Shown here one piece after another: positions 1 through 64,000 of a stretch of 64,000 bases of DNA (its first letter is position 1; each line of letters begins with the position of its first letter). The DNA comes from Citrobacter sp. On2M. GTDB lineage: Bacteria > Pseudomonadota > Gammaproteobacteria > Enterobacterales > Enterobacteriaceae. Both the position numbers and the translations under genes were made by a program. The notes beneath the pieces are model-generated. The model worked only from the letters and a program-made list of their open reading frames with translations, was not told where the DNA came from and searched no databases. The stretch spans positions 1 through 64,000 of the forward strand of contig NZ_WPCV01000001.1 of NCBI RefSeq assembly GCF_018035235.1, read 5' to 3'.

Positions 1-1404
1 GTGTCACTTTCGCTTTGGCAGCAGTGTCTTGCCCGATTGCAGGATGAGTTACCAGCCACAGAATTCAGTATGTGGATACGCCCGTTGCAGGCGGAATTGA
101 GCGATAACACGCTGGCTTTGTATGCGCCAAACCGTTTCGTGCTCGATTGGGTAAGGGATAAATACCTCAATAATATTAATGGATTACTCAATAATTTCTG
201 CGGAGCGGATGCCCCACAGCTGCGCTTTGAAGTCGGTACTAAACCCGTCACGCAAACGCTGAAAACGCCGGTCAACAACGTTGTGGCGCCCGCCCACGTG
301 ACCCAGCAAGTGCAACCGCAACGTGCCGCTCCGGCAGCGCGTTCTGGCTGGGATAACGTCCCGGCTCCGGCTGAACCTACCTATCGTTCTAACGTCAACG
401 TCAAACACACGTTTGATAACTTCGTTGAAGGTAAATCTAACCAACTGGCGCGCGCGGCGGCACGTCAGGTGGCGGACAATCCAGGCGGCGCCTACAATCC
501 GTTATTCCTTTATGGCGGTACGGGTCTGGGTAAAACTCACCTGTTGCACGCTGTCGGTAACGGCATTATGGCGCGTAAGCCAAACGCCAAAGTGGTGTAT
601 ATGCACTCCGAGCGTTTTGTGCAGGACATGGTTAAAGCCCTGCAAAACAATGCGATCGAAGAGTTTAAACGCTACTACCGTTCCGTTGACGCGCTGCTGA
701 TTGACGATATCCAATTCTTTGCCAATAAAGAACGATCGCAGGAAGAGTTTTTCCACACCTTCAACGCCTTGCTGGAAGGTAATCAGCAGATCATCCTGAC
801 CTCGGATCGCTATCCGAAGGAGATCAATGGCGTTGAAGATCGTCTGAAATCCCGCTTCGGCTGGGGACTGACTGTCGCGATCGAACCGCCTGAACTGGAA
901 ACACGCGTCGCGATCCTGATGAAAAAGGCAGACGAAAACGACATTCGTCTGCCGGGTGAAGTGGCGTTCTTTATCGCCAAGCGTCTACGCTCTAACGTGC
1001 GTGAACTGGAAGGCGCACTGAACCGCGTGATCGCCAACGCTAACTTTACTGGCCGGGCGATTACTATCGATTTCGTGCGTGAAGCGCTGCGCGATCTGCT
1101 GGCTTTGCAGGAAAAGCTGGTCACCATCGACAATATTCAAAAGACGGTGGCGGAGTATTACAAAATCAAAATTGCGGATCTGCTTTCTAAGCGTCGATCT
1201 CGCTCGGTAGCTCGTCCGCGCCAGATGGCGATGGCGCTGGCAAAAGAGCTCACCAACCACAGTCTGCCGGAAATTGGCGACGCGTTTGGTGGGCGTGACC
1301 ATACTACCGTGCTTCATGCCTGCCGCAAGATTGAGCAGTTGCGTGAAGAAAGCCATGATATTAAAGAAGATTTCTCCAATTTAATCAGAACATTATCTTC
1401 GTGA
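1..1404 (+). CDS. dnaA: Chromosomal replication initiator protein DnaA
   Basis: DnaA binds 9-mer boxes at oriC, oligomerises with ATP, opens the origin and loads DnaB. The 467-residue product has the same length as E. coli DnaA and starts with GTG, as there. Domain I is about residues 1-90 and a Pro/Gln-rich linker runs to about 130. The AAA+ core has Walker A GGTGLGKT at 172-179 and Walker B LLIDD at 232-236. The DNA-binding signature [10 protein letters not shown] lies near residue 435. The gene fills the window from its first base, so its promoters are not visible. It is followed after 4 bp by dnaN, in the conserved dnaA-dnaN-recF-gyrB order. Confidence 0.99.
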
Positions 1405-1408
1405 CGCT

Positions 1409-2509
1409 ATGAAATTTACCGTTGAACGTGAACATTTATTAAAACCGCTTCAGCAGGTCAGCGGCCCGCTGGGTGGACGTCCTACACTGCCGATCCTCGG
1501 AAACCTGCTGCTGCAGGTCGCTGACGGTGCGCTTTCTCTGACCGGTACCGATCTCGAAATGGAGATGGTGGCGCGCGTGGCGTTGATCCAGCCCCATGAA
1601 CCTGGTGCGACCACCGTTCCGGCACGTAAATTCTTCGACATTTGCCGCGGGTTGCCGGAAGGCGCGGAAATAGCCGTTCAACTGGAAGGCGACCGCATGC
1701 TGGTACGCTCTGGTCGCAGCCGTTTCTCGCTGTCCACGCTGCCTGCCGCCGACTTCCCTAATCTGGATGACTGGCAGAGCGAAGTCGAATTCACCCTGCC
1801 GCAGGCCACGATGAAGCGCCTGATTGAAGCCACGCAGTTTTCGATGGCGCATCAGGATGTGCGTTACTACTTAAACGGCATGCTGTTTGAAACCGAAGGG
1901 GAAGAGCTGCGTACTGTGGCGACCGACGGTCACCGTCTGGCGGTTTGTTCAATGCCTGTCGGTCAGCCGTTGCCCAGCCATTCGGTGATCGTACCGCGTA
2001 AAGGTGTGATTGAGCTGATGCGTATGCTTGACGGCGGTGACAACCCGCTGCGCGTGCAGATTGGCAGCAACAATATTCGTGCGCACGTGGGGGATTTCAT
2101 TTTTACCTCCAAGCTGGTTGACGGTCGTTTCCCGGATTATCGCCGCGTACTGCCGAAGAATCCGGACAAACATCTGGAAGCCGGTTGCGATATCCTCAAG
2201 CAGGCGTTTGCTCGTGCGGCGATCCTCTCTAACGAGAAATTCCGCGGCGTGCGTCTGTATGTCAGCGAAAACCAGCTGAAAATCACCGCTAATAACCCGG
2301 AGCAGGAAGAAGCCGAAGAAATTCTGGATGTCTCCTATCCGGGTACTGAACTGGAAATCGGGTTTAACGTTAGCTACGTGCTGGACGTTCTGAACGCGCT
2401 GAAGTGCGAGAATGTGCGTATTCTGCTGACCGATTCCGTATCGAGCGTACAGATTGAAGATGCAGCGTCACAATCTGCAGCCTATGTCGTCATGCCTATG
2501 CGCTTGTAA
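1409..2509 (+). CDS. dnaN: DNA polymerase III beta subunit (sliding clamp)
   Basis: This is the ring-shaped processivity clamp that tethers DNA polymerase III to DNA and serves as landing pad for DnaA-inactivating Hda, MutS and other partners. It is 366 residues, the usual length, made of three repeated clamp folds of about 120 residues. The C-terminus YVVMPMRL is the conserved end that lines the partner-binding pocket. It starts 4 bp after dnaA and is probably co-transcribed with it. Unlike in E. coli, where dnaN and recF abut, about 138 bp separate its stop codon from recF. Confidence 0.99.
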   Translation: MKFTVEREHLLKPLQQVSGPLGGRPTLPILGNLLLQVADGALSLTGTDLEMEMVARVALIQPHEPGATTVPARKFFDICRGLPEGAEIAVQLEGDRMLVRSGRSRFSLSTLPAADFPNLDDWQSEVEFTLPQATMKRLIEATQFSMAHQDVRYYLNGMLFETEGEELRTVATDGHRLAVCSMPVGQPLPSHSVIVPRKGVIELMRMLDGGDNPLRVQIGSNNIRAHVGDFIFTSKLVDGRFPDYRRVLPKNPDKHLEAGCDILKQAFARAAILSNEKFRGVRLYVSENQLKITANNPEQEEAEEILDVSYPGTELEIGFNVSYVLDVLNALKCENVRILLTDSVSSVQIEDAASQSAAYVVMPMRL

Positions 2510-2647
2510 AGAATATCGGGCTATCTTACTTGTTATTCTGGCTCCGGGCAGTGCTCGCAATCCTCACGTACTTCAGTACGCTCCGGTTGCTGTGCGCTGG
2601 CCGTAACCAGACTAACTGCGACGATAACGCCCTGGTTATGAGTTGAT
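2510..2647. repeat. Palindromic intergenic element between dnaN and recF
   Basis: In E. coli recF follows dnaN essentially without a gap. Here 138 bp intervene and hold no credible ORF on the plus strand. The centre is a near-perfect palindrome, CGTACTTCAGTACG (2567-2580). The arms beyond it also match in inverted orientation: GCAA with CAG and GC blocks around 2550-2560 pairs with TTGC and CTG blocks around 2587-2600. Such a sequence would fold into one long hairpin. Size and shape resemble ERIC/IRU-type enterobacterial intergenic repeats, but the sequence does not match the ERIC consensus I know. The family is unassigned. Confidence 0.6.
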
Positions 2648-3721
2648 ATGTCGCTATCCCGACTCCTGATTAAAGATTTCCGCAATATTGAAAATGCGGA
2701 TCTCGCTTTATCTCCCGGCTTTAACTTCCTGGTAGGCGCTAACGGCAGCGGCAAAACCAGCGTGCTGGAAGCTATCTATACGCTCGGCCACGGCCGGGCG
2801 TTTCGTAGTTTGCAAATTGGCCGCGTGATTCGCCACGAACAAGAATCGTTTGTTTTACACGGGCGTTTGCAGGGTGATGAGCGTGAGACGTCGATTGGTC
2901 TAACGAAAGACAAACTGGGCGACAGCAAAGTGCGCATTGACGGCACTGACGGGCACAAGGTCGCCGAGCTGGCGCACCTGATGCCGATGCAACTGATAAC
3001 GCCTGAAGGGTTTACTTTACTCAATGGCGGCCCCAAATACAGAAGAGCATTCCTTGACTGGGGATGCTTTCACAATGAAGCCGGCTTTTTCACTGCCTGG
3101 AGCAATCTGAAGCGGCTGCTCAAGCAGCGCAATGCGGCACTGCGCCAGGTAAGTCGTTATGAGCAACTGCGCCCGTGGGATAAAGAACTGATCCCGTTGG
3201 CGGAACAAATCAGCGCCTGGCGCGCGGAGTACAGCGCCGGTATCGCGCAAGATATGGCGGATACCTGCCAGCAGTTTCTTCCCGAGTTCTCTCTCTCCTT
3301 CTCATTCCAGCGCGGCTGGGAGAAAGAGACAGATTACGCCGAAGTGCTGGAACGCAGTTTTGAACGCGATCGCATGTTGACCTACACCGCGCACGGTCCG
3401 CATAAGGCGGATTTTCGCATTCGTGCCGACGGCGCGCCGGTGGAAGACACGTTGTCGCGTGGGCAGCTCAAGCTGCTGATGTGCGCCTTACGTCTGGCGC
3501 AAGGGGAGTTCCTGACCCGCGAAAGCGGACGGCGCTGCCTGTACCTGATAGATGATTTTGCCTCTGAACTGGATGATGCGCGTCGTGGGCTGCTGGCCAG
3601 CCGCTTAAAAGCTACGCAATCTCAAGTCTTTGTCAGCGCAATCAGCGCTGAACACGTTATAGACATGTCCGATGAAAATTCGAAGATGTTTACCGTGGAA
3701 AAGGGTAAAATAACGGATTAA
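2648..3721 (+). CDS. recF: Recombination mediator RecF
   Basis: RecF is an SMC-like ATPase that, with RecO and RecR, loads RecA onto SSB-coated gapped DNA and helps restart stalled forks. The 357-residue product is full length. Walker A GANGSGKT is at residues 30-37. The ABC-type signature is SRGQLKLL in the C-terminal third, followed by Walker [13 protein letters not shown]. The start [14 protein letters not shown] matches the family. The gene is cut off from direct translational coupling to dnaN by the palindromic element upstream. It is followed after 28 bp by gyrB. Confidence 0.98.
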
Positions 3722-3731
3722 CCCAAGATAA

Positions 3732-6164
<2,433 letters not shown>

Positions 6165-6193
6165 GTCGTTTTGAACATTACGATCCTGACGAA

Positions 6194-6222
6194 AACGCCT
6201 GAATTTGTTCAGGCGTTTTTTT
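6194..6222 (+). terminator. Rho-independent terminator of gyrB
   Basis: A perfect 10-bp stem, AACGCCTGAA (6194-6203) with TTCAGGCGTT (6208-6217), closes a TTTG loop and runs into a T tract. It lies 30 bp past the gyrB stop and separates it from the convergent operon ending at 6242. Confidence 0.93.
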
Positions 6223-6241
6223 ATGGTCTGTCTGAAGGTGA

Positions 6242-8185
6242 TTAGATAATCTGCCGGCCAAAAGGAATGCAGTGAGCGACTATATTATTCACCGTAACGA
6301 TAAGGTTCTCATTTTCAATATTTATTTGGATATCATCATCTCCTGAAAAGTCGGTGACAGTGATATGAATGACCCGCTTTTCTGTTGAACGCATCGTGAG
6401 ATACGTCAGCTCTGATATTGAGGGATTGTTTGGCCCTTTGCCGTGGAAGAGCACGCTATTACCTGCCGATAAGCAATAAACCGTGAACTTATCCGGCGAC
6501 TGCCAGCGCAATTTTACGGGGGTATCCAGATTAACGGCATCAACAGCCATAATGTGCGGGAAGAGCGTGACGGTGTGCCTGGTGCAGAGCGGTTCAGCAT
6601 TAATCAGGTAACTGGTATTAATCTCCTGATTGTGCGGGTTATCAACTGTAATAATATCAATTAATAAGTCGCTACTTGTGGTGATGTTTCGACGAAAAAC
6701 CACGTCTTTGTAGGCCTCTGCATCCCATTCGACGCGGGTTTTACTGTCAGGGAGCATTGGCATACTTTGCCACTCGACTTCGGTAACCAGTTGTACCGTG
6801 CCATTTTCTTCACGGTATAGCACCACGCTGGGATTTGCCGGTGCCTGGTTTTTCCCATTAATACAGAGTGTGTTATGTGAAAAAGAGTTCTTAAAGTAAC
6901 CGTAATGCAGCGGTGCGCCGTAGCCTGTGGTACCAAGGTCCGGAAAAATTGCCCGGCCATTATTAAACACGGTTAACCCCAGTCGATCATAGTGATCGTG
7001 CTCGCCGCCATAAGGTGTGTGTTTGACACAAATAGCACGCCCAAGTTTATTCCGGATAATCGTCAGACCGCTTTCTGCTGTATGCAGCGTCTCCTGTGGT
7101 GGTAAAAGAGCCTGTGAAGGGAGCGTTTTCCCGTAAAATACTGCATCAATACTGTTTCGAGGGTGCTGGCTGTAAATCTGTTTTAATAGCTGTCCATATT
7201 CTGGTGTGTCGTAATACCACCAGGCAAACTCATAAATATCGCTATGCGTCAGTTTTTCCTGGCCGTTCACACAGTCGTTAATTTTCGGCAGCGTCATATC
7301 TGGCATTAACTGCGTCAGTGGTACGCTCAACATTTTTGGATACCAGGCGGTTTCCAGCAAACTGTAGTCCGAACCACGGGCGACTTTTTCATAGGCGAAA
7401 AATCCCTGCAGCGCGTAAAAATGGTAATGCAGAGAACCTTCAAACCACAAACCGTCAGGCATTAAGGCATGTTCTAACTGGTATCGAAGCCCGTACTGGC
7501 TGTTAACCGCAAATTCGAGATACGTTTTATCATCTAGCACAGCCCCAATAATGCCGATTGCAGCGCTGATTTTGACTTCATGGTTGTGGATCTGATTACA
7601 GCGATGTTGCATAAGGAAATCTGCTCCCGCACGTAAGAGACGTTCAGCGATATACAGGTCTTCCTCTGCGGTGAGTTTATTGCGGATAATGTCGAAGCCT
7701 CTGGCAAAATCGGAATGGCAGTTGGCCTCGCATAATGTCTGTGCATTTGCTTTTCCGGGGCCATTGTAGGGAATTCCGCCGTGCTCCTGATAATCCGGAT
7801 AATATCTGGCGTAAAGCATCAGAATATCCCGCACTTTGCTGAGATAACGGGCCTCATCGGTCAGCAACCACAGTACCGCCAGTTCATAACACGCTTTTGC
7901 ATTTAAGCCATTAAGCCAGCGCCACCATGCGCCATCATAAGGCTCACCGGAAAATGTTGTACCATCCACGGGGCAGCGATGCACTTCTGGCGAATGGCGA
8001 TCCCACATTAAACGTACGCTGTGCTCCGGGCAAAAAAAGTAGTGGTTCCAGGTCGCGCATCCCGTTTCAGGAACCAGAACCGGATTATTGATAACATCGC
8101 TGTTGCTTGCTCTCAGCGCGTTTATCATCTCTGGCCTGGCGAGTTCACGGGCCTGCAGTACTTGCTTTTGTGTAAACTGCTTCAT
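6242..8185 (-). CDS. Heparinase II/III-family polysaccharide/oligouronide lyase, cytoplasmic
   Basis: The protein (647 residues) has the two-part layout of heparinase II/III-type lyases: an N-terminal alpha/alpha toroid and a C-terminal beta-sandwich. Features seen are a Cys pair (C52, C71, the latter in CPVDG), IHNHE around 199-203 with a candidate catalytic Asn-His, DGLWFEGSLHYHFYAL at 244-259 with the candidate Tyr/His, GGEHDHYDRLGL at 393-404 and SFSHNTL at 434-440. These resemble oligoalginate and heparinase-like lyases. The N-terminus (MKQFTQKQVLQARELAR) has no signal peptide, so it should act in the cytoplasm, cleaving imported unsaturated oligouronides to monomers. It is the last gene of a four-gene operon, 10 bp after the secreted lyase. 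The substrate is not predictable from sequence. Confidence 0.8.
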   Translation of the reverse strand: MKQFTQKQVLQARELARPEMINALRASNSDVINNPVLVPETGCATWNHYFFCPEHSVRLMWDRHSPEVHRCPVDGTTFSGEPYDGAWWRWLNGLNAKACYELAVLWLLTDEARYLSKVRDILMLYARYYPDYQEHGGIPYNGPGKANAQTLCEANCHSDFARGFDIIRNKLTAEEDLYIAERLLRAGADFLMQHRCNQIHNHEVKISAAIGIIGAVLDDKTYLEFAVNSQYGLRYQLEHALMPDGLWFEGSLHYHFYALQGFFAYEKVARGSDYSLLETAWYPKMLSVPLTQLMPDMTLPKINDCVNGQEKLTHSDIYEFAWWYYDTPEYGQLLKQIYSQHPRNSIDAVFYGKTLPSQALLPPQETLHTAESGLTIIRNKLGRAICVKHTPYGGEHDHYDRLGLTVFNNGRAIFPDLGTTGYGAPLHYGYFKNSFSHNTLCINGKNQAPANPSVVLYREENGTVQLVTEVEWQSMPMLPDSKTRVEWDAEAYKDVVFRRNITTSSDLLIDIITVDNPHNQEINTSYLINAEPLCTRHTVTLFPHIMAVDAVNLDTPVKLRWQSPDKFTVYCLSAGNSVLFHGKGPNNPSISELTYLTMRSTEKRVIHITVTDFSGDDDIQINIENENLIVTVNNIVAHCIPFGRQII

Positions 8186-8195
8186 ATCGTCCTCG

Positions 8196-9419
8196 TTATT
8201 TCACCAGCACCGATCCTGGGATCAGGATATTGATATCCTTAGGGTTTTCCTTTGTCATAATGGCTGCATTTTTAATGAAGCTCATATCCTGATACGCTCT
8301 TGCAGCCGCGAGTAATGGTCCTGTTGCTTCAGAAGGCGTATAGCGGATATCTTCATGCCCCCAGGCTGTCTGCGGCTTGCCGGTTTGTTCGCTTATTAGC
8401 AAAAAGGCTTTTTTCATCGTGCGGTTATCCAATTCGAAACCCCAGACATCATTTTGCGCTTTCTCGCCATAGCGTCCCATGTGTGCATAAGCGGATAGTG
8501 CAAAATTAGTGTAATGGAACGAGCGTGTGCGCTCGGTTTCAGATGTGATTTCCCCGGCAGCGTTTACCTGAGAAATCAGGTGGCGCAATTTGAAAATTTC
8601 CACCTGCCGTGATGCTTGCTGCTGTTGATCGGTAAACAGAGAAAATGCTGTAACCTGCGCGTCATACCATGCGCCGTGATTGTTATACCAGTTCGACTCT
8701 TCAAAGCCGTTGTGACTCGTTAACAACCATTGTGTATAGTCTGCATACCATTTTTTATACCCTTTCAGCGCCTGCGAGGGGATATGACCCGAGTTTTCCA
8801 GCAAAACAATGCTGTCAGCCACATCGATCAAAACGCGGGTATCGATAATCCCAATTCCACGTCCGTCGACTTTTCCGGGGATCGCCTGTGCATAGTTTAA
8901 GTTAGGGTTCATTCGGGTTTTACTGTCGAGAAACCAGGCCTGTAACAATTGCTGCGCTTTTTTCGCATATTTATCCTCGCCACTGTAAAACCACGCCAGC
9001 GCCAGCGCCCGAACATCATCGGAGAATTGCACCATGCGCTTACTGTCGGTACCGTTCGTTTTAGAATCCGGGTTTATTTGTCCATCTTTACGGATATAGG
9101 GCATGCCATTTTTACTATCAGGATTTGGCCACCAGTAGGGACCAAAGCTGTAGTAGTCATGTTTATTTCCAGAAACCGGCGTTAAGGTTTTGTCCATGAC
9201 CGAATACACGGAATGAGTGAGCGCCATGTCAGCCTGTTGCAACAGTGCTTGCCAGGCTGGTGTGTATTGGACATCGTGTTGACTAATGCTTTGCTTGATG
9301 CTCAACATTTGTTCACAATCATAAGTCAGGCAAGGGTCATGTTGAGCGGCCAGGATAGTATTTTGTGAACAGAAAACCCCGCTGACAATTAATGCCAGAA
9401 AATGTATTTTACATTTCAT
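8196..9419 (-). CDS. Secreted alginate-lyase-superfamily protein
   Basis: A 407-residue exported protein. The signal peptide is about residues 1-25, with a hydrophobic core FLALIVSGVF and likely cleavage after ILAA. The mature part has the alpha/alpha-toroid alginate lyase (PL5-like) pattern: YYSFGPYWWPNP at 89-100, a central NNHGAWYD at 246-253 supplying candidate Asn-His, and RTRSFHY at 297-303 supplying candidate Arg and Tyr. That arrangement fits the catalytic set known in AlgL. It would be a periplasmic endolyase acting on a mannuronate-, glucuronate- or related uronate polymer. It lies 14 bp after the porin gene and 10 bp before the cytoplasmic lyase, so all are probably one transcript. 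True alginate specificity is unproven. Confidence 0.8.
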   Translation of the reverse strand: MKCKIHFLALIVSGVFCSQNTILAAQHDPCLTYDCEQMLSIKQSISQHDVQYTPAWQALLQQADMALTHSVYSVMDKTLTPVSGNKHDYYSFGPYWWPNPDSKNGMPYIRKDGQINPDSKTNGTDSKRMVQFSDDVRALALAWFYSGEDKYAKKAQQLLQAWFLDSKTRMNPNLNYAQAIPGKVDGRGIGIIDTRVLIDVADSIVLLENSGHIPSQALKGYKKWYADYTQWLLTSHNGFEESNWYNNHGAWYDAQVTAFSLFTDQQQQASRQVEIFKLRHLISQVNAAGEITSETERTRSFHYTNFALSAYAHMGRYGEKAQNDVWGFELDNRTMKKAFLLISEQTGKPQTAWGHEDIRYTPSEATGPLLAAARAYQDMSFIKNAAIMTKENPKDINILIPGSVLVK

Positions 9420-9433
9420 CTTTTTTAGCCTGT

Positions 9434-10132
9434 TTATTCGAAGTTGATGGTTAATCCGATGCGGAAGCGGTTTTCTGTTAATCCTGACTCACTATTATAT
9501 TTTCCTTGTTGCTCCATATAATCCCACTCAACATAAGGTTGAAATGTTTTGTTGAGTTTATATTTAATGACCAGATCATTTTCATAGGCACTTTTCTTGC
9601 CATTGTTATAATGGAAATCATTCACATAGCGATAGAACACGGGGTTATCCTGAATACTAAAGTATTCATTCTGCCAGCCGAGATATAAATCCAGTCGTTC
9701 AACGCTTCCTTTATCCTGAGTACCCGAAAGATCTTTTGAGTCATACTGATTCCAGTCATAACGAAAACGAACTCCAGAGTAGACCGTATCAGTCATATTC
9801 CAGATTATTTTGACGTAAGGGCGAACTTGTGCGCCATCGGTGCTCCAGTGATAAACTATCCCCGGCTGTATTGCCACCATTGGGCTTAGTTTATATTTAT
9901 AGTTCCCTTCAATTTCATTGTAACTGATCGTGGATTGATCGAGGTTATCGTTACCTTGCTTATTATCGGTTTCCATACTCAGCCAGTAACCGGATTTAAA
10001 ACTTTGGCTCATTTTAAAGCGAGACTCGTAACTATGGCTGGCCTCTTTATAGCCGCCACGCATATCAAATGTCATGGCGTGGCCGACGATAGGGCAGCAG
10101 CAAGCCGCCAGCAATAAAGCTGTTTTTTTCAT
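9434..10132 (-). CDS. KdgM-family oligouronide-specific outer-membrane porin
   Basis: A 232-residue outer-membrane beta-barrel with signal peptide MKKTALLLAACCCPIVGHA. The mature protein opens with FDMRGGYKEASHSYESRFKM, the start typical of KdgM/NanC/OmpL porins. Alternating aromatic strands follow, with a strand-like C-terminus RFRIGLTINFE. KdgM porins are monomeric 12-stranded channels with a basic lumen that passes acidic oligosaccharides. It sits 23 bp after the MFS transporter and 14 bp before the secreted lyase. The context therefore suggests it admits acidic oligo- or polysaccharide fragments to the periplasm. Confidence 0.87.
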   Translation of the reverse strand: MKKTALLLAACCCPIVGHAMTFDMRGGYKEASHSYESRFKMSQSFKSGYWLSMETDNKQGNDNLDQSTISYNEIEGNYKYKLSPMVAIQPGIVYHWSTDGAQVRPYVKIIWNMTDTVYSGVRFRYDWNQYDSKDLSGTQDKGSVERLDLYLGWQNEYFSIQDNPVFYRYVNDFHYNNGKKSAYENDLVIKYKLNKTFQPYVEWDYMEQQGKYNSESGLTENRFRIGLTINFE

Positions 10133-10155
10133 AAAAAGTTTTCCTTGCCGATAAT

Positions 10156-11424
10156 TTATGCCGTGATGGCTTGTGTGGTTTTTTTAGGTGTTTTTATTAG
10201 GGTCCACAGGAAAAGTGCGCCGATTAAATCGAAAACGCCCAATCCTACGAAAAAGGCGTTATAACCGATAACAGTAACCATGGCGCCGAGGAACAAACCA
10301 AATAAGAAATTACCCATACTACCGGTAAATGCGGCAAAGCCTGTTGCAGTCCCTACTTCCTGTTTAGGAAACAGATCGGAAGACATACTGATGACCGTGA
10401 TAGACAGGCACTGGTGGGCGAAGCCCGCAACACAGAATAGGGCAATCGCAATATAAACATCGGTAACAAAGCCAACGGCTGCCATCGATAACATCAAAAT
10501 AGAGGCGAACGTGAAGGTGATCCGTTTTGCATTCAGTACACAGAAACCTCGATTAACCAGTATGCGAGACAGATAACCCGCAAAGATACAGCCGAAATCA
10601 GCCGTCAGAAAGGGGAGCCAGGCGAACATTGCGATATGTGCCATATCCATATGGCGAACGGTGACAAGATACAGCGGCATCCAGTAATGCAGCGTTCCCC
10701 ATGCAGGATCGGCCATAAAGCGGGGTAATGAGATAGCCCATAAATTGCGGTTAGTGATAATAGAACGAAGCGTCGCTTTTTCTTTTACCACTTCGATTTG
10801 GTCGGCAAGGACTGCATCATGTTCCGCTTTGATCAGTGCAGGATGTTGTTCTGGTGAGCGATAGAAAATGTACCAGATTACCGCCCATACAATTCCTATT
10901 GCACCAGTAACGACAAATGACATTTCCCAGTTGTAATTAACGATCGCCCACACGACTAACGGCGGCGCCAGCATCGCACCGACGGAGGTTCCCAGACTAT
11001 AAACGCCACAGGCTAATCCTCTTTCCTTTGCTGGAAACCACTCGGCGGTAACTTTCATACCCGCCGGGTTAAAGGCGGCCTCCGTTAACCCTAAACCACC
11101 GCGCAGCCATGCCATTGGCAACCAGGTGCTACATAGGCCTGTGAGCATATTAAAGATTGACCACAGGGCCGCCAGTAGAGCAAAACTTAATCGCAAACCG
11201 AATTTATCGATAATAAAGCCGCATGCGATGCCGCCAATCGCATAAGTGAAGGGGAAGACAGAGACAATCCAGGAATACTGCTCGCTCGACAGCCCTAATG
11301 TTTTCATCATCTCAGGAGCAGCTACCCCGAGGGTGCTTCTTGCGAGATAGTTGGTAATGGTGCCCAGCATCACAAGGACGATGATATACCATCGCAAATT
11401 CTTAATTTTCATTGTTGGTCTCAT
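10156..11424 (-). CDS. MFS transporter, anion:cation symporter family (hexuronate/oligouronide-like)
   Basis: A 422-residue inner-membrane protein with about 12 transmembrane segments. NYLARSTLGVAAPEMMKTLGLSSEQYSWIVSVFPFTYAIGG near the N-terminus is characteristic of the ACS family (ExuT, GudP, DgoT-like), proton symporters for sugar acids. It is the first gene of the operon, so it should import the product of the periplasmic lyase. Because the next lyase is cytoplasmic, the cargo may be a di- or oligouronide and not a monomer. Two starts are possible: ATG at 11424 or ATG at 11412 (MKIKNLRWY). The second is closer to the family start; neither has a strong ribosome binding site. Confidence 0.85.
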   Translation of the reverse strand: MRPTMKIKNLRWYIIVLVMLGTITNYLARSTLGVAAPEMMKTLGLSSEQYSWIVSVFPFTYAIGGIACGFIIDKFGLRLSFALLAALWSIFNMLTGLCSTWLPMAWLRGGLGLTEAAFNPAGMKVTAEWFPAKERGLACGVYSLGTSVGAMLAPPLVVWAIVNYNWEMSFVVTGAIGIVWAVIWYIFYRSPEQHPALIKAEHDAVLADQIEVVKEKATLRSIITNRNLWAISLPRFMADPAWGTLHYWMPLYLVTVRHMDMAHIAMFAWLPFLTADFGCIFAGYLSRILVNRGFCVLNAKRITFTFASILMLSMAAVGFVTDVYIAIALFCVAGFAHQCLSITVISMSSDLFPKQEVGTATGFAAFTGSMGNFLFGLFLGAMVTVIGYNAFFVGLGVFDLIGALFLWTLIKTPKKTTQAITA

Positions 11425-11463
11425 GTATACAGTTAATGATTTTAAGAAACAGTGAATCTATAA

Positions 11464-11484
11464 AAATGAAACGCTGTTTTGTAT
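11464..11484. promoter_or_regulatory. KdgR-like operator candidate upstream of the uronide operon
   Basis: AATGAAACGCTGTTTTGT lies 40-60 bp upstream of the MFS transporter start. Its core, AAAC-GCT-GTTT, is an 11-bp palindrome and GAAA...TTT spacing resembles sites of KdgR, the IclR-family repressor of pectin/oligouronide genes. The right half departs from the consensus, and KdgR itself would be encoded elsewhere. Confidence 0.3.
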
Positions 11485-11547
11485 GCATAAGACTCAAAAA
11501 TGATATTAATTTCCGTGAGGAAATTCACACTTACATGAAGCAAAGAA

Positions 11548-11569
11548 ATACACAAAATATTTTGTGTAT
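11548..11569. promoter_or_regulatory. Perfect 22-bp palindrome, probable operator
   Basis: The half-site ATACACAAAAT is followed directly by its exact reverse complement, with no spacer and no mismatch. It is centred about 134 bp upstream of the MFS start. No T tract or gene end is nearby, so it is not a terminator. The likeliest role is a binding site for a dimeric regulator, possibly GntR-type because of the TTGTGTAT/ATACACAA half. That regulator is not in the window. Confidence 0.5.
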
Positions 11570-11991
11570 AAAAAAATGAATGTGATATGTTGTTTTTTCC
11601 TTGTTTTTCATCGTGTTATTCATGACTCCTGAAAGGAAAAATAATTATTATGTGAAAGCAATGGAATATGCATAATTATTGTGAATAAAAAACATTAAAT
11701 AATAGATTTTTAATATTGAAGTTTGTGATGGTTTATCTACTGATACCGTTTTATTTAAAATAAAATGTTAACGTGTCTATTGTCTGGAAGTTGGCGGAGT
11801 TTGTGATTTAATATCTATTGTCGATTTAATTTTAATAATCATACACAATGTTAATGATTAACTTTGTCGGTTAACGCGTGTGCGTAAACGGTAATGAGGA
11901 TTGCTTTGTCGTTATTCAGCCCCTTTTCGTAGCTGTTTTTTGAGCGGAATCGCGTTAGCATGAGGATGGACTCATTTAATCCGGGGAACTC

Positions 11992-12804
11992 ATGGCTATC
12001 AAACTTATTGCTATCGACATGGATGGCACACTTCTGCTGCCCGATCACACCATTTCACCTGCGGTCAAAACGGCGATTGCCGCAGCGCGAGCGCGTGGCG
12101 TAAATGTGGTGCTGACCACGGGGCGCCCCTATGCCGGCGTCCACAGCTATCTGAAAGAACTACATATGGAACAGCCCGGTGACTACTGCATTACCTACAA
12201 TGGAGCGCTGGTGCAGAAAGCCGGGGATGGCAGTACCGTAGCGCAAACTGCGCTAAGCTATGACGATTATCGCTATCTGGAGCAACTTTCCCGGGAAGTC
12301 GGCTCGCATTTCCACGCTCTCGATCGCAACACGCTGTATACCGCTAATCGCGATATCAGCTACTACACGGTGCATGAATCGTTTGTCGCGACCATCCCGC
12401 TGGTGTTCTGTGAAGCCGAGAAAATGGATCCCGCAACCCAGTTCCTGAAAGTGATGATGATTGACGAACCGGAGATCCTCGATAAAGCCATCTCGCGCAT
12501 CCCAGCAGAAGTTAAAGAGAAGTACACCGTACTGAAAAGTGCGCCGTATTTCCTCGAAATTCTCGATAAACGCGTCAATAAAGGTACTGGCGTAAAATCG
12601 CTGGCCGACGCGTTAGGAATTAAAGCCGAAGAGGTGATGGCTATTGGCGATCAGGAAAACGACATCGCGATGATTGAATACGCAGGTGTGGGCGTTGCCA
12701 TGGACAACGCTATTCCATCAGTCAAAGAAATCGCCAACTTCGTGACCAAATCTAACCTCGAAGATGGCGTCGCGTATGCCATTGAGAAGTTTGCGCTGAA
12801 TTAA
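11992..12804 (+). CDS. yidA: Sugar-phosphate phosphatase YidA (HAD superfamily, Cof type)
   Basis: A cytosolic HAD hydrolase of the Cof subfamily that dephosphorylates small sugar phosphates in vitro. At 270 residues it equals E. coli YidA. HAD motif I is DMDGTL with the nucleophile Asp9, motif II is LTTGRP, the motif III Lys is in the KGTG segment, and motif IV is GDQENDIAMI. The C2-type cap lies between. E. coli has yidB between gyrB and yidA, which I do not find here. The stop is 4 bp from the end of convergent cbrA. Confidence 0.96.
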   Translation: MAIKLIAIDMDGTLLLPDHTISPAVKTAIAAARARGVNVVLTTGRPYAGVHSYLKELHMEQPGDYCITYNGALVQKAGDGSTVAQTALSYDDYRYLEQLSREVGSHFHALDRNTLYTANRDISYYTVHESFVATIPLVFCEAEKMDPATQFLKVMMIDEPEILDKAISRIPAEVKEKYTVLKSAPYFLEILDKRVNKGTGVKSLADALGIKAEEVMAIGDQENDIAMIEYAGVGVAMDNAIPSVKEIANFVTKSNLEDGVAYAIEKFALN

Positions 12805-12808
12805 GATG

Positions 12809-13927
12809 TTATGGGCAAATGCTTCGCCGTATTTGCCCTGTTTCAGCCATGATTTGTGGCGCTGAATTGTCATCCTGAGGAATATGTGCCACGCCGCTGC
12901 GCATTATCCATTTACGGGAAAACGCTGACGTAAGTGCCCGGCTTTTAAGGATTTTACCATACAGTTTGAGACGTATTTTACGGGTAGCTTTGCGGTAAGC
13001 GAGATTCATATCTGGCGCATCCCGCAGTAGTACAGATTTGAGAATCTCCGCGCTGTCCAGCGCATAGCTAATCCCCTCCAGCGAGCTGGCGCTGATAAAA
13101 CCGGCCGCTTCGCCAATCAAAAATGCGTTTTCCTCACCACAGACGAAGTCTTTCCAGCGTGAGGGGAATAGCACCGTACATTTTTCGCTTTTCACCGGGT
13201 TGCCGAATTGAAACTGGAACGCTTCCATCTTCGTTTTCAGCGCGTCAAAGCGTGACTGGCCGTCCTTCATCGGGTAGGCGCCGCCAAAGATAAAATAGCC
13301 GTCTTTGCTGATACTCCAGGAATAACAGTCGGTTGCGTCGTTATCAAAAATACAGGAATAGAACGGCACAGGATGTTTTTCTGCAAACCATTGTTGAATA
13401 GCGACATATTTACGAATTTGATGCTGGGGGTAGAGATGACGGCGCACCAGTGAATTCGCGCCGTCGGCCCCGACCAGATAACGTGCGGTGATCTGTTGCT
13501 CCCAACCGTCGGCGCGGAAGATAACATGCCATTTATCGCCCTCGCGCCAGATTTTCCGACACAAGCTGTCGTGATACACCTGTACATCGTCGGGAATGAG
13601 AGATTTAAGCCATAAATCAAAGGCATGGCGGTTGATGTTTATGTAACTTCGCTGGTAGTTACGCGTCAAAGAGGCTGCAACATCAACCGTTTTAACGCTA
13701 AATATCTGTGGATTGGCGATGACATCAACGGGTAAGGTTATCCCATCGCGGATAAACGAACGCTGGGCATCCGGGGCCAGCAGGCCGCCACAGGGTTTAG
13801 TGAAACCTTCGTTGCCGCACTGACGTTTTTTATCCAACGCGATCACGCGCATTTTTCCGCTCAACTGCCGCGCCAGCGCTGCGCCTGCCGGGCCTAATCC
13901 GATAATCGCTACGTCAAAATGTTCCAT
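12809..13927 (-). CDS. cbrA: FAD-dependent oxidoreductase CbrA
   Basis: A geranylgeranyl-reductase-type flavoprotein of 372 residues. The N-terminus [21 protein letters not shown] carries the Rossmann FAD-binding GxGxx[13 protein letters not shown] and the later [18 protein letters not shown] are the other two flavin signatures of this family. In E. coli CbrA (formerly YidS) is linked to CreBC and to colicin tolerance; its substrate is unknown. The core ends like the E. coli protein at SGVAHIPQ, but about 18 extra residues follow, reaching to within 4 bp of yidA. The tail was probably gained by loss of an earlier stop. Confidence 0.93.
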
Positions 13928-14026
13928 CTTTCTGTCCGCAAAAATGAAGATGACGATACGCTAAAGCCTGAAAGTGAAGTGCTTGTGAAGTATGATTGCT
14001 GAAATCGTCTTGTATCAGGGCATTCC

Positions 14027-15253
14027 ATGAAGCAAATCACCTTTACGCCGCGTAATCATCAGCTTACCAATATCAACACCTGGACACCGGACAGCCAGTG
14101 GCTGGTTTTTGATGTACGTCCTTCCGGCGCATCGTTTACCGGAGAGACGATTGAACGCATCAATATTCACACCGGCGAGCTGGAGGTGATTTATCGCGCG
14201 ACACAGGGATCGCATGTTGGCGTAGTGACCGTTCATCCAAAGTCGGAAAAGTATGTATTTATTCATGGACCTGAAAATCCAGATGAATCATGGCATTACG
14301 ACTTCCATCATCGGCGTGGAGTGATTGCTACGCAGGCAGAAGTGAAGAATCTGGATGCGATGGATATTACTGCGCCTTACACGCCGGGCGCGCTGCGCGG
14401 TGGTAGTCATGTGCATGTTTTTAGCCCAAACGGCGAGTTTGTCAGTTTCACCTATAACGATCATGTGCTGCATGAGCGTTCACCGGCGCTGGATTTACGC
14501 AATGTCGGTGTGGCTGCGCCGTATGGTCCGGTGAAGGTATCCGCGCAGCATCCCCGTGAATACAGCGGGAACTCTTGGTGCGTGCTGGTGAGCCAGACGA
14601 CACCAACGCCAAAACCAGGTAGTGATGAGATTAACCGCGCTTATGAAGAAGGCTGGGTGGGGGATCATGCGCTGGCATTTATCGGTGATACCTTGTCGGC
14701 AAATGGCGAGAAGGTTCCCGAGCTGTTTATCGTCGATTTGCCACGGGATGAAAACGGCTGGAAAAAGCCGGGCGAGGCACCGCTGGAGGGTTCTGAGGCG
14801 ACAATGCCTGCGCCTCCGTCTGGCGTTGTTCAGTGTCGTCTGACGTTTACCCATAACCGTGCTTTCCCTGGGCTGGTGAATCAGCCGCGCCACTGGGTGC
14901 GCAGTAATCCACAGGCGTCTGAGATTGCGTTTTTAATGCGTGATGACGGCGGTATAGTGCAGCTATGGTTGATTTCCCCACAGGGAGGAGAACCACGTCA
15001 GCTTACCCGCTGCGACACGGATATCCAGTCGGCATTCAACTGGCATCCGTCGGGAAAATGGCTGGGATTTGTACTGCAGAACAGAATCGCTTGTTGTGAT
15101 GCTCAGACGGGAGATATTGATTTTTTAACGGAGCGTCACGGCAACCCGCCGTCGGGCGATGCGATCGTCTTCTCTCCTGATGGTCAACAGGTTGCGTGGA
15201 TGGAAGACGTCGAGGGTTTCCGCCAACTGTGGGTGACAGAAACCGGGCGTTAA
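14027..15253 (+). CDS. yidR: YidR, predicted beta-propeller protein (DUF3748)
   Basis: A 408-residue protein, similar in length to E. coli YidR, with repeats of the TolB/oligogalacturonide-lyase type propeller. Examples are TPDSQWLVFDVRP, FSPNGEFVSFTYND, HPSGKWLGFVLQ and FSPDGQQVAWMED. No signal peptide is visible, so it is probably cytosolic. The function is unknown; the blades resemble those of oligogalacturonate lyase. That is notable given the uronide operon 3 kb away, but YidR is widespread in strains lacking such an operon. It is convergent with yidQ, with one base between the stop codons. Confidence 0.92.
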   Translation: MKQITFTPRNHQLTNINTWTPDSQWLVFDVRPSGASFTGETIERINIHTGELEVIYRATQGSHVGVVTVHPKSEKYVFIHGPENPDESWHYDFHHRRGVIATQAEVKNLDAMDITAPYTPGALRGGSHVHVFSPNGEFVSFTYNDHVLHERSPALDLRNVGVAAPYGPVKVSAQHPREYSGNSWCVLVSQTTPTPKPGSDEINRAYEEGWVGDHALAFIGDTLSANGEKVPELFIVDLPRDENGWKKPGEAPLEGSEATMPAPPSGVVQCRLTFTHNRAFPGLVNQPRHWVRSNPQASEIAFLMRDDGGIVQLWLISPQGGEPRQLTRCDTDIQSAFNWHPSGKWLGFVLQNRIACCDAQTGDIDFLTERHGNPPSGDAIVFSPDGQQVAWMEDVEGFRQLWVTETGR

Positions 15254-15254
15254 C

Positions 15255-15590
15255 TTAAGGTGCTGGCATTTTTGCCGGAGGGATAACGGCGTTTGTGGCC
15301 TGCGTCCTCTCCTCGCTCTTTTCTACACGGGATCTCACCGAGCTATCTTTGCGAAAGAGGTCCCACGGAAGCAATACCGTATCCAGGACAACGGTAAACG
15401 GCATATCCAGAATCGCCAGCGACTTGGTTCCCCAGTTTGTATCACTTTCGCTAATCATTGTGGCACTGGCGCGCGTGCCGGGATACGTCCCTTCCTTGCC
15501 GCCGGTATGCGACATAATGCTGGAACAGCCGCTCACAAACGCCATCCCGCTGCACATTGTCAGTGTTACCAACATTTTTTTTATCATCAT
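15255..15590 (-). CDS. yidQ: YidQ, small outer-membrane lipoprotein (DUF1375)
   Basis: A 111-residue lipoprotein. The signal sequence ends in a lipobox, VSGC, with the acylated Cys at residue 22, followed by SS, which favours outer-membrane sorting. The mature part carries GTYPGTRASATM and LDMPFTVVLDTVLLPWDLF, hallmarks of the DUF1375 family. The product is close in length to E. coli YidQ. No biochemical role is known. It is transcribed away from ibpA, from the region upstream of the heat-shock promoter. Confidence 0.93.
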   Translation of the reverse strand: MMIKKMLVTLTMCSGMAFVSGCSSIMSHTGGKEGTYPGTRASATMISESDTNWGTKSLAILDMPFTVVLDTVLLPWDLFRKDSSVRSRVEKSEERTQATNAVIPPAKMPAP

Positions 15591-15758
15591 TTATTCATCT
15601 GTATTTATCGTGTTTGCATGGTGAGTTAAAGCGATCCGTTGCGAAAATAACATCACCATTTCGTCGCACTGTGGCGGCTATCGCGATTTAACGATAACAA
15701 CTGCTCCCCCCAGTGTATGCAATAGACAACAAACTGCAAAAAAAGTCAGATGAATACG

Positions 15759-15786
15759 CTTGAAAAGTTTGGTTTAAGACCCACTT
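15759..15786 (+). promoter_or_regulatory. Sigma-32 heat-shock promoter of ibpAB
   Basis: A perfect sigma-32 -35 hexamer CTTGAA (15759-15764) is followed, after 14 bp, by ACCCACTT (15779-15786), close to the -10 consensus CCCCATNT. The same sequence context is known from the E. coli ibpAB promoter. Confidence 0.88.
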
Positions 15787-15796
15787 TTAGGATGTA

Positions 15797-15894
15797 GGCA
15801 AATGAAGGGCATGCCTGATGGGTGTCCTGGCTACCTGACCTGTCCATGATGGAAGGTCCATTATCCTCGCTGATTTCAGGAGCTATTGATTATG
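15797..15894 (+). ncRNA. ROSE-type RNA thermometer in the ibpA 5' leader
   Basis: The leader can form stacked hairpins. In the last one TCGCT (15866-15870) lies opposite the Shine-Dalgarno AGGAGC (15878-15883), the hallmark of ROSE elements that block ibosome access below heat-shock temperature. The E. coli ibpA leader is an established ROSE element, and the sequence upstream (GGGCATGCCTGATGGGTGTCC) follows the same layout. Confidence 0.8.
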
Positions 15895-16305
15895 CGTAAC
15901 TTTGATTTATCCCCACTGTACCGTTCTGCTATTGGTTTTGATCGCCTGTTTAACCTGCTGGAAAACAACCAGGGCCAGAGCAATGGCGGCTACCCTCCGT
16001 ACAACGTTGAGCTGGTAGACGAAAACCATTACCGCATTGCGATAGCCGTTGCCGGTTTTGCTGAAAGCGAACTGGAAATCACTGCCCAGGACAATCTGCT
16101 GGTGGTGAAAGGCGCCCATGCGGACGATCAAAAAGAACGTACTTACCTGTATCAGGGCATTGCCGAGCGCAACTTTGAACGTAAGTTCCAGTTAGCGGAG
16201 AACATTCATGTTCGCGGCGCAAACCTGGTGAATGGTCTGCTGTATATCGATCTCGAGCGCGTAATTCCCGAAGCGAATAAGCCGCGCCGCATCGAAATCA
16301 ACTAA
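15892..16305 (+). CDS. ibpA: Small heat-shock protein IbpA
   Basis: A small heat-shock chaperone that co-assembles with IbpB on aggregating proteins and hands them to DnaK/ClpB. From the ATG at 15892 it has 137 residues, as in E. coli; an in-frame TTG 6 bp upstream is inside the ribosome-binding region and is discounted. The alpha-crystallin domain runs from about residue 35 to 125, with [10 protein letters not shown] and the [15 protein letters not shown] strand. The C-terminal RRIEIN carries the I-x-I oligomerisation motif. Transcription is from the sigma-32 promoter and translation is gated by the thermometer. Confidence 0.98.
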
Positions 16306-16397
16306 TTCTGTGGGCCGCTTCGGGCGGCCTTGTTAAATCATCGGCTTGCCGTCAGGGAGCCGACATGTACCTACTCGCTTCTTAGAAGGAGATTATT
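16306..16397 (+). promoter_or_regulatory. ibpA-ibpB intercistronic hairpin and ROSE-like leader
   Basis: A perfect stem GGCCGC/GCGGCC (16313-16318, 16324-16329) with a TTCGG loop follows ibpA and may attenuate or protect the message. Just before ibpB, TCGCT (16375-16379) faces the Shine-Dalgarno AAGGAG (16386-16391), repeating the ROSE theme of ibpA. The loop would be tight, so the exact pairing is uncertain. Confidence 0.55.
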
Positions 16398-16826
16398 ATG
16401 CGTAACTACGATTTATCCCCACTGCTGCGTCAATGGATCGGTTTTGACAAACTGGCCAACGCCTTACAAAACACCGGTGAAAGCCAGAGCTTTCCTCCTT
16501 ATAACATCGAAAAGAGCGATGATAACCACTATCGCATTACGCTTGCGTTAGCCGGTTTCCGCCAGGAAGATTTGGATATTCAACTGGAAGGCACGCGTCT
16601 GACCGTGAAAGGGACGCCGCAGCAGCCAGAAAAAGAGACTAAATGGTTGCACCAGGGGCTGGTCACTCAGCCGTTCAGCCTGAGCTTTACGCTGGCTGAA
16701 AATATGGAGGTCTCCGGCGCAAGCTTCACTAACGGCTTGCTGCATATCGATTTGACCCGTAATGAACCTGAAGCCATTGCTCCACAACGTATCGCTATCA
16801 GCGAACGTCCCGCATTAAATAGTTAA
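16398..16826 (+). CDS. ibpB: Small heat-shock protein IbpB
   Basis: Partner of IbpA, 142 residues, the same length as in E. coli. The alpha-crystallin core includes [10 protein letters not shown] and [17 protein letters not shown]. The C-terminal RIAIS is the I-x-I motif. The start [19 protein letters not shown] parallels [19 protein letters not shown] of IbpA, showing the two are duplicates. It is 92 bp downstream of ibpA in the same operon and ends at a strong terminator. Confidence 0.98.
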
Positions 16827-16830
16827 ATAG

Positions 16831-18612
<1,782 letters not shown>

Positions 18613-18614
18613 CG

Positions 18615-19331
18615 TCAGGACGGGTCCGGGTGGACGCGCCGTAAGTGGTAGTCCACCTGGTATTCGCTGGCGTTTCTGAACATGACTGAATAATTTAGAA
18701 ATTCCCCGCTATCACTGTATGACAACGAGGTAATGCGTAATAACGGCGTCTGTTCAGGTACGTTCATCTGTGCGGAGAGCTGCTTATCGGCAAGAACGGG
18801 GGTCAGACTTTCATAGTTGCCGCTGATTGTTATCCCGCACTCTTTCTCAATGTAATCGAATTTTGACCCTTCCAGATGTGCCAGTGACAGATTACGGAAT
18901 AATTTTACCGGCATGTAGCTGTCTTCAAGCATCAGCGGTTTGCCATCCACATAGCGAACACGGCGTGAGAAGTGGATACGTTCATTAATCTGGATACGCA
19001 GCTGACTGGCAATTGCCGGTGGTGCGGGCATCACTTCAAAAACCAGTACCTCACTGGTGACTTCTTTTCCCTGTCTCTTCAGCACTTCCGCCAGTCCGGT
19101 TAGATTGGTGGTTTCATGATGGACATCTTTGCGTGCTACATAAGTTCCACTTCCATGACGGCGTACGACCAATCCCCAGCCAATTAACATATCAATTGCT
19201 TTACGGATCGTCATTCGTGACACCGCAAACTCTTCGGCAAGTTTTTTTTCGCCAGGTAGCGGGCTACCGATGTTGTAATCAGAAGAATTCAGGCGAATTC
19301 GTAGTCGTTCCGCAATTGATTTGTAGATCAC
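18615..19331 (-). CDS. yidP: GntR/HutC-family regulator YidP
   Basis: A 238-residue DNA-binding regulator starting with GTG at 19331, as judged from the conserved start MIYKSIAERLRIRL and length equal to E. coli YidP. The winged helix spans about 1-70, with LPGEKKLAEEFAVSRMTIRKAIDML. The UTRA ligand-binding domain follows to the C-terminus. HutC-type members sense phosphorylated sugars. It is divergent from the glv genes, and TAGACCT/GTCTA half-sites fill the space between. It is thus the probable local repressor of the alpha-glucoside PTS genes. It ends 2 bp after yidE, convergent. Confidence 0.93.
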   Translation of the reverse strand: MIYKSIAERLRIRLNSSDYNIGSPLPGEKKLAEEFAVSRMTIRKAIDMLIGWGLVVRRHGSGTYVARKDVHHETTNLTGLAEVLKRQGKEVTSEVLVFEVMPAPPAIASQLRIQINERIHFSRRVRYVDGKPLMLEDSYMPVKLFRNLSLAHLEGSKFDYIEKECGITISGNYESLTPVLADKQLSAQMNVPEQTPLLRITSLSYSDSGEFLNYSVMFRNASEYQVDYHLRRVHPDPS

Positions 19332-19332
19332 T

Positions 19333-19410
19333 ACCAGACCTCTTTTTTCTTTTAATCACCGCACCATAGACCTTTTGATGTCTAACTTTTACGTGAAAAG
19401 TAGACCTCAT
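19333..19410. promoter_or_regulatory. Cluster of HutC-type operator half-sites between yidP and glvC
   Basis: AGACCT occurs three times in one orientation (19336-19341, 19368-19373, 19402-19407) and GTCTA once in the opposite orientation (19380-19384). TAGACC and its complement GGTCTA are the half-sites of HutC/NagR/DasR-type GntR regulators. The inverted pair TCTAACTTTT ... GAAAAGTAGA spans 19381-19404, with CTTTT/AAAAG arms. These are the likely YidP operators controlling both divergent promoters. Confidence 0.6.
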
Positions 19411-19555
19411 TGTCGAAATTAAAACCATGAAAGCGATCACGAATCGTAGCGGCATACCATGTCCGGAGGATCGCAACTTTCTATTCTCGTATCAGGCCAG
19501 CAATGACGAAAAAAAAGGCCTCTCCCCCTACTGGTTGTTCTATGAGGATGTAAAA

Positions 19556-23384
<3,829 letters not shown>

Positions 23385-23551
23385 TTTAATTTCCCGCCGG
23401 AGAATTATGCCCACAACCTGAACTTAACAGAAAAAATCCGTTCAGGGATATGACGTTTTTATTTTATGAAATCTGACTGCCTGACCCGGTGCGCAATACC
23501 TCCTGTTACACCCTACAGCTACCGGGACATAATGAAAAAAAGGGCTATGAG

Positions 23552-25267
23552 ATGAATACGCTACAAATTTTAAGCTTTGTGGGCTTTACGCTGCTGGTGG
23601 CGGTAATCACCTGGTGGAAGGTACGCAAGACGGATACCGGATCGCAACAAGGGTATTTTCTTGCCGGGCGTTCCTTGAAAGCACCAGTGATTGCGGCGTC
23701 ACTGATGTTAACTAACCTTTCGACCGAGCAGTTGGTTGGTCTGTCTGGTCAGGCTTACAAAAGCGGAATGTCGGTCATGGGCTGGGAAGTTACCTCTGCG
23801 GTGACGCTTATCTTTCTGGCGCTGATCTTTCTGCCTCGCTATCTGCAACGTGGTATCGCTACGATCCCGGATTTTCTTGAAGAACGCTACGATAAAACAA
23901 CACGGATTATTATCGACTTTTGCTTTCTTATTGCCACTGGCGTCTGCTTCCTGCCGATTGTGCTTTATTCAGGGGCGCTGGCGCTGAACAGTCTTTTTCA
24001 CATCGGTGAATCACTCAATATTTCTCAGGGTGCCGCAATCTGGTTACTGGTTATTTTGCTGGGCATTGCCGGAATTATTTATGCGGTGATCGGCGGCTTG
24101 CGCGCAATGGCGGTGGCTGACTCCATCAATGGTATTGGCCTGGTGATTGGCGGACTGATGGTACCCGTGTTTGGCTTGATTGCGATGGGCAAAGGCAGTT
24201 TTTTACAAGGTATCGAGCAACTGACCACCGTGCATGCGGAGAAATTAAACTCAATCGGCGGAGCGAACGATCCGCTGCCGATTGGTGCGGCCTTTACCGG
24301 TTTGATTCTGGTGAATACTTTCTACTGGTGTACCAATCAGGGCATCGTGCAGCGTACGCTGGCCTCCAAAAGCCTCGCTGAAGGACAGAAAGGGGCATTG
24401 CTCACAGCGGTATTGAAAATGCTCGATCCGCTGGTACTGGTATTACCGGGCTTAATTGCTTTTCATCTGTACCAGGATCTGCCAAAGGCGGATATGGCCT
24501 ATCCGACACTGGTGAATAACGTGCTGCCTGTTCCTTTAGTGGGGTTTTTCGGCGCGGTTTTATTCGGCGCGGTAATCAGTACGTTCAATGGATTTTTAAA
24601 CAGCGCCAGTACCTTATTTAGTATGGGCATATACCGGCGAATTATTAATCAACATGCACAACCGGAACAGCTGGTTCGCGTTGGTCGTAAATTTGGTTTT
24701 TTTATCGCGGTAATTTCCGTGCTGGTAGCGCCTTGGATCGCTAATGCGCCAGAAGGGCTCTACAGCTGGATGAAACAGCTCAACGGTATTTATAACGTGC
24801 CGCTGGTGACCATCATCATTATGGGATTCTTTTTCCCGCGCATTCCCGCGCTGGCAGCAAAAGTCGCCATGGGACTCGGTATTGTCAGCTACATCACCAT
24901 CAACTATCTGGTGAAATTCGACTTTCACTTCCTTTACGTACTGGCCTGTACCTTCTGCATCAACGTGGTGGTCATGCTGGTCATCGGTGTTATCAAGCCG
25001 CGTGCCATGCCGTTTAAATTCCATGATGCTTTCGCGGTAGATATGAAACCGTGGAAAAACGCCAAACTTGCCTCTGTCGGTATCCTGACTGCGATGATCG
25101 GCGTCTATGCCGGGCTCGCACAGTTCGGCGGGTACAACACGCAATGGCTGACCATTCTCTGCTACTCAACTACGGCGGCAGTGATGATGTATTTGATGTA
25201 CAGCAGTTGGCAGACGCGGCGTAACGCGACTGCACAATGTGTCCCTGACGCTAAGGATGAAGCATGA
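23552..25267 (+). CDS. yidK: Sodium:solute symporter YidK
   Basis: A 571-residue SSS-family transporter, equal in length to E. coli YidK when started at the ATG at 23552 (MNTLQILSFVGFTLLVAV). About 14 transmembrane segments are visible. The SGLT-type start (QQGYFLAGRSLKAPVIAASLMLTNLSTEQLVGLSGQAY) places it with SGLT/sugar symporters, which is the sodium-binding region. The substrate is unknown. Because it overlaps the sulfatase gene yidJ by 4 bp and that enzyme has no signal peptide, YidK plausibly imports the sulfatase substrate. Confidence 0.94.
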   Translation: MNTLQILSFVGFTLLVAVITWWKVRKTDTGSQQGYFLAGRSLKAPVIAASLMLTNLSTEQLVGLSGQAYKSGMSVMGWEVTSAVTLIFLALIFLPRYLQRGIATIPDFLEERYDKTTRIIIDFCFLIATGVCFLPIVLYSGALALNSLFHIGESLNISQGAAIWLLVILLGIAGIIYAVIGGLRAMAVADSINGIGLVIGGLMVPVFGLIAMGKGSFLQGIEQLTTVHAEKLNSIGGANDPLPIGAAFTGLILVNTFYWCTNQGIVQRTLASKSLAEGQKGALLTAVLKMLDPLVLVLPGLIAFHLYQDLPKADMAYPTLVNNVLPVPLVGFFGAVLFGAVISTFNGFLNSASTLFSMGIYRRIINQHAQPEQLVRVGRKFGFFIAVISVLVAPWIANAPEGLYSWMKQLNGIYNVPLVTIIIMGFFFPRIPALAAKVAMGLGIVSYITINYLVKFDFHFLYVLACTFCINVVVMLVIGVIKPRAMPFKFHDAFAVDMKPWKNAKLASVGILTAMIGVYAGLAQFGGYNTQWLTILCYSTTAAVMMYLMYSSWQTRRNATAQCVPDAKDEA

Positions 25268-26757
25268 CCCGGCCCAATTTTCTGTTCATTATGACCGATA
25301 CCCAGGCGACCAATATGGTCGGCTGCTACAGCGGTAAGCCGCTGAACACCAATAATATTGATAGTCTGGCAGCGGAAGGTATTCGCTTTAACTCGGCCTA
25401 TACCTGTTCACCAGTGTGTACGCCGGCCCGCGCAGGGCTGTTTACCGGGATTTATGCCAACCAGTCCGGGCCGTGGACCAATAACGTCGCGCCGGGGAAA
25501 AACATTTCCACTATGGGGCGCTACTTTAAAGATGCGGGCTACCACACCTGTTATATCGGCAAGTGGCATCTCGACGGACATGACTACTTTGGGACCGGCG
25601 AATGTCCGCCAGAGTGGGATGCTGATTACTGGTATGACGGGGCAAATTATCTCGCAGAACTGACGGATAAAGAGATCGGTTTGTGGCGTAATGGACTCAA
25701 TAGCGTGGAAGATTTGCAGGCCAATAACATTGATGAGACGTTCACCTGGGCGCATCGTATCAGTAACCGGGCGGTCGATTTTCTCCATCAGCCTGCGCGT
25801 GCCGAGGAACCGTTTCTGATGGTGGTTTCCTATGACGAGCCGCACCATCCGTTTACCTGTCCGGTCGAGTATCTGCAGAAATATCAGGACTTTTATTACG
25901 ATCTCGGTGCGAAAGCGCATGACTCTTTACTCGATAAGCCCGAGCACCATCGTCTGTGGTCGCAAGCCATGCCATCCCCGGTTAGCGATGACGGGCGCTA
26001 CCACCATCCGCTCTATTTTGCCTGCAACGACTTTGTTGATGATCAGATAGGTCGGGTGATCAATGCCTTGACGCCGCAGCAGCGAGAGAATACCTGGGTC
26101 ATTTATACCTCCGACCACGGTGAGATGATGGGCGCGCATAAACTCATCAGTAAAGGGGCCGCGATGTATGACGACATCACACGAATTCCGCTGATTATGC
26201 GCCCGCCGCAAGGGGAGCCTATACAGGTAGACACACCGGTCAGCCATATTGATCTGCTGCCGACGATGATGGTGCTGGCGGGTATTGAGAAGCCGCAAAT
26301 CCTGCCAGGTGAAAACATTCTTGCCGTTGAAAAGCCGCGCGGTGTGATGGTGGAGTTCAACCGTTATGAAATTGAACATGACAGTTTTGGCGGATTTATC
26401 CCGGTACGCTGCTGGGTGACGGACGACTGGAAACTGGTATTAAATCTGTTTACCAGCGATGAGCTTTACGACAGGCGTAACGATCCAGATGAACTACACA
26501 ACCTGATAGATTCGCCGCAATTGGCCGATGTTCGCTGCCAGATGCACGACGCGCTGCTGGACTACATGGATAAAATCCGCGATCCGTTTCGCACCTATCA
26601 GTGGAGTTTGCGTCCGTGGCGTGCTGATGCCATACCGCGCTGGATGGGGGCTTTCCGCCCGCGCCCTGAAGACGGCTATTCTCCGGTGGTACGTGATTAC
26701 GACACCGGTTTACCGACCCAGGGCGTAAAAGTGGAAGAGAAAAAGCAGAAGTTCTGA
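25264..26757 (+). CDS. yidJ: Cytoplasmic Cys-type sulfatase YidJ
   Basis: A type I sulfatase of 497 residues. The signature CTPAR has Cys52, which must be converted to formylglycine. Metal ligands are the N-terminal MTDTQ (Asp12), GKWHLDG, and TSDHGEMMGAH with Asp and His. No signal peptide precedes MTRPNFLFIMTDTQ, so it should act in the cytoplasm on an imported sulfate ester. Since bacteria of this group lack an aerobic FGE, maturation would depend on the radical-SAM enzyme encoded four genes downstream. It overlaps yidK by 4 bp. The substrate is unknown. Confidence 0.93.
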   Translation: MTRPNFLFIMTDTQATNMVGCYSGKPLNTNNIDSLAAEGIRFNSAYTCSPVCTPARAGLFTGIYANQSGPWTNNVAPGKNISTMGRYFKDAGYHTCYIGKWHLDGHDYFGTGECPPEWDADYWYDGANYLAELTDKEIGLWRNGLNSVEDLQANNIDETFTWAHRISNRAVDFLHQPARAEEPFLMVVSYDEPHHPFTCPVEYLQKYQDFYYDLGAKAHDSLLDKPEHHRLWSQAMPSPVSDDGRYHHPLYFACNDFVDDQIGRVINALTPQQRENTWVIYTSDHGEMMGAHKLISKGAAMYDDITRIPLIMRPPQGEPIQVDTPVSHIDLLPTMMVLAGIEKPQILPGENILAVEKPRGVMVEFNRYEIEHDSFGGFIPVRCWVTDDWKLVLNLFTSDELYDRRNDPDELHNLIDSPQLADVRCQMHDALLDYMDKIRDPFRTYQWSLRPWRADAIPRWMGAFRPRPEDGYSPVVRDYDTGLPTQGVKVEEKKQKF

Positions 26758-26805
26758 CTACAATGCCAGTTGGCGCAAATATCCTTATTTGCAACTTACT
26801 TGTAG

Positions 26806-26834
26806 GCCGGATAAGGCGCTAGCCACCATCCGGC
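26806..26834. repeat. REP-type palindrome between yidJ and yidH
   Basis: GCCGGATAAGGCG (26806-26818) pairs with CATCCGGC (26827-26834) around a short internal loop, the typical REP/Y-element hairpin. It sits in the only sizeable gap of the yidKJHGF cluster and may stabilise the upstream message. Confidence 0.8.
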
Positions 26835-26856
26835 AATGACAACCAGAGGAGTTTGG

Positions 26857-27204
26857 ATGAAGATTTCCCGCCTGGGTGAAGCGCCGGATTACCGCTTCTC
26901 GTTGGCAAATGAACGCACTTTTCTGGCGTGGATCCGCACCTCGCTGGGGTTTCTGGCGGCGGGTGTGGGTCTTGACCAATTGGCTCCGGATTTTGCCACG
27001 CCGGTGATTCGTGAACTGCTGGCACTGTTGTTGTGTCTGTTTGCCGGCGGTCTGGCGATTTATGGCTACCTGCGCTGGTTGCGCAATGAAAAGGCAATGC
27101 GCCTGAAAGAGGACTTGCCGTACACTCATAGCCTGTTAATCATCAGCCTGATTTTAACGGTAGTTGCGGTGATTGTGATGGCGCTGGTGCTGTATGCCGG
27201 ATAG
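26857..27204 (+). CDS. yidH: YidH, DUF202 inner-membrane protein
   Basis: A 115-residue membrane protein from the ATG at 26857 (MKISRLGEAPDYRFSLANERTFLAWIRT), preceded by AGAGGA. Three transmembrane helices follow a cytosolic NERTFLAWIRTSLGF motif, the DUF202 signature. The molecular function is unknown. It overlaps yidG by 11 bp, and the two are related to each other, so they may form a heteromeric membrane complex. Linkage to sulfatase and anSME genes is conserved in E. coli, but no direct role is shown. Confidence 0.92.
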   Translation: MKISRLGEAPDYRFSLANERTFLAWIRTSLGFLAAGVGLDQLAPDFATPVIRELLALLLCLFAGGLAIYGYLRWLRNEKAMRLKEDLPYTHSLLIISLILTVVAVIVMALVLYAG

Positions 27205-27556
27205 CCGTAAATCGCGACGGATCGCCGATCCTGGTTTACAACCGGAACGTACCTCGCTGGCCTGGTTTCGCACGTTGTTGGGCTATGGCGCGTTAATGGC
27301 GCTGGCGCTGAAGCACAACTGGCATCAGGCGGGTTTCCTGTTTTGGGTTTCAATTGTAGTGCTGACGCTGGTGGCGATTGTTCTTTGGCGCTATACCCGC
27401 AGTCGCAACCTGATGGATGTCAGTCATAGCGATTTTTCTGAATCTCGCGCGGTGCGTGACAAATTTATGATCTCCCTCGCGGTGTTATCCCTCGCAATAC
27501 TGTTTGCTGTAACGCATGTCCGCCAACTTATGGCATTTATCGGGAATTTAGCATGA
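27194..27556 (+). CDS. yidG: YidG, DUF202 inner-membrane protein
   Basis: A 120-residue membrane protein, the second DUF202 member of the pair. LQPERTSLAWFRTLLGYGALMALAL is the signature, a variant of the NERTFLAWIRT segment of YidH. Three transmembrane helices are seen. It overlaps yidH upstream by 11 bp and yidF downstream by 4 bp, indicating one operon. The function is unknown. Confidence 0.92.
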   Translation: MPDSRKSRRIADPGLQPERTSLAWFRTLLGYGALMALALKHNWHQAGFLFWVSIVVLTLVAIVLWRYTRSRNLMDVSHSDFSESRAVRDKFMISLAVLSLAILFAVTHVRQLMAFIGNLA

Positions 27557-28665
27557 CAGGATGTCAGGTCATGGCCAAGCCGGCCAGCTCTCGTTGTAAT
27601 CTCGATTGTCGCTACTGTTTTTACATTGAGAAACCCACTCAACCCGCAATGGATGACGCTACCTTAGAGACGTTTATTCGCCAACATATCGCTGCGCAGC
27701 CGGGGCCCGAAGTGATGTTCGCCTGGCAGGGGGGCGAGCCAACTCTTTGTGGCGTAGACTTTTTTCGCCGCGTTGTGACGTTGCAAAAACAGTACGGAGA
27801 AGGGAAGCAAATCCATAACGCTTTCCAGACCAACGGAATTTTGCTCAATGACGAATGGTGTCAGTTTTTACGCGATAACGGCTGGCTGGTTGGGATCTCT
27901 CTGGATGGCCCGGCCGAGTTGCACGATGCTTATCGCGTTAACCGCAGCGGAAAACCGACGCATCATAAGGTGATAGAGGCTATTGCTAAACTTCGTGAGT
28001 ATCAGGTGGAGTTCAATCTGTTGGTGGTGATTAACCGCCTGAACAGCCAGCAGCCCGAACAAATGTATCGTTATCTTCGCCAGCGCGGCACGCCCTTTCT
28101 GCAGTTTATTCCGTTGGTTGAATATGATGAAAAAGGCGAGCTTACCGCCGACTCCGTCCCGCCGCAGGCGTGGGGAACCTTTCTGAATTCCGTCTTTGAT
28201 ATCTGGGTCAGAGAAGATATTGGTCGCGTATTCGTCCAGCTATTTGATTCAACCCTCGGGGTATGGTGCGGGCATCCGGCGCAGATGTGTTCGCTAAGCT
28301 CCACCTGCGGGCATGCTTTTGCCCTGGAAGCGAATGGCGATTTGTATCAGTGCGATCACTATGTCTACCCTGATTATCGCCTGGGTAATATTCATCACAC
28401 CTCGCTGAGTGAGCTCAATGCCAGCTCTCGGGCTGCGGAGTTTGGTCAGGCTAAGAGAACCACGCTGAGCGCGGAATGTCAGGCGTGTTCGCTGCTGCGT
28501 TTTTGCCACGGCGACTGCCCTAAGCACCGTGGCAGAAATGGAAAGAGTGCGATTTGCGGCGGATACAGCGCTTTTTTCAACCATACCGCGCCGCATATGC
28601 GCGTAATGCGTGATCTCATTAAGCAGCATCGTTCACCCGCGGAGCTGATGGCGATGCTGCGCTGA
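27553..28665 (+). CDS. yidF: Radical-SAM anaerobic sulfatase-maturating enzyme (anSME), YidF position
   Basis: A 370-residue radical-SAM/SPASM protein. The SAM-binding [4Fe-4S] motif is CNLDCRYC (Cys15, Cys19, Cys22). C-terminal SPASM cysteines occur in CSLSSTCGHAFALEANGDLYQCDHYVYP and in CQACSLLRFCHGDCPKHR. The fold and motifs fit anSMEs, which oxidise the active-site Cys of type I sulfatases to formylglycine. YidJ, four genes upstream, is the obvious client. The annotated E. coli K-12 yidF product is much shorter, so the complete enzyme here is notable. Last gene of the yidKJHGF run; convergent with dsdA. Confidence 0.9.
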   Translation: MTGCQVMAKPASSRCNLDCRYCFYIEKPTQPAMDDATLETFIRQHIAAQPGPEVMFAWQGGEPTLCGVDFFRRVVTLQKQYGEGKQIHNAFQTNGILLNDEWCQFLRDNGWLVGISLDGPAELHDAYRVNRSGKPTHHKVIEAIAKLREYQVEFNLLVVINRLNSQQPEQMYRYLRQRGTPFLQFIPLVEYDEKGELTADSVPPQAWGTFLNSVFDIWVREDIGRVFVQLFDSTLGVWCGHPAQMCSLSSTCGHAFALEANGDLYQCDHYVYPDYRLGNIHHTSLSELNASSRAAEFGQAKRTTLSAECQACSLLRFCHGDCPKHRGRNGKSAICGGYSAFFNHTAPHMRVMRDLIKQHRSPAELMAMLR

Positions 28666-28667
28666 GA

Positions 28668-29990
28668 TTAGCGCCCTTTCGCCAGGTACTGCGCCATTTC
28701 GGCTTCCGGCACCATACCGCCGCCGGTCGCCCACACGAGGTGTGTGGCGTTATTGAGCTGCGCTGCGCTAAATCCGTGCATGTGCTGATAGTCAGTGGAG
28801 GCGCAAACGTGCTGCGGACCGGTCATCCCCGCCAGCGCCGACGGCTCAAGGCGAATGCCTTCTTCCTGCGCCAACCAGCCCAGCATGTCGTACAGGGTCT
28901 GATCGTCCAGGGTATACAGACCGTCGAGCAGACGTTCCATCGCCCGGCCAACAAAGCCCGAGGCGCGACCGACCGCCAGCCCGTCCGCTGCCGTCAGGTT
29001 GTCGATACCGATGTCCTGTACGGAGATGGTATCGTGTAGCCCGGTATAAATCCCCAGCAGCATGCACGGGGAGTGGGTTGGTTCCGCGAAGAAACAGTGC
29101 ACGTTATCGCCAAACGCCAGCTTGAGGCCAAACGCCACGCCGCCAGGGCCGCCGCCGACGCCGCACGGCAGATAGACAAATAACGGATGCTCGGCATCCA
29201 CTACGCGCCCCTGCTGGGCAAACTGCGCTTTCAGACGCTGACCGGCGACCGCGTAGCCTAAGAACAGCGTGCGGGAATTTTCATCATCGATAAAGAAGCA
29301 GTTTGGATCGGACTGTGCCGCCTTACGACCTTGTTCAACCGCCACTCCGTAATCTTCTTCGTACTCCACTACCGTCACGCCGTGGCTGCGCAGCTTGGCT
29401 TTTTTCCACGCGCGGGCATCGGCAGACATATGAACCGTAACGTTAAAGCCGATCCGGGCGCTCATGATGCCAATCGACATCCCGAGGTTGCCGGTGGAAC
29501 CGACTGCGATGCTGTACTGGCTGAAGAACTGTTTAAACTCCGGCGAAAGCAGAATGCGGTAATCGTCTTTGGTGGTCAGCAGACCGGCTTCCAGCGCCAG
29601 TTTTTCCGCATGGGTCAGTACTTCATAAATGCCGCCGCGCGCTTTGATTGAACCGGAAATCGGCAGATGGCTGTCTTTTTTCAGCAGGAGTTCGCCGTTA
29701 ATGTGCTGCCCGAACTCTTTTTCCAGCCGTTTTTGCATGGCCGGGATTGCGGCCAGCTCAGATTCGATAATGCCTCCGGTAGCGGCAGTTTCCGGGAAGG
29801 CCTGCGCCAGATACGGTGCGAAGCGCGTCAGACGCGCGTGGGCATCCTCAACGTCGTGTGCTGTCAGGCCAACATAGGGTAAACCTTCCGCAAGAGAGGT
29901 GGTGCCAGGGTTAAACCAGGTTGTCTCTTTCAGAGCCACCAGATCTTCCACTAAAGGATGCTGGGCGATAAGTGTTTGAATGTTTTCCAT
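28668..29990 (-). CDS. dsdA: D-serine ammonia-lyase (D-serine deaminase)
   Basis: Converts D-serine to pyruvate and ammonia, detoxifying it and allowing its use as carbon and nitrogen source. The ATG at 29990 ([17 protein letters not shown]) gives 440 residues, close to the 442 of E. coli; a 16-residue upstream extension overlaps dsdX and is discounted. The PLP Lys is Lys116 in SGSIKARGG. The Gly-rich phosphate loop is GSTGNLG, with [10 protein letters not shown] further on. It is downstream of dsdX with 17 bp between them and is activated by DsdC with D-serine. Confidence 0.97.
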
Positions 29991-30007
29991 AGTCAGTCTC
30001 TTCGCGC

Positions 30008-31345
30008 TTAGATAATAAAGGAAAGCAGGAATGTGCAAGCCAGTGCAATAACGGACGCGATAAATGTCGCGGTCGTATAGTATTTGAACGTTTCATTGAG
30101 GGTGGCGCCGCAGTACTGCTTCACCAGCCAGAACAGGGAATCGGTGACGATCGTGCAGCCAATAGCGCCGGAACCGATGGCAATAGCGATGATCTCTGGG
30201 CTCACGTTAGGGTAGAGTGGCAGCATCGGTGCCACGATTGCCGTCGCGCCCATCATCGCAACGGTGGCAGAGCCTACCGCCGCATGCAGAATCAGTGCGA
30301 CCAGCCACGCCAGCAGAATCGGGTGCATATGCATGTTTGAGAGGATCAGAGCCAGAGTATCCGCCAGCCCGCTGCTCTTGAGGATAGCGTTGAATGCGCC
30401 GCCTGCACCGATAATCAGCAGAATGTTAGCAATCGAGCCAAAACCGTTTTCGGTGTGGGTCAGCAGCGTCCCCATGCCAATGTGCTGACGCAGACCGAGA
30501 ATGTAATAGGCCACGAAAACGGCAATAAACATCGCGGTGATCGGGTTACCGATAAACTCCAGCAGCGTATACAACGTACTGCCTTTCGCCATGTTCAGCT
30601 CAGCGACGGTTTTGACCAGCATCAGGCCAATCGGCAGGAGTACGGTAAACAGCGTAGCGCCCAGCGACGGCAGCGTACTTTCGTCGCGCACTTTCAGGTC
30701 GGAAAACTCAGCCGGTACCGGTTTAAACGGCAGACGGTTACCGAGGAATTTCAGGTACAGCGGCCCACCGACAAGCGAAGCCATTAAACCCACCAGTAAG
30801 CCGTAGACAATTACGGTGCCAATATCCGCGCCCAACTTATTCGCCACGAACAGGGCGGCCGGATGCGGAGGTACGACGCAGTGTACCGCCATCAGCGCCG
30901 TACACAGCGGAATCGCCAGCTTCAGTAATGAGGTATTGGTTTTTTTAGCAATCGAAAAGGCCAGTGGAATCAACAGCACCACGCCGACTTCAACGAACAG
31001 CGTGATACCGCAAATCAGCCCGACCAGCACCATAATGACGTCCGCGGAAAGCCAACGGCAGCGCTGCAGCGTGAGGCCGATGCGTTCGGCCGCGCCGGAC
31101 ACTTCCATCATTTTGCCCAAAATGGTCCCTAGACCAATAACCGCCGCGAGGAAGCCCAGCGTACCGCCAATACCACTCTCAATGGCATTGACCATATCCA
31201 GCGGCCCCATCCCCATCATCGTACCCACGAAGAAACTGGCTAACAGCAGCGCCAGAAACGGGTGGAATTTGAACTTCACGATGGTCAAAACGATTAACAC
31301 GATGCTTATTAGCAGCGTGCTCACAACCCAGATTTGAGAGTGCAT
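30008..31345 (-). CDS. dsdX: D-serine permease DsdX
   Basis: A 445-residue inner-membrane transporter of the Gnt family that takes up D-serine (and D-cycloserine). About 12-14 transmembrane segments are visible. The GntP-type [19 protein letters not shown] and [20 protein letters not shown] segments are present. The length matches E. coli DsdX. It is first in the dsdXA operon and divergent from dsdC. The placement of dsd next to emrD is as in Salmonella; in E. coli K-12 the genes are elsewhere on the chromosome. Confidence 0.97.
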
Positions 31346-31574
31346 AGCTCACCTTGCCCTGTGATTAATATAGGGTTATTGGACAAAAATAAGGCACGGT
31401 CTGACAAACGATATAAATCTCCTTTCACATGAGCCAGGTTGCATCAAATGAGTGATTTGCGTCTAATTACGCTGCATTTATGCGATATGGTTCACCTTGA
31501 TTCATCTTTATGCTGATTTTTACAGCGAACTTTTTTACACTCCGGCGAATGAATCAGGAGGACAGGAGGTGAGT
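31346..31574. promoter_or_regulatory. dsdX-dsdC divergent control region
   Basis: These 229 bp lie between the divergent dsdX and dsdC genes and must hold both promoters and the DsdC site. I see no perfect palindrome. The imperfect sequence around 31440-31490 (repeated TTTGCGT / ATGCGAT elements) is a possible LysR-type region, but I cannot resolve it. Confidence 0.4.
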
Positions 31575-32501
31575 TTGGATCCCCTACGCGAGGTCAGAAA
31601 CCGGCTGCTCAACGGTTGGCAGCTGTCAAAACTGTATACCTTTGAAGTGGCGGCCCGGCATCAATCGTTTGCGTTGGCGGCAGATGAGTTATCGTTAAGC
31701 CCCAGCGCCGTTAGCCATCGCATTAATCAGCTGGAAGAGGAACTGGGCATTCAGTTGTTTGTCCGTTCGCACCGTAAAGTGGAACTCACCCACGAGGGTA
31801 AGCGGGTGTTCTGGGCGCTGAAATCGTCGCTGGATACGCTCAACCAAGAGATTCTTGATATTAAAAATCAGGAGCTGTCCGGGACGCTCACTGTCTACTC
31901 ACGGCCCTCTATCGCTCAGTGCTGGCTGGTTCCGGCACTCGGCGACTTTACGCGTCGCTATCCGTCGATTTCGCTGACCGTGCTAACCGGAAACGACAAC
32001 GTCAATCTGCAGCGCGCCGGTGTCGATCTGGCTATCTATTTTGACGATGCACCCTCTGCGCAGCTTACACACCACTTCCTGATGGATGAAGAGATCCTGC
32101 CAGTATGCAGCCCGGACTACGCTCGCCGCCATGACCTTACGGGTTCGCTGGTGAATTTGCCGCACTGCACCTTGCTGCACGACAGACAGGCATGGAGTAA
32201 CGACTCAGGAACCGATGAGTGGCACAGTTGGGCACAACATTTTGCGGCGAATCTGCCGACATCGTCGGGGATTGGTTTCGATCGCTCTGATTTAGCGGTA
32301 ATTGCCGCCATGAACCATATCGGCGTGGCGATGGGCCGAAAGCGGTTGGTTCAAAAACGTCTCGACAGCGGAGAACTGGTCGCGCCTTTTGGCGATATGG
32401 CGCTGAAATGCCATCAGCATTACTACATCACCACATTGCCAGGCAGGCAATGGCCGAAAATTGAGGCATTTATCAGCTGGCTTCAGGAGCAGGTTAAATA
32501 A
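31575..32501 (+). CDS. dsdC: LysR-type D-serine regulator DsdC
   Basis: Activates dsdXA in the presence of D-serine. The likely start is the rare TTG at 31575, giving MDPLREVRNRLLNGWQLSK, which aligns with E. coli DsdC MEPLREIRNRLLNGW. A strong Shine-Dalgarno AGGAGG (31564-31569) stands at the right distance. A longer frame opening at 31497 and a GTG at 31569 lack such a site. The resulting length is 308 residues (E. coli 311). The winged HTH is SFALAADELSLSPSAVSHRINQLEEELGIQLF; the rest is the periplasmic-binding-protein-like effector domain. Confidence 0.93.
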   Translation: MDPLREVRNRLLNGWQLSKLYTFEVAARHQSFALAADELSLSPSAVSHRINQLEEELGIQLFVRSHRKVELTHEGKRVFWALKSSLDTLNQEILDIKNQELSGTLTVYSRPSIAQCWLVPALGDFTRRYPSISLTVLTGNDNVNLQRAGVDLAIYFDDAPSAQLTHHFLMDEEILPVCSPDYARRHDLTGSLVNLPHCTLLHDRQAWSNDSGTDEWHSWAQHFAANLPTSSGIGFDRSDLAVIAAMNHIGVAMGRKRLVQKRLDSGELVAPFGDMALKCHQHYYITTLPGRQWPKIEAFISWLQEQVK

Positions 32502-32599
32502 GCGGACTGCGAATATTTTTACGCGTTCTCACTACACGGAAAGTCAAAAAGCATGCTAAATACGTGATATCACTCCTGATGATTTGCGTAAGGACGACT

Positions 32600-33661
32600 G
32601 TGTTAAAGCCGATAGTTTCCCTTTTACTGTTAGCCAGCGCCACCGTGTGTGCCGCGCAACCTGCGCTGACGGCGGCGCAATATGCGCAGCAGCTTGGCGT
32701 TGGGATGGACGTAGACTGGGCACGCACCGATCGGGGTATCCGAGAATTTGATCCGCTGGTGGTGCGGGACTACAAGGCGAAAGGGTTGGCCCACGTACGC
32801 ATTCGTGTGGCGGGAGAGCCCACAGAATCGCGGCTGATTCATCTGCGCAAGCTGGTAGAAGCCTGCGAGCAGTATGGCGTGATCCCGATCATTGCCTATC
32901 AGGCTGATGAATATAAAAAAGACCCCAGTGCCGGTAACGAAAAAGAGGTGGTTAACTGGTGGGTGGCAGTGGCGCATTATTTTGGTCAACGCTCGCCGTT
33001 GCTGGGTTTTGACCTGATATATGACCCCTCTGATAAGCTCTACCATAATCAGGCATCGCTCAATCGCGTGTATGACAAAACCATTCGAACCATCCATGCC
33101 ATCGATCCACAGCGAATGATTTTTATCGCGCCGAAACTGCATGCCGCTCCGGAAGATTTGGCCAATCTAAAGCTGCCGCCGCAAAGTCAGAATACCGTGC
33201 TGGCCCAATGGCATATTTTTCCGTGGGGACCGATGAAAAATAACGGCAAATATCCGTGGACATCAGGGACTGCGGCAGAAAAGGCCGCCATTCGCGCGCG
33301 TATCAATACCGCCATTCATTGGCAGCAGAAAACAGGTCATCTCAGTTGGGTTGGAGGCTGGTCGCCAGGAGAGACCATCAGAAACCCGCCTTCTGCTTCG
33401 CAAATGGCGTTTGCACGCTTTATGGCGTGCGAGCTGAAAAAAGCGAAAATTCCCTATGCTATCAATGCGGATACGCAGTTCTATGATGGTGAGGAGGGGG
33501 CCTGGCGTCCGGCGCTGGAGCCGTTGCTGACGACGATGATCGCGCCAGAATGCGAAAAGCCCGGCGATATGCCGGGCCATCATACGCTTAAACCGCCTGT
33601 CCCTGATGCGATACGCGTGACGCCAGCGGAAGCCAGCAAACAAAAATCAACAGCCCCATAA
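32600..33661 (+). CDS. Secreted GH5-like protein, apparent pseudoenzyme
   Basis: I choose the GTG at 32600, 5 bp after AAGGA, giving 353 residues with a signal peptide (LKPIVSLLLLASATVCA, cleavage near AAQ). The mature protein follows a GH5 cellulase-like TIM barrel: LVVRDYKAKGLAHVRIRV, LLGFDLIYDPSDKLYHN, and AIDPQRMIFIAPKLH. In active GH5 enzymes the strand-4 motif is LNEP and the strand-7 nucleophile is in GEFG. Here the equivalent segments read IYDP and WVGGWS, so both catalytic Glu residues look replaced. It may bind sugar without cleaving it. About 25 C-terminal residues are encoded antisense to the end of emrD. It follows dsdC on the same strand but is unlikely to belong to that system. 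Confidence 0.75.
   Translation: MLKPIVSLLLLASATVCAAQPALTAAQYAQQLGVGMDVDWARTDRGIREFDPLVVRDYKAKGLAHVRIRVAGEPTESRLIHLRKLVEACEQYGVIPIIAYQADEYKKDPSAGNEKEVVNWWVAVAHYFGQRSPLLGFDLIYDPSDKLYHNQASLNRVYDKTIRTIHAIDPQRMIFIAPKLHAAPEDLANLKLPPQSQNTVLAQWHIFPWGPMKNNGKYPWTSGTAAEKAAIRARINTAIHWQQKTGHLSWVGGWSPGETIRNPPSASQMAFARFMACELKKAKIPYAINADTQFYDGEEGAWRPALEPLLTTMIAPECEKPGDMPGHHTLKPPVPDAIRVTPAEASKQKSTAP
33559..33577 (-). terminator. Terminator of emrD, embedded in the GH5-like ORF
   Basis: Read on the minus strand, GCCCGGC-ATATC-GCCGGGC is a perfect 7-bp stem-loop followed by TTTTC. It is about 11 bp past the emrD stop, and the same DNA encodes the residues KPGDMPGH near the C-terminus of the opposite gene. Confidence 0.7.
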
Positions 33662-34772
33662 GGGTCATCAGCAGACCCAGACTGGCTTGCCCGGTTTGCG
33701 GCAGCATGGCAGAGAACCATGCCAGCACGCCGGAACCAATGTTCTGTAATCCTCCAACCAGCGCGCCAGCCGTGCCTGCCAGGAACGGGAAAGGCTCCAT
33801 TGCGCCGCTGGTTGCCAGAGGAAACAACATTCCGGCACCGAAGAAAAACAGTGCGGCAGGAACCAGCAGCGTCCAGACGTTCATCACGTCAAACAGCCCT
33901 GGGATCCACATCATTAAACCCGCTACCAGACAGCAGGTCACCGACTGCCACATTAGCGTCGAGAAACGCTTATTCTGACGACCGGCAAACCATGCACCGA
34001 AAAATGCCGCCGGGATGGGCAGAATAAACAGGATACTGACCACCATGCTGCTCAGACCGAGTCGTGCGCCCAACAACACCCCGGAGCAGGCCTCAAAGAC
34101 CGCAACACCCGCCAGACCACCGATCAACATCAGCACGTAACAGGTGAAAGCGCTATTACCAAACAAGGTTTTGTAGCTGGCGATCAGTCGTGGACGCGGC
34201 GCATCCGCAGGGCGCGTTTCCGGCATCCAGCGTGCCATGCTAAACGTCACGCCCGCACACAGAATCAACAGGAAAATATAGCAGGCGCGCCAGTTCCACA
34301 CTGTGTCCAGCACACCACCAATCAGCGGAGCTAACAGCGGACTGACCAGGATCCCCATGTTTAACAGACTATTGGCGTGGCGCAGTTGCGTGCCTTCGTA
34401 CAGATCGCGCGGTAACGTTCGCGCCATCACACCGCCGACGCCCGTTCCCATCCCCTGGATGGCGCTGGCGATAATCAGTACCGTCAGGCTATGGGTGGTA
34501 ATCGCGACAAGCGTGGCCAGCATAAAAATAGACATTCCGGCGAGGATCACCGGGCGGCGCCCTACGCGGTCAGAAAGGGGACCGTAAACCAGTTGCGACA
34601 CGCCGTAGGTCAGCAGATAGGCGGCCATCACGCTTTGTACCGCCCCTTCGCGAACGTTCAGTTCACGCGCCATATCAGCAATCGCGGGGATATAAATGGT
34701 TTGCGCCATCTGACCTACCGCCACCAGTAATACCAACATCAACAACAAATTGACGCTTCTATGCCTTTTCAT
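33588..34772 (-). CDS. emrD: Multidrug efflux MFS transporter EmrD
   Basis: A 12-TM MFS drug:proton antiporter that exports uncouplers and amphipathic compounds. The ATG at 34772 (MKRHRSVNLLLMLVLLVAVGQMAQTIYIP) gives 394 residues, as in E. coli; 59 upstream residues in frame are discounted as low-complexity leader. MFS motif A is GPLSDRVGRRPVI. It is convergent with the GH5-like gene and the two coding ends overlap by 74 bp on opposite strands. Confidence 0.96.
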   Translation of the reverse strand: MKRHRSVNLLLMLVLLVAVGQMAQTIYIPAIADMARELNVREGAVQSVMAAYLLTYGVSQLVYGPLSDRVGRRPVILAGMSIFMLATLVAITTHSLTVLIIASAIQGMGTGVGGVMARTLPRDLYEGTQLRHANSLLNMGILVSPLLAPLIGGVLDTVWNWRACYIFLLILCAGVTFSMARWMPETRPADAPRPRLIASYKTLFGNSAFTCYVLMLIGGLAGVAVFEACSGVLLGARLGLSSMVVSILFILPIPAAFFGAWFAGRQNKRFSTLMWQSVTCCLVAGLMMWIPGLFDVMNVWTLLVPAALFFFGAGMLFPLATSGAMEPFPFLAGTAGALVGGLQNIGSGVLAWFSAMLPQTGQASLGLLMTLMGLLIFVCWLPLASRVSHQGQAV

Positions 34773-34965
34773 TTCGCTGATTACTTTTAAAAAAGAGAAA
34801 AAAGAAGAATAAGGTGCTGCACTTTCCCGTAAATGCGCGTGGAATCTACCACAACAGAAAAAGAAGGCCAGATAGTGGGCTGGAAAGTTTACGTGATAGA
34901 CGGCAGGAAATGTAAACAAAAAGCGGCAACAAATGTTGCCGGATTGCATCGGGTTTACAACGCGA

Positions 34966-35799
34966 TCATGATAAGCGGAGTAAAACTGCGCCTACAGCAA
35001 TGCCTGCGGCTGCAACAAGACGTATTCCGGCAACCTTTTCTTTCAGCAGCAGCCACGCGAGCAGCGCGCCAAACAGGATCGACGTTTCACGCAGCGCAGC
35101 GACCACCGCCAGCGGAGCCTGGGTCATGGCCCACAGCGCCAGGCCGTAAGATCCCATCGTACCAATCCCGCCAAGAATACCTTTTTTCCACTGCTGTACC
35201 AGATAACGTGACGCTTCCCGGCGTCGGGCGAACATCGCCCAGCTCAGCAGGCAAGAGCCGTTCAGAAAGAAGGTCCATAGCGTGTAGCCCAGCGCGGTTT
35301 CTGAAAGCCTGACGCCAGTGCCATCAACCAGCGTATAACCGGCGATAAAGCAGGCGTTAACGAGCGCCAGGATAATCCCGCGTTGCGAACCGCTACGTCC
35401 GTTAAATGCCATCCCGAGAATAGCCAGACAGATGGTGGCAATCCCTACCCAGGCGAGTAACGAGAGGCTATCGCCAAGGAACAGGACGCTGATAATTGCG
35501 ACCAGCAGCGGCGCTGTGCCGCGCATCAGAGGATAGGTCTGGCTCATATCTGAAACCTGATAGGTTTTAGCGACCAGAACGGTATAGACCACCTGTAATG
35601 CGGTTGAGACAGCTAAAAACGGCAGGCTGGCGGCAGAGGGTTGCGGCGCAAAGGGTAAACAAATCAGCGCCATAATCGCAGCGGTTCCGCTGACGCTGAT
35701 CGCCGAGTACAGCTTGTCGTTTCCCGCTTTTACAATGGCATTCCAGCTGGCATGCAGCAGTGCGGCGAACAGCAAAATGCAGAAAACAGAAAGCGTCAT
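34966..35799 (-). CDS. EamA/DMT-family permease
   Basis: A 277-residue inner-membrane protein from the ATG at 35799 (MTLSVFCILLFAALLHASWNAIVKAGND), preceded by GGGAAG. Ten transmembrane helices in two EamA repeats are visible, including a MSQTYPLMRGTAPLLVAIISVLFLGD segment in the first and APLAVVAALRETSILFGALLAWLLLKE in the second. The HASWNAIVK start is typical of a DMT subgroup of unknown substrate. It lies between emrD and the tisB/istR locus. I do not recognise a named E. coli K-12 equivalent at this position. Confidence 0.85.
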   Translation of the reverse strand: MTLSVFCILLFAALLHASWNAIVKAGNDKLYSAISVSGTAAIMALICLPFAPQPSAASLPFLAVSTALQVVYTVLVAKTYQVSDMSQTYPLMRGTAPLLVAIISVLFLGDSLSLLAWVGIATICLAILGMAFNGRSGSQRGIILALVNACFIAGYTLVDGTGVRLSETALGYTLWTFFLNGSCLLSWAMFARRREASRYLVQQWKKGILGGIGTMGSYGLALWAMTQAPLAVVAALRETSILFGALLAWLLLKEKVAGIRLVAAAGIAVGAVLLRLS

Positions 35800-35872
35800 A
35801 GTGGAATTCTTCCCTGAGAATGTCATAAAAACGTAACACATTGGTACGACACAAGCACCAGGGAGAAGGTGA

Positions 35873-35902
35873 AAGGGGAGCGGAGTGTTACCCGCCCCCC
35901 TT
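35873..35902 (-). terminator. Hairpin downstream of tisB
   Basis: AAGGGGAGCGG (35873-35883) pairs with CCGCCCCCCTT (35892-35902), with one mismatch. It is about 20 bp after the tisB stop on the minus strand. The T tract is poor, so it may act by other means. Confidence 0.5.
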
Positions 35903-35922
35903 CGGTGCGACTTGAATCTGAG

Positions 35923-36012
35923 TTACTTAACGTATTTCAGAACAGCATCAAGGAGTTGCAGTGCTGCAACAATGAGTTTGAGGATAAGAATAGCGATATC
36001 CACGAGGCTCAT
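35923..36012 (-). CDS. tisB: SOS-induced membrane toxin TisB
   Basis: A 29-residue hydrophobic peptide, MSLVDIAILILKLIVAALQL continuing to DAVLKYVK, almost identical to E. coli TisB. It inserts in the inner membrane, collapses proton motive force and promotes persister formation after DNA damage. The ATG at 36012 is preceded by GGAGAG. The gene is too short for usual ORF callers; only a longer unrealistic frame is in the same reading frame. Transcription comes from a LexA-controlled promoter around 36214-36233, and translation is blocked by the antisense sRNA IstR-1 made divergently. Confidence 0.95.
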   Translation of the reverse strand: MSLVDIAILILKLIVAALQLLDAVLKYVK

Positions 36013-36077
36013 ACGCTCTCCTTTTGGTACAAGGAGCACGGTGCTGGCGTACCTCGCCGCTGCCTGTTGCCAGCACC

Positions 36078-36099
36078 TTTGTTGACATAACACAGTGTG
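36078..36099. repeat. IstR-1 target copy in the tisAB leader
   Basis: GTTGACATAACACAGTGTG, with TTT before it, occurs here and again at 36326-36347 on the same strand: 22 identical bases. Because tisAB is read from the minus strand and IstR-1 from the plus strand, the sRNA copy is perfectly complementary to this stretch of tisAB mRNA, the ribosome standby region known in E. coli. Confidence 0.9.
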
Positions 36100-36213
36100 C
36101 TCACACGGGGTTAAGGCGCTGACGGCACCACCCGTTTCAGCCAGGACTTTGTTGCGCCGGTTTACTCTGCGGCCCCCGCATAACACATTGCGTACCGAGA
36201 CATTATAGATAAA

Positions 36214-36233
36214 TACTGTATAAATTAACAGTA
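36214..36233. promoter_or_regulatory. LexA box (SOS operator) of tisAB/istR-2
   Basis: TACTGTATAAATTAACAGTA matches the LexA consensus TACTGTATATATATACAGTA at 17 of 20 positions, keeping both CTGT and ACAG. It lies between the divergent tisAB and istR-2 transcripts. Confidence 0.93.
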
Positions 36234-36293
36234 TTTTGTGGACGTTATGCTATTCATGTTCCATACTCAAAACCATCAAAATTCGTGCCGAAA

Positions 36294-36322
36294 TTGCGTG
36301 TTCTTCGCAGAACGCGTATACT
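36294..36322 (+). promoter_or_regulatory. istR-1 constitutive promoter
   Basis: TTGCGT (36294-36299) and TATACT (36317-36322) are separated by 17 bp, a near-consensus sigma-70 promoter. The predicted start is the G at about 36329, the first base of the conserved IstR-1 5' end. Confidence 0.8.
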
Positions 36323-36328
36323 TTTTTT

Positions 36329-36406
36329 GTTGACATAACACAGTGTGTTCGGCGGCTACCAACCGCGCCGCGCTGAAAAAAAACCTCGCTCCGGCGGGGT
36401 TTTTTG
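36329..36406 (+). ncRNA. istR: Small antisense RNA IstR-1 (antitoxin to tisB)
   Basis: A transcript of about 78 nt starting GTTGACATAACACAGTGTG and ending at the stem ACCTCGC/GCGGGGT (36383-36389, 36394-36400) plus T tract. Size, 5' end and location match E. coli IstR-1 (75 nt). It base-pairs with the tisAB leader and prevents the ribosome from reaching tisB. A longer LexA-dependent form, IstR-2, would start upstream near the LexA box and share the terminator. Confidence 0.88.
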
Positions 36407-36426
36407 TTTTTCAACTGGGCACAGCG

Positions 36427-36448
36427 AAATGTGATCCTTGACGCATTT
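36427..36448. promoter_or_regulatory. Possible CRP site upstream of ivbL-ilvBN
   Basis: AAATGTGA-TCCTTG-ACGCATTT has an intact left half (TGTGA) and a degenerate right half. The E. coli ilvBN promoter is activated by cAMP-CRP, and the site is about 90 bp upstream of the leader peptide. Confidence 0.5.
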
Positions 36449-36534
36449 TTGTGCAGATGAAAATTTTTCCATTGTCACACTGAAAAACCTGTGTTTGTAT
36501 GAATCCAGTTAATCAACAAACAAACAGGTCCCTA

Positions 36535-36633
36535 ATGAACCCTTCTATGCTGACTGCGACCCTACTAAAAACTGCGCCATCTCGCGCAGCGGTCGTCGTG
36601 CGTGTGGTGGTGGTCGTCGGCAATGCGCCGTAG
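36535..36633 (+). CDS. ivbL: ilvBN operon leader peptide
   Basis: A 32-residue leader peptide ending AVVVRVVVVVGNAP, nearly the same as E. coli IvbL. Runs of Val codons, with several Leu codons before them, let the ribosome sense valyl- and leucyl-tRNA. Stalling at these codons in starvation prevents the downstream terminator from forming. The ATG at 36535 opens the frame. Too short for standard calling. Confidence 0.95.
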   Translation: MNPSMLTATLLKTAPSRAAVVVRVVVVVGNAP

Positions 36634-36658
36634 GGTCCGGAACAACACACGATTCCAA

Positions 36659-36691
36659 AACCCCGCCGGCGCAAACCGGGCGGGGTTTTTC
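36659..36691 (+). terminator. ilvBN attenuator
   Basis: AACCCCGCC (36659-36667) pairs with GGCGGGGTT (36679-36687), followed by a T run. It lies between ivbL and ilvB and is the expected transcription attenuator. Confidence 0.92.
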
Positions 36692-36740
36692 GTTTCAGAG
36701 ACCTGCCCGGAGCAAAGGCCCAGAATAAAAGGACTGGAGC

Positions 36741-38429
36741 ATGGCAAGTTCGGGCATAACATCCAAGCGTACGCGTTTTACGGGCGCAGAATTCATCGTT
36801 CATTTCCTGGAGCGCCAGGGGATTCAGGTCGTCACCGGTATTCCAGGCGGCTCGATTCTTCCCGTTTATGACGCCTTAAGCCAAAGTACGCAAATCCGTC
36901 ATATCCTGGCGCGCCACGAGCAGGGCGCGGGGTTTATCGCGCAGGGGATGGCGAGAACCGATGGCAAGCCCGCCGTCTGTATGGCTTGTAGCGGACCGGG
37001 CGCAACCAACCTGGTGACTGCCATTGCCGACGCGCGTCTGGATTCCATCCCGCTGGTGTGTATCACCGGACAGGTTCCGGCCTCGATGATTGGCACTGAC
37101 GCCTTCCAGGAAGTTGACACCTACGGCATCTCTATCCCCATCACCAAACACAACTATCTGGTCCGTCATATCAATGAATTACCGCAGGTCATGAGCGATG
37201 CGTTCCGCATTGCGCAGTCCGGACGCCCAGGCCCGGTGTGGATAGACATTCCTAAGGATATTCAAACCGCTGTTTTTGACATTGAAGAAATGCCGGAGCC
37301 TGCGCAGAAAATGGCGGCGCCGGAATTCAGCCAGGACAGTATTCGTGATGCTGCAGCTATGATTAACGCCGCCAAACGCCCGGTGCTGTACCTCGGCGGC
37401 GGCGTGATTAACGCGCCGGGGCGCGTTCGTGAGCTGGCCGAAAAAGCAAAATTGCCTACCACCATGACGTTGATGGCGCTCGGCATGTTGCCAAAAGCGC
37501 ATCCGCTGTCGTTAGGCATGCTGGGTATGCACGGCGCGCGCAGCACCAATTTTATTCTGCAAGAGTCTGATTTACTGATTGTTCTTGGCGCACGTTTTGA
37601 TGACCGGGCGATTGGTAAAACCGAACAGTTCTGCCCGAATGCCAAAATCATCCACGTGGATATTGACCGCGCAGAGTTGGGTAAAATCAAACAGCCGCAC
37701 GTGGCGATCCAGGCGGATGTCGATGAGGTTCTGGCGCAATTGATCCCATTGATTGAAGCGCAACCGCGTGAAGAGTGGCATCAGCTGGTGTCTGACCTGC
37801 AGCAAGAATTTCCATGCACGATCCCGCAGGAAAAAAATCCGCTCAGCCATTACGGGCTGATTAACGCCGTTGCCGCCTGCGTGGACGACAGCGCGATCAT
37901 TACCACCGACGTCGGTCAGCATCAGATGTGGGCGGCGCAGGCTTATCCGCTGAACCGCCCACGTCAGTGGCTGACCTCCGGCGGTCTGGGAACCATGGGC
38001 TTTGGCCTGCCAGCGGCGATTGGCGCGGCGCTGGCGAACCCGGATAAAAAAGTGCTGTGCTTCTCTGGTGACGGCAGCCTGATGATGAACATTCAGGAAA
38101 TGGCGACAGCCAGCGAAAATCAGCTGGATATTAAAATCATTCTGATGAATAACGAAGCGTTGGGTCTGGTGTATCAGCAGCAGAGCCTGTTTTATAAGCA
38201 GGGCGTTTTTGCCGCCACCTATCCGGGAATGATTAACTTTATGCAGATTGCCGCCGGGTTTGGGCTCGAAACCTGCGATTTGAATAACGAAGCGGACCCA
38301 CAGGCAGCATTGCAGGCCATTATCAATCGTCCCGGCCCGGCGCTGATCCACGTACGCATCGATGCCGATGAAAAAGTATACCCGATGGTGCCGCCGGGTG
38401 CGGCAAACACAGAGATGGTGGGGGAATAA
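36741..38429 (+). CDS. ilvB: Acetolactate synthase I, large subunit
   Basis: Catalytic subunit of acetohydroxyacid synthase I, the valine-sensitive isozyme that condenses pyruvates (or pyruvate plus 2-oxobutyrate) in branched-chain amino acid synthesis. 562 residues, equal to E. coli. The N-terminal domain has TGIPGGSILPVYDAL with the catalytic-Glu region RHEQGAGFIAQGMAR; the thiamine-diphosphate motif is GDGSLMMNIQEMATASENQLDIKIILMNN at the C-terminal domain. It is followed by ilvN after 3 bp and controlled by attenuation at ivbL. Confidence 0.98.
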   Translation: MASSGITSKRTRFTGAEFIVHFLERQGIQVVTGIPGGSILPVYDALSQSTQIRHILARHEQGAGFIAQGMARTDGKPAVCMACSGPGATNLVTAIADARLDSIPLVCITGQVPASMIGTDAFQEVDTYGISIPITKHNYLVRHINELPQVMSDAFRIAQSGRPGPVWIDIPKDIQTAVFDIEEMPEPAQKMAAPEFSQDSIRDAAAMINAAKRPVLYLGGGVINAPGRVRELAEKAKLPTTMTLMALGMLPKAHPLSLGMLGMHGARSTNFILQESDLLIVLGARFDDRAIGKTEQFCPNAKIIHVDIDRAELGKIKQPHVAIQADVDEVLAQLIPLIEAQPREEWHQLVSDLQQEFPCTIPQEKNPLSHYGLINAVAACVDDSAIITTDVGQHQMWAAQAYPLNRPRQWLTSGGLGTMGFGLPAAIGAALANPDKKVLCFSGDGSLMMNIQEMATASENQLDIKIILMNNEALGLVYQQQSLFYKQGVFAATYPGMINFMQIAAGFGLETCDLNNEADPQAALQAIINRPGPALIHVRIDADEKVYPMVPPGAANTEMVGE

Positions 38430-38432
38430 GCC

Positions 38433-38723
38433 ATGCAACAGCAGACTCATGACAACGTAATCCTGGAACTCACCGTGCGTAACCACCCCGGCGTAATGAC
38501 TCACGTTTGCGGCCTGTTCGCCCGTCGCGCGTTCAACGTGGAAGGCATTCTCTGTCTACCGATTCAGGGCAGCGATAAAAGCCGCATCTGGCTATTGGTC
38601 AACGACGATCAACGTCTGGAGCAGATGATAAGCCAGATCGACAAGCTGGAAGATGTGGTGAAGGTGACCCGCAACCAGTCCGACCCGTCGATGTTTAACA
38701 AAATCACGGTTTTCTTTGAGTGA
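38433..38723 (+). CDS. ilvN: Acetolactate synthase I, small regulatory subunit
   Basis: A 96-residue regulatory subunit with an ACT domain ([29 protein letters not shown]) that binds valine and mediates feedback inhibition of IlvB. The length is as in E. coli. It follows ilvB by 3 bp. In E. coli uhpA is next; here the deo locus intervenes. Confidence 0.98.
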
Positions 38724-38724
38724 G

Positions 38725-39510
38725 TTAGTCGCCGTCTGAGTCCGGAGTGATGACTTTGACAGAGCCGTTCCGGCAGTGGGTTGCGTAATCTGCCGGTAAC
38801 GGACGATCGCTTATCAGTACATCAAAAGTGGAGAGCGGACCAATGCTGGCGGGGGCGACCTCATCAAACAGGGCGTGGCGCGTCAGCAGAATTTTGCGTA
38901 ATCCGCGTTCCATCGCTTTGCGTTTGGTGGCCAGATCGTCCGGGTTGAACCAGCTAACGCCGAAGTGCTCATGGACGCCGCTGGCGGAGATGAATACTTT
39001 TCGTGGGTTGAGCGCATCCAGGGGAGAGGGTGTGCTGGTATCGTAAAAGGCGTCACTTTTCGCCCGATAGGTGCCTCCGCAAAGAATCACCGTGGCATTG
39101 GGTTTTTCATTCAGCGCCACGAATACCCGGTGCGAGTAGCAAATTCCGGTAAAGGAAATATCATCCGGGATCATGCTGACGACTAATGGCATTTCCGCAC
39201 CATTATCAAAAAAGACCAGATCGTTTTCACTTACCAGTCCCGCGGCCAGAATGGCAACCGGTAAGTCGTCGCGATGATACTGTTTTTGCGCAGGCACTGG
39301 GGCATTAACGTTGGCGGCGGGCTTGTTCACCATCACAATGTAACCACCGAGCAGCGTAAGCGGTAACGGCTCGTCATCCTGGCTGAGATCCCGACGAATG
39401 GTCATCACGGAAACCTCCAGCATTCGCGCCGCCTCTTTCAGATGGATTCTGTCGGTCTTCTTCAACAATTCCATCAGACGTCGAATACGTTCTTTTTGCT
39501 TGGTTTCCAT
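38725..39510 (-). CDS. deoQ: DeoR-family repressor of deoxyribose genes
   Basis: A 261-residue DeoR-family regulator. The N-terminal HTH is ETKQKERIRRLMELLKKTDRIHLKEAARMLEVSVMTIRRDLS and the effector domain contains FFDNGAEMPLVVSMI and ILCGGTYRA. It resembles E. coli DeoR throughout. Next to a ribokinase-like gene, a FucP-like permease and deoX it corresponds to DeoQ of the Salmonella 2-deoxyribose regulon. DeoQ is expected to repress deoKPX in the absence of inducer. Inverted TCATGTTCTCA repeats lie just upstream of its start. It ends 1 bp from ilvN, convergent. Confidence 0.87.
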   Translation of the reverse strand: METKQKERIRRLMELLKKTDRIHLKEAARMLEVSVMTIRRDLSQDDEPLPLTLLGGYIVMVNKPAANVNAPVPAQKQYHRDDLPVAILAAGLVSENDLVFFDNGAEMPLVVSMIPDDISFTGICYSHRVFVALNEKPNATVILCGGTYRAKSDAFYDTSTPSPLDALNPRKVFISASGVHEHFGVSWFNPDDLATKRKAMERGLRKILLTRHALFDEVAPASIGPLSTFDVLISDRPLPADYATHCRNGSVKVITPDSDGD

Positions 39511-39526
39511 GCATACTCTCCACGAA

Positions 39527-39576
39527 TCATGTTCTCATGTTCCTTCAGTAACATTTGTGTGTTTCTGAGAACATGA
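39527..39576. promoter_or_regulatory. Inverted operator pair in the deoQ-deoK intergenic region
   Basis: TCATGTTCTCA (39527-39537) recurs as its exact complement TGAGAACATGA (39566-39576), 39 bp apart centre to centre. A related half-site TTTCTGAGAGG stands just before deoK (39818-39828). They probably bind DeoQ. The 325-bp gap otherwise is AT-rich and lacks a gene. Confidence 0.55.
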
Positions 39577-39835
39577 CATTGCTGCATTACTATACGTCTG
39601 ACTATTGTGAAATAAAAGCGTGTTTTTTCACGTTTTATTGATTACATGCAGCTTATTTTTAGCCAATTGTAAGCAAGTTAATCATTTTGAATGTGATAGA
39701 AGTGCAACACTTAGCGGAATAAATAAACAATAAAATGATCCTCCAATCGCGATCCTAGTCACAAATGATACGAAAGTAACATGATAATGTTATTTTAATA
39801 TCATTGTTGTGTGATTGTTTCTGAGAGGTAGTAAA

Positions 39836-40756
39836 ATGGATATCGCGGTTATTGGCTCCAACATGGTGGATCTCATCACCTACATCAACCAGATGCCCAA
39901 AGAAGGGGAAACGCTGGAAGCGCCCGCGTTCAAAATTGGTTGTGGCGGTAAAGGGGCAAATCAGGCCGTTGCGGCCGCTAAGCTCAATTCCAAAGTACTG
40001 ATGCTGACGAAAGTTGGTGATGATATTTTTGCGGATAACACCATTCGTAATCTCGAATCCTGGGGGATTAATACGACCTATGTCGAAAAGGTACCTTGTA
40101 CCAGTAGCGGCGTTGCGCCGATCTTTGTTAATGCAAATTCCAGCAACAGCATTCTGATCATCAAAGGCGCCAACAAATTTCTCTCTCCGGAGGATATCGA
40201 TCGCGCCGCTGAAGATCTGAAAAAGTGTCAACTTATTGTCCTGCAGCTTGAAGTTCAGTTGGAAACGGTTTATCACGCGATTGAATTTGGTAAAAAACAC
40301 GGTATTGAAGTGTTACTAAATCCCGCGCCAGCATTACGGGAATTAGATATGTCTTATGCCTGTAAATGCGATTTCTTCGTGCCGAATGAAACCGAGCTTG
40401 AAATATTAACCGGTATGCCGGTGGATACCTATGACCATATTCGTGCTGCGGCACGTTCGCTGGTTGATAAAGGTCTGAACAATATTATCGTCACCATGGG
40501 TGAGAAAGGTGCACTGTGGATGACGCGTGACCAGGAAGTCCATGTGCCGGCCTTTAAAGTGAACGCTGTCGATACCAGTGGCGCAGGTGACGCTTTTATC
40601 GGTTGTTTTGCCCACTATTACGTTCAAAGCGGTGATGTCGAAGCCGCCATGAAAAAAGCCGTTCTCTTCGCTGCATTTAGCGTTACCGGGAAAGGCACTC
40701 AATCATCTTATCCAAGCATCGAACAATTTAATGAGTTTCTTACCTTAAACGAATAA
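39836..40756 (+). CDS. deoK: Deoxyribokinase DeoK (PfkB family)
   Basis: A PfkB-family sugar kinase, 306 residues, the size of Salmonella DeoK. The N-terminal motif is GCGGKGANQAVAAAKL and the C-terminal catalytic motif is DTSGAGDAF (246-254), with Asp252 the catalytic base. The start is ATG 39836, preceded by GAGAGG. It phosphorylates 2-deoxy-D-ribose at C5, feeding DeoC aldolase. Sequence alone does not separate it from ribokinase; the deoQ/deoP/deoX context decides. Confidence 0.87.
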   Translation: MDIAVIGSNMVDLITYINQMPKEGETLEAPAFKIGCGGKGANQAVAAAKLNSKVLMLTKVGDDIFADNTIRNLESWGINTTYVEKVPCTSSGVAPIFVNANSSNSILIIKGANKFLSPEDIDRAAEDLKKCQLIVLQLEVQLETVYHAIEFGKKHGIEVLLNPAPALRELDMSYACKCDFFVPNETELEILTGMPVDTYDHIRAAARSLVDKGLNNIIVTMGEKGALWMTRDQEVHVPAFKVNAVDTSGAGDAFIGCFAHYYVQSGDVEAAMKKAVLFAAFSVTGKGTQSSYPSIEQFNEFLTLNE

Positions 40757-40783
40757 TACTCCTGCATTGTAAAAGGTAGCACT

Positions 40784-42115
40784 ATGAACGATAAAAACAT
40801 CATTCAGATGCCTGACGGCTATCTGAATAAGACACCTCTGTTCCAGTTTATTTTGTTATCCTGTTTATTCCCATTATGGGGATGCGCAGCCGCATTAAAT
40901 GATATTCTGATTACGCAATTCAAAAGCGTATTTTCACTCAGCAACTTTGCTTCGGCATTAGTGCAGAGTGCCTTTTATGGCGGGTATTTTTTAATTGCGA
41001 TTCCAGCATCATTGGTGATTAAAAAGACCAGCTATAAAATCGCCATCTTAATGGGACTGACGCTTTATATTGTTGGCTGTACGCTCTTTTTCCCGGCATC
41101 GCACATGGCCACCTACACCATGTTCCTCGCGGCAATTTTTGCGATTGCGATTGGCCTGAGCTTCCTGGAAACGGCAGCTAATACTTACAGCTCCATGATA
41201 GGCCCAAAAGCGTATGCCACCTTGCGCCTGAACATCAGCCAGACCTTTTACCCCATTGGCGCAGCTGCCGGTATTCTGCTGGGCAAATATCTGGTCTTCT
41301 CTGAAGGTGAGAGTCTGGAAAAACAGATGGCTGGGATGAACGCGGAACAGATCCACAACTTTAAAGTGTTGATGCTGGAAAATACCCTTGAACCTTACAA
41401 GTACATGATTATGGTGCTGGTTGTGGTGATGGTGTTGTTCCTGCTGACCCGCTTCCCGACCTGCAAAGTCGCGCAAACGGCGAGTCATAAGCGCCCGTCA
41501 GCGATGGACACGCTGCGTTATCTGGCCAACAATGCCCGTTTCCGCCGTGGGATTGTGGCGCAGTTCCTGTATGTGGGGATGCAGGTTGCGGTGTGGTCAT
41601 TCACTATCCGTCTGGCACTGGAATTGGGTGATATCAACGAGCGTGACGCTTCAACCTTCATGGTCTATAGCTTTGCCTGCTTCTTTATCGGCAAGTTTAT
41701 CGCCAACATATTGATGACGCGCTTTAATCCGGAAAAAGTGCTGATCCTCTACTCCATCATTGGCGCACTGTTTCTCATCTATGTTGCGCTGGCGCCCAGC
41801 TTCAGTGCCGTGTACGTCGCCGTGCTGGTGAGCGTCCTGTTTGGACCCTGTTGGGCGACAATCTACGCCGGTACGCTGGATACCGTGGATAACGAGCATA
41901 CTGAAATGGCGGGAGCTGTGATTGTCATGGCAATTGTCGGTGCTGCGGTAGTTCCGGCAATTCAGGGCTATGTGGCCGATATGTTCCACTCGCTGCAACT
42001 CTCTTTCCTGGTCTCCATGTTGTGCTTCGTGTACGTCGGAATCTACTTCTGGCGTGAGAGCAAAGTACGCAATAATCTGGCTGAAGCGACGGTTTCCTTA
42101 GGAGAACGATCATGA
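40784..42115 (+). CDS. deoP: Deoxyribose permease DeoP (FucP-like MFS)
   Basis: A 443-residue MFS sugar:proton symporter of the FucP/fucose-glucose-galactose branch. WGCAAALNDILITQFKSVFSLSNFASALVQSAFYGGYFLIAIPA is the typical first two transmembrane segments. About 12 segments are visible. It follows deoK by 27 bp and overlaps deoX by 4 bp. In Salmonella DeoP is the permease for 2-deoxyribose. Confidence 0.87.
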   Translation: MNDKNIIQMPDGYLNKTPLFQFILLSCLFPLWGCAAALNDILITQFKSVFSLSNFASALVQSAFYGGYFLIAIPASLVIKKTSYKIAILMGLTLYIVGCTLFFPASHMATYTMFLAAIFAIAIGLSFLETAANTYSSMIGPKAYATLRLNISQTFYPIGAAAGILLGKYLVFSEGESLEKQMAGMNAEQIHNFKVLMLENTLEPYKYMIMVLVVVMVLFLLTRFPTCKVAQTASHKRPSAMDTLRYLANNARFRRGIVAQFLYVGMQVAVWSFTIRLALELGDINERDASTFMVYSFACFFIGKFIANILMTRFNPEKVLILYSIIGALFLIYVALAPSFSAVYVAVLVSVLFGPCWATIYAGTLDTVDNEHTEMAGAVIVMAIVGAAVVPAIQGYVADMFHSLQLSFLVSMLCFVYVGIYFWRESKVRNNLAEATVSLGERS

Positions 42116-43125
42116 CAACACGTATCCCGCTGTGGCGGGAACTCTTTGCCGAGCATCCGCGAATCTTACTGAAAAATAGCGATTTCACGGTTACCGCGTT
42201 TCGTTATGCCAGCGGTGTGGAAGGGCTGAAGGTAGAAAACAGTCGTGGACATCTGGTTATTCTGCCCTGGATGGGGCAGATGATCTGGGATGCTCAGTTT
42301 GACGGGCATGATCTGACCATGCGCAACATGTTTAGTCAGCCAAAACCGGCTGCAGAAGTGGTCGCGACCTACGGCTGCTTTGCTTTCCACTCGGGGTTAT
42401 TGGCTAATGGCTGCCCGTCGCCAGAAGATTCTCACCCGCTGCATGGTGAAATGGCCTGTGCCGCGATGGATGAGGCCTGGCTGGAACTGGAAGGCGAGAA
42501 TTTGCGCGTAAGCGGACGCTACGAGTATGTGATGGGATTCGGTCATCATTATCAGGCGCATCCGGCGGTGGTCATGCGCAAGGCGAGCGCGCTGTTTGAT
42601 ATTCAGATGGCGGTCACTAACCTCGCCTCAGTGGCAATGCCGTTGCAGTACATGTGCCATATGAACTATGCCTACGTCCCGGAAGCGACCTTCAGCCAGA
42701 ATATCCCGGATGAAGCCATAACGCTGCGTGAGTCGGTACCCGCACATGTTAAGCCTACCGAGCAGTGGCTGGCGTTTAATCAGCGAATTATTCAGGGTGA
42801 GGCCTCGCTGGCGCGCCTTAATGAACCCGATTTTTACGATCCGGAAATCGTTTTCTTCGCTGACCAACTGGACAGATACACGGATAAGCCTGAATTTAGC
42901 ATGATCGCACCTGATGGCACCACGTTCGTGACGCGTTTCTCCAGCGCGGAGCTGAATTATGTCACCCGTTGGATCCTTTATAACGGCGATCAGCAGGTGG
43001 CAGCCTTCGCACTACCCGCGACCTGTCGCCCTGAAGGCTTCCTGGCGGCGGAGCGAAACGGGACGTTGATTCAGATAGAACCGAAAAACACCCGCACATT
43101 TACCGTCACAACGGGCATAGCCTGA
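42112..43125 (+). CDS. deoX: DeoX, aldose-epimerase-fold protein of the deoxyribose operon
   Basis: A 337-residue protein similar to the DUF4432/galactose-mutarotase-like superfamily. VENSRGHLVILPWMGQMIWDAQFDGHDLTMRN corresponds to the N-terminal strand region, and HPLHGEMACAAMDEAWLEL carries the His-rich motif (HGE). The length equals that reported for Salmonella DeoX. Its role is not defined; a deoxyribose mutarotase is a reasonable idea. It overlaps deoP by 4 bp and ends the operon before REP sequences. Confidence 0.82.
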   Translation: MTTRIPLWRELFAEHPRILLKNSDFTVTAFRYASGVEGLKVENSRGHLVILPWMGQMIWDAQFDGHDLTMRNMFSQPKPAAEVVATYGCFAFHSGLLANGCPSPEDSHPLHGEMACAAMDEAWLELEGENLRVSGRYEYVMGFGHHYQAHPAVVMRKASALFDIQMAVTNLASVAMPLQYMCHMNYAYVPEATFSQNIPDEAITLRESVPAHVKPTEQWLAFNQRIIQGEASLARLNEPDFYDPEIVFFADQLDRYTDKPEFSMIAPDGTTFVTRFSSAELNYVTRWILYNGDQQVAAFALPATCRPEGFLAAERNGTLIQIEPKNTRTFTVTTGIA

Positions 43126-43175
43126 TCGCTCAAGGCTTGAACAGCAAAGCACTTATCGTTAAGGTAAGCGCTTTT

Positions 43176-43254
43176 GCCGGATGGCGGTATTAATGCCTTA
43201 TCCGGCCTACAACGGCACCCGCCCGTAGGCCTGATAAGCGCAGCGCCATCAGGC
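43176..43254. repeat. Paired REP elements (BIME) between deoX and uhpA
   Basis: Two hairpins are present: GCCGGATGGCG ... CCTTATCCGGC (43176-43206) and GCCTGATAAGCG ... GCCATCAGGC (43229-43254). They lie in opposite arrangement, the layout of a BIME, between converging-end and start genes and just before uhpA. Confidence 0.85.
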
Positions 43255-43278
43255 ATGTCTTAGCGCCAGGATGAACCC

Positions 43279-43869
43279 ATGATCACCGTTGCCCTTATCG
43301 ACGACCACACTATCGTCCGCTCCGGCTTTGCCCAACTGCTCGGTCTGGAGCCTGATTTGCAGGTTGTGGCTGAGTTTGGCTCAGGCAGCGAGGCGCTGGC
43401 GGGATTACCGGGGCGCGGCGTGCAGGTCTGTATCTGTGATATCTCGATGCCAGACATCTCCGGCCTTGAACTGTTAAGCCAGTTGCCAAAGGGAATGGCG
43501 ATTATCATGCTCTCTGTCCATGACAGTCCAGCGCTGGTGGAGCAGGCGCTCAACGCGGGCGCGCGTGGTTTCCTTTCCAAACGCTGTAGCCCGGATGAGC
43601 TGATCGCGGCGGTGCATACCGTGGCGACCGGCGGCTGTTATTTGACGCCGGACATCGCCGTCAAGCTGGCGGCCGGTCGTCAGGATCCGCTGACTAAACG
43701 CGAACGTCAGGTGGCGGAAAAACTGGCGCAAGGCATGGCGGTCAAAGAAATTGCCGCCGAACTGGGCCTGTCGCCGAAAACGGTGCACGTCCACCGCGCC
43801 AACCTGATGGAAAAGCTGGGTGTCAGCAACGACGTCGAACTGGCCCGCCGGATGTTTGACGGCTGGTAA
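43279..43869 (+). CDS. uhpA: Response regulator UhpA
   Basis: NarL/FixJ-type response regulator, 196 residues, as in E. coli. The receiver domain carries the acidic pair IDDH and the phospho-acceptor Asp54 in CDISMPD; the LuxR-type HTH is in [47 protein letters not shown]. Phosphorylated by UhpB, it activates uhpT. Its stop codon overlaps the uhpB start (TAATG). Confidence 0.98.
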
Positions 43870-45371
43870 TGAACACGCTCTGTTCCCGGTTAATCACCGT
43901 TGTTGCCTGCTTCTTTATCTTCTCTGCCGCGTGGTTCTGCCTGTGGAGCATCAGCCTGCATCTGGTTGAGCGCCCGGAGCTGGCGGTTCTGTTGTTTCCA
44001 TTTGGCCTGCGTCTGGGGCTGATGCTGCAATGTCCGCGCGGCTACTGGCCGGTGTTGCTGGGTGCGGAATGGCTGCTTCTTTTCTGGCTGACGCAGGAAG
44101 TGGCGCTAGAACATTTGCCCCTTTTGATGATCGGTAGCTTCCTCACACTGCTGCCGGTGACGCTGATCTCCCGTTATCGCCATCAGCGCGACTGGCGTAC
44201 CTTGCTGTTGCAGGGCGCGGCGCTGACGGCGGCGGCGCTGTTACAGTCGCTGCCGTGGCTGGGGCAGGGGGAAGCTGCGTGGAATGCACTGCTGCTGACC
44301 CTCACCGGTGGATTAACGCTGGCCCCAATTTGCCTGGTGTTCTGGCACTATCTGACCAGTACAACCTGGCTGCCACTCGGTCCGGCGGTGGTGTCTCAGC
44401 CGGTGAACTGGCGCGGGCGGCATCTGGTCTGGTATCTACTGCTGTTTAGCATCAGCCTGTGGCTCCAGCTGGGATTACCCGCCGAGCTTTCGCGCTTTAC
44501 GCCGTTCTGCCTTGCCTTACCAATCATCGCATTGGCCTGGCACTACGGCTGGCAGGGGGCACTGATTGCGACGTTGATGAACGCCATTGCGCTGATTGCC
44601 AGCCAGACCTGGCACGATCACCCCGTTGATTTACTGCTCTCGCTGTTGGCGCAAAGCCTGACCGGGTTGCTGCTCGGCGCAGGGATCCAACGCCTGCGCG
44701 AGCTGAATCAGTCGCTGCAAAACGAGTTAGCGCGTAACCATCGGTTGGCTGAACGCCTGCTGGAGACCGAAGAGAGCGTGCGTCGCGACGTGGCGCGCGA
44801 GCTGCACGATGATATCGGCCAAACCATCACCGCCATTCGTACGCAAGCGGGCATCGTCCAGCGCCTGGCTCCGGAGAATGCGGGCGTGAAGCAGAGCGGG
44901 AAGCATATTGAGCAGCTCTCGCTGGGTGTCTACGACTCGGTGCGCCGCCTTCTGGGTCGTCTGCGTCCTCGCCAACTGGATGATCTCACGCTGGAGCAGG
45001 CCATCCGCTCATTGATGCGTGAAATGGAGCTGGAAAGCCGCGGCATCGTCAGCCATCTTGACTGGCATATTGATGAATCGGCTCTCAGCGAAAGCCAGCG
45101 CGTGACGCTGTTCCGCGTCTGCCAGGAAGGGTTAAACAATATTGTGAAGCACGCCAACGCCAGCGCGGTGACGTTACAAGGCTGGCAACAAGATGAGCGG
45201 CTGATGTTGGTGATTGAGGACGACGGCAGCGGCTTGCCACCTGGGTCGAATCAGCAGGGATTTGGCCTGACCGGAATGCGTGAACGCATTACCGCCCTCG
45301 GGGGGGCGTTGTCGATTTCCTGCACCCACGGCACGCGGGTCAGCGTGTCACTGCCTCAACGTTATGTGTAA
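43869..45371 (+). CDS. uhpB: Sensor kinase UhpB
   Basis: A 500-residue membrane histidine kinase, the E. coli length. The N-terminal half has about eight transmembrane segments (MASE1-like). The HisKA_3 domain near residue 313 reads [24 protein letters not shown] and contains the phospho-His; the HATPase domain includes DDGSGL and [11 protein letters not shown]. It phosphorylates UhpA upon a signal from UhpC, which senses external glucose-6-phosphate. Confidence 0.98.
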
Positions 45372-45380
45372 GGAGCGGCC

Positions 45381-46709
45381 ATGTTTGCGTTTTTAAAAGC
45401 TCCGGCCAACGCGCCGCTCATCACCGATAAACACGAGGTGGATACCCGCTATCGCTACTGGCGGCGGCATATTCTGATCACCATCTGGCTCGGCTACGCG
45501 CTGTTCTATTTCACACGCAAGAGTTTCAACGCCGCCGTGCCGGATATCCTCACCAGCGGCGTGCTGACCCGCAGCGACATTGGCCTGCTGGCCACGCTGT
45601 TTTACATCACTTACGGGCTGTCGAAGTTTGTGTCTGGTATCGTCAGCGACCGCTCCAACGCCCGCTATTTTATGGGGATTGGGCTGATTGCTACCGGGGT
45701 GGTGAACATTCTGTTTGGCTTCTCCACCTCGCTATGGGCCTTTGCGGTGCTGTGGGCGCTCAATGCGTTCTTCCAGGGCTGGGGGTCGCCGGTTTGCGCG
45801 CGTTTATTGACCGCGTGGTATTCGCGTACCGAACGCGGCGGCTGGTGGGCGCTGTGGAATACCGCACATAATGTTGGTGGAGCATTAATCCCAATGGTGA
45901 TGGCGGCAGCCGCACTGCATTATGGCTGGCGTGCCGGGATGATGATTGCCGGGATGGTGGCGATTGTGGTCGGTATTTTCCTCTGCTGGCGGCTGCGCGA
46001 CAGACCACAGGCGATTGGTCTGCCGCCGATTGGCGACTGGCGGCATGATGAGCTGGAAATCGCCCAGCAGCAGGAAGGCGCAGGCCTGAGCCGCAAAGAG
46101 ATCCTCACTAAATACGTGCTGCTGAACCCGTATATCTGGCTGCTTTCGCTGTGTTACGTGCTGGTGTACGTGGTGCGTGCGGCGATCAATGACTGGGGCA
46201 ATCTGTACATGTCGGAGACGCTGGGCGTTGATCTGGTGACCGCCAATACTGCCGTGACGATGTTCGAACTGGGTGGATTTATCGGCGCGCTGGTGGCGGG
46301 CTGGGGATCGGATAAACTGTTCAACGGCAACCGTGGCCCAATGAACTTGATCTTCGCCGCCGGGATTTTGCTCTCGGTGGGCTCGCTGTGGCTGATGCCG
46401 TTTGCCAGTTACGTGATGCAGGCGGCGTGCTTCTTCACCACCGGATTCTTCGTTTTCGGCCCGCAAATGCTGATCGGCATGGCGGCGGCGGAGTGCTCGC
46501 ACAAAGAGGCCGCAGGCGCGGCGACCGGGTTTGTCGGACTGTTTGCTTATCTGGGCGCGTCGCTTTCCGGATGGCCGCTGGCTAAGGTAATGGAAGTCTG
46601 GCACTGGACCGGATTTTTCGTGGTGATTGCCATTGCGGCGGGGATTTCCGCGCTGCTGTTGCTGCCTTTTTTAAACGCCCAGGCGCCGCGCGACGTCAGC
46701 GAAGCGTGA
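45381..46709 (+). CDS. uhpC: Glucose-6-phosphate sensor/transporter-like UhpC
   Basis: A 442-residue MFS organophosphate:phosphate antiporter homologue that acts as the external glucose-6-phosphate receptor, controlling UhpB. It resembles UhpT, starting with YRYWRRHILITIWLGYALFYFTRKSFN. The signature WGSPVCARLLTAWYSRTERGGWWALWNTAHNVGG is the GlpT/UhpT family motif. It starts 9 bp after uhpB, in the uhpABC operon. Slightly longer than E. coli UhpC at the C-terminus. Confidence 0.97.
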   Translation: MFAFLKAPANAPLITDKHEVDTRYRYWRRHILITIWLGYALFYFTRKSFNAAVPDILTSGVLTRSDIGLLATLFYITYGLSKFVSGIVSDRSNARYFMGIGLIATGVVNILFGFSTSLWAFAVLWALNAFFQGWGSPVCARLLTAWYSRTERGGWWALWNTAHNVGGALIPMVMAAAALHYGWRAGMMIAGMVAIVVGIFLCWRLRDRPQAIGLPPIGDWRHDELEIAQQQEGAGLSRKEILTKYVLLNPYIWLLSLCYVLVYVVRAAINDWGNLYMSETLGVDLVTANTAVTMFELGGFIGALVAGWGSDKLFNGNRGPMNLIFAAGILLSVGSLWLMPFASYVMQAACFFTTGFFVFGPQMLIGMAAAECSHKEAAGAATGFVGLFAYLGASLSGWPLAKVMEVWHWTGFFVVIAIAAGISALLLLPFLNAQAPRDVSEA

Positions 46710-46851
46710 TGCACCTCACCTTTTTTCCCCGAGTAGGGCAAAACTAAGAAATTTTCCCGGTTTCACCTGGACGCTGTCTCAGGCGTGTCTCCCGACTGAT
46801 TTTTACAATGCCTGCCATTCGCAGGTATAAAAATTAGCTCGGGAGTGTCAA
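46710..46851 (+). promoter_or_regulatory. uhpT promoter region
   Basis: TACAAT (46804-46809) is a near-consensus -10 element about 43 bp before uhpT. Upstream, CACCTGGACGC and CTCAGGCGTG (46764-46787) form inverted CCTGG-like elements, the type of site used by UhpA around -64 to -32. No good -35 hexamer is present, as expected for an activator-dependent promoter. Confidence 0.6.
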
Positions 46852-48243
46852 ATGCTGGCCTTTCTCAACCAGGTGCGCAAGCCGACCCTGGATCTGCCGC
46901 TCGATGTGCGGCGCAAAATGTGGTTCAAACCGTTCATGCAGTCTTATCTGGTGGTTTTCATCGGCTACCTGACCATGTACCTGATCCGCAAAAACTTCAA
47001 CATCGCGCAGAACGACATGATCTCCACCTACGGGCTGAGCATGACGCAACTGGGGATGATTGGCCTGGGCTTCTCCATCACCTACGGCGTGGGTAAAACG
47101 CTGGTTTCCTACTACGCGGACGGTAAAAACACCAAGCAGTTCCTGCCGTTTATGCTGATCCTCTCCGCCATCTGTATGCTCGGCTTCAGCGCCAGCATGG
47201 GCGCGGGTTCGACCAGCCTGTTTCTGATGATCGCCTTTTACGCGCTGAGCGGCTTCTTCCAGAGTACCGGCGGCTCGTGTAGCTATTCCACCATCACCAA
47301 ATGGACGCCGCGTCGTAAGCGTGGATCGTATCTCGGTATGTGGAACATCTCCCACAACCTCGGCGGTGCGGGCGCGGCGGGCGTGGCGCTGTTTGGCGCC
47401 AACTATCTGTTCGACGGCCATGTCATTGGGATGTTTATCTTCCCGTCGATTATCGCCCTGATTGTCGGTTTTATCGGCCTGCGCTACGGCAGCGACTCCC
47501 CGGAATCTTACGGCCTCGGCAAAGCGGAAGAGCTGTTCGGTGAAGAGATCAGCGAAGAGGACAAAGAGACCGAAGAAAACGAAATGACCAAATGGCAGAT
47601 CTTTGTTGAGTACGTGCTGAAAAACAAAGTGATTTGGTTGTTATGTTTCTCGAACATCTTCCTGTACGTGGTGCGTATCGGTATTGACCAGTGGTCCACC
47701 GTCTACGCTTTCCAGGAGCTGAAGCTCTCCAAAGAAGTGGCGATTCAGGGCTTTACTCTGTTTGAAGTCGGCGCGCTGGTCGGCACGCTGCTGTGGGGCT
47801 GGCTCTCTGATCTGGCGAACGGTCGTCGTGCCCTGGTGGCCTGTATAGCGCTGGCATTAATCATCGCCACGTTAGGCGTTTATCAGCATGCCAGCAATCA
47901 GTATGTCTATCTGGCGTCGCTGTTTGCGCTGGGCTTCCTGGTGTTTGGTCCACAGCTGTTAATCGGCGTGGCGGCAGTCGGATTTGTGCCGAAAAAAGCG
48001 ATCGGCGCAGCCGACGGGATTAAAGGTACTTTCGCCTATCTGATTGGTGACAGCTTCGCCAAGCTGGGCCTGGGGATGATTGCCGACGGTACGCCGATTT
48101 TCGGCCTCACCGGCTGGGCAGGAACCTTCGCCGCGCTGGACACCGCCGCCATCGGCTGTATCTGCCTGATGGCCATCGTGGCTGTATTCGAAGAACGTAA
48201 AATTCGTCGCGAGAAAAAGATTCAACAACTGAAAGTCGCTTAA
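46852..48243 (+). CDS. uhpT: Hexose-6-phosphate:phosphate antiporter UhpT
   Basis: Inner-membrane antiporter that exchanges inorganic phosphate for glucose-6-phosphate and related sugar phosphates; also a route for fosfomycin. 463 residues, equal to E. coli, and 12 transmembrane segments. [19 protein letters not shown] includes the conserved Arg of TM1, and [35 protein letters not shown] the family motif. The ATG at 46852 follows a conserved leader. Induced by UhpA. Confidence 0.98.
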
Positions 48244-48267
48244 GTTAAGTGTGCATTGGTAACTTTT

Positions 48268-48292
48268 GCCCGCCTTAATGGCGGGCTTTTTT
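48268..48292 (+). terminator. Terminator of uhpT
   Basis: Perfect stem GCCCGCC (48268-48274) / GGCGGGC (48280-48286), loop TTAAT, six T residues. It lies 25 bp after the uhpT stop. Confidence 0.92.
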
Positions 48293-48368
48293 ATGCCGTG
48301 GCGTTCATCCATCGACAGCGATAAATTTGCCGCTATGATGGGCATCCTGTCTGGTAATGGATGTGCGC

Positions 48369-48821
48369 ATGATTTGGATAATGCTGACCACCCTGGTGGT
48401 TGTTTTTGTGGTGGGATTTCGGGTGCTGACGTCCGGTTCACGACGCGCAATTCGCCGTCTGAGCGAGCGACTGAATATTGATGTCGTGCCGGTAGAATCG
48501 ATGATCGATCAGATGGGAAAAGTGCAGGGCGAGGCGTTTTTACAGTACCTGCACCGGCCTGACGAATCGCATCTGCAAAATGCTGCCCAGGTGCTGTTGA
48601 TCTGGCAAATCGTGATTGTCGACAGCAGTGAGCCGAATCTGCTGCAGTGGCACCGTTGGCTGCAAAAAGCTCGGCTGGCTGCGCCGATTACCGACGCGCA
48701 AGTGCGTCTGGCGCTCGGATTTCTGCGCGAAATGGAGCCGGATATGCAGGAGCTTAATGCGTTTCAAATGCGCTATAACGCCTTTTTCCAGCCCGAAGAT
48801 GGCGTGCACTGGCTGCACTGA
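48369..48821 (+). CDS. yicN: YicN (DUF1198)
   Basis: A 150-residue protein with one N-terminal transmembrane helix (MIWIMLTTLVVVFVVGFRVLTSG) and a conserved cytosolic part. From the ATG at 48369 its length equals E. coli YicN; four further upstream residues are ignored. Its function is unknown. In E. coli the adenine deaminase genes adeD and adeQ lie between uhpT and yicN. They are absent here, where yicN comes 125 bp after uhpT. Confidence 0.92.
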   Translation: MIWIMLTTLVVVFVVGFRVLTSGSRRAIRRLSERLNIDVVPVESMIDQMGKVQGEAFLQYLHRPDESHLQNAAQVLLIWQIVIVDSSEPNLLQWHRWLQKARLAAPITDAQVRLALGFLREMEPDMQELNAFQMRYNAFFQPEDGVHWLH

Positions 48822-48832
48822 CAGTAATTAAT

Positions 48833-48858
48833 GCCTGATGGCATTACGCTTATCAGGC
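48833..48858. repeat. REP-type palindrome between yicN and nepI
   Basis: GCCTGATGGC (48833-48842) pairs with GCTTATCAGGC (48848-48858), a single REP hairpin 12 bp after yicN. Confidence 0.75.
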
Positions 48859-48994
48859 CGACAAAAGGGCCCTGCCGTAGATGGAATAAGCCACATCGCC
48901 ATTCAGCCGTGAAAGTTGTTGAAACGTTAAATAGGTCACAAATTTAATGTTACACTGCGTAACTTTTCTACAATAATCCCACGCAGGTAACAAA

Positions 48995-50188
48995 ATGAGT
49001 GAAGCTGTTGAACAAAAATCCCGCGCTGAAGTGAATACCCGACCTAACTGGTCGGCGGTATTCGCCGTGGCGTTCTGCGTTGCCTGCCTGATAACCGTTG
49101 AGTTTCTTCCCGTGAGCCTGCTAACGCCGATGGCACAGGATCTGGGTATTTCGGAAGGTGTTGCCGGACAATCGGTGACAGTGACGGCATTTGTCGCTAT
49201 GTTTGCCAGCCTGTTTGTGACGCAAATCATCCAGGCGACCGATCGTCGCTACGTGGTGATCCTGTTTTCGGTGCTGCTGACGCTCTCCTGCCTGCTTGTT
49301 TCCTTTGCCAACTCTTTTTCGCTGTTGCTCGTTGGCCGCGCTTGCCTCGGTCTGGCGCTTGGCGGATTCTGGGCGATGTCGGCGTCGCTGACCATGCGTT
49401 TGGTTCCCGCTCGTACGGTGCCGAAAGCGCTGTCGGTTATTTTTGGCGCAGTCTCCATCGCGCTGGTGATTGCCGCCCCGCTGGGAAGTTTTTTGGGCGG
49501 CATTATCGGTTGGCGTAATGTGTTTAATGCGGCGGCGGTCATGGGCGTGCTGTGTACGATTTGGGTGGTGAGAGCGCTGCCATCGCTGCCCGGTGAGCCT
49601 TCGCACCAAAAACAAAATATGTTCAGTCTGCTGCAACGTCCGGGGGTGATGGCCGGGATGATTGCCATCTTTATGTCCTTTGCCGGGCAGTTCGCCTTCT
49701 TTACCTATATTCGCCCGATCTATATGAATCTGGCGGGCTTTGACGTTGATGGTCTGACGCTGGTGCTGCTCAGTTTCGGTATTGCCAGCTTTGTTGGTAC
49801 GTCGCTTTCGTCGGTGATTCTGAAGCGCTCGGTCAAACTTGCGTTAGCCGGCGCGCCACTGGTGTTGGCGTTCAGTGCGTTGGTCCTGATCCTGTGGGGC
49901 AGCGACAAAGTTGTTGCGACTGGCATTGCGATTATCTGGGGACTGGCGTTTGCGCTGGTACCGGTAGGCTGGTCGACGTGGATCACGCGCTCACTTGCCG
50001 ATCAGGCAGAAAAAGCCGGATCCATCCAGGTCGCCGTGATCCAGCTTGCCAATACCTGTGGGGCCGCAGTAGGAGGCTATGCGCTCGATAACCTCGGATT
50101 GCTGTCGCCCCTGATGCTTTCCGGCAGCCTGATGCTGCTGACGGCGCTTCTGGTGGCAGCAAAAGTTCGCATAAAGGGTATGCAATAA
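48995..50188 (+). CDS. nepI: Purine ribonucleoside efflux pump NepI
   Basis: An MFS exporter of 397 residues, close to E. coli NepI (396), which exports inosine, guanosine and analogues. Twelve transmembrane segments are visible. The N-terminal cytosolic [65 protein letters not shown] is the Arabinose-efflux-type start. It ends at a convergent hairpin shared with the next gene. Confidence 0.96.
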
Positions 50189-50200
50189 ACTAAGCTCGGT

Positions 50201-50222
50201 ATGCCGGATCGCTATCCGGCAT
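50201..50222. terminator. Bidirectional hairpin between nepI and the GH1 gene
   Basis: ATGCCGGAT (50201-50209) pairs perfectly with ATCCGGCAT (50214-50222). It stands in the 45-bp space between two convergent genes. A T-rich run follows on the nepI side (GGTTATTTTTAATT). Confidence 0.75.
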
Positions 50223-50233
50223 CCTGGTTATTT

Positions 50234-51616
50234 TTAATTAAAACCCTTGTTTTCGGCGGTATGGGCAAACCATTCGCCGCTTTTCTTCACCGTACGTTTT
50301 TGCGTGTCTAAATCTAACTGGACAAAACCGTAGCGGTTTTTATATCCATTGAGCCAGGACCAGTTATCAATAAAAGTCCACATATGGTAGCCAAGACAAT
50401 TGCAACCTTCGCTAATGCCTTTATGTAGCCATTTAAGATGCCCGGAAACAAATTCAATGCGGTAGCTGTCGTTGATCTGGTCATGCTCAACGAAACGTTG
50501 CTCATTTTCCACACCCATACCGTTTTCAGAAATAAAGCAGCGCGGGTTGCCGTAATTATCACGCAGATTAGTAATAATATCGTAAATACCTGGCTCATAA
50601 ATTTCCCAGCCACGGTAAGGGTTCATTTTACGCCCCGGCATTTCGTAATAATCAAACAGCCACTCTGGCATAAACGGCGCGTTTGGATTAACGGCAGTAT
50701 CACGACATTTCACGCGGCGCGGCTGATAATAATTGATACCAAGCAGGTCGATTTTCCCCTCGGCGATGAGCTGACAGTCGCCTGGCTGACAGGCTGGTAG
50801 CTGATCGTACTCTGTCAGCAGTTCGACCAGATCCGCCGGATATTCCCCTTTTAGTACCGGGTCAAGAAAGCTGCGGTTAAACAGCAGATCCGCATGGTGC
50901 GCGGCTTTTACATCCGCCGGGTGCTGCGAGCGTGGATAAGAGGGCGTCAGATTTAGGATCACACCGATTTCACCGCCGTAGTTTCCGGCGCGATACGTTC
51001 GCACCGCCTTGGAATGCGCCAGCACAGTGTGATACGCCACGGTGGCCGCGCGTTTGAAATCCACTACGTTAGGGTAATGGAAGTCATACAAATAGCCGCC
51101 TTCCACCGGGACAATCGGTTCATTAAAGGTGAACCAGTGTTTAACCCGGTTGCCGAATAATTTAAAACAGGTCTGCGCGTAGCGTCCAAACGCCTCAACC
51201 ACGTCACGGTTTTCCCAGCCGCCTTTCTCCTGCATCACCATCGGCATGTCGAAGTGAAACAGGGTGATAAACGGTGTAATACCTTGCGCCAACAGCTCGT
51301 CGATGACGTTGTTATAGAAATCGACGGCCTCAGGATTAATCTCGCCAGTACCGTCCGGAATCAGGCGTGACCAACTGATTGAGGTGCGGAAGCTGTTATG
51401 TTTCAGCTGTTTGAGCAGTGCGATGTCCTGTTTCCAGTGCTGATAAAACGTTGAGGTGTTCGCCGGGCCAACCCCTTGGTGGAAACGCCCAGGCTGACGG
51501 TCGAACCACACGTCCCATGTTGTCTGGCTTTTGCCGCCATTCAGGCTATCCCCTTCGGTTTGCAGCGCCGAGCAGGCACTCCCCCACCAAAAGTTATCAG
51601 GAAAACGGTATCGCAT
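50234..51616 (-). CDS. GH1 beta-glucosidase / 6-phospho-beta-glucosidase
   Basis: A 460-residue GH1 enzyme. The acid/base is Glu166 in TFNEP and the nucleophile Glu364 in ISENGMG. The sugar-6-phosphate signature is mixed. At the position of the Glu found in non-phospho enzymes (DNFEWAEG) there is Ser420 (DNWSWLNG), as in phospho-enzymes. The usual Lys-Arg-Tyr is Asn427-Arg428-Tyr429, preceded by Lys426. No signal peptide is seen, so it is cytosolic. No transporter or regulator is adjacent, so its substrate must come from elsewhere. It is convergent with nepI. Confidence 0.88.
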   Translation of the reverse strand: MRYRFPDNFWWGSACSALQTEGDSLNGGKSQTTWDVWFDRQPGRFHQGVGPANTSTFYQHWKQDIALLKQLKHNSFRTSISWSRLIPDGTGEINPEAVDFYNNVIDELLAQGITPFITLFHFDMPMVMQEKGGWENRDVVEAFGRYAQTCFKLFGNRVKHWFTFNEPIVPVEGGYLYDFHYPNVVDFKRAATVAYHTVLAHSKAVRTYRAGNYGGEIGVILNLTPSYPRSQHPADVKAAHHADLLFNRSFLDPVLKGEYPADLVELLTEYDQLPACQPGDCQLIAEGKIDLLGINYYQPRRVKCRDTAVNPNAPFMPEWLFDYYEMPGRKMNPYRGWEIYEPGIYDIITNLRDNYGNPRCFISENGMGVENEQRFVEHDQINDSYRIEFVSGHLKWLHKGISEGCNCLGYHMWTFIDNWSWLNGYKNRYGFVQLDLDTQKRTVKKSGEWFAHTAENKGFN

Positions 51617-51708
51617 TATCTTGCTCCTTGATGTATTTCACTTCCCTACACAATAGGCGATTTTGCTACGCAGAAACCGGTTACAGCGCTCGTTTTTCAA
51701 TACGATAG

Positions 51709-52002
51709 TTACAAATCCGGGCATTCAACTTTGCCCAACGCTTCCCAGTAGTTGTTCTGGTTATTTCTTTGTATTGCCAGAATAGCCTCGCGGATATGCT
51801 GCTGATTACGTGTATCAGACATAATCGTTTTTTCCCACACATCATCGGAGGGTGATCCCTGTGGGGTGCAAATCTTGCGTAAGTCCTTTAATACGGTGTT
51901 TTTTTCATGAACGGACTGTAGAGAGCCATAAGCCGAATCGGCCTGCGCAAAACCCGGCAGCGTGAAAAGAATGGCAATAAGCGGTAAAGCGGCTCGTTTC
52001 AT
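51709..52002 (-). CDS. yicS: YicS, small periplasmic protein
   Basis: A 97-residue exported protein with signal peptide [21 protein letters not shown]. The mature part [35 protein letters not shown] ... [13 protein letters not shown] has two Cys that could pair. It matches E. coli YicS in length and C-terminus. The function is unknown. In E. coli it sits near nlpA; here GNAT and dga genes lie between. Confidence 0.92.
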
Positions 52003-52132
52003 GATAATAATCCTTGTTGTCGATGCGCATCATCTCAAGAGTAAGTGTAGACGGCATGCGTCTCACTCATCAGCCTGTGTTAATTTCCAAACAAAAAATC
52101 AGCCAGAAGTTGTACTTTTTCAGGAGGATAGG

Positions 52133-52549
52133 ATGCAAATACAGATTACAGATACCATTACCGAAGACGATCAAAATGCCCTGCTTGCCGGATTGCGCGC
52201 CTACAACCGCCAGTTCCTGCGAACCACCAACTTTGGCGACCTGGCGGTGTACTGGCGCGATGAAAGCAATGAAATTCTGGGCGGGTTGATTGGCAAAATT
52301 AAAGGGGAATGGCTGTGTATAGATTTCCTGTGGATGCATGATTCGCTGCGTAAAGGTGGTTACGGCACAAAATTGATGCAGGCTGCCGAACAGACAGCGC
52401 ATGAGAGAGGATGCCTGCATGCGCTGGTGGACACGATGAGTTTCCAGGCGCTGCCGTTTTATCAGAAAAACGGTTATCAGCTGCAAATGACCCTCGATAA
52501 CTTTCCGGAAACCGGCTCTGCGCGGCATTATTTGTCGAAAACGTTTTGA
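52133..52549 (+). CDS. GNAT-family N-acetyltransferase
   Basis: A 138-residue acetyltransferase from the ATG at 52133 ([25 protein letters not shown]), with a strong GGAGGA just upstream; a 57-residue extension in frame is ignored. The acetyl-CoA loop is [22 protein letters not shown] and the C-terminal strand is [14 protein letters not shown]. The substrate is unknown. It precedes dgaR by 90 bp on the same strand but there is no reason to tie it to glucosaminate. Confidence 0.88.
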
Positions 52550-52639
52550 TGACCGGAAGGTCTGGACGCCGCCTCACTTTCTTGCGCAGCAGAATAGTGT
52601 ATGTTCTGAACAATCATTTATTTCTTAAGCGGTAAAGAG

Positions 52640-55438
52640 ATGAGACGGATTGAGATAATACTGGGGGAGCTGGAACGGCTGACGCGAGGACTGAATCTTG
52701 CCCATCTGGCGCAGGAAACAGCGTTCACAGCAGAAGCTATCGGCTTTAACCTCGGACTGGCGCGCAACTCGGTCAGTAAAGATCTCAATCAGCTCTGGAA
52801 CGACGGCCTGGCGATTAAAAGCCGCGGACGCCCGGTATTCTTTCTGCATCGTCAGGCGATTGAAACGCTGCTGGGACGCAAACTCGATGAGTCCGAGCGC
52901 GAAGTGCAAACAGTTGCCGACCTGTTACCTGTTCAGGAAAACCAGGCGACAGAGGATCCCTTTTCTGGCCTGATTGGTTACGATCGCAGCCTGCGCGACG
53001 CGGTGGAAAAAGGCCGCGCGGCGGTGCTGTATCCCCACGGGCTGCACGTTCTGCTGACCGGTCCCTCCGGCGTCGGCAAAACCTTTTTTGCCGAACTGAT
53101 GCACCGTTTTGCCTGCGAACGCGCAGTGGGAGCGTCGCCGCCGCTGGTTTACTTTAACTGCGCGGAATACGCCCATAACCCGGAGCTGCTTTCTTCGCAC
53201 CTGTTTGGTCATCGACAGGGGGCATTTACCGGCGCAAATGAAAATAAACCCGGTCTGGTCGAGCAAGCCGACGGTGGCTATCTGCTGCTCGACGAAGTGC
53301 ATCGTCTGCCGTATGAAGGTCAGGAAAAGCTATTTTCTATTCTCGACAAAGGCGAATACCGGCCGCTGGGTTCCAACGCCGTGGCGCGGTCTATTTCGGT
53401 GCGTCTGATTTGCGCCACCACCGAACCGGTAAGTTCGGCATTGTTGCGTACCTTCCAGCGACGTATTCAGGTGTGTATCGATTTGCCCGGCATCCGCCAG
53501 CGTTCAGTGGAAGAGCAGGTTGAACTGATCGTTGGCTTCTTACAGCGTGAGAGCCGCAAAATCGAGCGTACGATAAGTATCGACCGCACCTTACTGCTCT
53601 GGCTACTGAACAAGCCGCTGGAAGGTAACATTGGTCAGCTTAAGAGCGACATTCAGTTTCTCTGCGCCCAGGCCTGGGCCTCAGGGATGACCGAGCACAG
53701 CGACACGCTACAGCTGGATAAACGCCTGGCGGAGATTTCATTTAATGCCACGCCGGAACAGCGTTTGCTGGTTGGCGCGCTGTTCGAAGGCAAAGAGCAT
53801 TTAAGCATCGATGCCCGCACGCTGCCCGCGCTGAAAAATTCACTGGCGACCGGAGCCGAAATAGAAGAGAGCGATCTCTTCTACAGCTTCCTGACCCGGG
53901 AATATATCAATCTGCGTAACAGCAACGTACCGCCAGCCGAAACGCTGGCGATCCTCAAAAACAAACTCAGTTCCATTTTTGAATATGGTCTCTACAGCCG
54001 TGACAGCGTGGGGCATCCGCCACGCTATGGCGATCAGATAGAAGAGCGCGTCACGCTGCTGATCGGCTGCGTTGAGCAGGTGCTCGGTTTCACGCTGCCG
54101 GAGAATCTGATTAACCCGCTGCGTAAACACTTCCTGGCGCTGATTGGCTATGTGCAGCGCGGGCTTATTCCCCAGCTTTATTCTTCCAACTTGATCCTCG
54201 ATCGCTGTAAAGATGAATATGACAACGCCACGCTGTTATGCCGGAAAATCAATGAACTGTTGCATATTCAGTGTCCGGCGACGGAAGTGGTCTGGTTGTG
54301 CCTGTTCCTCAAAGAGTGTCGCCATTACCGCCAACGGATTGACGCCAGTCCGGACTGCGGAGTGATTTTGATTGCCCACGGTGCGACGACCGCCACAAGT
54401 CAGGCGCAGTACGTGAATCGCGTGCTGGAGCGCGAGGTGTTCAGCGCTATCGATATGCCTTTCGAGCAGTCGGTGCATGACACGCTGGAAGCCCTGACGC
54501 AGATGATCCAGACCCGGCAATATCGCCGATTGATCCTGATGGTGGATATTGGCTCACTGGTCCATTTTGGCAGCACGATCAGTAAGTTATTCCAGATAGA
54601 CGTACTGCTAATGCCCAATATCACGCTCACCAGCCTGCTGGAGATTGGGCTGGATTTAAGCTACGAAACCAGCGACTTGCCGCAGCTGGCGGCGTTGATG
54701 CAGAGCAAAAATATTCCCTGTCAGCTCTGTACTCCGCAGCAGGAAAACAGCGGTAAAGTGCTGGTTATCTCCTGCATCACCGGGATGGGAACGGCAGAGA
54801 AAATCAAAAAGGTGCTGGAGGAGAGCTTCGGTGAGTTGATGTCGCAGGATACGCGGATGGTGATCCTCGATTACAACGAAGTTCGCAGCCTGGAGCGTGT
54901 TCAGCAGGCGATTAACGCCAGTGAACGCCTGGCGGGAATAGTGGGCACTTTCCAGCCAGGACTGCCGGATATTCCGTTTATCTCGCTCGAGGAGCTGTTC
55001 TCTGAGCAAGGCCCCGAGCTGGTACTCAGCCTGCTGACGCCAGATCTCTCCAGCAGCGAACGCCGTCTGGAGATGGAGCGCAGCGCGATGCGCTTTATCA
55101 GCGCGTTGACTATGGAGAGCATCATTAACCATATTTCGGTGCTCAACCCGCAGCGAATTCTCAAAGAGATGGAAGGCGTGCTGAATCATCTGACCACCGC
55201 GCTTTCGCTCAAACCGAGCCGTCAGGTGACACTGCGCTTCCTGATCCACTGCTGCTGTATGGTCGAGCGTATCGTGATTAACCGCAAACCGTTACAGATG
55301 GCGCTGGAGAACAAGCCGGATCTGGATAATCGCGCGTTTAGTGTCATTAAATCCGCTTTCCTGCCGATCGAAGAGGCCTATGCCATTCGCTTATCGGACG
55401 CGGAATATTTTTATATTTACGAACTGCTGTATAGCTAA
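52640..55438 (+). CDS. dgaR: Sigma-54-dependent PTS-regulated activator DgaR (LevR family)
   Basis: A 932-residue enhancer-binding protein. Order: winged HTH (about 15-70), AAA+ domain with Walker A GPSGVGKT (141-148) and the sigma-54 contact loop GAFTGA (194-199), PRD, EIIA-mannose-like domain with GVILIAHGATT (His), EIIB-like domain and a C-terminal PRD. It activates transcription with sigma-54 and is itself controlled by PTS phosphorylation. It precedes the dga PTS genes and their -24/-12 promoter, as in the Salmonella dga locus for D-glucosaminate. Start ATG 52640 with AAGAG close upstream. Confidence 0.92.
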   Translation: MRRIEIILGELERLTRGLNLAHLAQETAFTAEAIGFNLGLARNSVSKDLNQLWNDGLAIKSRGRPVFFLHRQAIETLLGRKLDESEREVQTVADLLPVQENQATEDPFSGLIGYDRSLRDAVEKGRAAVLYPHGLHVLLTGPSGVGKTFFAELMHRFACERAVGASPPLVYFNCAEYAHNPELLSSHLFGHRQGAFTGANENKPGLVEQADGGYLLLDEVHRLPYEGQEKLFSILDKGEYRPLGSNAVARSISVRLICATTEPVSSALLRTFQRRIQVCIDLPGIRQRSVEEQVELIVGFLQRESRKIERTISIDRTLLLWLLNKPLEGNIGQLKSDIQFLCAQAWASGMTEHSDTLQLDKRLAEISFNATPEQRLLVGALFEGKEHLSIDARTLPALKNSLATGAEIEESDLFYSFLTREYINLRNSNVPPAETLAILKNKLSSIFEYGLYSRDSVGHPPRYGDQIEERVTLLIGCVEQVLGFTLPENLINPLRKHFLALIGYVQRGLIPQLYSSNLILDRCKDEYDNATLLCRKINELLHIQCPATEVVWLCLFLKECRHYRQRIDASPDCGVILIAHGATTATSQAQYVNRVLEREVFSAIDMPFEQSVHDTLEALTQMIQTRQYRRLILMVDIGSLVHFGSTISKLFQIDVLLMPNITLTSLLEIGLDLSYETSDLPQLAALMQSKNIPCQLCTPQQENSGKVLVISCITGMGTAEKIKKVLEESFGELMSQDTRMVILDYNEVRSLERVQQAINASERLAGIVGTFQPGLPDIPFISLEELFSEQGPELVLSLLTPDLSSSERRLEMERSAMRFISALTMESIINHISVLNPQRILKEMEGVLNHLTTALSLKPSRQVTLRFLIHCCCMVERIVINRKPLQMALENKPDLDNRAFSVIKSAFLPIEEAYAIRLSDAEYFYIYELLYS

Positions 55439-55446
55439 TTCCTTTA

Positions 55447-55471
55447 CTGGCGCGGCTTTCTGCCTCGCCAG
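55447..55471. promoter_or_regulatory. Candidate DgaR upstream activating sequence
   Basis: CTGGCGCGGC (55447-55456) and GCCTCGCCAG (55462-55471) form an inverted repeat with a single mismatch and a TTTCT centre. It lies 44 bp upstream of the -24 element and has no T tract after it, so an activator site is more likely than a terminator. Confidence 0.4.
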
Positions 55472-55502
55472 CGCTCCTCTCCTCCCCGCGTGACACAAAT
55501 TC

Positions 55503-55517
55503 TGGCACAGCCTTTGC
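55503..55517 (+). promoter_or_regulatory. Sigma-54 promoter of dgaABCDEF
   Basis: TGGCAC (55503-55508) and TTGC (55514-55517) with 5 bp between match the -24/-12 consensus TGGCAC-N5-TTGC exactly. The start should be about 55529, giving a 30-nt leader. Confidence 0.93.
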
Positions 55518-55558
55518 TCTGTTTACCTATGTCTATGTAATCGAGCCAGGAGGCCATT

Positions 55559-55984
55559 TTGACTACCACTGAATCCTTGCCCCAGATCCTGCTGCTGACC
55601 CATGGCGGCTGGGGGCAACAGCTTTGCAACAGCCTGCGCATGGTGATGGGTGAAATCAAAGGCGTGATGGAAATTGCGCTGATGCCCGTTGATACGCTCG
55701 GCGAGTTTTACCAGCGCGTTGAAGTCGTGGTGAAAACGATGCCGGAAGGTTCACTGATCCTGACTGATTTTATTGGCGGCACCACTTCTAACGTGGCGGC
55801 GCGGCTGAGTGCCGATTACCCGGTAGCAGTGATTTCCGGGCTCAATGCCTCTTTGCTACTGGAGGCGCTCGACAAACGCGAGCATGGCCAGTTGACCCGC
55901 TGCGTGGCTGAACTGGTCGAAGCCGGGCGTAGCAGTTGCCTGGACGTTGTTGCCCACGTGCGTCAATTACAACAATCACAATAA
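55559..55984 (+). CDS. dgaA: D-glucosaminate PTS EIIA component
   Basis: A 141-residue mannose-family EIIA with phosphorylatable His15 in LLTHGGWG. It starts with the rare TTG at 55559, 5 bp after a strong AGGAGG (55548-55553), the only good ribosome site. The next ATG lies far inside the domain. It passes phosphate from HPr to DgaB. First gene of the operon under the sigma-54 promoter. Confidence 0.92.
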   Translation: MTTTESLPQILLLTHGGWGQQLCNSLRMVMGEIKGVMEIALMPVDTLGEFYQRVEVVVKTMPEGSLILTDFIGGTTSNVAARLSADYPVAVISGLNASLLLEALDKREHGQLTRCVAELVEAGRSSCLDVVAHVRQLQQSQ

Positions 55985-55996
55985 GGAATAAACATC

Positions 55997-56482
55997 ATGG
56001 CAAACATCGTCTTATGTCGTATCGATAGCCGTCTGATTCATGGACAAGTGGTGACCAAGTGGGTTGGACAATCTCAGGCCAACCGGATTGCGGTGGTCAG
56101 CGATGAACTGGATGCCGATCCGTTTATGAAAAACATCTACCTGATGGCCGCGCCGCCGAACATCAAAGTGGATTGTTTCGGTAACCAAAGTTTTGCGGCC
56201 GCCTGGAAAGAAAACCAGCTTGGTGACGGCAAAGTGCTGGTGCTGTTCCCTTCTCTGGCGGCGGTTCAGGAAGCGGTCCAGTTGGGGTTTGACGTCACTA
56301 CCATTCAGGTCGGTGGGCTGGGCGGTGGGCCAAACCGCAAAGCGGTATTCCAGAACATTACGCTGGATGAAAAAGACGTCGGCATTCTGAGCGACCTGAA
56401 AAATCGTGGGATTCAGGTGTTCTTCCAGACCATCCCGGAGGATAAGCCGCAGTCGCTGGACGATATCCTGAAAAAATTCTAA
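55997..56482 (+). CDS. dgaB: D-glucosaminate PTS EIIB component
   Basis: A 161-residue mannose-family EIIB. RIDSRLIHGQV carries the phospho-His15, typical of this family. It phosphorylates the sugar acid at C6 as it enters through DgaCD. 12 bp after dgaA, with AAGGAATAA ahead of its ATG. Confidence 0.93.
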   Translation: MANIVLCRIDSRLIHGQVVTKWVGQSQANRIAVVSDELDADPFMKNIYLMAAPPNIKVDCFGNQSFAAAWKENQLGDGKVLVLFPSLAAVQEAVQLGFDVTTIQVGGLGGGPNRKAVFQNITLDEKDVGILSDLKNRGIQVFFQTIPEDKPQSLDDILKKF

Positions 56483-56507
56483 CTCTTTGATAACAGGGTA
56501 ACTAATT

Positions 56508-57257
56508 ATGGATACTTTAGTCTTTGCAAGCCTGATGGGGTTGTATTACTGGTTTGCCCGCTTACGCCTTGGCTACACCTTCTCCGCTATGCTGCTGCAA
56601 CCGGTGGTCATTGCCGTATTCGTTGGCCTGCTGTTAGGCAATATGGAAACGGCGATGATCATTGGCGCAGGTATGCAGCTGGTTTACCTCGGCGTGACCT
56701 CCACGCCGGGCGGTAACGTCCCGTCGGATCCGGCGCTGGCCGCCTGTATTTCAATTCCTATCGCCGTGAAGGCCGGAATGGACCCGAACCTGGCTATCGC
56801 GCTGGCGATCCCGTTTGGCGTCATCGGCGTGTTTCTCGACCAGCTGCGCCGCACGTTAAACGCGGCCTGGGTGCATATGGCCGACAAGCATGCGGAAACG
56901 GCCAACATGGCGGGCATTATGCGCTGTGCGTTCCTCTACCCGGCGTTGCTTGGCCTGGTACTACGTTTCCCGGTGGTTTTTGCCGCCAACTATTTTGGTC
57001 AGGACGTGGTGGAAAGCTTCCTTAAGCTGATGCCGCACTGGCTGACGCACTCTTTTGAAATTATGGGGGGCATTCTGCCAGCGCTGGGCTTCGCCATCAC
57101 CATTATGGTGATCGGTAAAAAGAGCTTGCTGCCGTGGTTTATCGGCGGATTCTTCGCGGTGCTGTACCTGAAGGTGGACATCATGGCGATGGCAATCTTT
57201 GGAACCTGCGTGGCCTTCCTGATTAAAGGTCTGGCAAAAAATGAAGGAGCAGCATGA
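56508..57257 (+). CDS. dgaC: D-glucosaminate PTS EIIC component
   Basis: A 249-residue membrane channel subunit of the mannose family. VFVGLLLGNMETAMIIGAGMQLVYLGVTSTPGGNVPSDPALAACISIPIAV is its sugar-binding signature. It overlaps dgaD by 4 bp and works with it as the permease. Confidence 0.93.
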   Translation: MDTLVFASLMGLYYWFARLRLGYTFSAMLLQPVVIAVFVGLLLGNMETAMIIGAGMQLVYLGVTSTPGGNVPSDPALAACISIPIAVKAGMDPNLAIALAIPFGVIGVFLDQLRRTLNAAWVHMADKHAETANMAGIMRCAFLYPALLGLVLRFPVVFAANYFGQDVVESFLKLMPHWLTHSFEIMGGILPALGFAITIMVIGKKSLLPWFIGGFFAVLYLKVDIMAMAIFGTCVAFLIKGLAKNEGAA

Positions 57258-58114
57258 TGAGCAGCGACGTAATGCAACACGAACTGGTGGAGCGTGCGCG
57301 TGAAAGCGGCACGCTGACCAAAGCCGATATCACCAAAGCCTGGTTTATCTACTGGCTGGGCGCGGAAGTTTCCAGCTCCTATGAGCGTTTGCAAAGCCTG
57401 ATTTTCTGCGCCTCGATGACGCCGATCATCAAAAAGCTTTACCCGCAAAAAGAGGAACAGGTAGAAGCGCTGAAACGCCATCTGAACTTCTTCAACTCAG
57501 AGCAGACGTTCGGGGCGGTAATTCAGGGGATCTCCATTGCGATGGAGGAGCAAAAAACGCGCGGTGAGCCGATCAGCGACACATCCATCACCGGGATAAA
57601 AACGGGTTTGATGGGGCCGCTGGCCGGGATGGGAGATTCGATCATCTGGGCCGCCGTGATGCCGCTGTTGATTGCCATTTTCATCCCATTTGCCGCCAAT
57701 GGCAGCGCGATGGGCGGAATTGTACCGTTAATCCTCTACCCGGCCATTACGTTAGCAATCAGCTACGGTATGGTGCACAAAGGGTACACGCTGGGGCGTG
57801 ACTCGATTATCGGTCTGCTGCAGGGAGGGCGAATTAAGGAACTGATCTACGGCGCGAACGTGTTGGGCCTGATCATGATGGGCGCGCTGTCGGCAAGCTA
57901 CGTCAAGATCACCACACCGTTAAAACTCAGTGCCCTGAAAGGCTCTGAAGTGGTGGTCCAGCAAATCCTCGACTCTATTGCCCCCGGCCTGTTGCCGCTG
58001 GCGGCGGTGTTCGCCATTTACTTCTATCTGGTGAAGAAAGGGCCGCGTTACACCACGATTTTGCTGTCAATTGTCGCGCTCAGCGTGGTCTGTTCGCTGC
58101 TGGGAGTGTTGTAA
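57254..58114 (+). CDS. dgaD: D-glucosaminate PTS EIID component
   Basis: A 286-residue membrane subunit. The N-terminal cytosolic part includes ITKAWFIYWLGAEVSSSYERLQSLIFCASMTPIIKKLYP; GIKTGLMGPLAGMGDSIIWAAVMPLLIAI is the EIID signature. Most substitutes start at the ATG at 57254 (MMSSDVMQHELVERARESG), though the next ATG one codon on is equally possible. Partner of dgaC. Confidence 0.93.
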   Translation: MMSSDVMQHELVERARESGTLTKADITKAWFIYWLGAEVSSSYERLQSLIFCASMTPIIKKLYPQKEEQVEALKRHLNFFNSEQTFGAVIQGISIAMEEQKTRGEPISDTSITGIKTGLMGPLAGMGDSIIWAAVMPLLIAIFIPFAANGSAMGGIVPLILYPAITLAISYGMVHKGYTLGRDSIIGLLQGGRIKELIYGANVLGLIMMGALSASYVKITTPLKLSALKGSEVVVQQILDSIAPGLLPLAAVFAIYFYLVKKGPRYTTILLSIVALSVVCSLLGVL

Positions 58115-58117
58115 GCC

Positions 58118-59227
58118 ATGACACAGAATATCTATCAACAACTGGGGCTAAAACAGGTGATTAACGCCTGCGGCAAGATGACGATTCTTGGCGTTTCCAG
58201 CGTCGCGCCGGAGGTGATGCAAGCCACCGCGCGGGCAGCTGCGGCCTTTGTTGAAATTGACCGGCTGGTGGACCGTACCGGTCAATTGGTTTCCCGCTAC
58301 ACCGGCGCGGAGGACAGCTATGTTACTTCGTGCGCCTCGGCGGGTATTGCGATTGCCGTTGCCGCTGCCATTACCCGCGGTGATCAGGCGCGAGTCACGT
58401 TGATGCCAGATAGCGCAGGTATGGCCAATGAAGTGGTTATGCTGCGTGGACATAACGTGGATTACGGGGCGCCCATCACCAGTGCGATTCGCCTGGGCGG
58501 CGGACGCGTGGTGGAGGTTGGCTCAAGTAATCTGGCGGCCCGCTGGCAGCTGGAGAGTGCGATTACCGACAACACCGCCGCGCTACTGTATGTGAAATCT
58601 CATCACTGCGTGCAGAAAGGTATGTTAGACATTGCGGACTTCGTGCAGGTTGCGCAGGTTCACAACCTGCCGCTGATTGTTGATGCCGCCGCCGAGGAAG
58701 ACTTACACGCCTGGGTGGCGAGCGGGGCGGATATGGTGATCTACAGCGGGGCAAAAGCCTTTAACGCGCCGACCTCCGGGTTTATCACCGGAAAGAAACA
58801 GTGGATAGCCGCGTGTAAAGCGCAGCACCACGGTATTGCCCGGGCGATGAAGATCGGCAAAGAGAATATGGTCGGGCTGGTGTATGCCCTGGAAAACTAT
58901 CATCAGGGGCAAACCGTGGTCACCGCTGAAGAACTGCAACCTGTGGCGCAGGCGATTTCAGCGATTCACGGATTGAAGGCGGATATTGAGCAGGACGAAG
59001 CCGGGCGCGCCATCTGGCGGGTTCGTATTCAGGTTAATGCACAGGAGTTGGGGCTGGATGCCTACGCCGTAGAAGCACAGCTGCGCGGGGGCGATATCGC
59101 GATTTACGCGCGTCGTTATAACCTTCACCAGGGTGTCTTTAGTCTCGACCCGCGTACGGTCGCAGAAGGGGAAATGGCGCTGATCGTGGCGCGATTAAAG
59201 GAGATTGCAGAACATGCAGCACATTAA
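58118..59227 (+). CDS. dgaE: D-glucosaminate-6-phosphate ammonia-lyase
   Basis: A PLP enzyme of 369 residues in the SelA-like/aspartate-aminotransferase fold. The PLP Lys is Lys213 in YSGAKAFNAP and VDAAAEEDL (Asp189) holds the pyridine nitrogen. In Salmonella DgaE turns D-glucosaminate-6-phosphate into 2-keto-3-deoxygluconate-6-phosphate and ammonia. It starts 3 bp after dgaD and overlaps dgaF by 14 bp. Confidence 0.92.
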   Translation: MTQNIYQQLGLKQVINACGKMTILGVSSVAPEVMQATARAAAAFVEIDRLVDRTGQLVSRYTGAEDSYVTSCASAGIAIAVAAAITRGDQARVTLMPDSAGMANEVVMLRGHNVDYGAPITSAIRLGGGRVVEVGSSNLAARWQLESAITDNTAALLYVKSHHCVQKGMLDIADFVQVAQVHNLPLIVDAAAEEDLHAWVASGADMVIYSGAKAFNAPTSGFITGKKQWIAACKAQHHGIARAMKIGKENMVGLVYALENYHQGQTVVTAEELQPVAQAISAIHGLKADIEQDEAGRAIWRVRIQVNAQELGLDAYAVEAQLRGGDIAIYARRYNLHQGVFSLDPRTVAEGEMALIVARLKEIAEHAAH

Positions 59228-59957
59228 TTTTTATCGTAATAAAGTGGCCATTAACGTGCTGGCAAAAGATATCGCCAACGCCCGGGAAATCTATGACGCC
59301 GCCGAAGGCCATGCGGCGATCGGCATCCTTTCCGCGCAGTTTGCCTCGGTTGAGGAAGGCGTTGTGGAAGTGAAGCGCTGGATGGCTGAAGTGCCGTCAA
59401 TTTCCGTAGGGCTGGGGGCGGGCGATCCGGCGCAGTATTACAAAGCGGCAATGATTGCCTCACAGGTCCATCCGGCACACGTCAACCAGACTTTTACCGG
59501 TTGTGGTTTTGCGGCAGGCGCGCTGGCTGCAACGGGTGGCGAGCAGACCCACATCAACGCCCTGGTCAGCCCGACCGGAACGCCTGGCGAGGTGCTGATC
59601 TCCACTGGCGTCAGCAGCAGTCGGGGTACGCCGGCCCGCGTTTCTTGTGATGCGGCAGTGCGCATGATGCTGGACTCTGGCGCGCATGCGGCGAAGTTCT
59701 TCCCGATGGGCGGTGAGAAATCGTTGCCTGAGCTTTACGCGCTGGCGACGACCGCGGCGCGCAACGGCATGACGTTGATTGAGCCGACCGGCGGTATCGA
59801 TCTGGATAACTTCGGCATTATCCTGCGAACTTGTCTTGAGGCGGGCGTACCGCGGGTCATGCCGCATGTGTACAGCTCGATTATCGACTCGCAAACCGGC
59901 AATACCCGGCCTGAAGATGTCGCCAGATTGATGGAGATAGTCAAAACCCTGGTGTGA
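59214..59957 (+). CDS. dgaF: 2-dehydro-3-deoxyglucosaminate-pathway KDPG aldolase
   Basis: A 247-residue aldolase that splits 2-keto-3-deoxygluconate-6-phosphate into pyruvate and glyceraldehyde-3-phosphate, the last step of the dga pathway. I choose the ATG at 59214 (MQHINFYRNKVAINVLAKD) with AAGGAG 10 bp ahead; the TTG 9 bp further upstream is adjacent to the Shine-Dalgarno. GAHAAKFFPMGG and IEPTGGIDLDNF are the KDGP aldolase motifs. It is unrelated in sequence to the Eda aldolase family. Operon ends at a terminator. Confidence 0.9.
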   Translation: MQHINFYRNKVAINVLAKDIANAREIYDAAEGHAAIGILSAQFASVEEGVVEVKRWMAEVPSISVGLGAGDPAQYYKAAMIASQVHPAHVNQTFTGCGFAAGALAATGGEQTHINALVSPTGTPGEVLISTGVSSSRGTPARVSCDAAVRMMLDSGAHAAKFFPMGGEKSLPELYALATTAARNGMTLIEPTGGIDLDNFGIILRTCLEAGVPRVMPHVYSSIIDSQTGNTRPEDVARLMEIVKTLV

Positions 59958-59984
59958 TGTTGCTATCGCCGGATGGCACACAAT

Positions 59985-60022
59985 AAATGCCCGGTAAGCG
60001 TTAGGTGCCACCGGGCATTTTT
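59985..60022 (+). terminator. Terminator of the dga operon
   Basis: AAATGCCCGGT (59985-59995) pairs with ACCGGGCATTT (60010-60020), followed by TT. It is 28 bp after dgaF, with a REP-like GCCGGATGGC just before. Confidence 0.88.
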
Positions 60023-60145
60023 GTACATATGTCTGCTTTATTCTTTTTTCTTCTTGCTGATGCTTTTTCGTTTTTTAAACCGCAGCGGCCTTGCCGCTAT
60101 AGTCATTTCATTACTCATCAGGCGGTTATTACTAAAGGATAAAAC

Positions 60146-60964
60146 GTGAAGTTGAAGATACCTTATTTCAGGGCTGGGACGGCGGTATTACTGGCAGGAT
60201 TATTGCTGGCAGGATGCGATCAGCAGAGCAGTGATGCAAAGCATATCAAAGTGGGGGTGATTAACGGCGCAGAGCAGGATGTGGCGGAGGTCGCGAAGAG
60301 AGTTGCTAAAGAAAAATATGGCCTGGAGGTGGAGTTAATTGGGTTTAGCGGTTCTTTGCTGCCCAACGATGCCACCAATCAGGGTGAGCTGGATGCCAAC
60401 GTCTTCCAGCATCGTCCGTTCCTCGAACAAGATAATAAAGCACACGACTATAAGCTGGTTGCGGTGGGCAATACCTTTGTGTTCCCGATGGCCGGTTATT
60501 CGAAGAAAATCAAAACCGTTGCGGAGCTTAAAGATGGTGCGACGATTGCGATACCTAACGATCCTACTAACCTCGGGCGGGCGCTGTTGCTGCTGCAAAA
60601 AGAGAAGTTAATTACGCTGAAAGCAAATACAGGCTTGCTACCCACAGCGCTGGATATTACTGATAATCCGCGACATCTGAAAATTATGGAACTGGAAGGC
60701 GCGCAGTTGCCGCGCGTATTGGACGATCAGAAAGTGGATGTAGCGATTATCAGTACCACCTACATCCAGCAAACCGGACTTTCTCCGGTACATGACAGTG
60801 TATTTATCGAAGACAAAAACTCACCGTACGTGAACATCCTGGTGGCGCGAGAAGACAATAAAGATGCCGAGAATGTGAAGGAATTCCTGCAATCTTATCA
60901 GTCACCGGAAGTGGCAAAGGCGGCAGAAACTATCTTTAACGGCGGCGCGGTTCCGGGCTGGTAA
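60146..60964 (+). CDS. nlpA: Inner-membrane lipoprotein NlpA (methionine-binding type)
   Basis: A 272-residue lipoprotein of the MetQ/NlpA periplasmic-binding family, which binds methionine. It starts with GTG at 60146, preceded by AAAGGAT, and has the same length as E. coli NlpA. The lipobox LLAGC has Cys24; the following Asp at +2 predicts inner-membrane retention. Motifs KVGVINGAEQDVAEVAKRV and FQHRPFLEQDNKAHDYKLVAVGN are typical. It stands alone between the dga operon and yicL. Confidence 0.96.
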   Translation: MKLKIPYFRAGTAVLLAGLLLAGCDQQSSDAKHIKVGVINGAEQDVAEVAKRVAKEKYGLEVELIGFSGSLLPNDATNQGELDANVFQHRPFLEQDNKAHDYKLVAVGNTFVFPMAGYSKKIKTVAELKDGATIAIPNDPTNLGRALLLLQKEKLITLKANTGLLPTALDITDNPRHLKIMELEGAQLPRVLDDQKVDVAIISTTYIQQTGLSPVHDSVFIEDKNSPYVNILVAREDNKDAENVKEFLQSYQSPEVAKAAETIFNGGAVPGW

Positions 60965-60992
60965 TCGTGACCTGTTGCCGCGCCGATTGGGA

Positions 60993-61895
60993 TTAAACCG
61001 CTCTGGCGCGGCGACGTGAGTCCATTGAGATCAGTACGACCGATGAGAGGATCAAAAGCGTGCCCAGCCAGTCAGGCAGGGTAAATGTAATGCCTAACAG
61101 CAGCAGGGACAGCAATGCGCTGCTCAAGGGTTCCGCGCAGCTTAAAATGCTCGCCTTCGGCCCACCAATCATCTGCGCGCCTTTCAGGTACAGGCTAAAC
61201 GTGAGTGACGTGCCGATGACCACCAGATAGAAAAACGCCAGAATTAAACTGCCATTAACCACGAAGTTTGTTCCCTCTCCGGCATAGAACGGGAGCAGGA
61301 TCAGGCCACCTATCAACATGCTCCAGCCGACGATCGGCAGCGTACCGTAGCGCGCGATAAGCGTAGAGGGGTAAGTGGTGTAGAACGCGGCGGCAAACGC
61401 CGAAGCAATTCCCCAGAACAGCGCGGCAGGTGAAATAGACAGCGACGTTGGGTTACCGTGGGTGACCAGTAAGAAGGTGCCAATGAGCGAGGTGAAAATC
61501 GCGGTCAACACTAATATTCCCGGTCGTGCTTTGCGAACCACGGAAAACCACGCCACGATAATGGTCGGTGACAAAAATTGCAGTACCGTTGCCGTGGCGG
61601 CGTTAGATTTTTCAATCGTCAGCAGGAAGGTGAGTTGTACGGTGAGCGCTCCGGCTACGGAAAAAATCAGCAGACTGATGGCATCTTTGCGGTTTTTGAT
61701 AATGGAGAAGACTTTATCGCCGTGAACGAAAGAGAGCATCAGCAGAATCAGCCCGGCGAATATCAGGCGCGTCATGGTCAGAAATTGTGACGACATCTGA
61801 CTTTGCTCCATGATGTACTGCGCACACACGCCCGAACTTCCCCACAATACGGCGGCAATCAGGACGTTCATCATCCCTCTTCTGGTGGAACTCAT
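60993..61895 (-). CDS. yicL: YicL, EamA/DMT-family permease
   Basis: A 300-residue inner-membrane protein with ten transmembrane segments in two EamA repeats: [37 protein letters not shown] and [38 protein letters not shown]. Length and place next to nlpA match E. coli YicL (307 residues). The substrate is unknown. Start ATG at 61895 ([22 protein letters not shown]). It is convergent with nlpA. Confidence 0.93.
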
Positions 61896-62016
61896 CTTTC
61901 CCTCTGCATGTTGTTTTGTCTTATTTGTGTGCAGGCATCATAGCAGAGATATCGAAGTCAGTAAGACATGACTGGTGCAGCCCCCCTCGCGCAGTAGGGA
62001 GGCTTCGGCAGTTATT

Positions 62017-62322
62017 TTATGGCGCAATCGGCGTCAGATAATCCAGCCGTAGCGGTTCGGCGAGTAGATCGTTCATTTGCAGAATAAATGCCTGGAAATG
62101 TGGCAGAGTGATATGTTCATCCAGACTGGCCTGACCGCGCCAGGATTCGCGTACGTAGAATACATCCGGTGTGTCGCGTAACTGGAACAGAGCATATTCA
62201 ATATTGCCCGGCTCCCGGCGAGTGGGTAACAGCAGGTTCTGCAGCGCTTGTTTCAGTGCGTCGATCTTCCCTGGTTTGGCTTTCAAGACCGCAATAATTG
62301 AAATCACTTCTGAATCAGACAT
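62017..62322 (-). CDS. Antibiotic-biosynthesis-monooxygenase (ABM) domain protein, YgiN-like
   Basis: A 101-residue protein from the ATG at 62322 (MSDSEVISIIAVLKAKPGKIDALKQAL); a 31-residue upstream extension lies inside the neighbouring gene. It is a dimeric ferredoxin-like ABM fold: REPGNIEYALFQLRDTPDVFYVRESWRGQASLDEH. Related proteins such as YgiN oxidise quinols or act on small aromatics. It starts 1 bp after the upstream dehydrogenase, so they are one operon. Confidence 0.88.
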   Translation of the reverse strand: MSDSEVISIIAVLKAKPGKIDALKQALQNLLLPTRREPGNIEYALFQLRDTPDVFYVRESWRGQASLDEHITLPHFQAFILQMNDLLAEPLRLDYLTPIAP

Positions 62323-62323
62323 G

Positions 62324-63331
62324 TTAAAACCCCTCCAGCACAATCTTGCCGACCGAACGACCAGTTTCAATTTGCGCATGGGCTTTTTGCAGGTTCGCCG
62401 CGTTGATAGCGCCAAAATGCTCGCCCAGCGTAGTGCGGAGGGTGTTGTCGTCGATCAATTGCGCCACACGGGTTAATAGCTGGTGCTGCGCGATGATATC
62501 GTGAGTGGTAAACATCGAACGGGTAAACATAAATTCCCAGTGCAGCGAAATACTTTTAGCCTTCAGCGGACGGGCATCGAGGAATTCAGGGTCGTCAATC
62601 AGCGCCAGTTTGCCCTGTGGTGCCAGTGCGGCAATAATTTGTTGATAATGCTGCTCGGTATTGTTCAGGCTGGCAACGTGCGTCACTTCCTTAACCCCTA
62701 TCCGTAACAGCTCATCCGTCAGCGGCTTGCTGTGGTCAATGACATGATGAGCGCCTGCATCACGTACCCATTTCTGGCTTTGCGGACGTGATGCAGTGCC
62801 GATGACGGTCATTCTGGTCAGCTTACTGGCCAGTTGCGTCAGGATAGAACCGACGCCGCCAGCTGCGCCAACGATCAGTAACACATCATTTTCATTGCCG
62901 TTTTCCTCAACCCCCAGACGGTCAAACAGCATTTCCCAGGCGGTGATCGCAGTCAGCGGCAGCGCCGCCGCAGAAGCGTTATCCAGTGATTGCGGTTTCA
63001 GCGCGGTAATACGTTCATCAACCAACTGAAATTCACTGTTACTGCCAGCACGCCCCAGCGCACCGGCGTACCAGACTTCATCGCCCGGTGAGAACAGGGT
63101 GACTGCTTCACCGACGGATTTCACCACGCCCACGGCATCCCAGCCCAGAACGCGCGGGATATCAGCGTTAAAACCTTCGCGAACCTTGGTATCAACGGGG
63201 TTGACGGAAATGGCCTTCACTTCAACCAGCAGATCGTGCCCGGCGGCAACCGGCACGGGCAGGTCAATCTCTTGTAAAAATTCAATGTTATTGCCGTCGG
63301 TCGCGGCGCGGGTAATAGCGATGGCTTTCAT
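62324..63331 (-). CDS. Zinc-free MDR-family quinone/alkenal oxidoreductase
   Basis: A 335-residue medium-chain dehydrogenase/reductase, of the quinone-oxidoreductase-like group because the Cys ligands of zinc alcohol dehydrogenases are missing. ISVNPVDTKVREGF and LGWDAVGVVKSVG are in the N-terminal domain and VGAAGGVGSILTQLASKL is the NADPH loop. It should reduce quinones or reactive alkenals. First gene of a two-gene operon with the ABM protein, divergent from a LysR gene. The start ATG 63331 gives MKAIAITRAATDGNN. Confidence 0.88.
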   Translation of the reverse strand: MKAIAITRAATDGNNIEFLQEIDLPVPVAAGHDLLVEVKAISVNPVDTKVREGFNADIPRVLGWDAVGVVKSVGEAVTLFSPGDEVWYAGALGRAGSNSEFQLVDERITALKPQSLDNASAAALPLTAITAWEMLFDRLGVEENGNENDVLLIVGAAGGVGSILTQLASKLTRMTVIGTASRPQSQKWVRDAGAHHVIDHSKPLTDELLRIGVKEVTHVASLNNTEQHYQQIIAALAPQGKLALIDDPEFLDARPLKAKSISLHWEFMFTRSMFTTHDIIAQHQLLTRVAQLIDDNTLRTTLGEHFGAINAANLQKAHAQIETGRSVGKIVLEGF

Positions 63332-63441
63332 AATCTCTCCGGTTCAGAAACCTTATCTCTGTTGAATAATTCGATGGTAAAGCGGCAGCAGAACGGGAAA
63401 AATAGCTCCACGGCGACAGGACTTATACTCGGGGAGTGAAA

Positions 63442-64000
63442 ATGTTCCGGCTTGAAGATCTCACGTTGTTTGTCCGCGCCGCGGCGCTGAATAGTTTTAG
63501 CGATGCCGCGCGCGAAGTCGGCGTTCAGCCTGCTCAGGTTAGCTCTGCCATCAAGCGCCTGGAGTCGACGTTGGCTATCCGTTTGTTCGCCCGCTCCACG
63601 CGCAGCCTGCGCCTCACGCCGGAAGGCGAGGTCTGGCTACCCTATGCCCGCCAGATGCTGGACGTGATGCATGCTGGGCTGCAAAAAATACAGACCCCGG
63701 AAGATGAAGTTTCGGGCACGCTGCAAATTGCCGTACCTTCCGATCTCGGGCGTAACCTGCTGCTGCCAGTGTTTCAGTCGTTTCGACGCCGCTATCCGGC
63801 GCTGCGACTACGGATATTTTTCTCCGACCAGGTGACGGATGTCTTTAAAGATCCCGTCGATGTTGCGTTTCGCTATGGCAACAACGAGGACGCGTCTTAC
63901 GTTGCACTGCCTGTTGCACCTGGAAACCGACGCGTGCTGGTGGCCTCACCGGAATGGGTGACGCAAAACGGTGCTCCGCAAAGTCCGGGGGACTTGGCGC
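63442..64000 (+). CDS. LysR-family regulator, 3' end outside the window
   Basis: The first 186 codons of a LysR regulator, open to the end of the window. The winged HTH reads LEDLTLFVRAAALNSFSDAAREVGVQPAQVSSAIKRLES and the effector domain begins near SGTLQIAVPSDLGRNLLLPVF. The ATG at 63442 has GGGGAG 6 bp upstream; a GTG two codons before is less likely. It is divergent, with 110 bp between, from the MDR/ABM pair, which it probably regulates. The gene is truncated only by the window edge. Confidence 0.9.
   Translation, partial: MFRLEDLTLFVRAAALNSFSDAAREVGVQPAQVSSAIKRLESTLAIRLFARSTRSLRLTPEGEVWLPYARQMLDVMHAGLQKIQTPEDEVSGTLQIAVPSDLGRNLLLPVFQSFRRRYPALRLRIFFSDQVTDVFKDPVDVAFRYGNNEDASYVALPVAPGNRRVLVASPEWVTQNGAPQSPGDLA

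Follow-up and report, generated by a model that had tools for sequence, protein, structure and literature searches.

A predicted KdgR-controlled four-gene operon in Citrobacter sp. On2M for scavenging a uronic-acid polymer, possibly beta-1,4-polyglucuronate

The window analysed is a 64-kb stretch of the Citrobacter sp. On2M genome (contig NZ_WPCV01000001.1, positions 1 to 64,000). Four open reading frames lie on its minus strand between positions 6242 and 11424. Their products are a transporter of the MFS type, a porin of the KdgM family, an exported lyase and a heparinase II/III-like protein of the cytoplasm. Recomputing returned the positions and strand given for all four frames in the initial annotation, together with the same intergenic gaps of 23, 14 and 10 bp. 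The features of the locus are as follows:

6192..6219, hairpin located where gyrB and the operon converge (stem of 12 bp, -18.3 kcal/mol, z -4.97)
6242..8185, minus strand, cytoplasmic heparinase II/III-like lyase of 647 amino acids (PF07940, Hepar_II_III_C, 4.6e-13, 49.7 bits)
8196..9419, minus strand, exported PL38-type polysaccharide lyase of 407 amino acids (PF05426, Alginate_lyase, 7.2e-83, 278.7 bits)
9434..10132, minus strand, KdgM-family outer-membrane porin (PF06178, 2.1e-31, 109.7 bits, cut-off 22)
10156..11424, minus strand, MFS transporter of the galactonate/hexuronate type (PF07690, MFS_1, 2.9e-59)
11464..11484, minus strand, predicted KdgR box, ATACAAAACAGCGTTTCATTT (differs from the Dickeya consensus at 4 of 20 positions)
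11514..11529, CRP-like site, reading TGTGA-N6-TCACG on the minus strand (differs from TGTGANNNNNNTCACA at one position)

Of 17 Citrobacter genomes, 2 have the operon as an insertion between gyrB and yidA, and these two genes adjoin each other in all 15 genomes without it. Megablast of positions 6165-11991 against the E. coli collection gave no match, so that the accessory slot beside gyrB proposed earlier is borne out; in the one E. coli record examined, yidB occupies that position. No target-site duplication was obvious in the aligned insertion flanks. Citrobacter youngae (L019/L042) carries the same genes in the same order and slot, with the four products showing 95, 84, 87 and 85% identity, and because order and slot are kept the operon is not a chance arrangement. 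Among the matches listed in a literature search, no title or abstract dealt with this operon.

The centre of the KdgR box lies approximately 50 bp ahead of the start codon of the MFS gene. It is the single best site in the window, and when the 567-bp spacer was Markov-shuffled 2000 times, 12 of the shuffles scored equally well; the C. youngae promoter has a box with 3 mismatches. Across the host genome the pattern occurred at 8 places with no more than 3 mismatches, compared to none for the reversed pattern, and a KdgR with 64% identity to Vibrio KdgR is encoded. Boxes with up to 4 mismatches were found in 9 of 13 MFS-type promoters of related operons (60 shuffled palindromes averaged 0.07), in 9 of 35 ABC-type promoters (0.35) and in 15 of 29 others, mostly SSS/uxaC (0.13), while at that threshold 4, 26 and 14 promoters, respectively, had none. 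The presence of the regulator in the genome and of the promoter box predicts that the operon belongs to the KdgR regulon. The CRP-like site is the sole such match in the window and both of its half-sites are retained in C. youngae, but it is weak by itself since 1.7 matches are expected. A sigma-70 promoter scan gave no excess (11 found, shuffle mean 12.4). The hairpin at 6192-6219 follows the last gene of the operon, has A and T runs and is probably a bidirectional terminator; it was not among the results of a simple terminator scan.

The exported lyase, whose signal peptide was judged by eye, had been described as PL5-like. It scored only 22.5 bits (cut-off 366) against NF001469, an NCBIfam polysaccharide lyase equivalog which we take to represent PL5 AlgL, and matched the PL38 structures BACOVA_01668 (3nfv, 9.7e-75) and BoPL38 (8bdq, 3.1e-42, residues 63-332); the PL5 label was therefore rejected and the protein placed in PL38 by its similarity to characterised members. 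H248 and Y303 align with the catalytic His243 and Tyr298 of BoPL38 and occur in every one of the 101 aligned rows (homologues over 330 amino acids and 30% identity). The protein is probably an endolyase. Glucuronan lyase activity is described for two characterised PL38 enzymes, one of them inactive on alginate, in excerpts of PMC9029943 and PMC13027841, and excerpted sources also place alginate and hyaluronan lyases in the family.

No signal peptide was seen by eye in the cytoplasmic lyase. Its earlier assignment as heparinase II/III-like is upheld by PF07940 (49.7 bits, cut-off 24), with the N-terminal model PF16889 slightly below its cut-off (19.6 against 22). A structure search with the AlphaFold model (pLDDT 87.6) landed among PL17 lyases: the best fold was PL17 Alg17c (Foldseek 2.5e-25; VIA Z 31.6 over 574 residues, at 19% sequence identity), the top eight VIA entries were all PL17 or AlgL17 (Z 27.6-31.6 over 574-577 residues), and the two-domain PL17 fold is shared. 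N201, H202 and Y254 correspond to Alg17c N201, H202 and Y258, and all 90 aligned rows have them (homologues over 560 amino acids); H202 and Y258 were taken as catalytic from structure entry titles, and N201 is presumably the catalytic Asn. Alignment was ambiguous on the counterpart of Alg17c Y450, which we assume to be the second catalytic Tyr, with Y422 and Y430 invariant (90/90) and Y428 present in 86 of 90 rows. As the NCBIfam oligoalginate lyase equivalog NF042990 gave 86.5 bits, far under its cut-off of 1400, the protein is labelled PL17-like and not PL17. It is likely to be an exolytic oligouronate lyase and could be an exo-glucuronan lyase.

The best PDB match of the MFS transporter was the D-galactonate transporter 6e9n (4.3e-41) and its TIGR00893 score of 302 bits was under the cut-off of 395; it may act as the inner-membrane importer of unsaturated oligouronates. 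The porin, which has a signal peptide by eye, belongs to the KdgM family by its PF06178 score, so that its description as KdgM-like holds for the family; its nearest solved relative, however, is NanC (2wjq, 5.8e-46) and not KdgM (4fqe, 5.8e-6).

Among 80 homologous loci, the cytoplasmic lyase usually lay beside PL38 or UxaC, while the importer varied, with ABC or SSS transporters taking over the MFS position. In the 72 loci with 7 kb of upstream sequence, PL38 was present in 52, UxaC in 20 and either in 67. The four-gene order recurred in Rahnella, in two Trabulsiella and in Atlantibacter, where the assembly shows a broken lyase frame. PL38 was considered as an obligate partner and rejected: in a search at E 1e-30, 15 of 22 genomes with the cytoplasmic lyase but no nearby PL38 gave none (22 of the 23 such loci, all but L085, were covered), and the cytoplasmic lyase is thus not tied to one endolyase. 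Plasmids of Vibrio pelagius and V. cyclitrophicus carry porin, PL38, SSS transporter, uxaC, lyase and kdgR genes, linked with genes for KduD, a KdgF-type cupin, an isomerase, a sugar kinase and an aldolase. This linkage makes it plausible that the products enter the KDG pathway; together with the promoter box and the host genes for KdgR, KduI and UxaC (UxuA is also encoded), it agrees with the earlier proposal that they join a pathway encoded elsewhere.

Among the closest known systems is the uptake of oligogalacturonides in Dickeya and Yersinia, which is under KdgR control. It likewise leads to KDG, has a KdgR box and a porin of the KdgM family, and pairs an exported, periplasmic lyase with a cytoplasmic one, but uses pectate lyases and Ogl where Citrobacter has PL38 and a PL17-like lyase, and a Tog-type ABC importer in place of the MFS protein. 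Agarivorans sp. B2Z047 also pairs PL38 with a KdgM-type porin (KdgMN) and a cytoplasmic PL17-fold lyase for alginate, from scattered genes as far as the excerpted report describes them (PMC9029943), whereas the Citrobacter genes form one operon with a KdgR box, lack PL6 and PL7, encode a lyase distant from PL17 and have relatives that link uxaC and kduD. Brevundimonas SH203, of a different lineage, has a similar endo/exo pair for beta-1,4-polyglucuronate, CUL-I (PL38) and CUL-II, in the excerpted account (PMC5477187); the exo enzymes are likened by description only, and no gene name for CUL-II was found among the literature matches listed. The NanC sialic acid porin provides the closest structure, but the operon has no sialic acid genes.

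The genes and their arrangement, the protein families, the fold with its catalytic residues, the sites in the promoter and the linkage in relatives come from computation, and from them we infer a scheme of transport, endo- and exolytic cleavage, substrate and induction. Polymer pieces would enter through the KdgM/NanC-type porin and undergo periplasmic beta-elimination by the PL38 lyase; unsaturated oligomers would be imported by the MFS permease and converted by the PL17-like lyase to 4,5-unsaturated monouronate and one terminal glucuronate. The unsaturated unit would pass via KdgF, KduI and KduD to KDG, which would release the KdgR repressor, and the terminal glucuronate would go to UxaC. 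This order of steps had been proposed before, and families, export signals judged by eye, fold and homologous loci support it.

Alginate, polyglucuronate, a capsule or a glycosaminoglycan had all been said to fit; they are not equally likely, as gene context favours glucuronan and each of alginate, pectin and glycosaminoglycans fits it less well. An alginate operon, with both lyases acting on mannuronate/guluronate, is unlikely. It would suit the activity of BoPL38 and Aly38A on alginate (from excerpted sources), the PL17-type fold and catalytic N, H and Y, and the occurrence of relatives in Vibrio halioticoli, comitans, inusitatus and breoganii, which are alginate users; the low identity to PL17 argues against it, and so do the links to uxaC (20/72) and, on the two Vibrio plasmids, to KduD and an isomerase, as these links fit a threo-type product of glucuronate or galacturonate. 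KduD was separated from DEH reductase by annotation only, both being short-chain reductases. The alginate product is reduced directly to KDG, according to excerpts of PMC8778563 and PMC12838403. A cytoplasmic lyase that handles unsaturated oligogalacturonates, alongside Ogl or in its place, would account for the KdgR boxes, the porin family and uxaC; Ogl is linked in 3 of 72 loci, and the Photobacterium homologue has Ogl and a PL9-like gene nearby; such a pectin-type role is nevertheless improbable given the usual partner PL38 (52/72), for which the parts of the literature examined report no pectin activity, and a porin nearer to NanC.

A glycosaminoglycan (hyaluronan, chondroitin or heparosan) or a capsule containing glucuronate would be in keeping with RiPL38, which cleaves hyaluronan in excerpted accounts, with the heparinase II/III superfamily and with the NanC-like porin, but an alternating polymer would yield unsaturated disaccharides needing a glucuronyl hydrolase, the operon has no GH88 gene, and blastp with one GH88 query found such genes near the lyase in few other loci only; we give this possibility little weight. 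A chance neighbourhood or decaying genes without joint function might explain the presence in only two Citrobacter genomes, but is highly improbable in view of the open frames in C. youngae, the order kept in other genera and the invariant catalytic residues.

Gene context thus leaves beta-1,4-glucuronan as the best candidate substrate, at about even chances. Several observations run counter to it: the cytoplasmic lyase is nearest in fold to a family of alginate enzymes, PL38 includes alginate and hyaluronan lyases, PL38 is absent altogether in some relatives, and 3 of 72 loci have Ogl. UxaC acts on galacturonate as well as glucuronate. Blastp with host-genome proteins for linked uxuA, uxuB-type dehydrogenase and uxaA gave one 37% dehydrogenase match (L090), and as no linked uxuA or glucuronate-only marker was found the two sugars are not separated. 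On balance we favour a single operon, controlled by KdgR and perhaps by CRP, that scavenges a homopolymer of uronic acid, with beta-1,4-polyglucuronate the likeliest. More tentatively, and with rather less confidence in the whole, the cytoplasmic lyase may found a separate polysaccharide-lyase family of exolytic oligoglucuronate lyases. This would be the partner so far missing for the PL38 glucuronan endolyases, would occur across Enterobacterales and vibrios and would work with exchangeable importers, among them an MFS galactonate/hexuronate-type permease carrying unsaturated oligosaccharides and not monomers.

If the favoured reading is right, the exolytic breakdown of glucuronan would gain a gene that can be tested; for this activity the parts of the literature examined describe only an engineered mutant enzyme (PMC4765187) and a purified protein with its gene unnamed (PMC5477187). 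The enzymes of the operon could also serve to make monomers out of oxidised cellulose or the glucuronan of algae. Some Citrobacter, Klebsiella, Serratia, Enterobacter and relatives would then use, via the pectin regulator KdgR, a polymer which to our knowledge is not usually counted among their foods.

The four genes of the operon, called as open reading frames (ORFs) and assigned with Pfam, are:

11424-10156, minus strand: MFS transporter (MFS_1), ORF of 422 amino acids
10132-9434, minus strand: porin (KdgM), ORF of 232 amino acids
9419-8196, minus strand: exported lyase (Alginate_lyase, PF05426), ORF of 407 amino acids
8185-6242, minus strand: cytoplasmic lyase (Hepar_II_III_C), ORF of 647 amino acids

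Recomputation from the ORF coordinates gave intergenic gaps of 23, 14 and 10 bp, in agreement with the gene order and spacings of the initial annotation. A spacer of 567 bp, in which an ORF scan identified no ORFs of 90 amino acids, separates the operon from yidA, and a strong hairpin between gyrB and the operon end could serve as terminator for both transcripts. The operon was present in 2 of the 17 Citrobacter genomes examined; in all 15 operon-less genomes gyrB is followed by yidA, 130-244 bp apart. Megablast of the operon stretch against the E. coli collection returned no match and, in one E. coli record, yidB occupies the slot after gyrB, as expected if this position is accessory relative to E. 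coli, as had been proposed.

The exported lyase had been called PL5-like, an assignment which was rejected: the PL5-type NCBIfam model scored 22.5 bits against a cut-off of 366, and the best solved relatives were 3nfv (BACOVA_01668; 9.7e-75) and BoPL38 (8bdq; 3.1e-42). Counted along the alignment, H248 and Y303 correspond to H243 and Y298, described as the catalytic residues of BoPL38 (PMC13169297), and all 101 PL38 rows taken from the loci carry the same two residues (rows of >330 amino acids and >30% identity only); 3nfv keeps the tyrosine, with a different residue preceding it. Characterised PL38 enzymes are described as acting on glucuronan (CUL-I, TpPL38A), alginate (BoPL38, Aly38A) and hyaluronan (RiPL38).

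No signal peptide was identified by eye in the cytoplasmic lyase, which has distant sequence relatives in PL17 (4nei, 3e-19) and heparinase III (4fnv, 5e-6). An AlphaFold model (mean pLDDT 87.6, pTM 0.90) was built from 41 sequences of the window and the loci. The structure search proposed for both lyases placed this protein among lyases, with PL17/AlgL17 as best match: the top ten Foldseek chains were all PL17 or AlgL17 (best 2.5e-25), and in VIA such entries reached Z 27.6-31.6 over 574-577 residues, followed by PL38 and A1-III/PL5 enzymes, matched over their toroid only (Z about 25), and by other alginate, heparinase III and GAG lyases (Z near 24). By sequence alignment, N201, H202 and Y258 of Alg17c have as counterparts N201, H202 and Y254, none of which varied in the 90 rows compared; because Alg17c is described as an exo-type oligoalginate lyase (PMC8778563), an exo mode is proposed here.

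When the operon-yidA spacer was compared with that of C. youngae, the middle had diverged, with conservation near yidA and over ~140 bp before the MFS start. This latter block contains TGTGA-N6-TCACG (only the N6 differs in C. youngae) and ATACAAAACAGYGTTTCATTT; conservation between two congeners would, taken alone, be a weak footprint. From the 20 bases of the KdgR consensus described for Dickeya, AAATGAAACAnTGTTTCATTT (PMC5559549), the second site departs at 4 in the window and at 3 in C. youngae. The window site was the best match among all positions in the 64 kb; when the spacer was shuffled 2000 times (first-order), 12 shuffles scored as well. Promoters were surveyed at 77 of the 81 loci, the other four being too short, with 60 shuffled palindromes as control. 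Sites with at most 4 mismatches were found in 9 of 13 MFS-type promoters (shuffled mean 0.07, largest 1), 9 of 35 ABC-type promoters (0.35, largest 4) and 15 of the 29 remaining promoters, mostly SSS/uxaC (0.13, largest 3), counts which are inflated by kinship. The box was first seen in the window and C. youngae, both counted among the 13 (7 of 11 if they are left out), as is one locus (L102) which is actually ABC-type with a distant MFS match. The On2M genome encodes KdgR (64% to Vibrio KdgR) and has 8 places with at most 3 mismatches to the pattern, compared to 0 for the reversed pattern; one lies just upstream of a cupin gene (L040) which, named by eye, we take to be kdgF. A second KdgM-family operon in this genome (L026, C5:185000-203000, at 3589-8855), contains genes for DUF2264, a LacY-like permease and GH88; close to its start lies a KdgR-like box (3 mismatches), and it would be another uronate-sugar system.

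One species-genome scan gave 165 relatives of the cytoplasmic lyase, of which the best 80 were retained, a choice that under-represents distant ones. Judged by record title, most belonged to Enterobacterales or vibrios, the other hosts being Psychromonas (2), Aliagarivorans, an Arenicella MAG and a Chryseobacterium-titled record (L066); the last carries an enterobacterial MFS-type locus, and its assembly is probably mislabelled or contaminated. A survey of 398 genomes from the phylum found the lyase in 6 (E 1e-40), PL38 in 19 (E 1e-30) and both in 4 (Fisher 5.3e-5, kinship ignored). At the 72 loci having at least 7 kb upstream, PL38 was present in 52, UxaC in 20, both in 5 and neither in 5, and the gene immediately before the lyase was PL38 (46), UxaC (17), MFS (1) or no recognised gene (8). 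A quick tree, calculated for 86 of the 87 lyases (L043, with a broken frame, was omitted; 11 rows had no importer label), split by importer, with 3 changes in total among ABC, SSS and MFS compared to a shuffled mean of 32.7; a Cedecea locus with an SSS importer is nested in the MFS clade. Across the loci, then, the lyase stays constant while the importer is exchanged, and it is mainly for this reason that the MFS protein is called an oligouronate importer. On Enterobacter and Klebsiella plasmids (L013, L014, L018), a related MFS-lyase pair that lacks both PL38 and porin lies next to a glucitol-type PTS; plasmid partition genes are also nearby in L014 and L018. Most ABC-type loci have, along with the ABC importer, an additional, divergent PL38 gene; in L020 (6602-7807) and L021 (6652-7791) its start has no obvious signal peptide, and the product may be cytoplasmic.

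On a Vibrio pelagius plasmid, ~21 kb holds the lyase, uxaC, two SSS transporters, PL38, porin, kdgR and kduD, together with a cupin gene, an RpiB/LacAB-type isomerase, KDPG aldolase and a sugar kinase; a V. cyclitrophicus plasmid has a similar set plus kduI over ~30 kb spanning the record start. Between PL38 and an SSS importer, V. pelagius also encodes a beta-helix protein of pectate-lyase/epimerase type (L016:6282-8276), of which V. cyclitrophicus has just a 143-amino-acid piece matching the C-terminal end (L015:7511-7942). A kdgF-type cupin is found at the operon in two Trabulsiella, Enterobacter asburiae and a Pluralibacter MAG, and On2M has two KduI-family genes, UxaC and two UxuA away from the operon.

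UxaC acts on saturated glucuronate or galacturonate. Threo-type products, from glycosaminoglycans and pectin, are described as requiring an isomerase and KduD or DhuD (PMC12838403), and glucuronan should, on chemical grounds, yield the same product; the alginate product is described as going to KDG by direct reduction (PMC8778563). The isomerase and KduD, together with UxaC, therefore argue against alginate, PL38 argues for beta-1,4-glucuronate or mannuronate and against pectin, and lyases without GH88 in the operon argue for a homopolymer. These arguments overlap on glucuronan, which we consider about as likely as not to be the substrate. Two results count against it: of 22 genomes searched that encode the lyase but have no PL38 near it, 15 yielded no PL38, and Ogl was linked to the lyase in 3 of 72 loci; the lyase may therefore accept more than one oligouronate. 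That the operon is an uptake-and-lyase system is held with high confidence.

Polyuronate operons on this plan are already known for pectin and alginate. Exolytic glucuronan lyases found in the open-licence literature, among the matches listed, were limited to a described engineered mutant (PMC4765187) and CUL-II, whose gene is unnamed in that paper (PMC5477187). As far as we have seen, the new elements are the pairing of PL38 with a PL17-like lyase under KdgR, the exchange of importers around the cytoplasmic lyase, and this protein as a candidate exo-glucuronan lyase.
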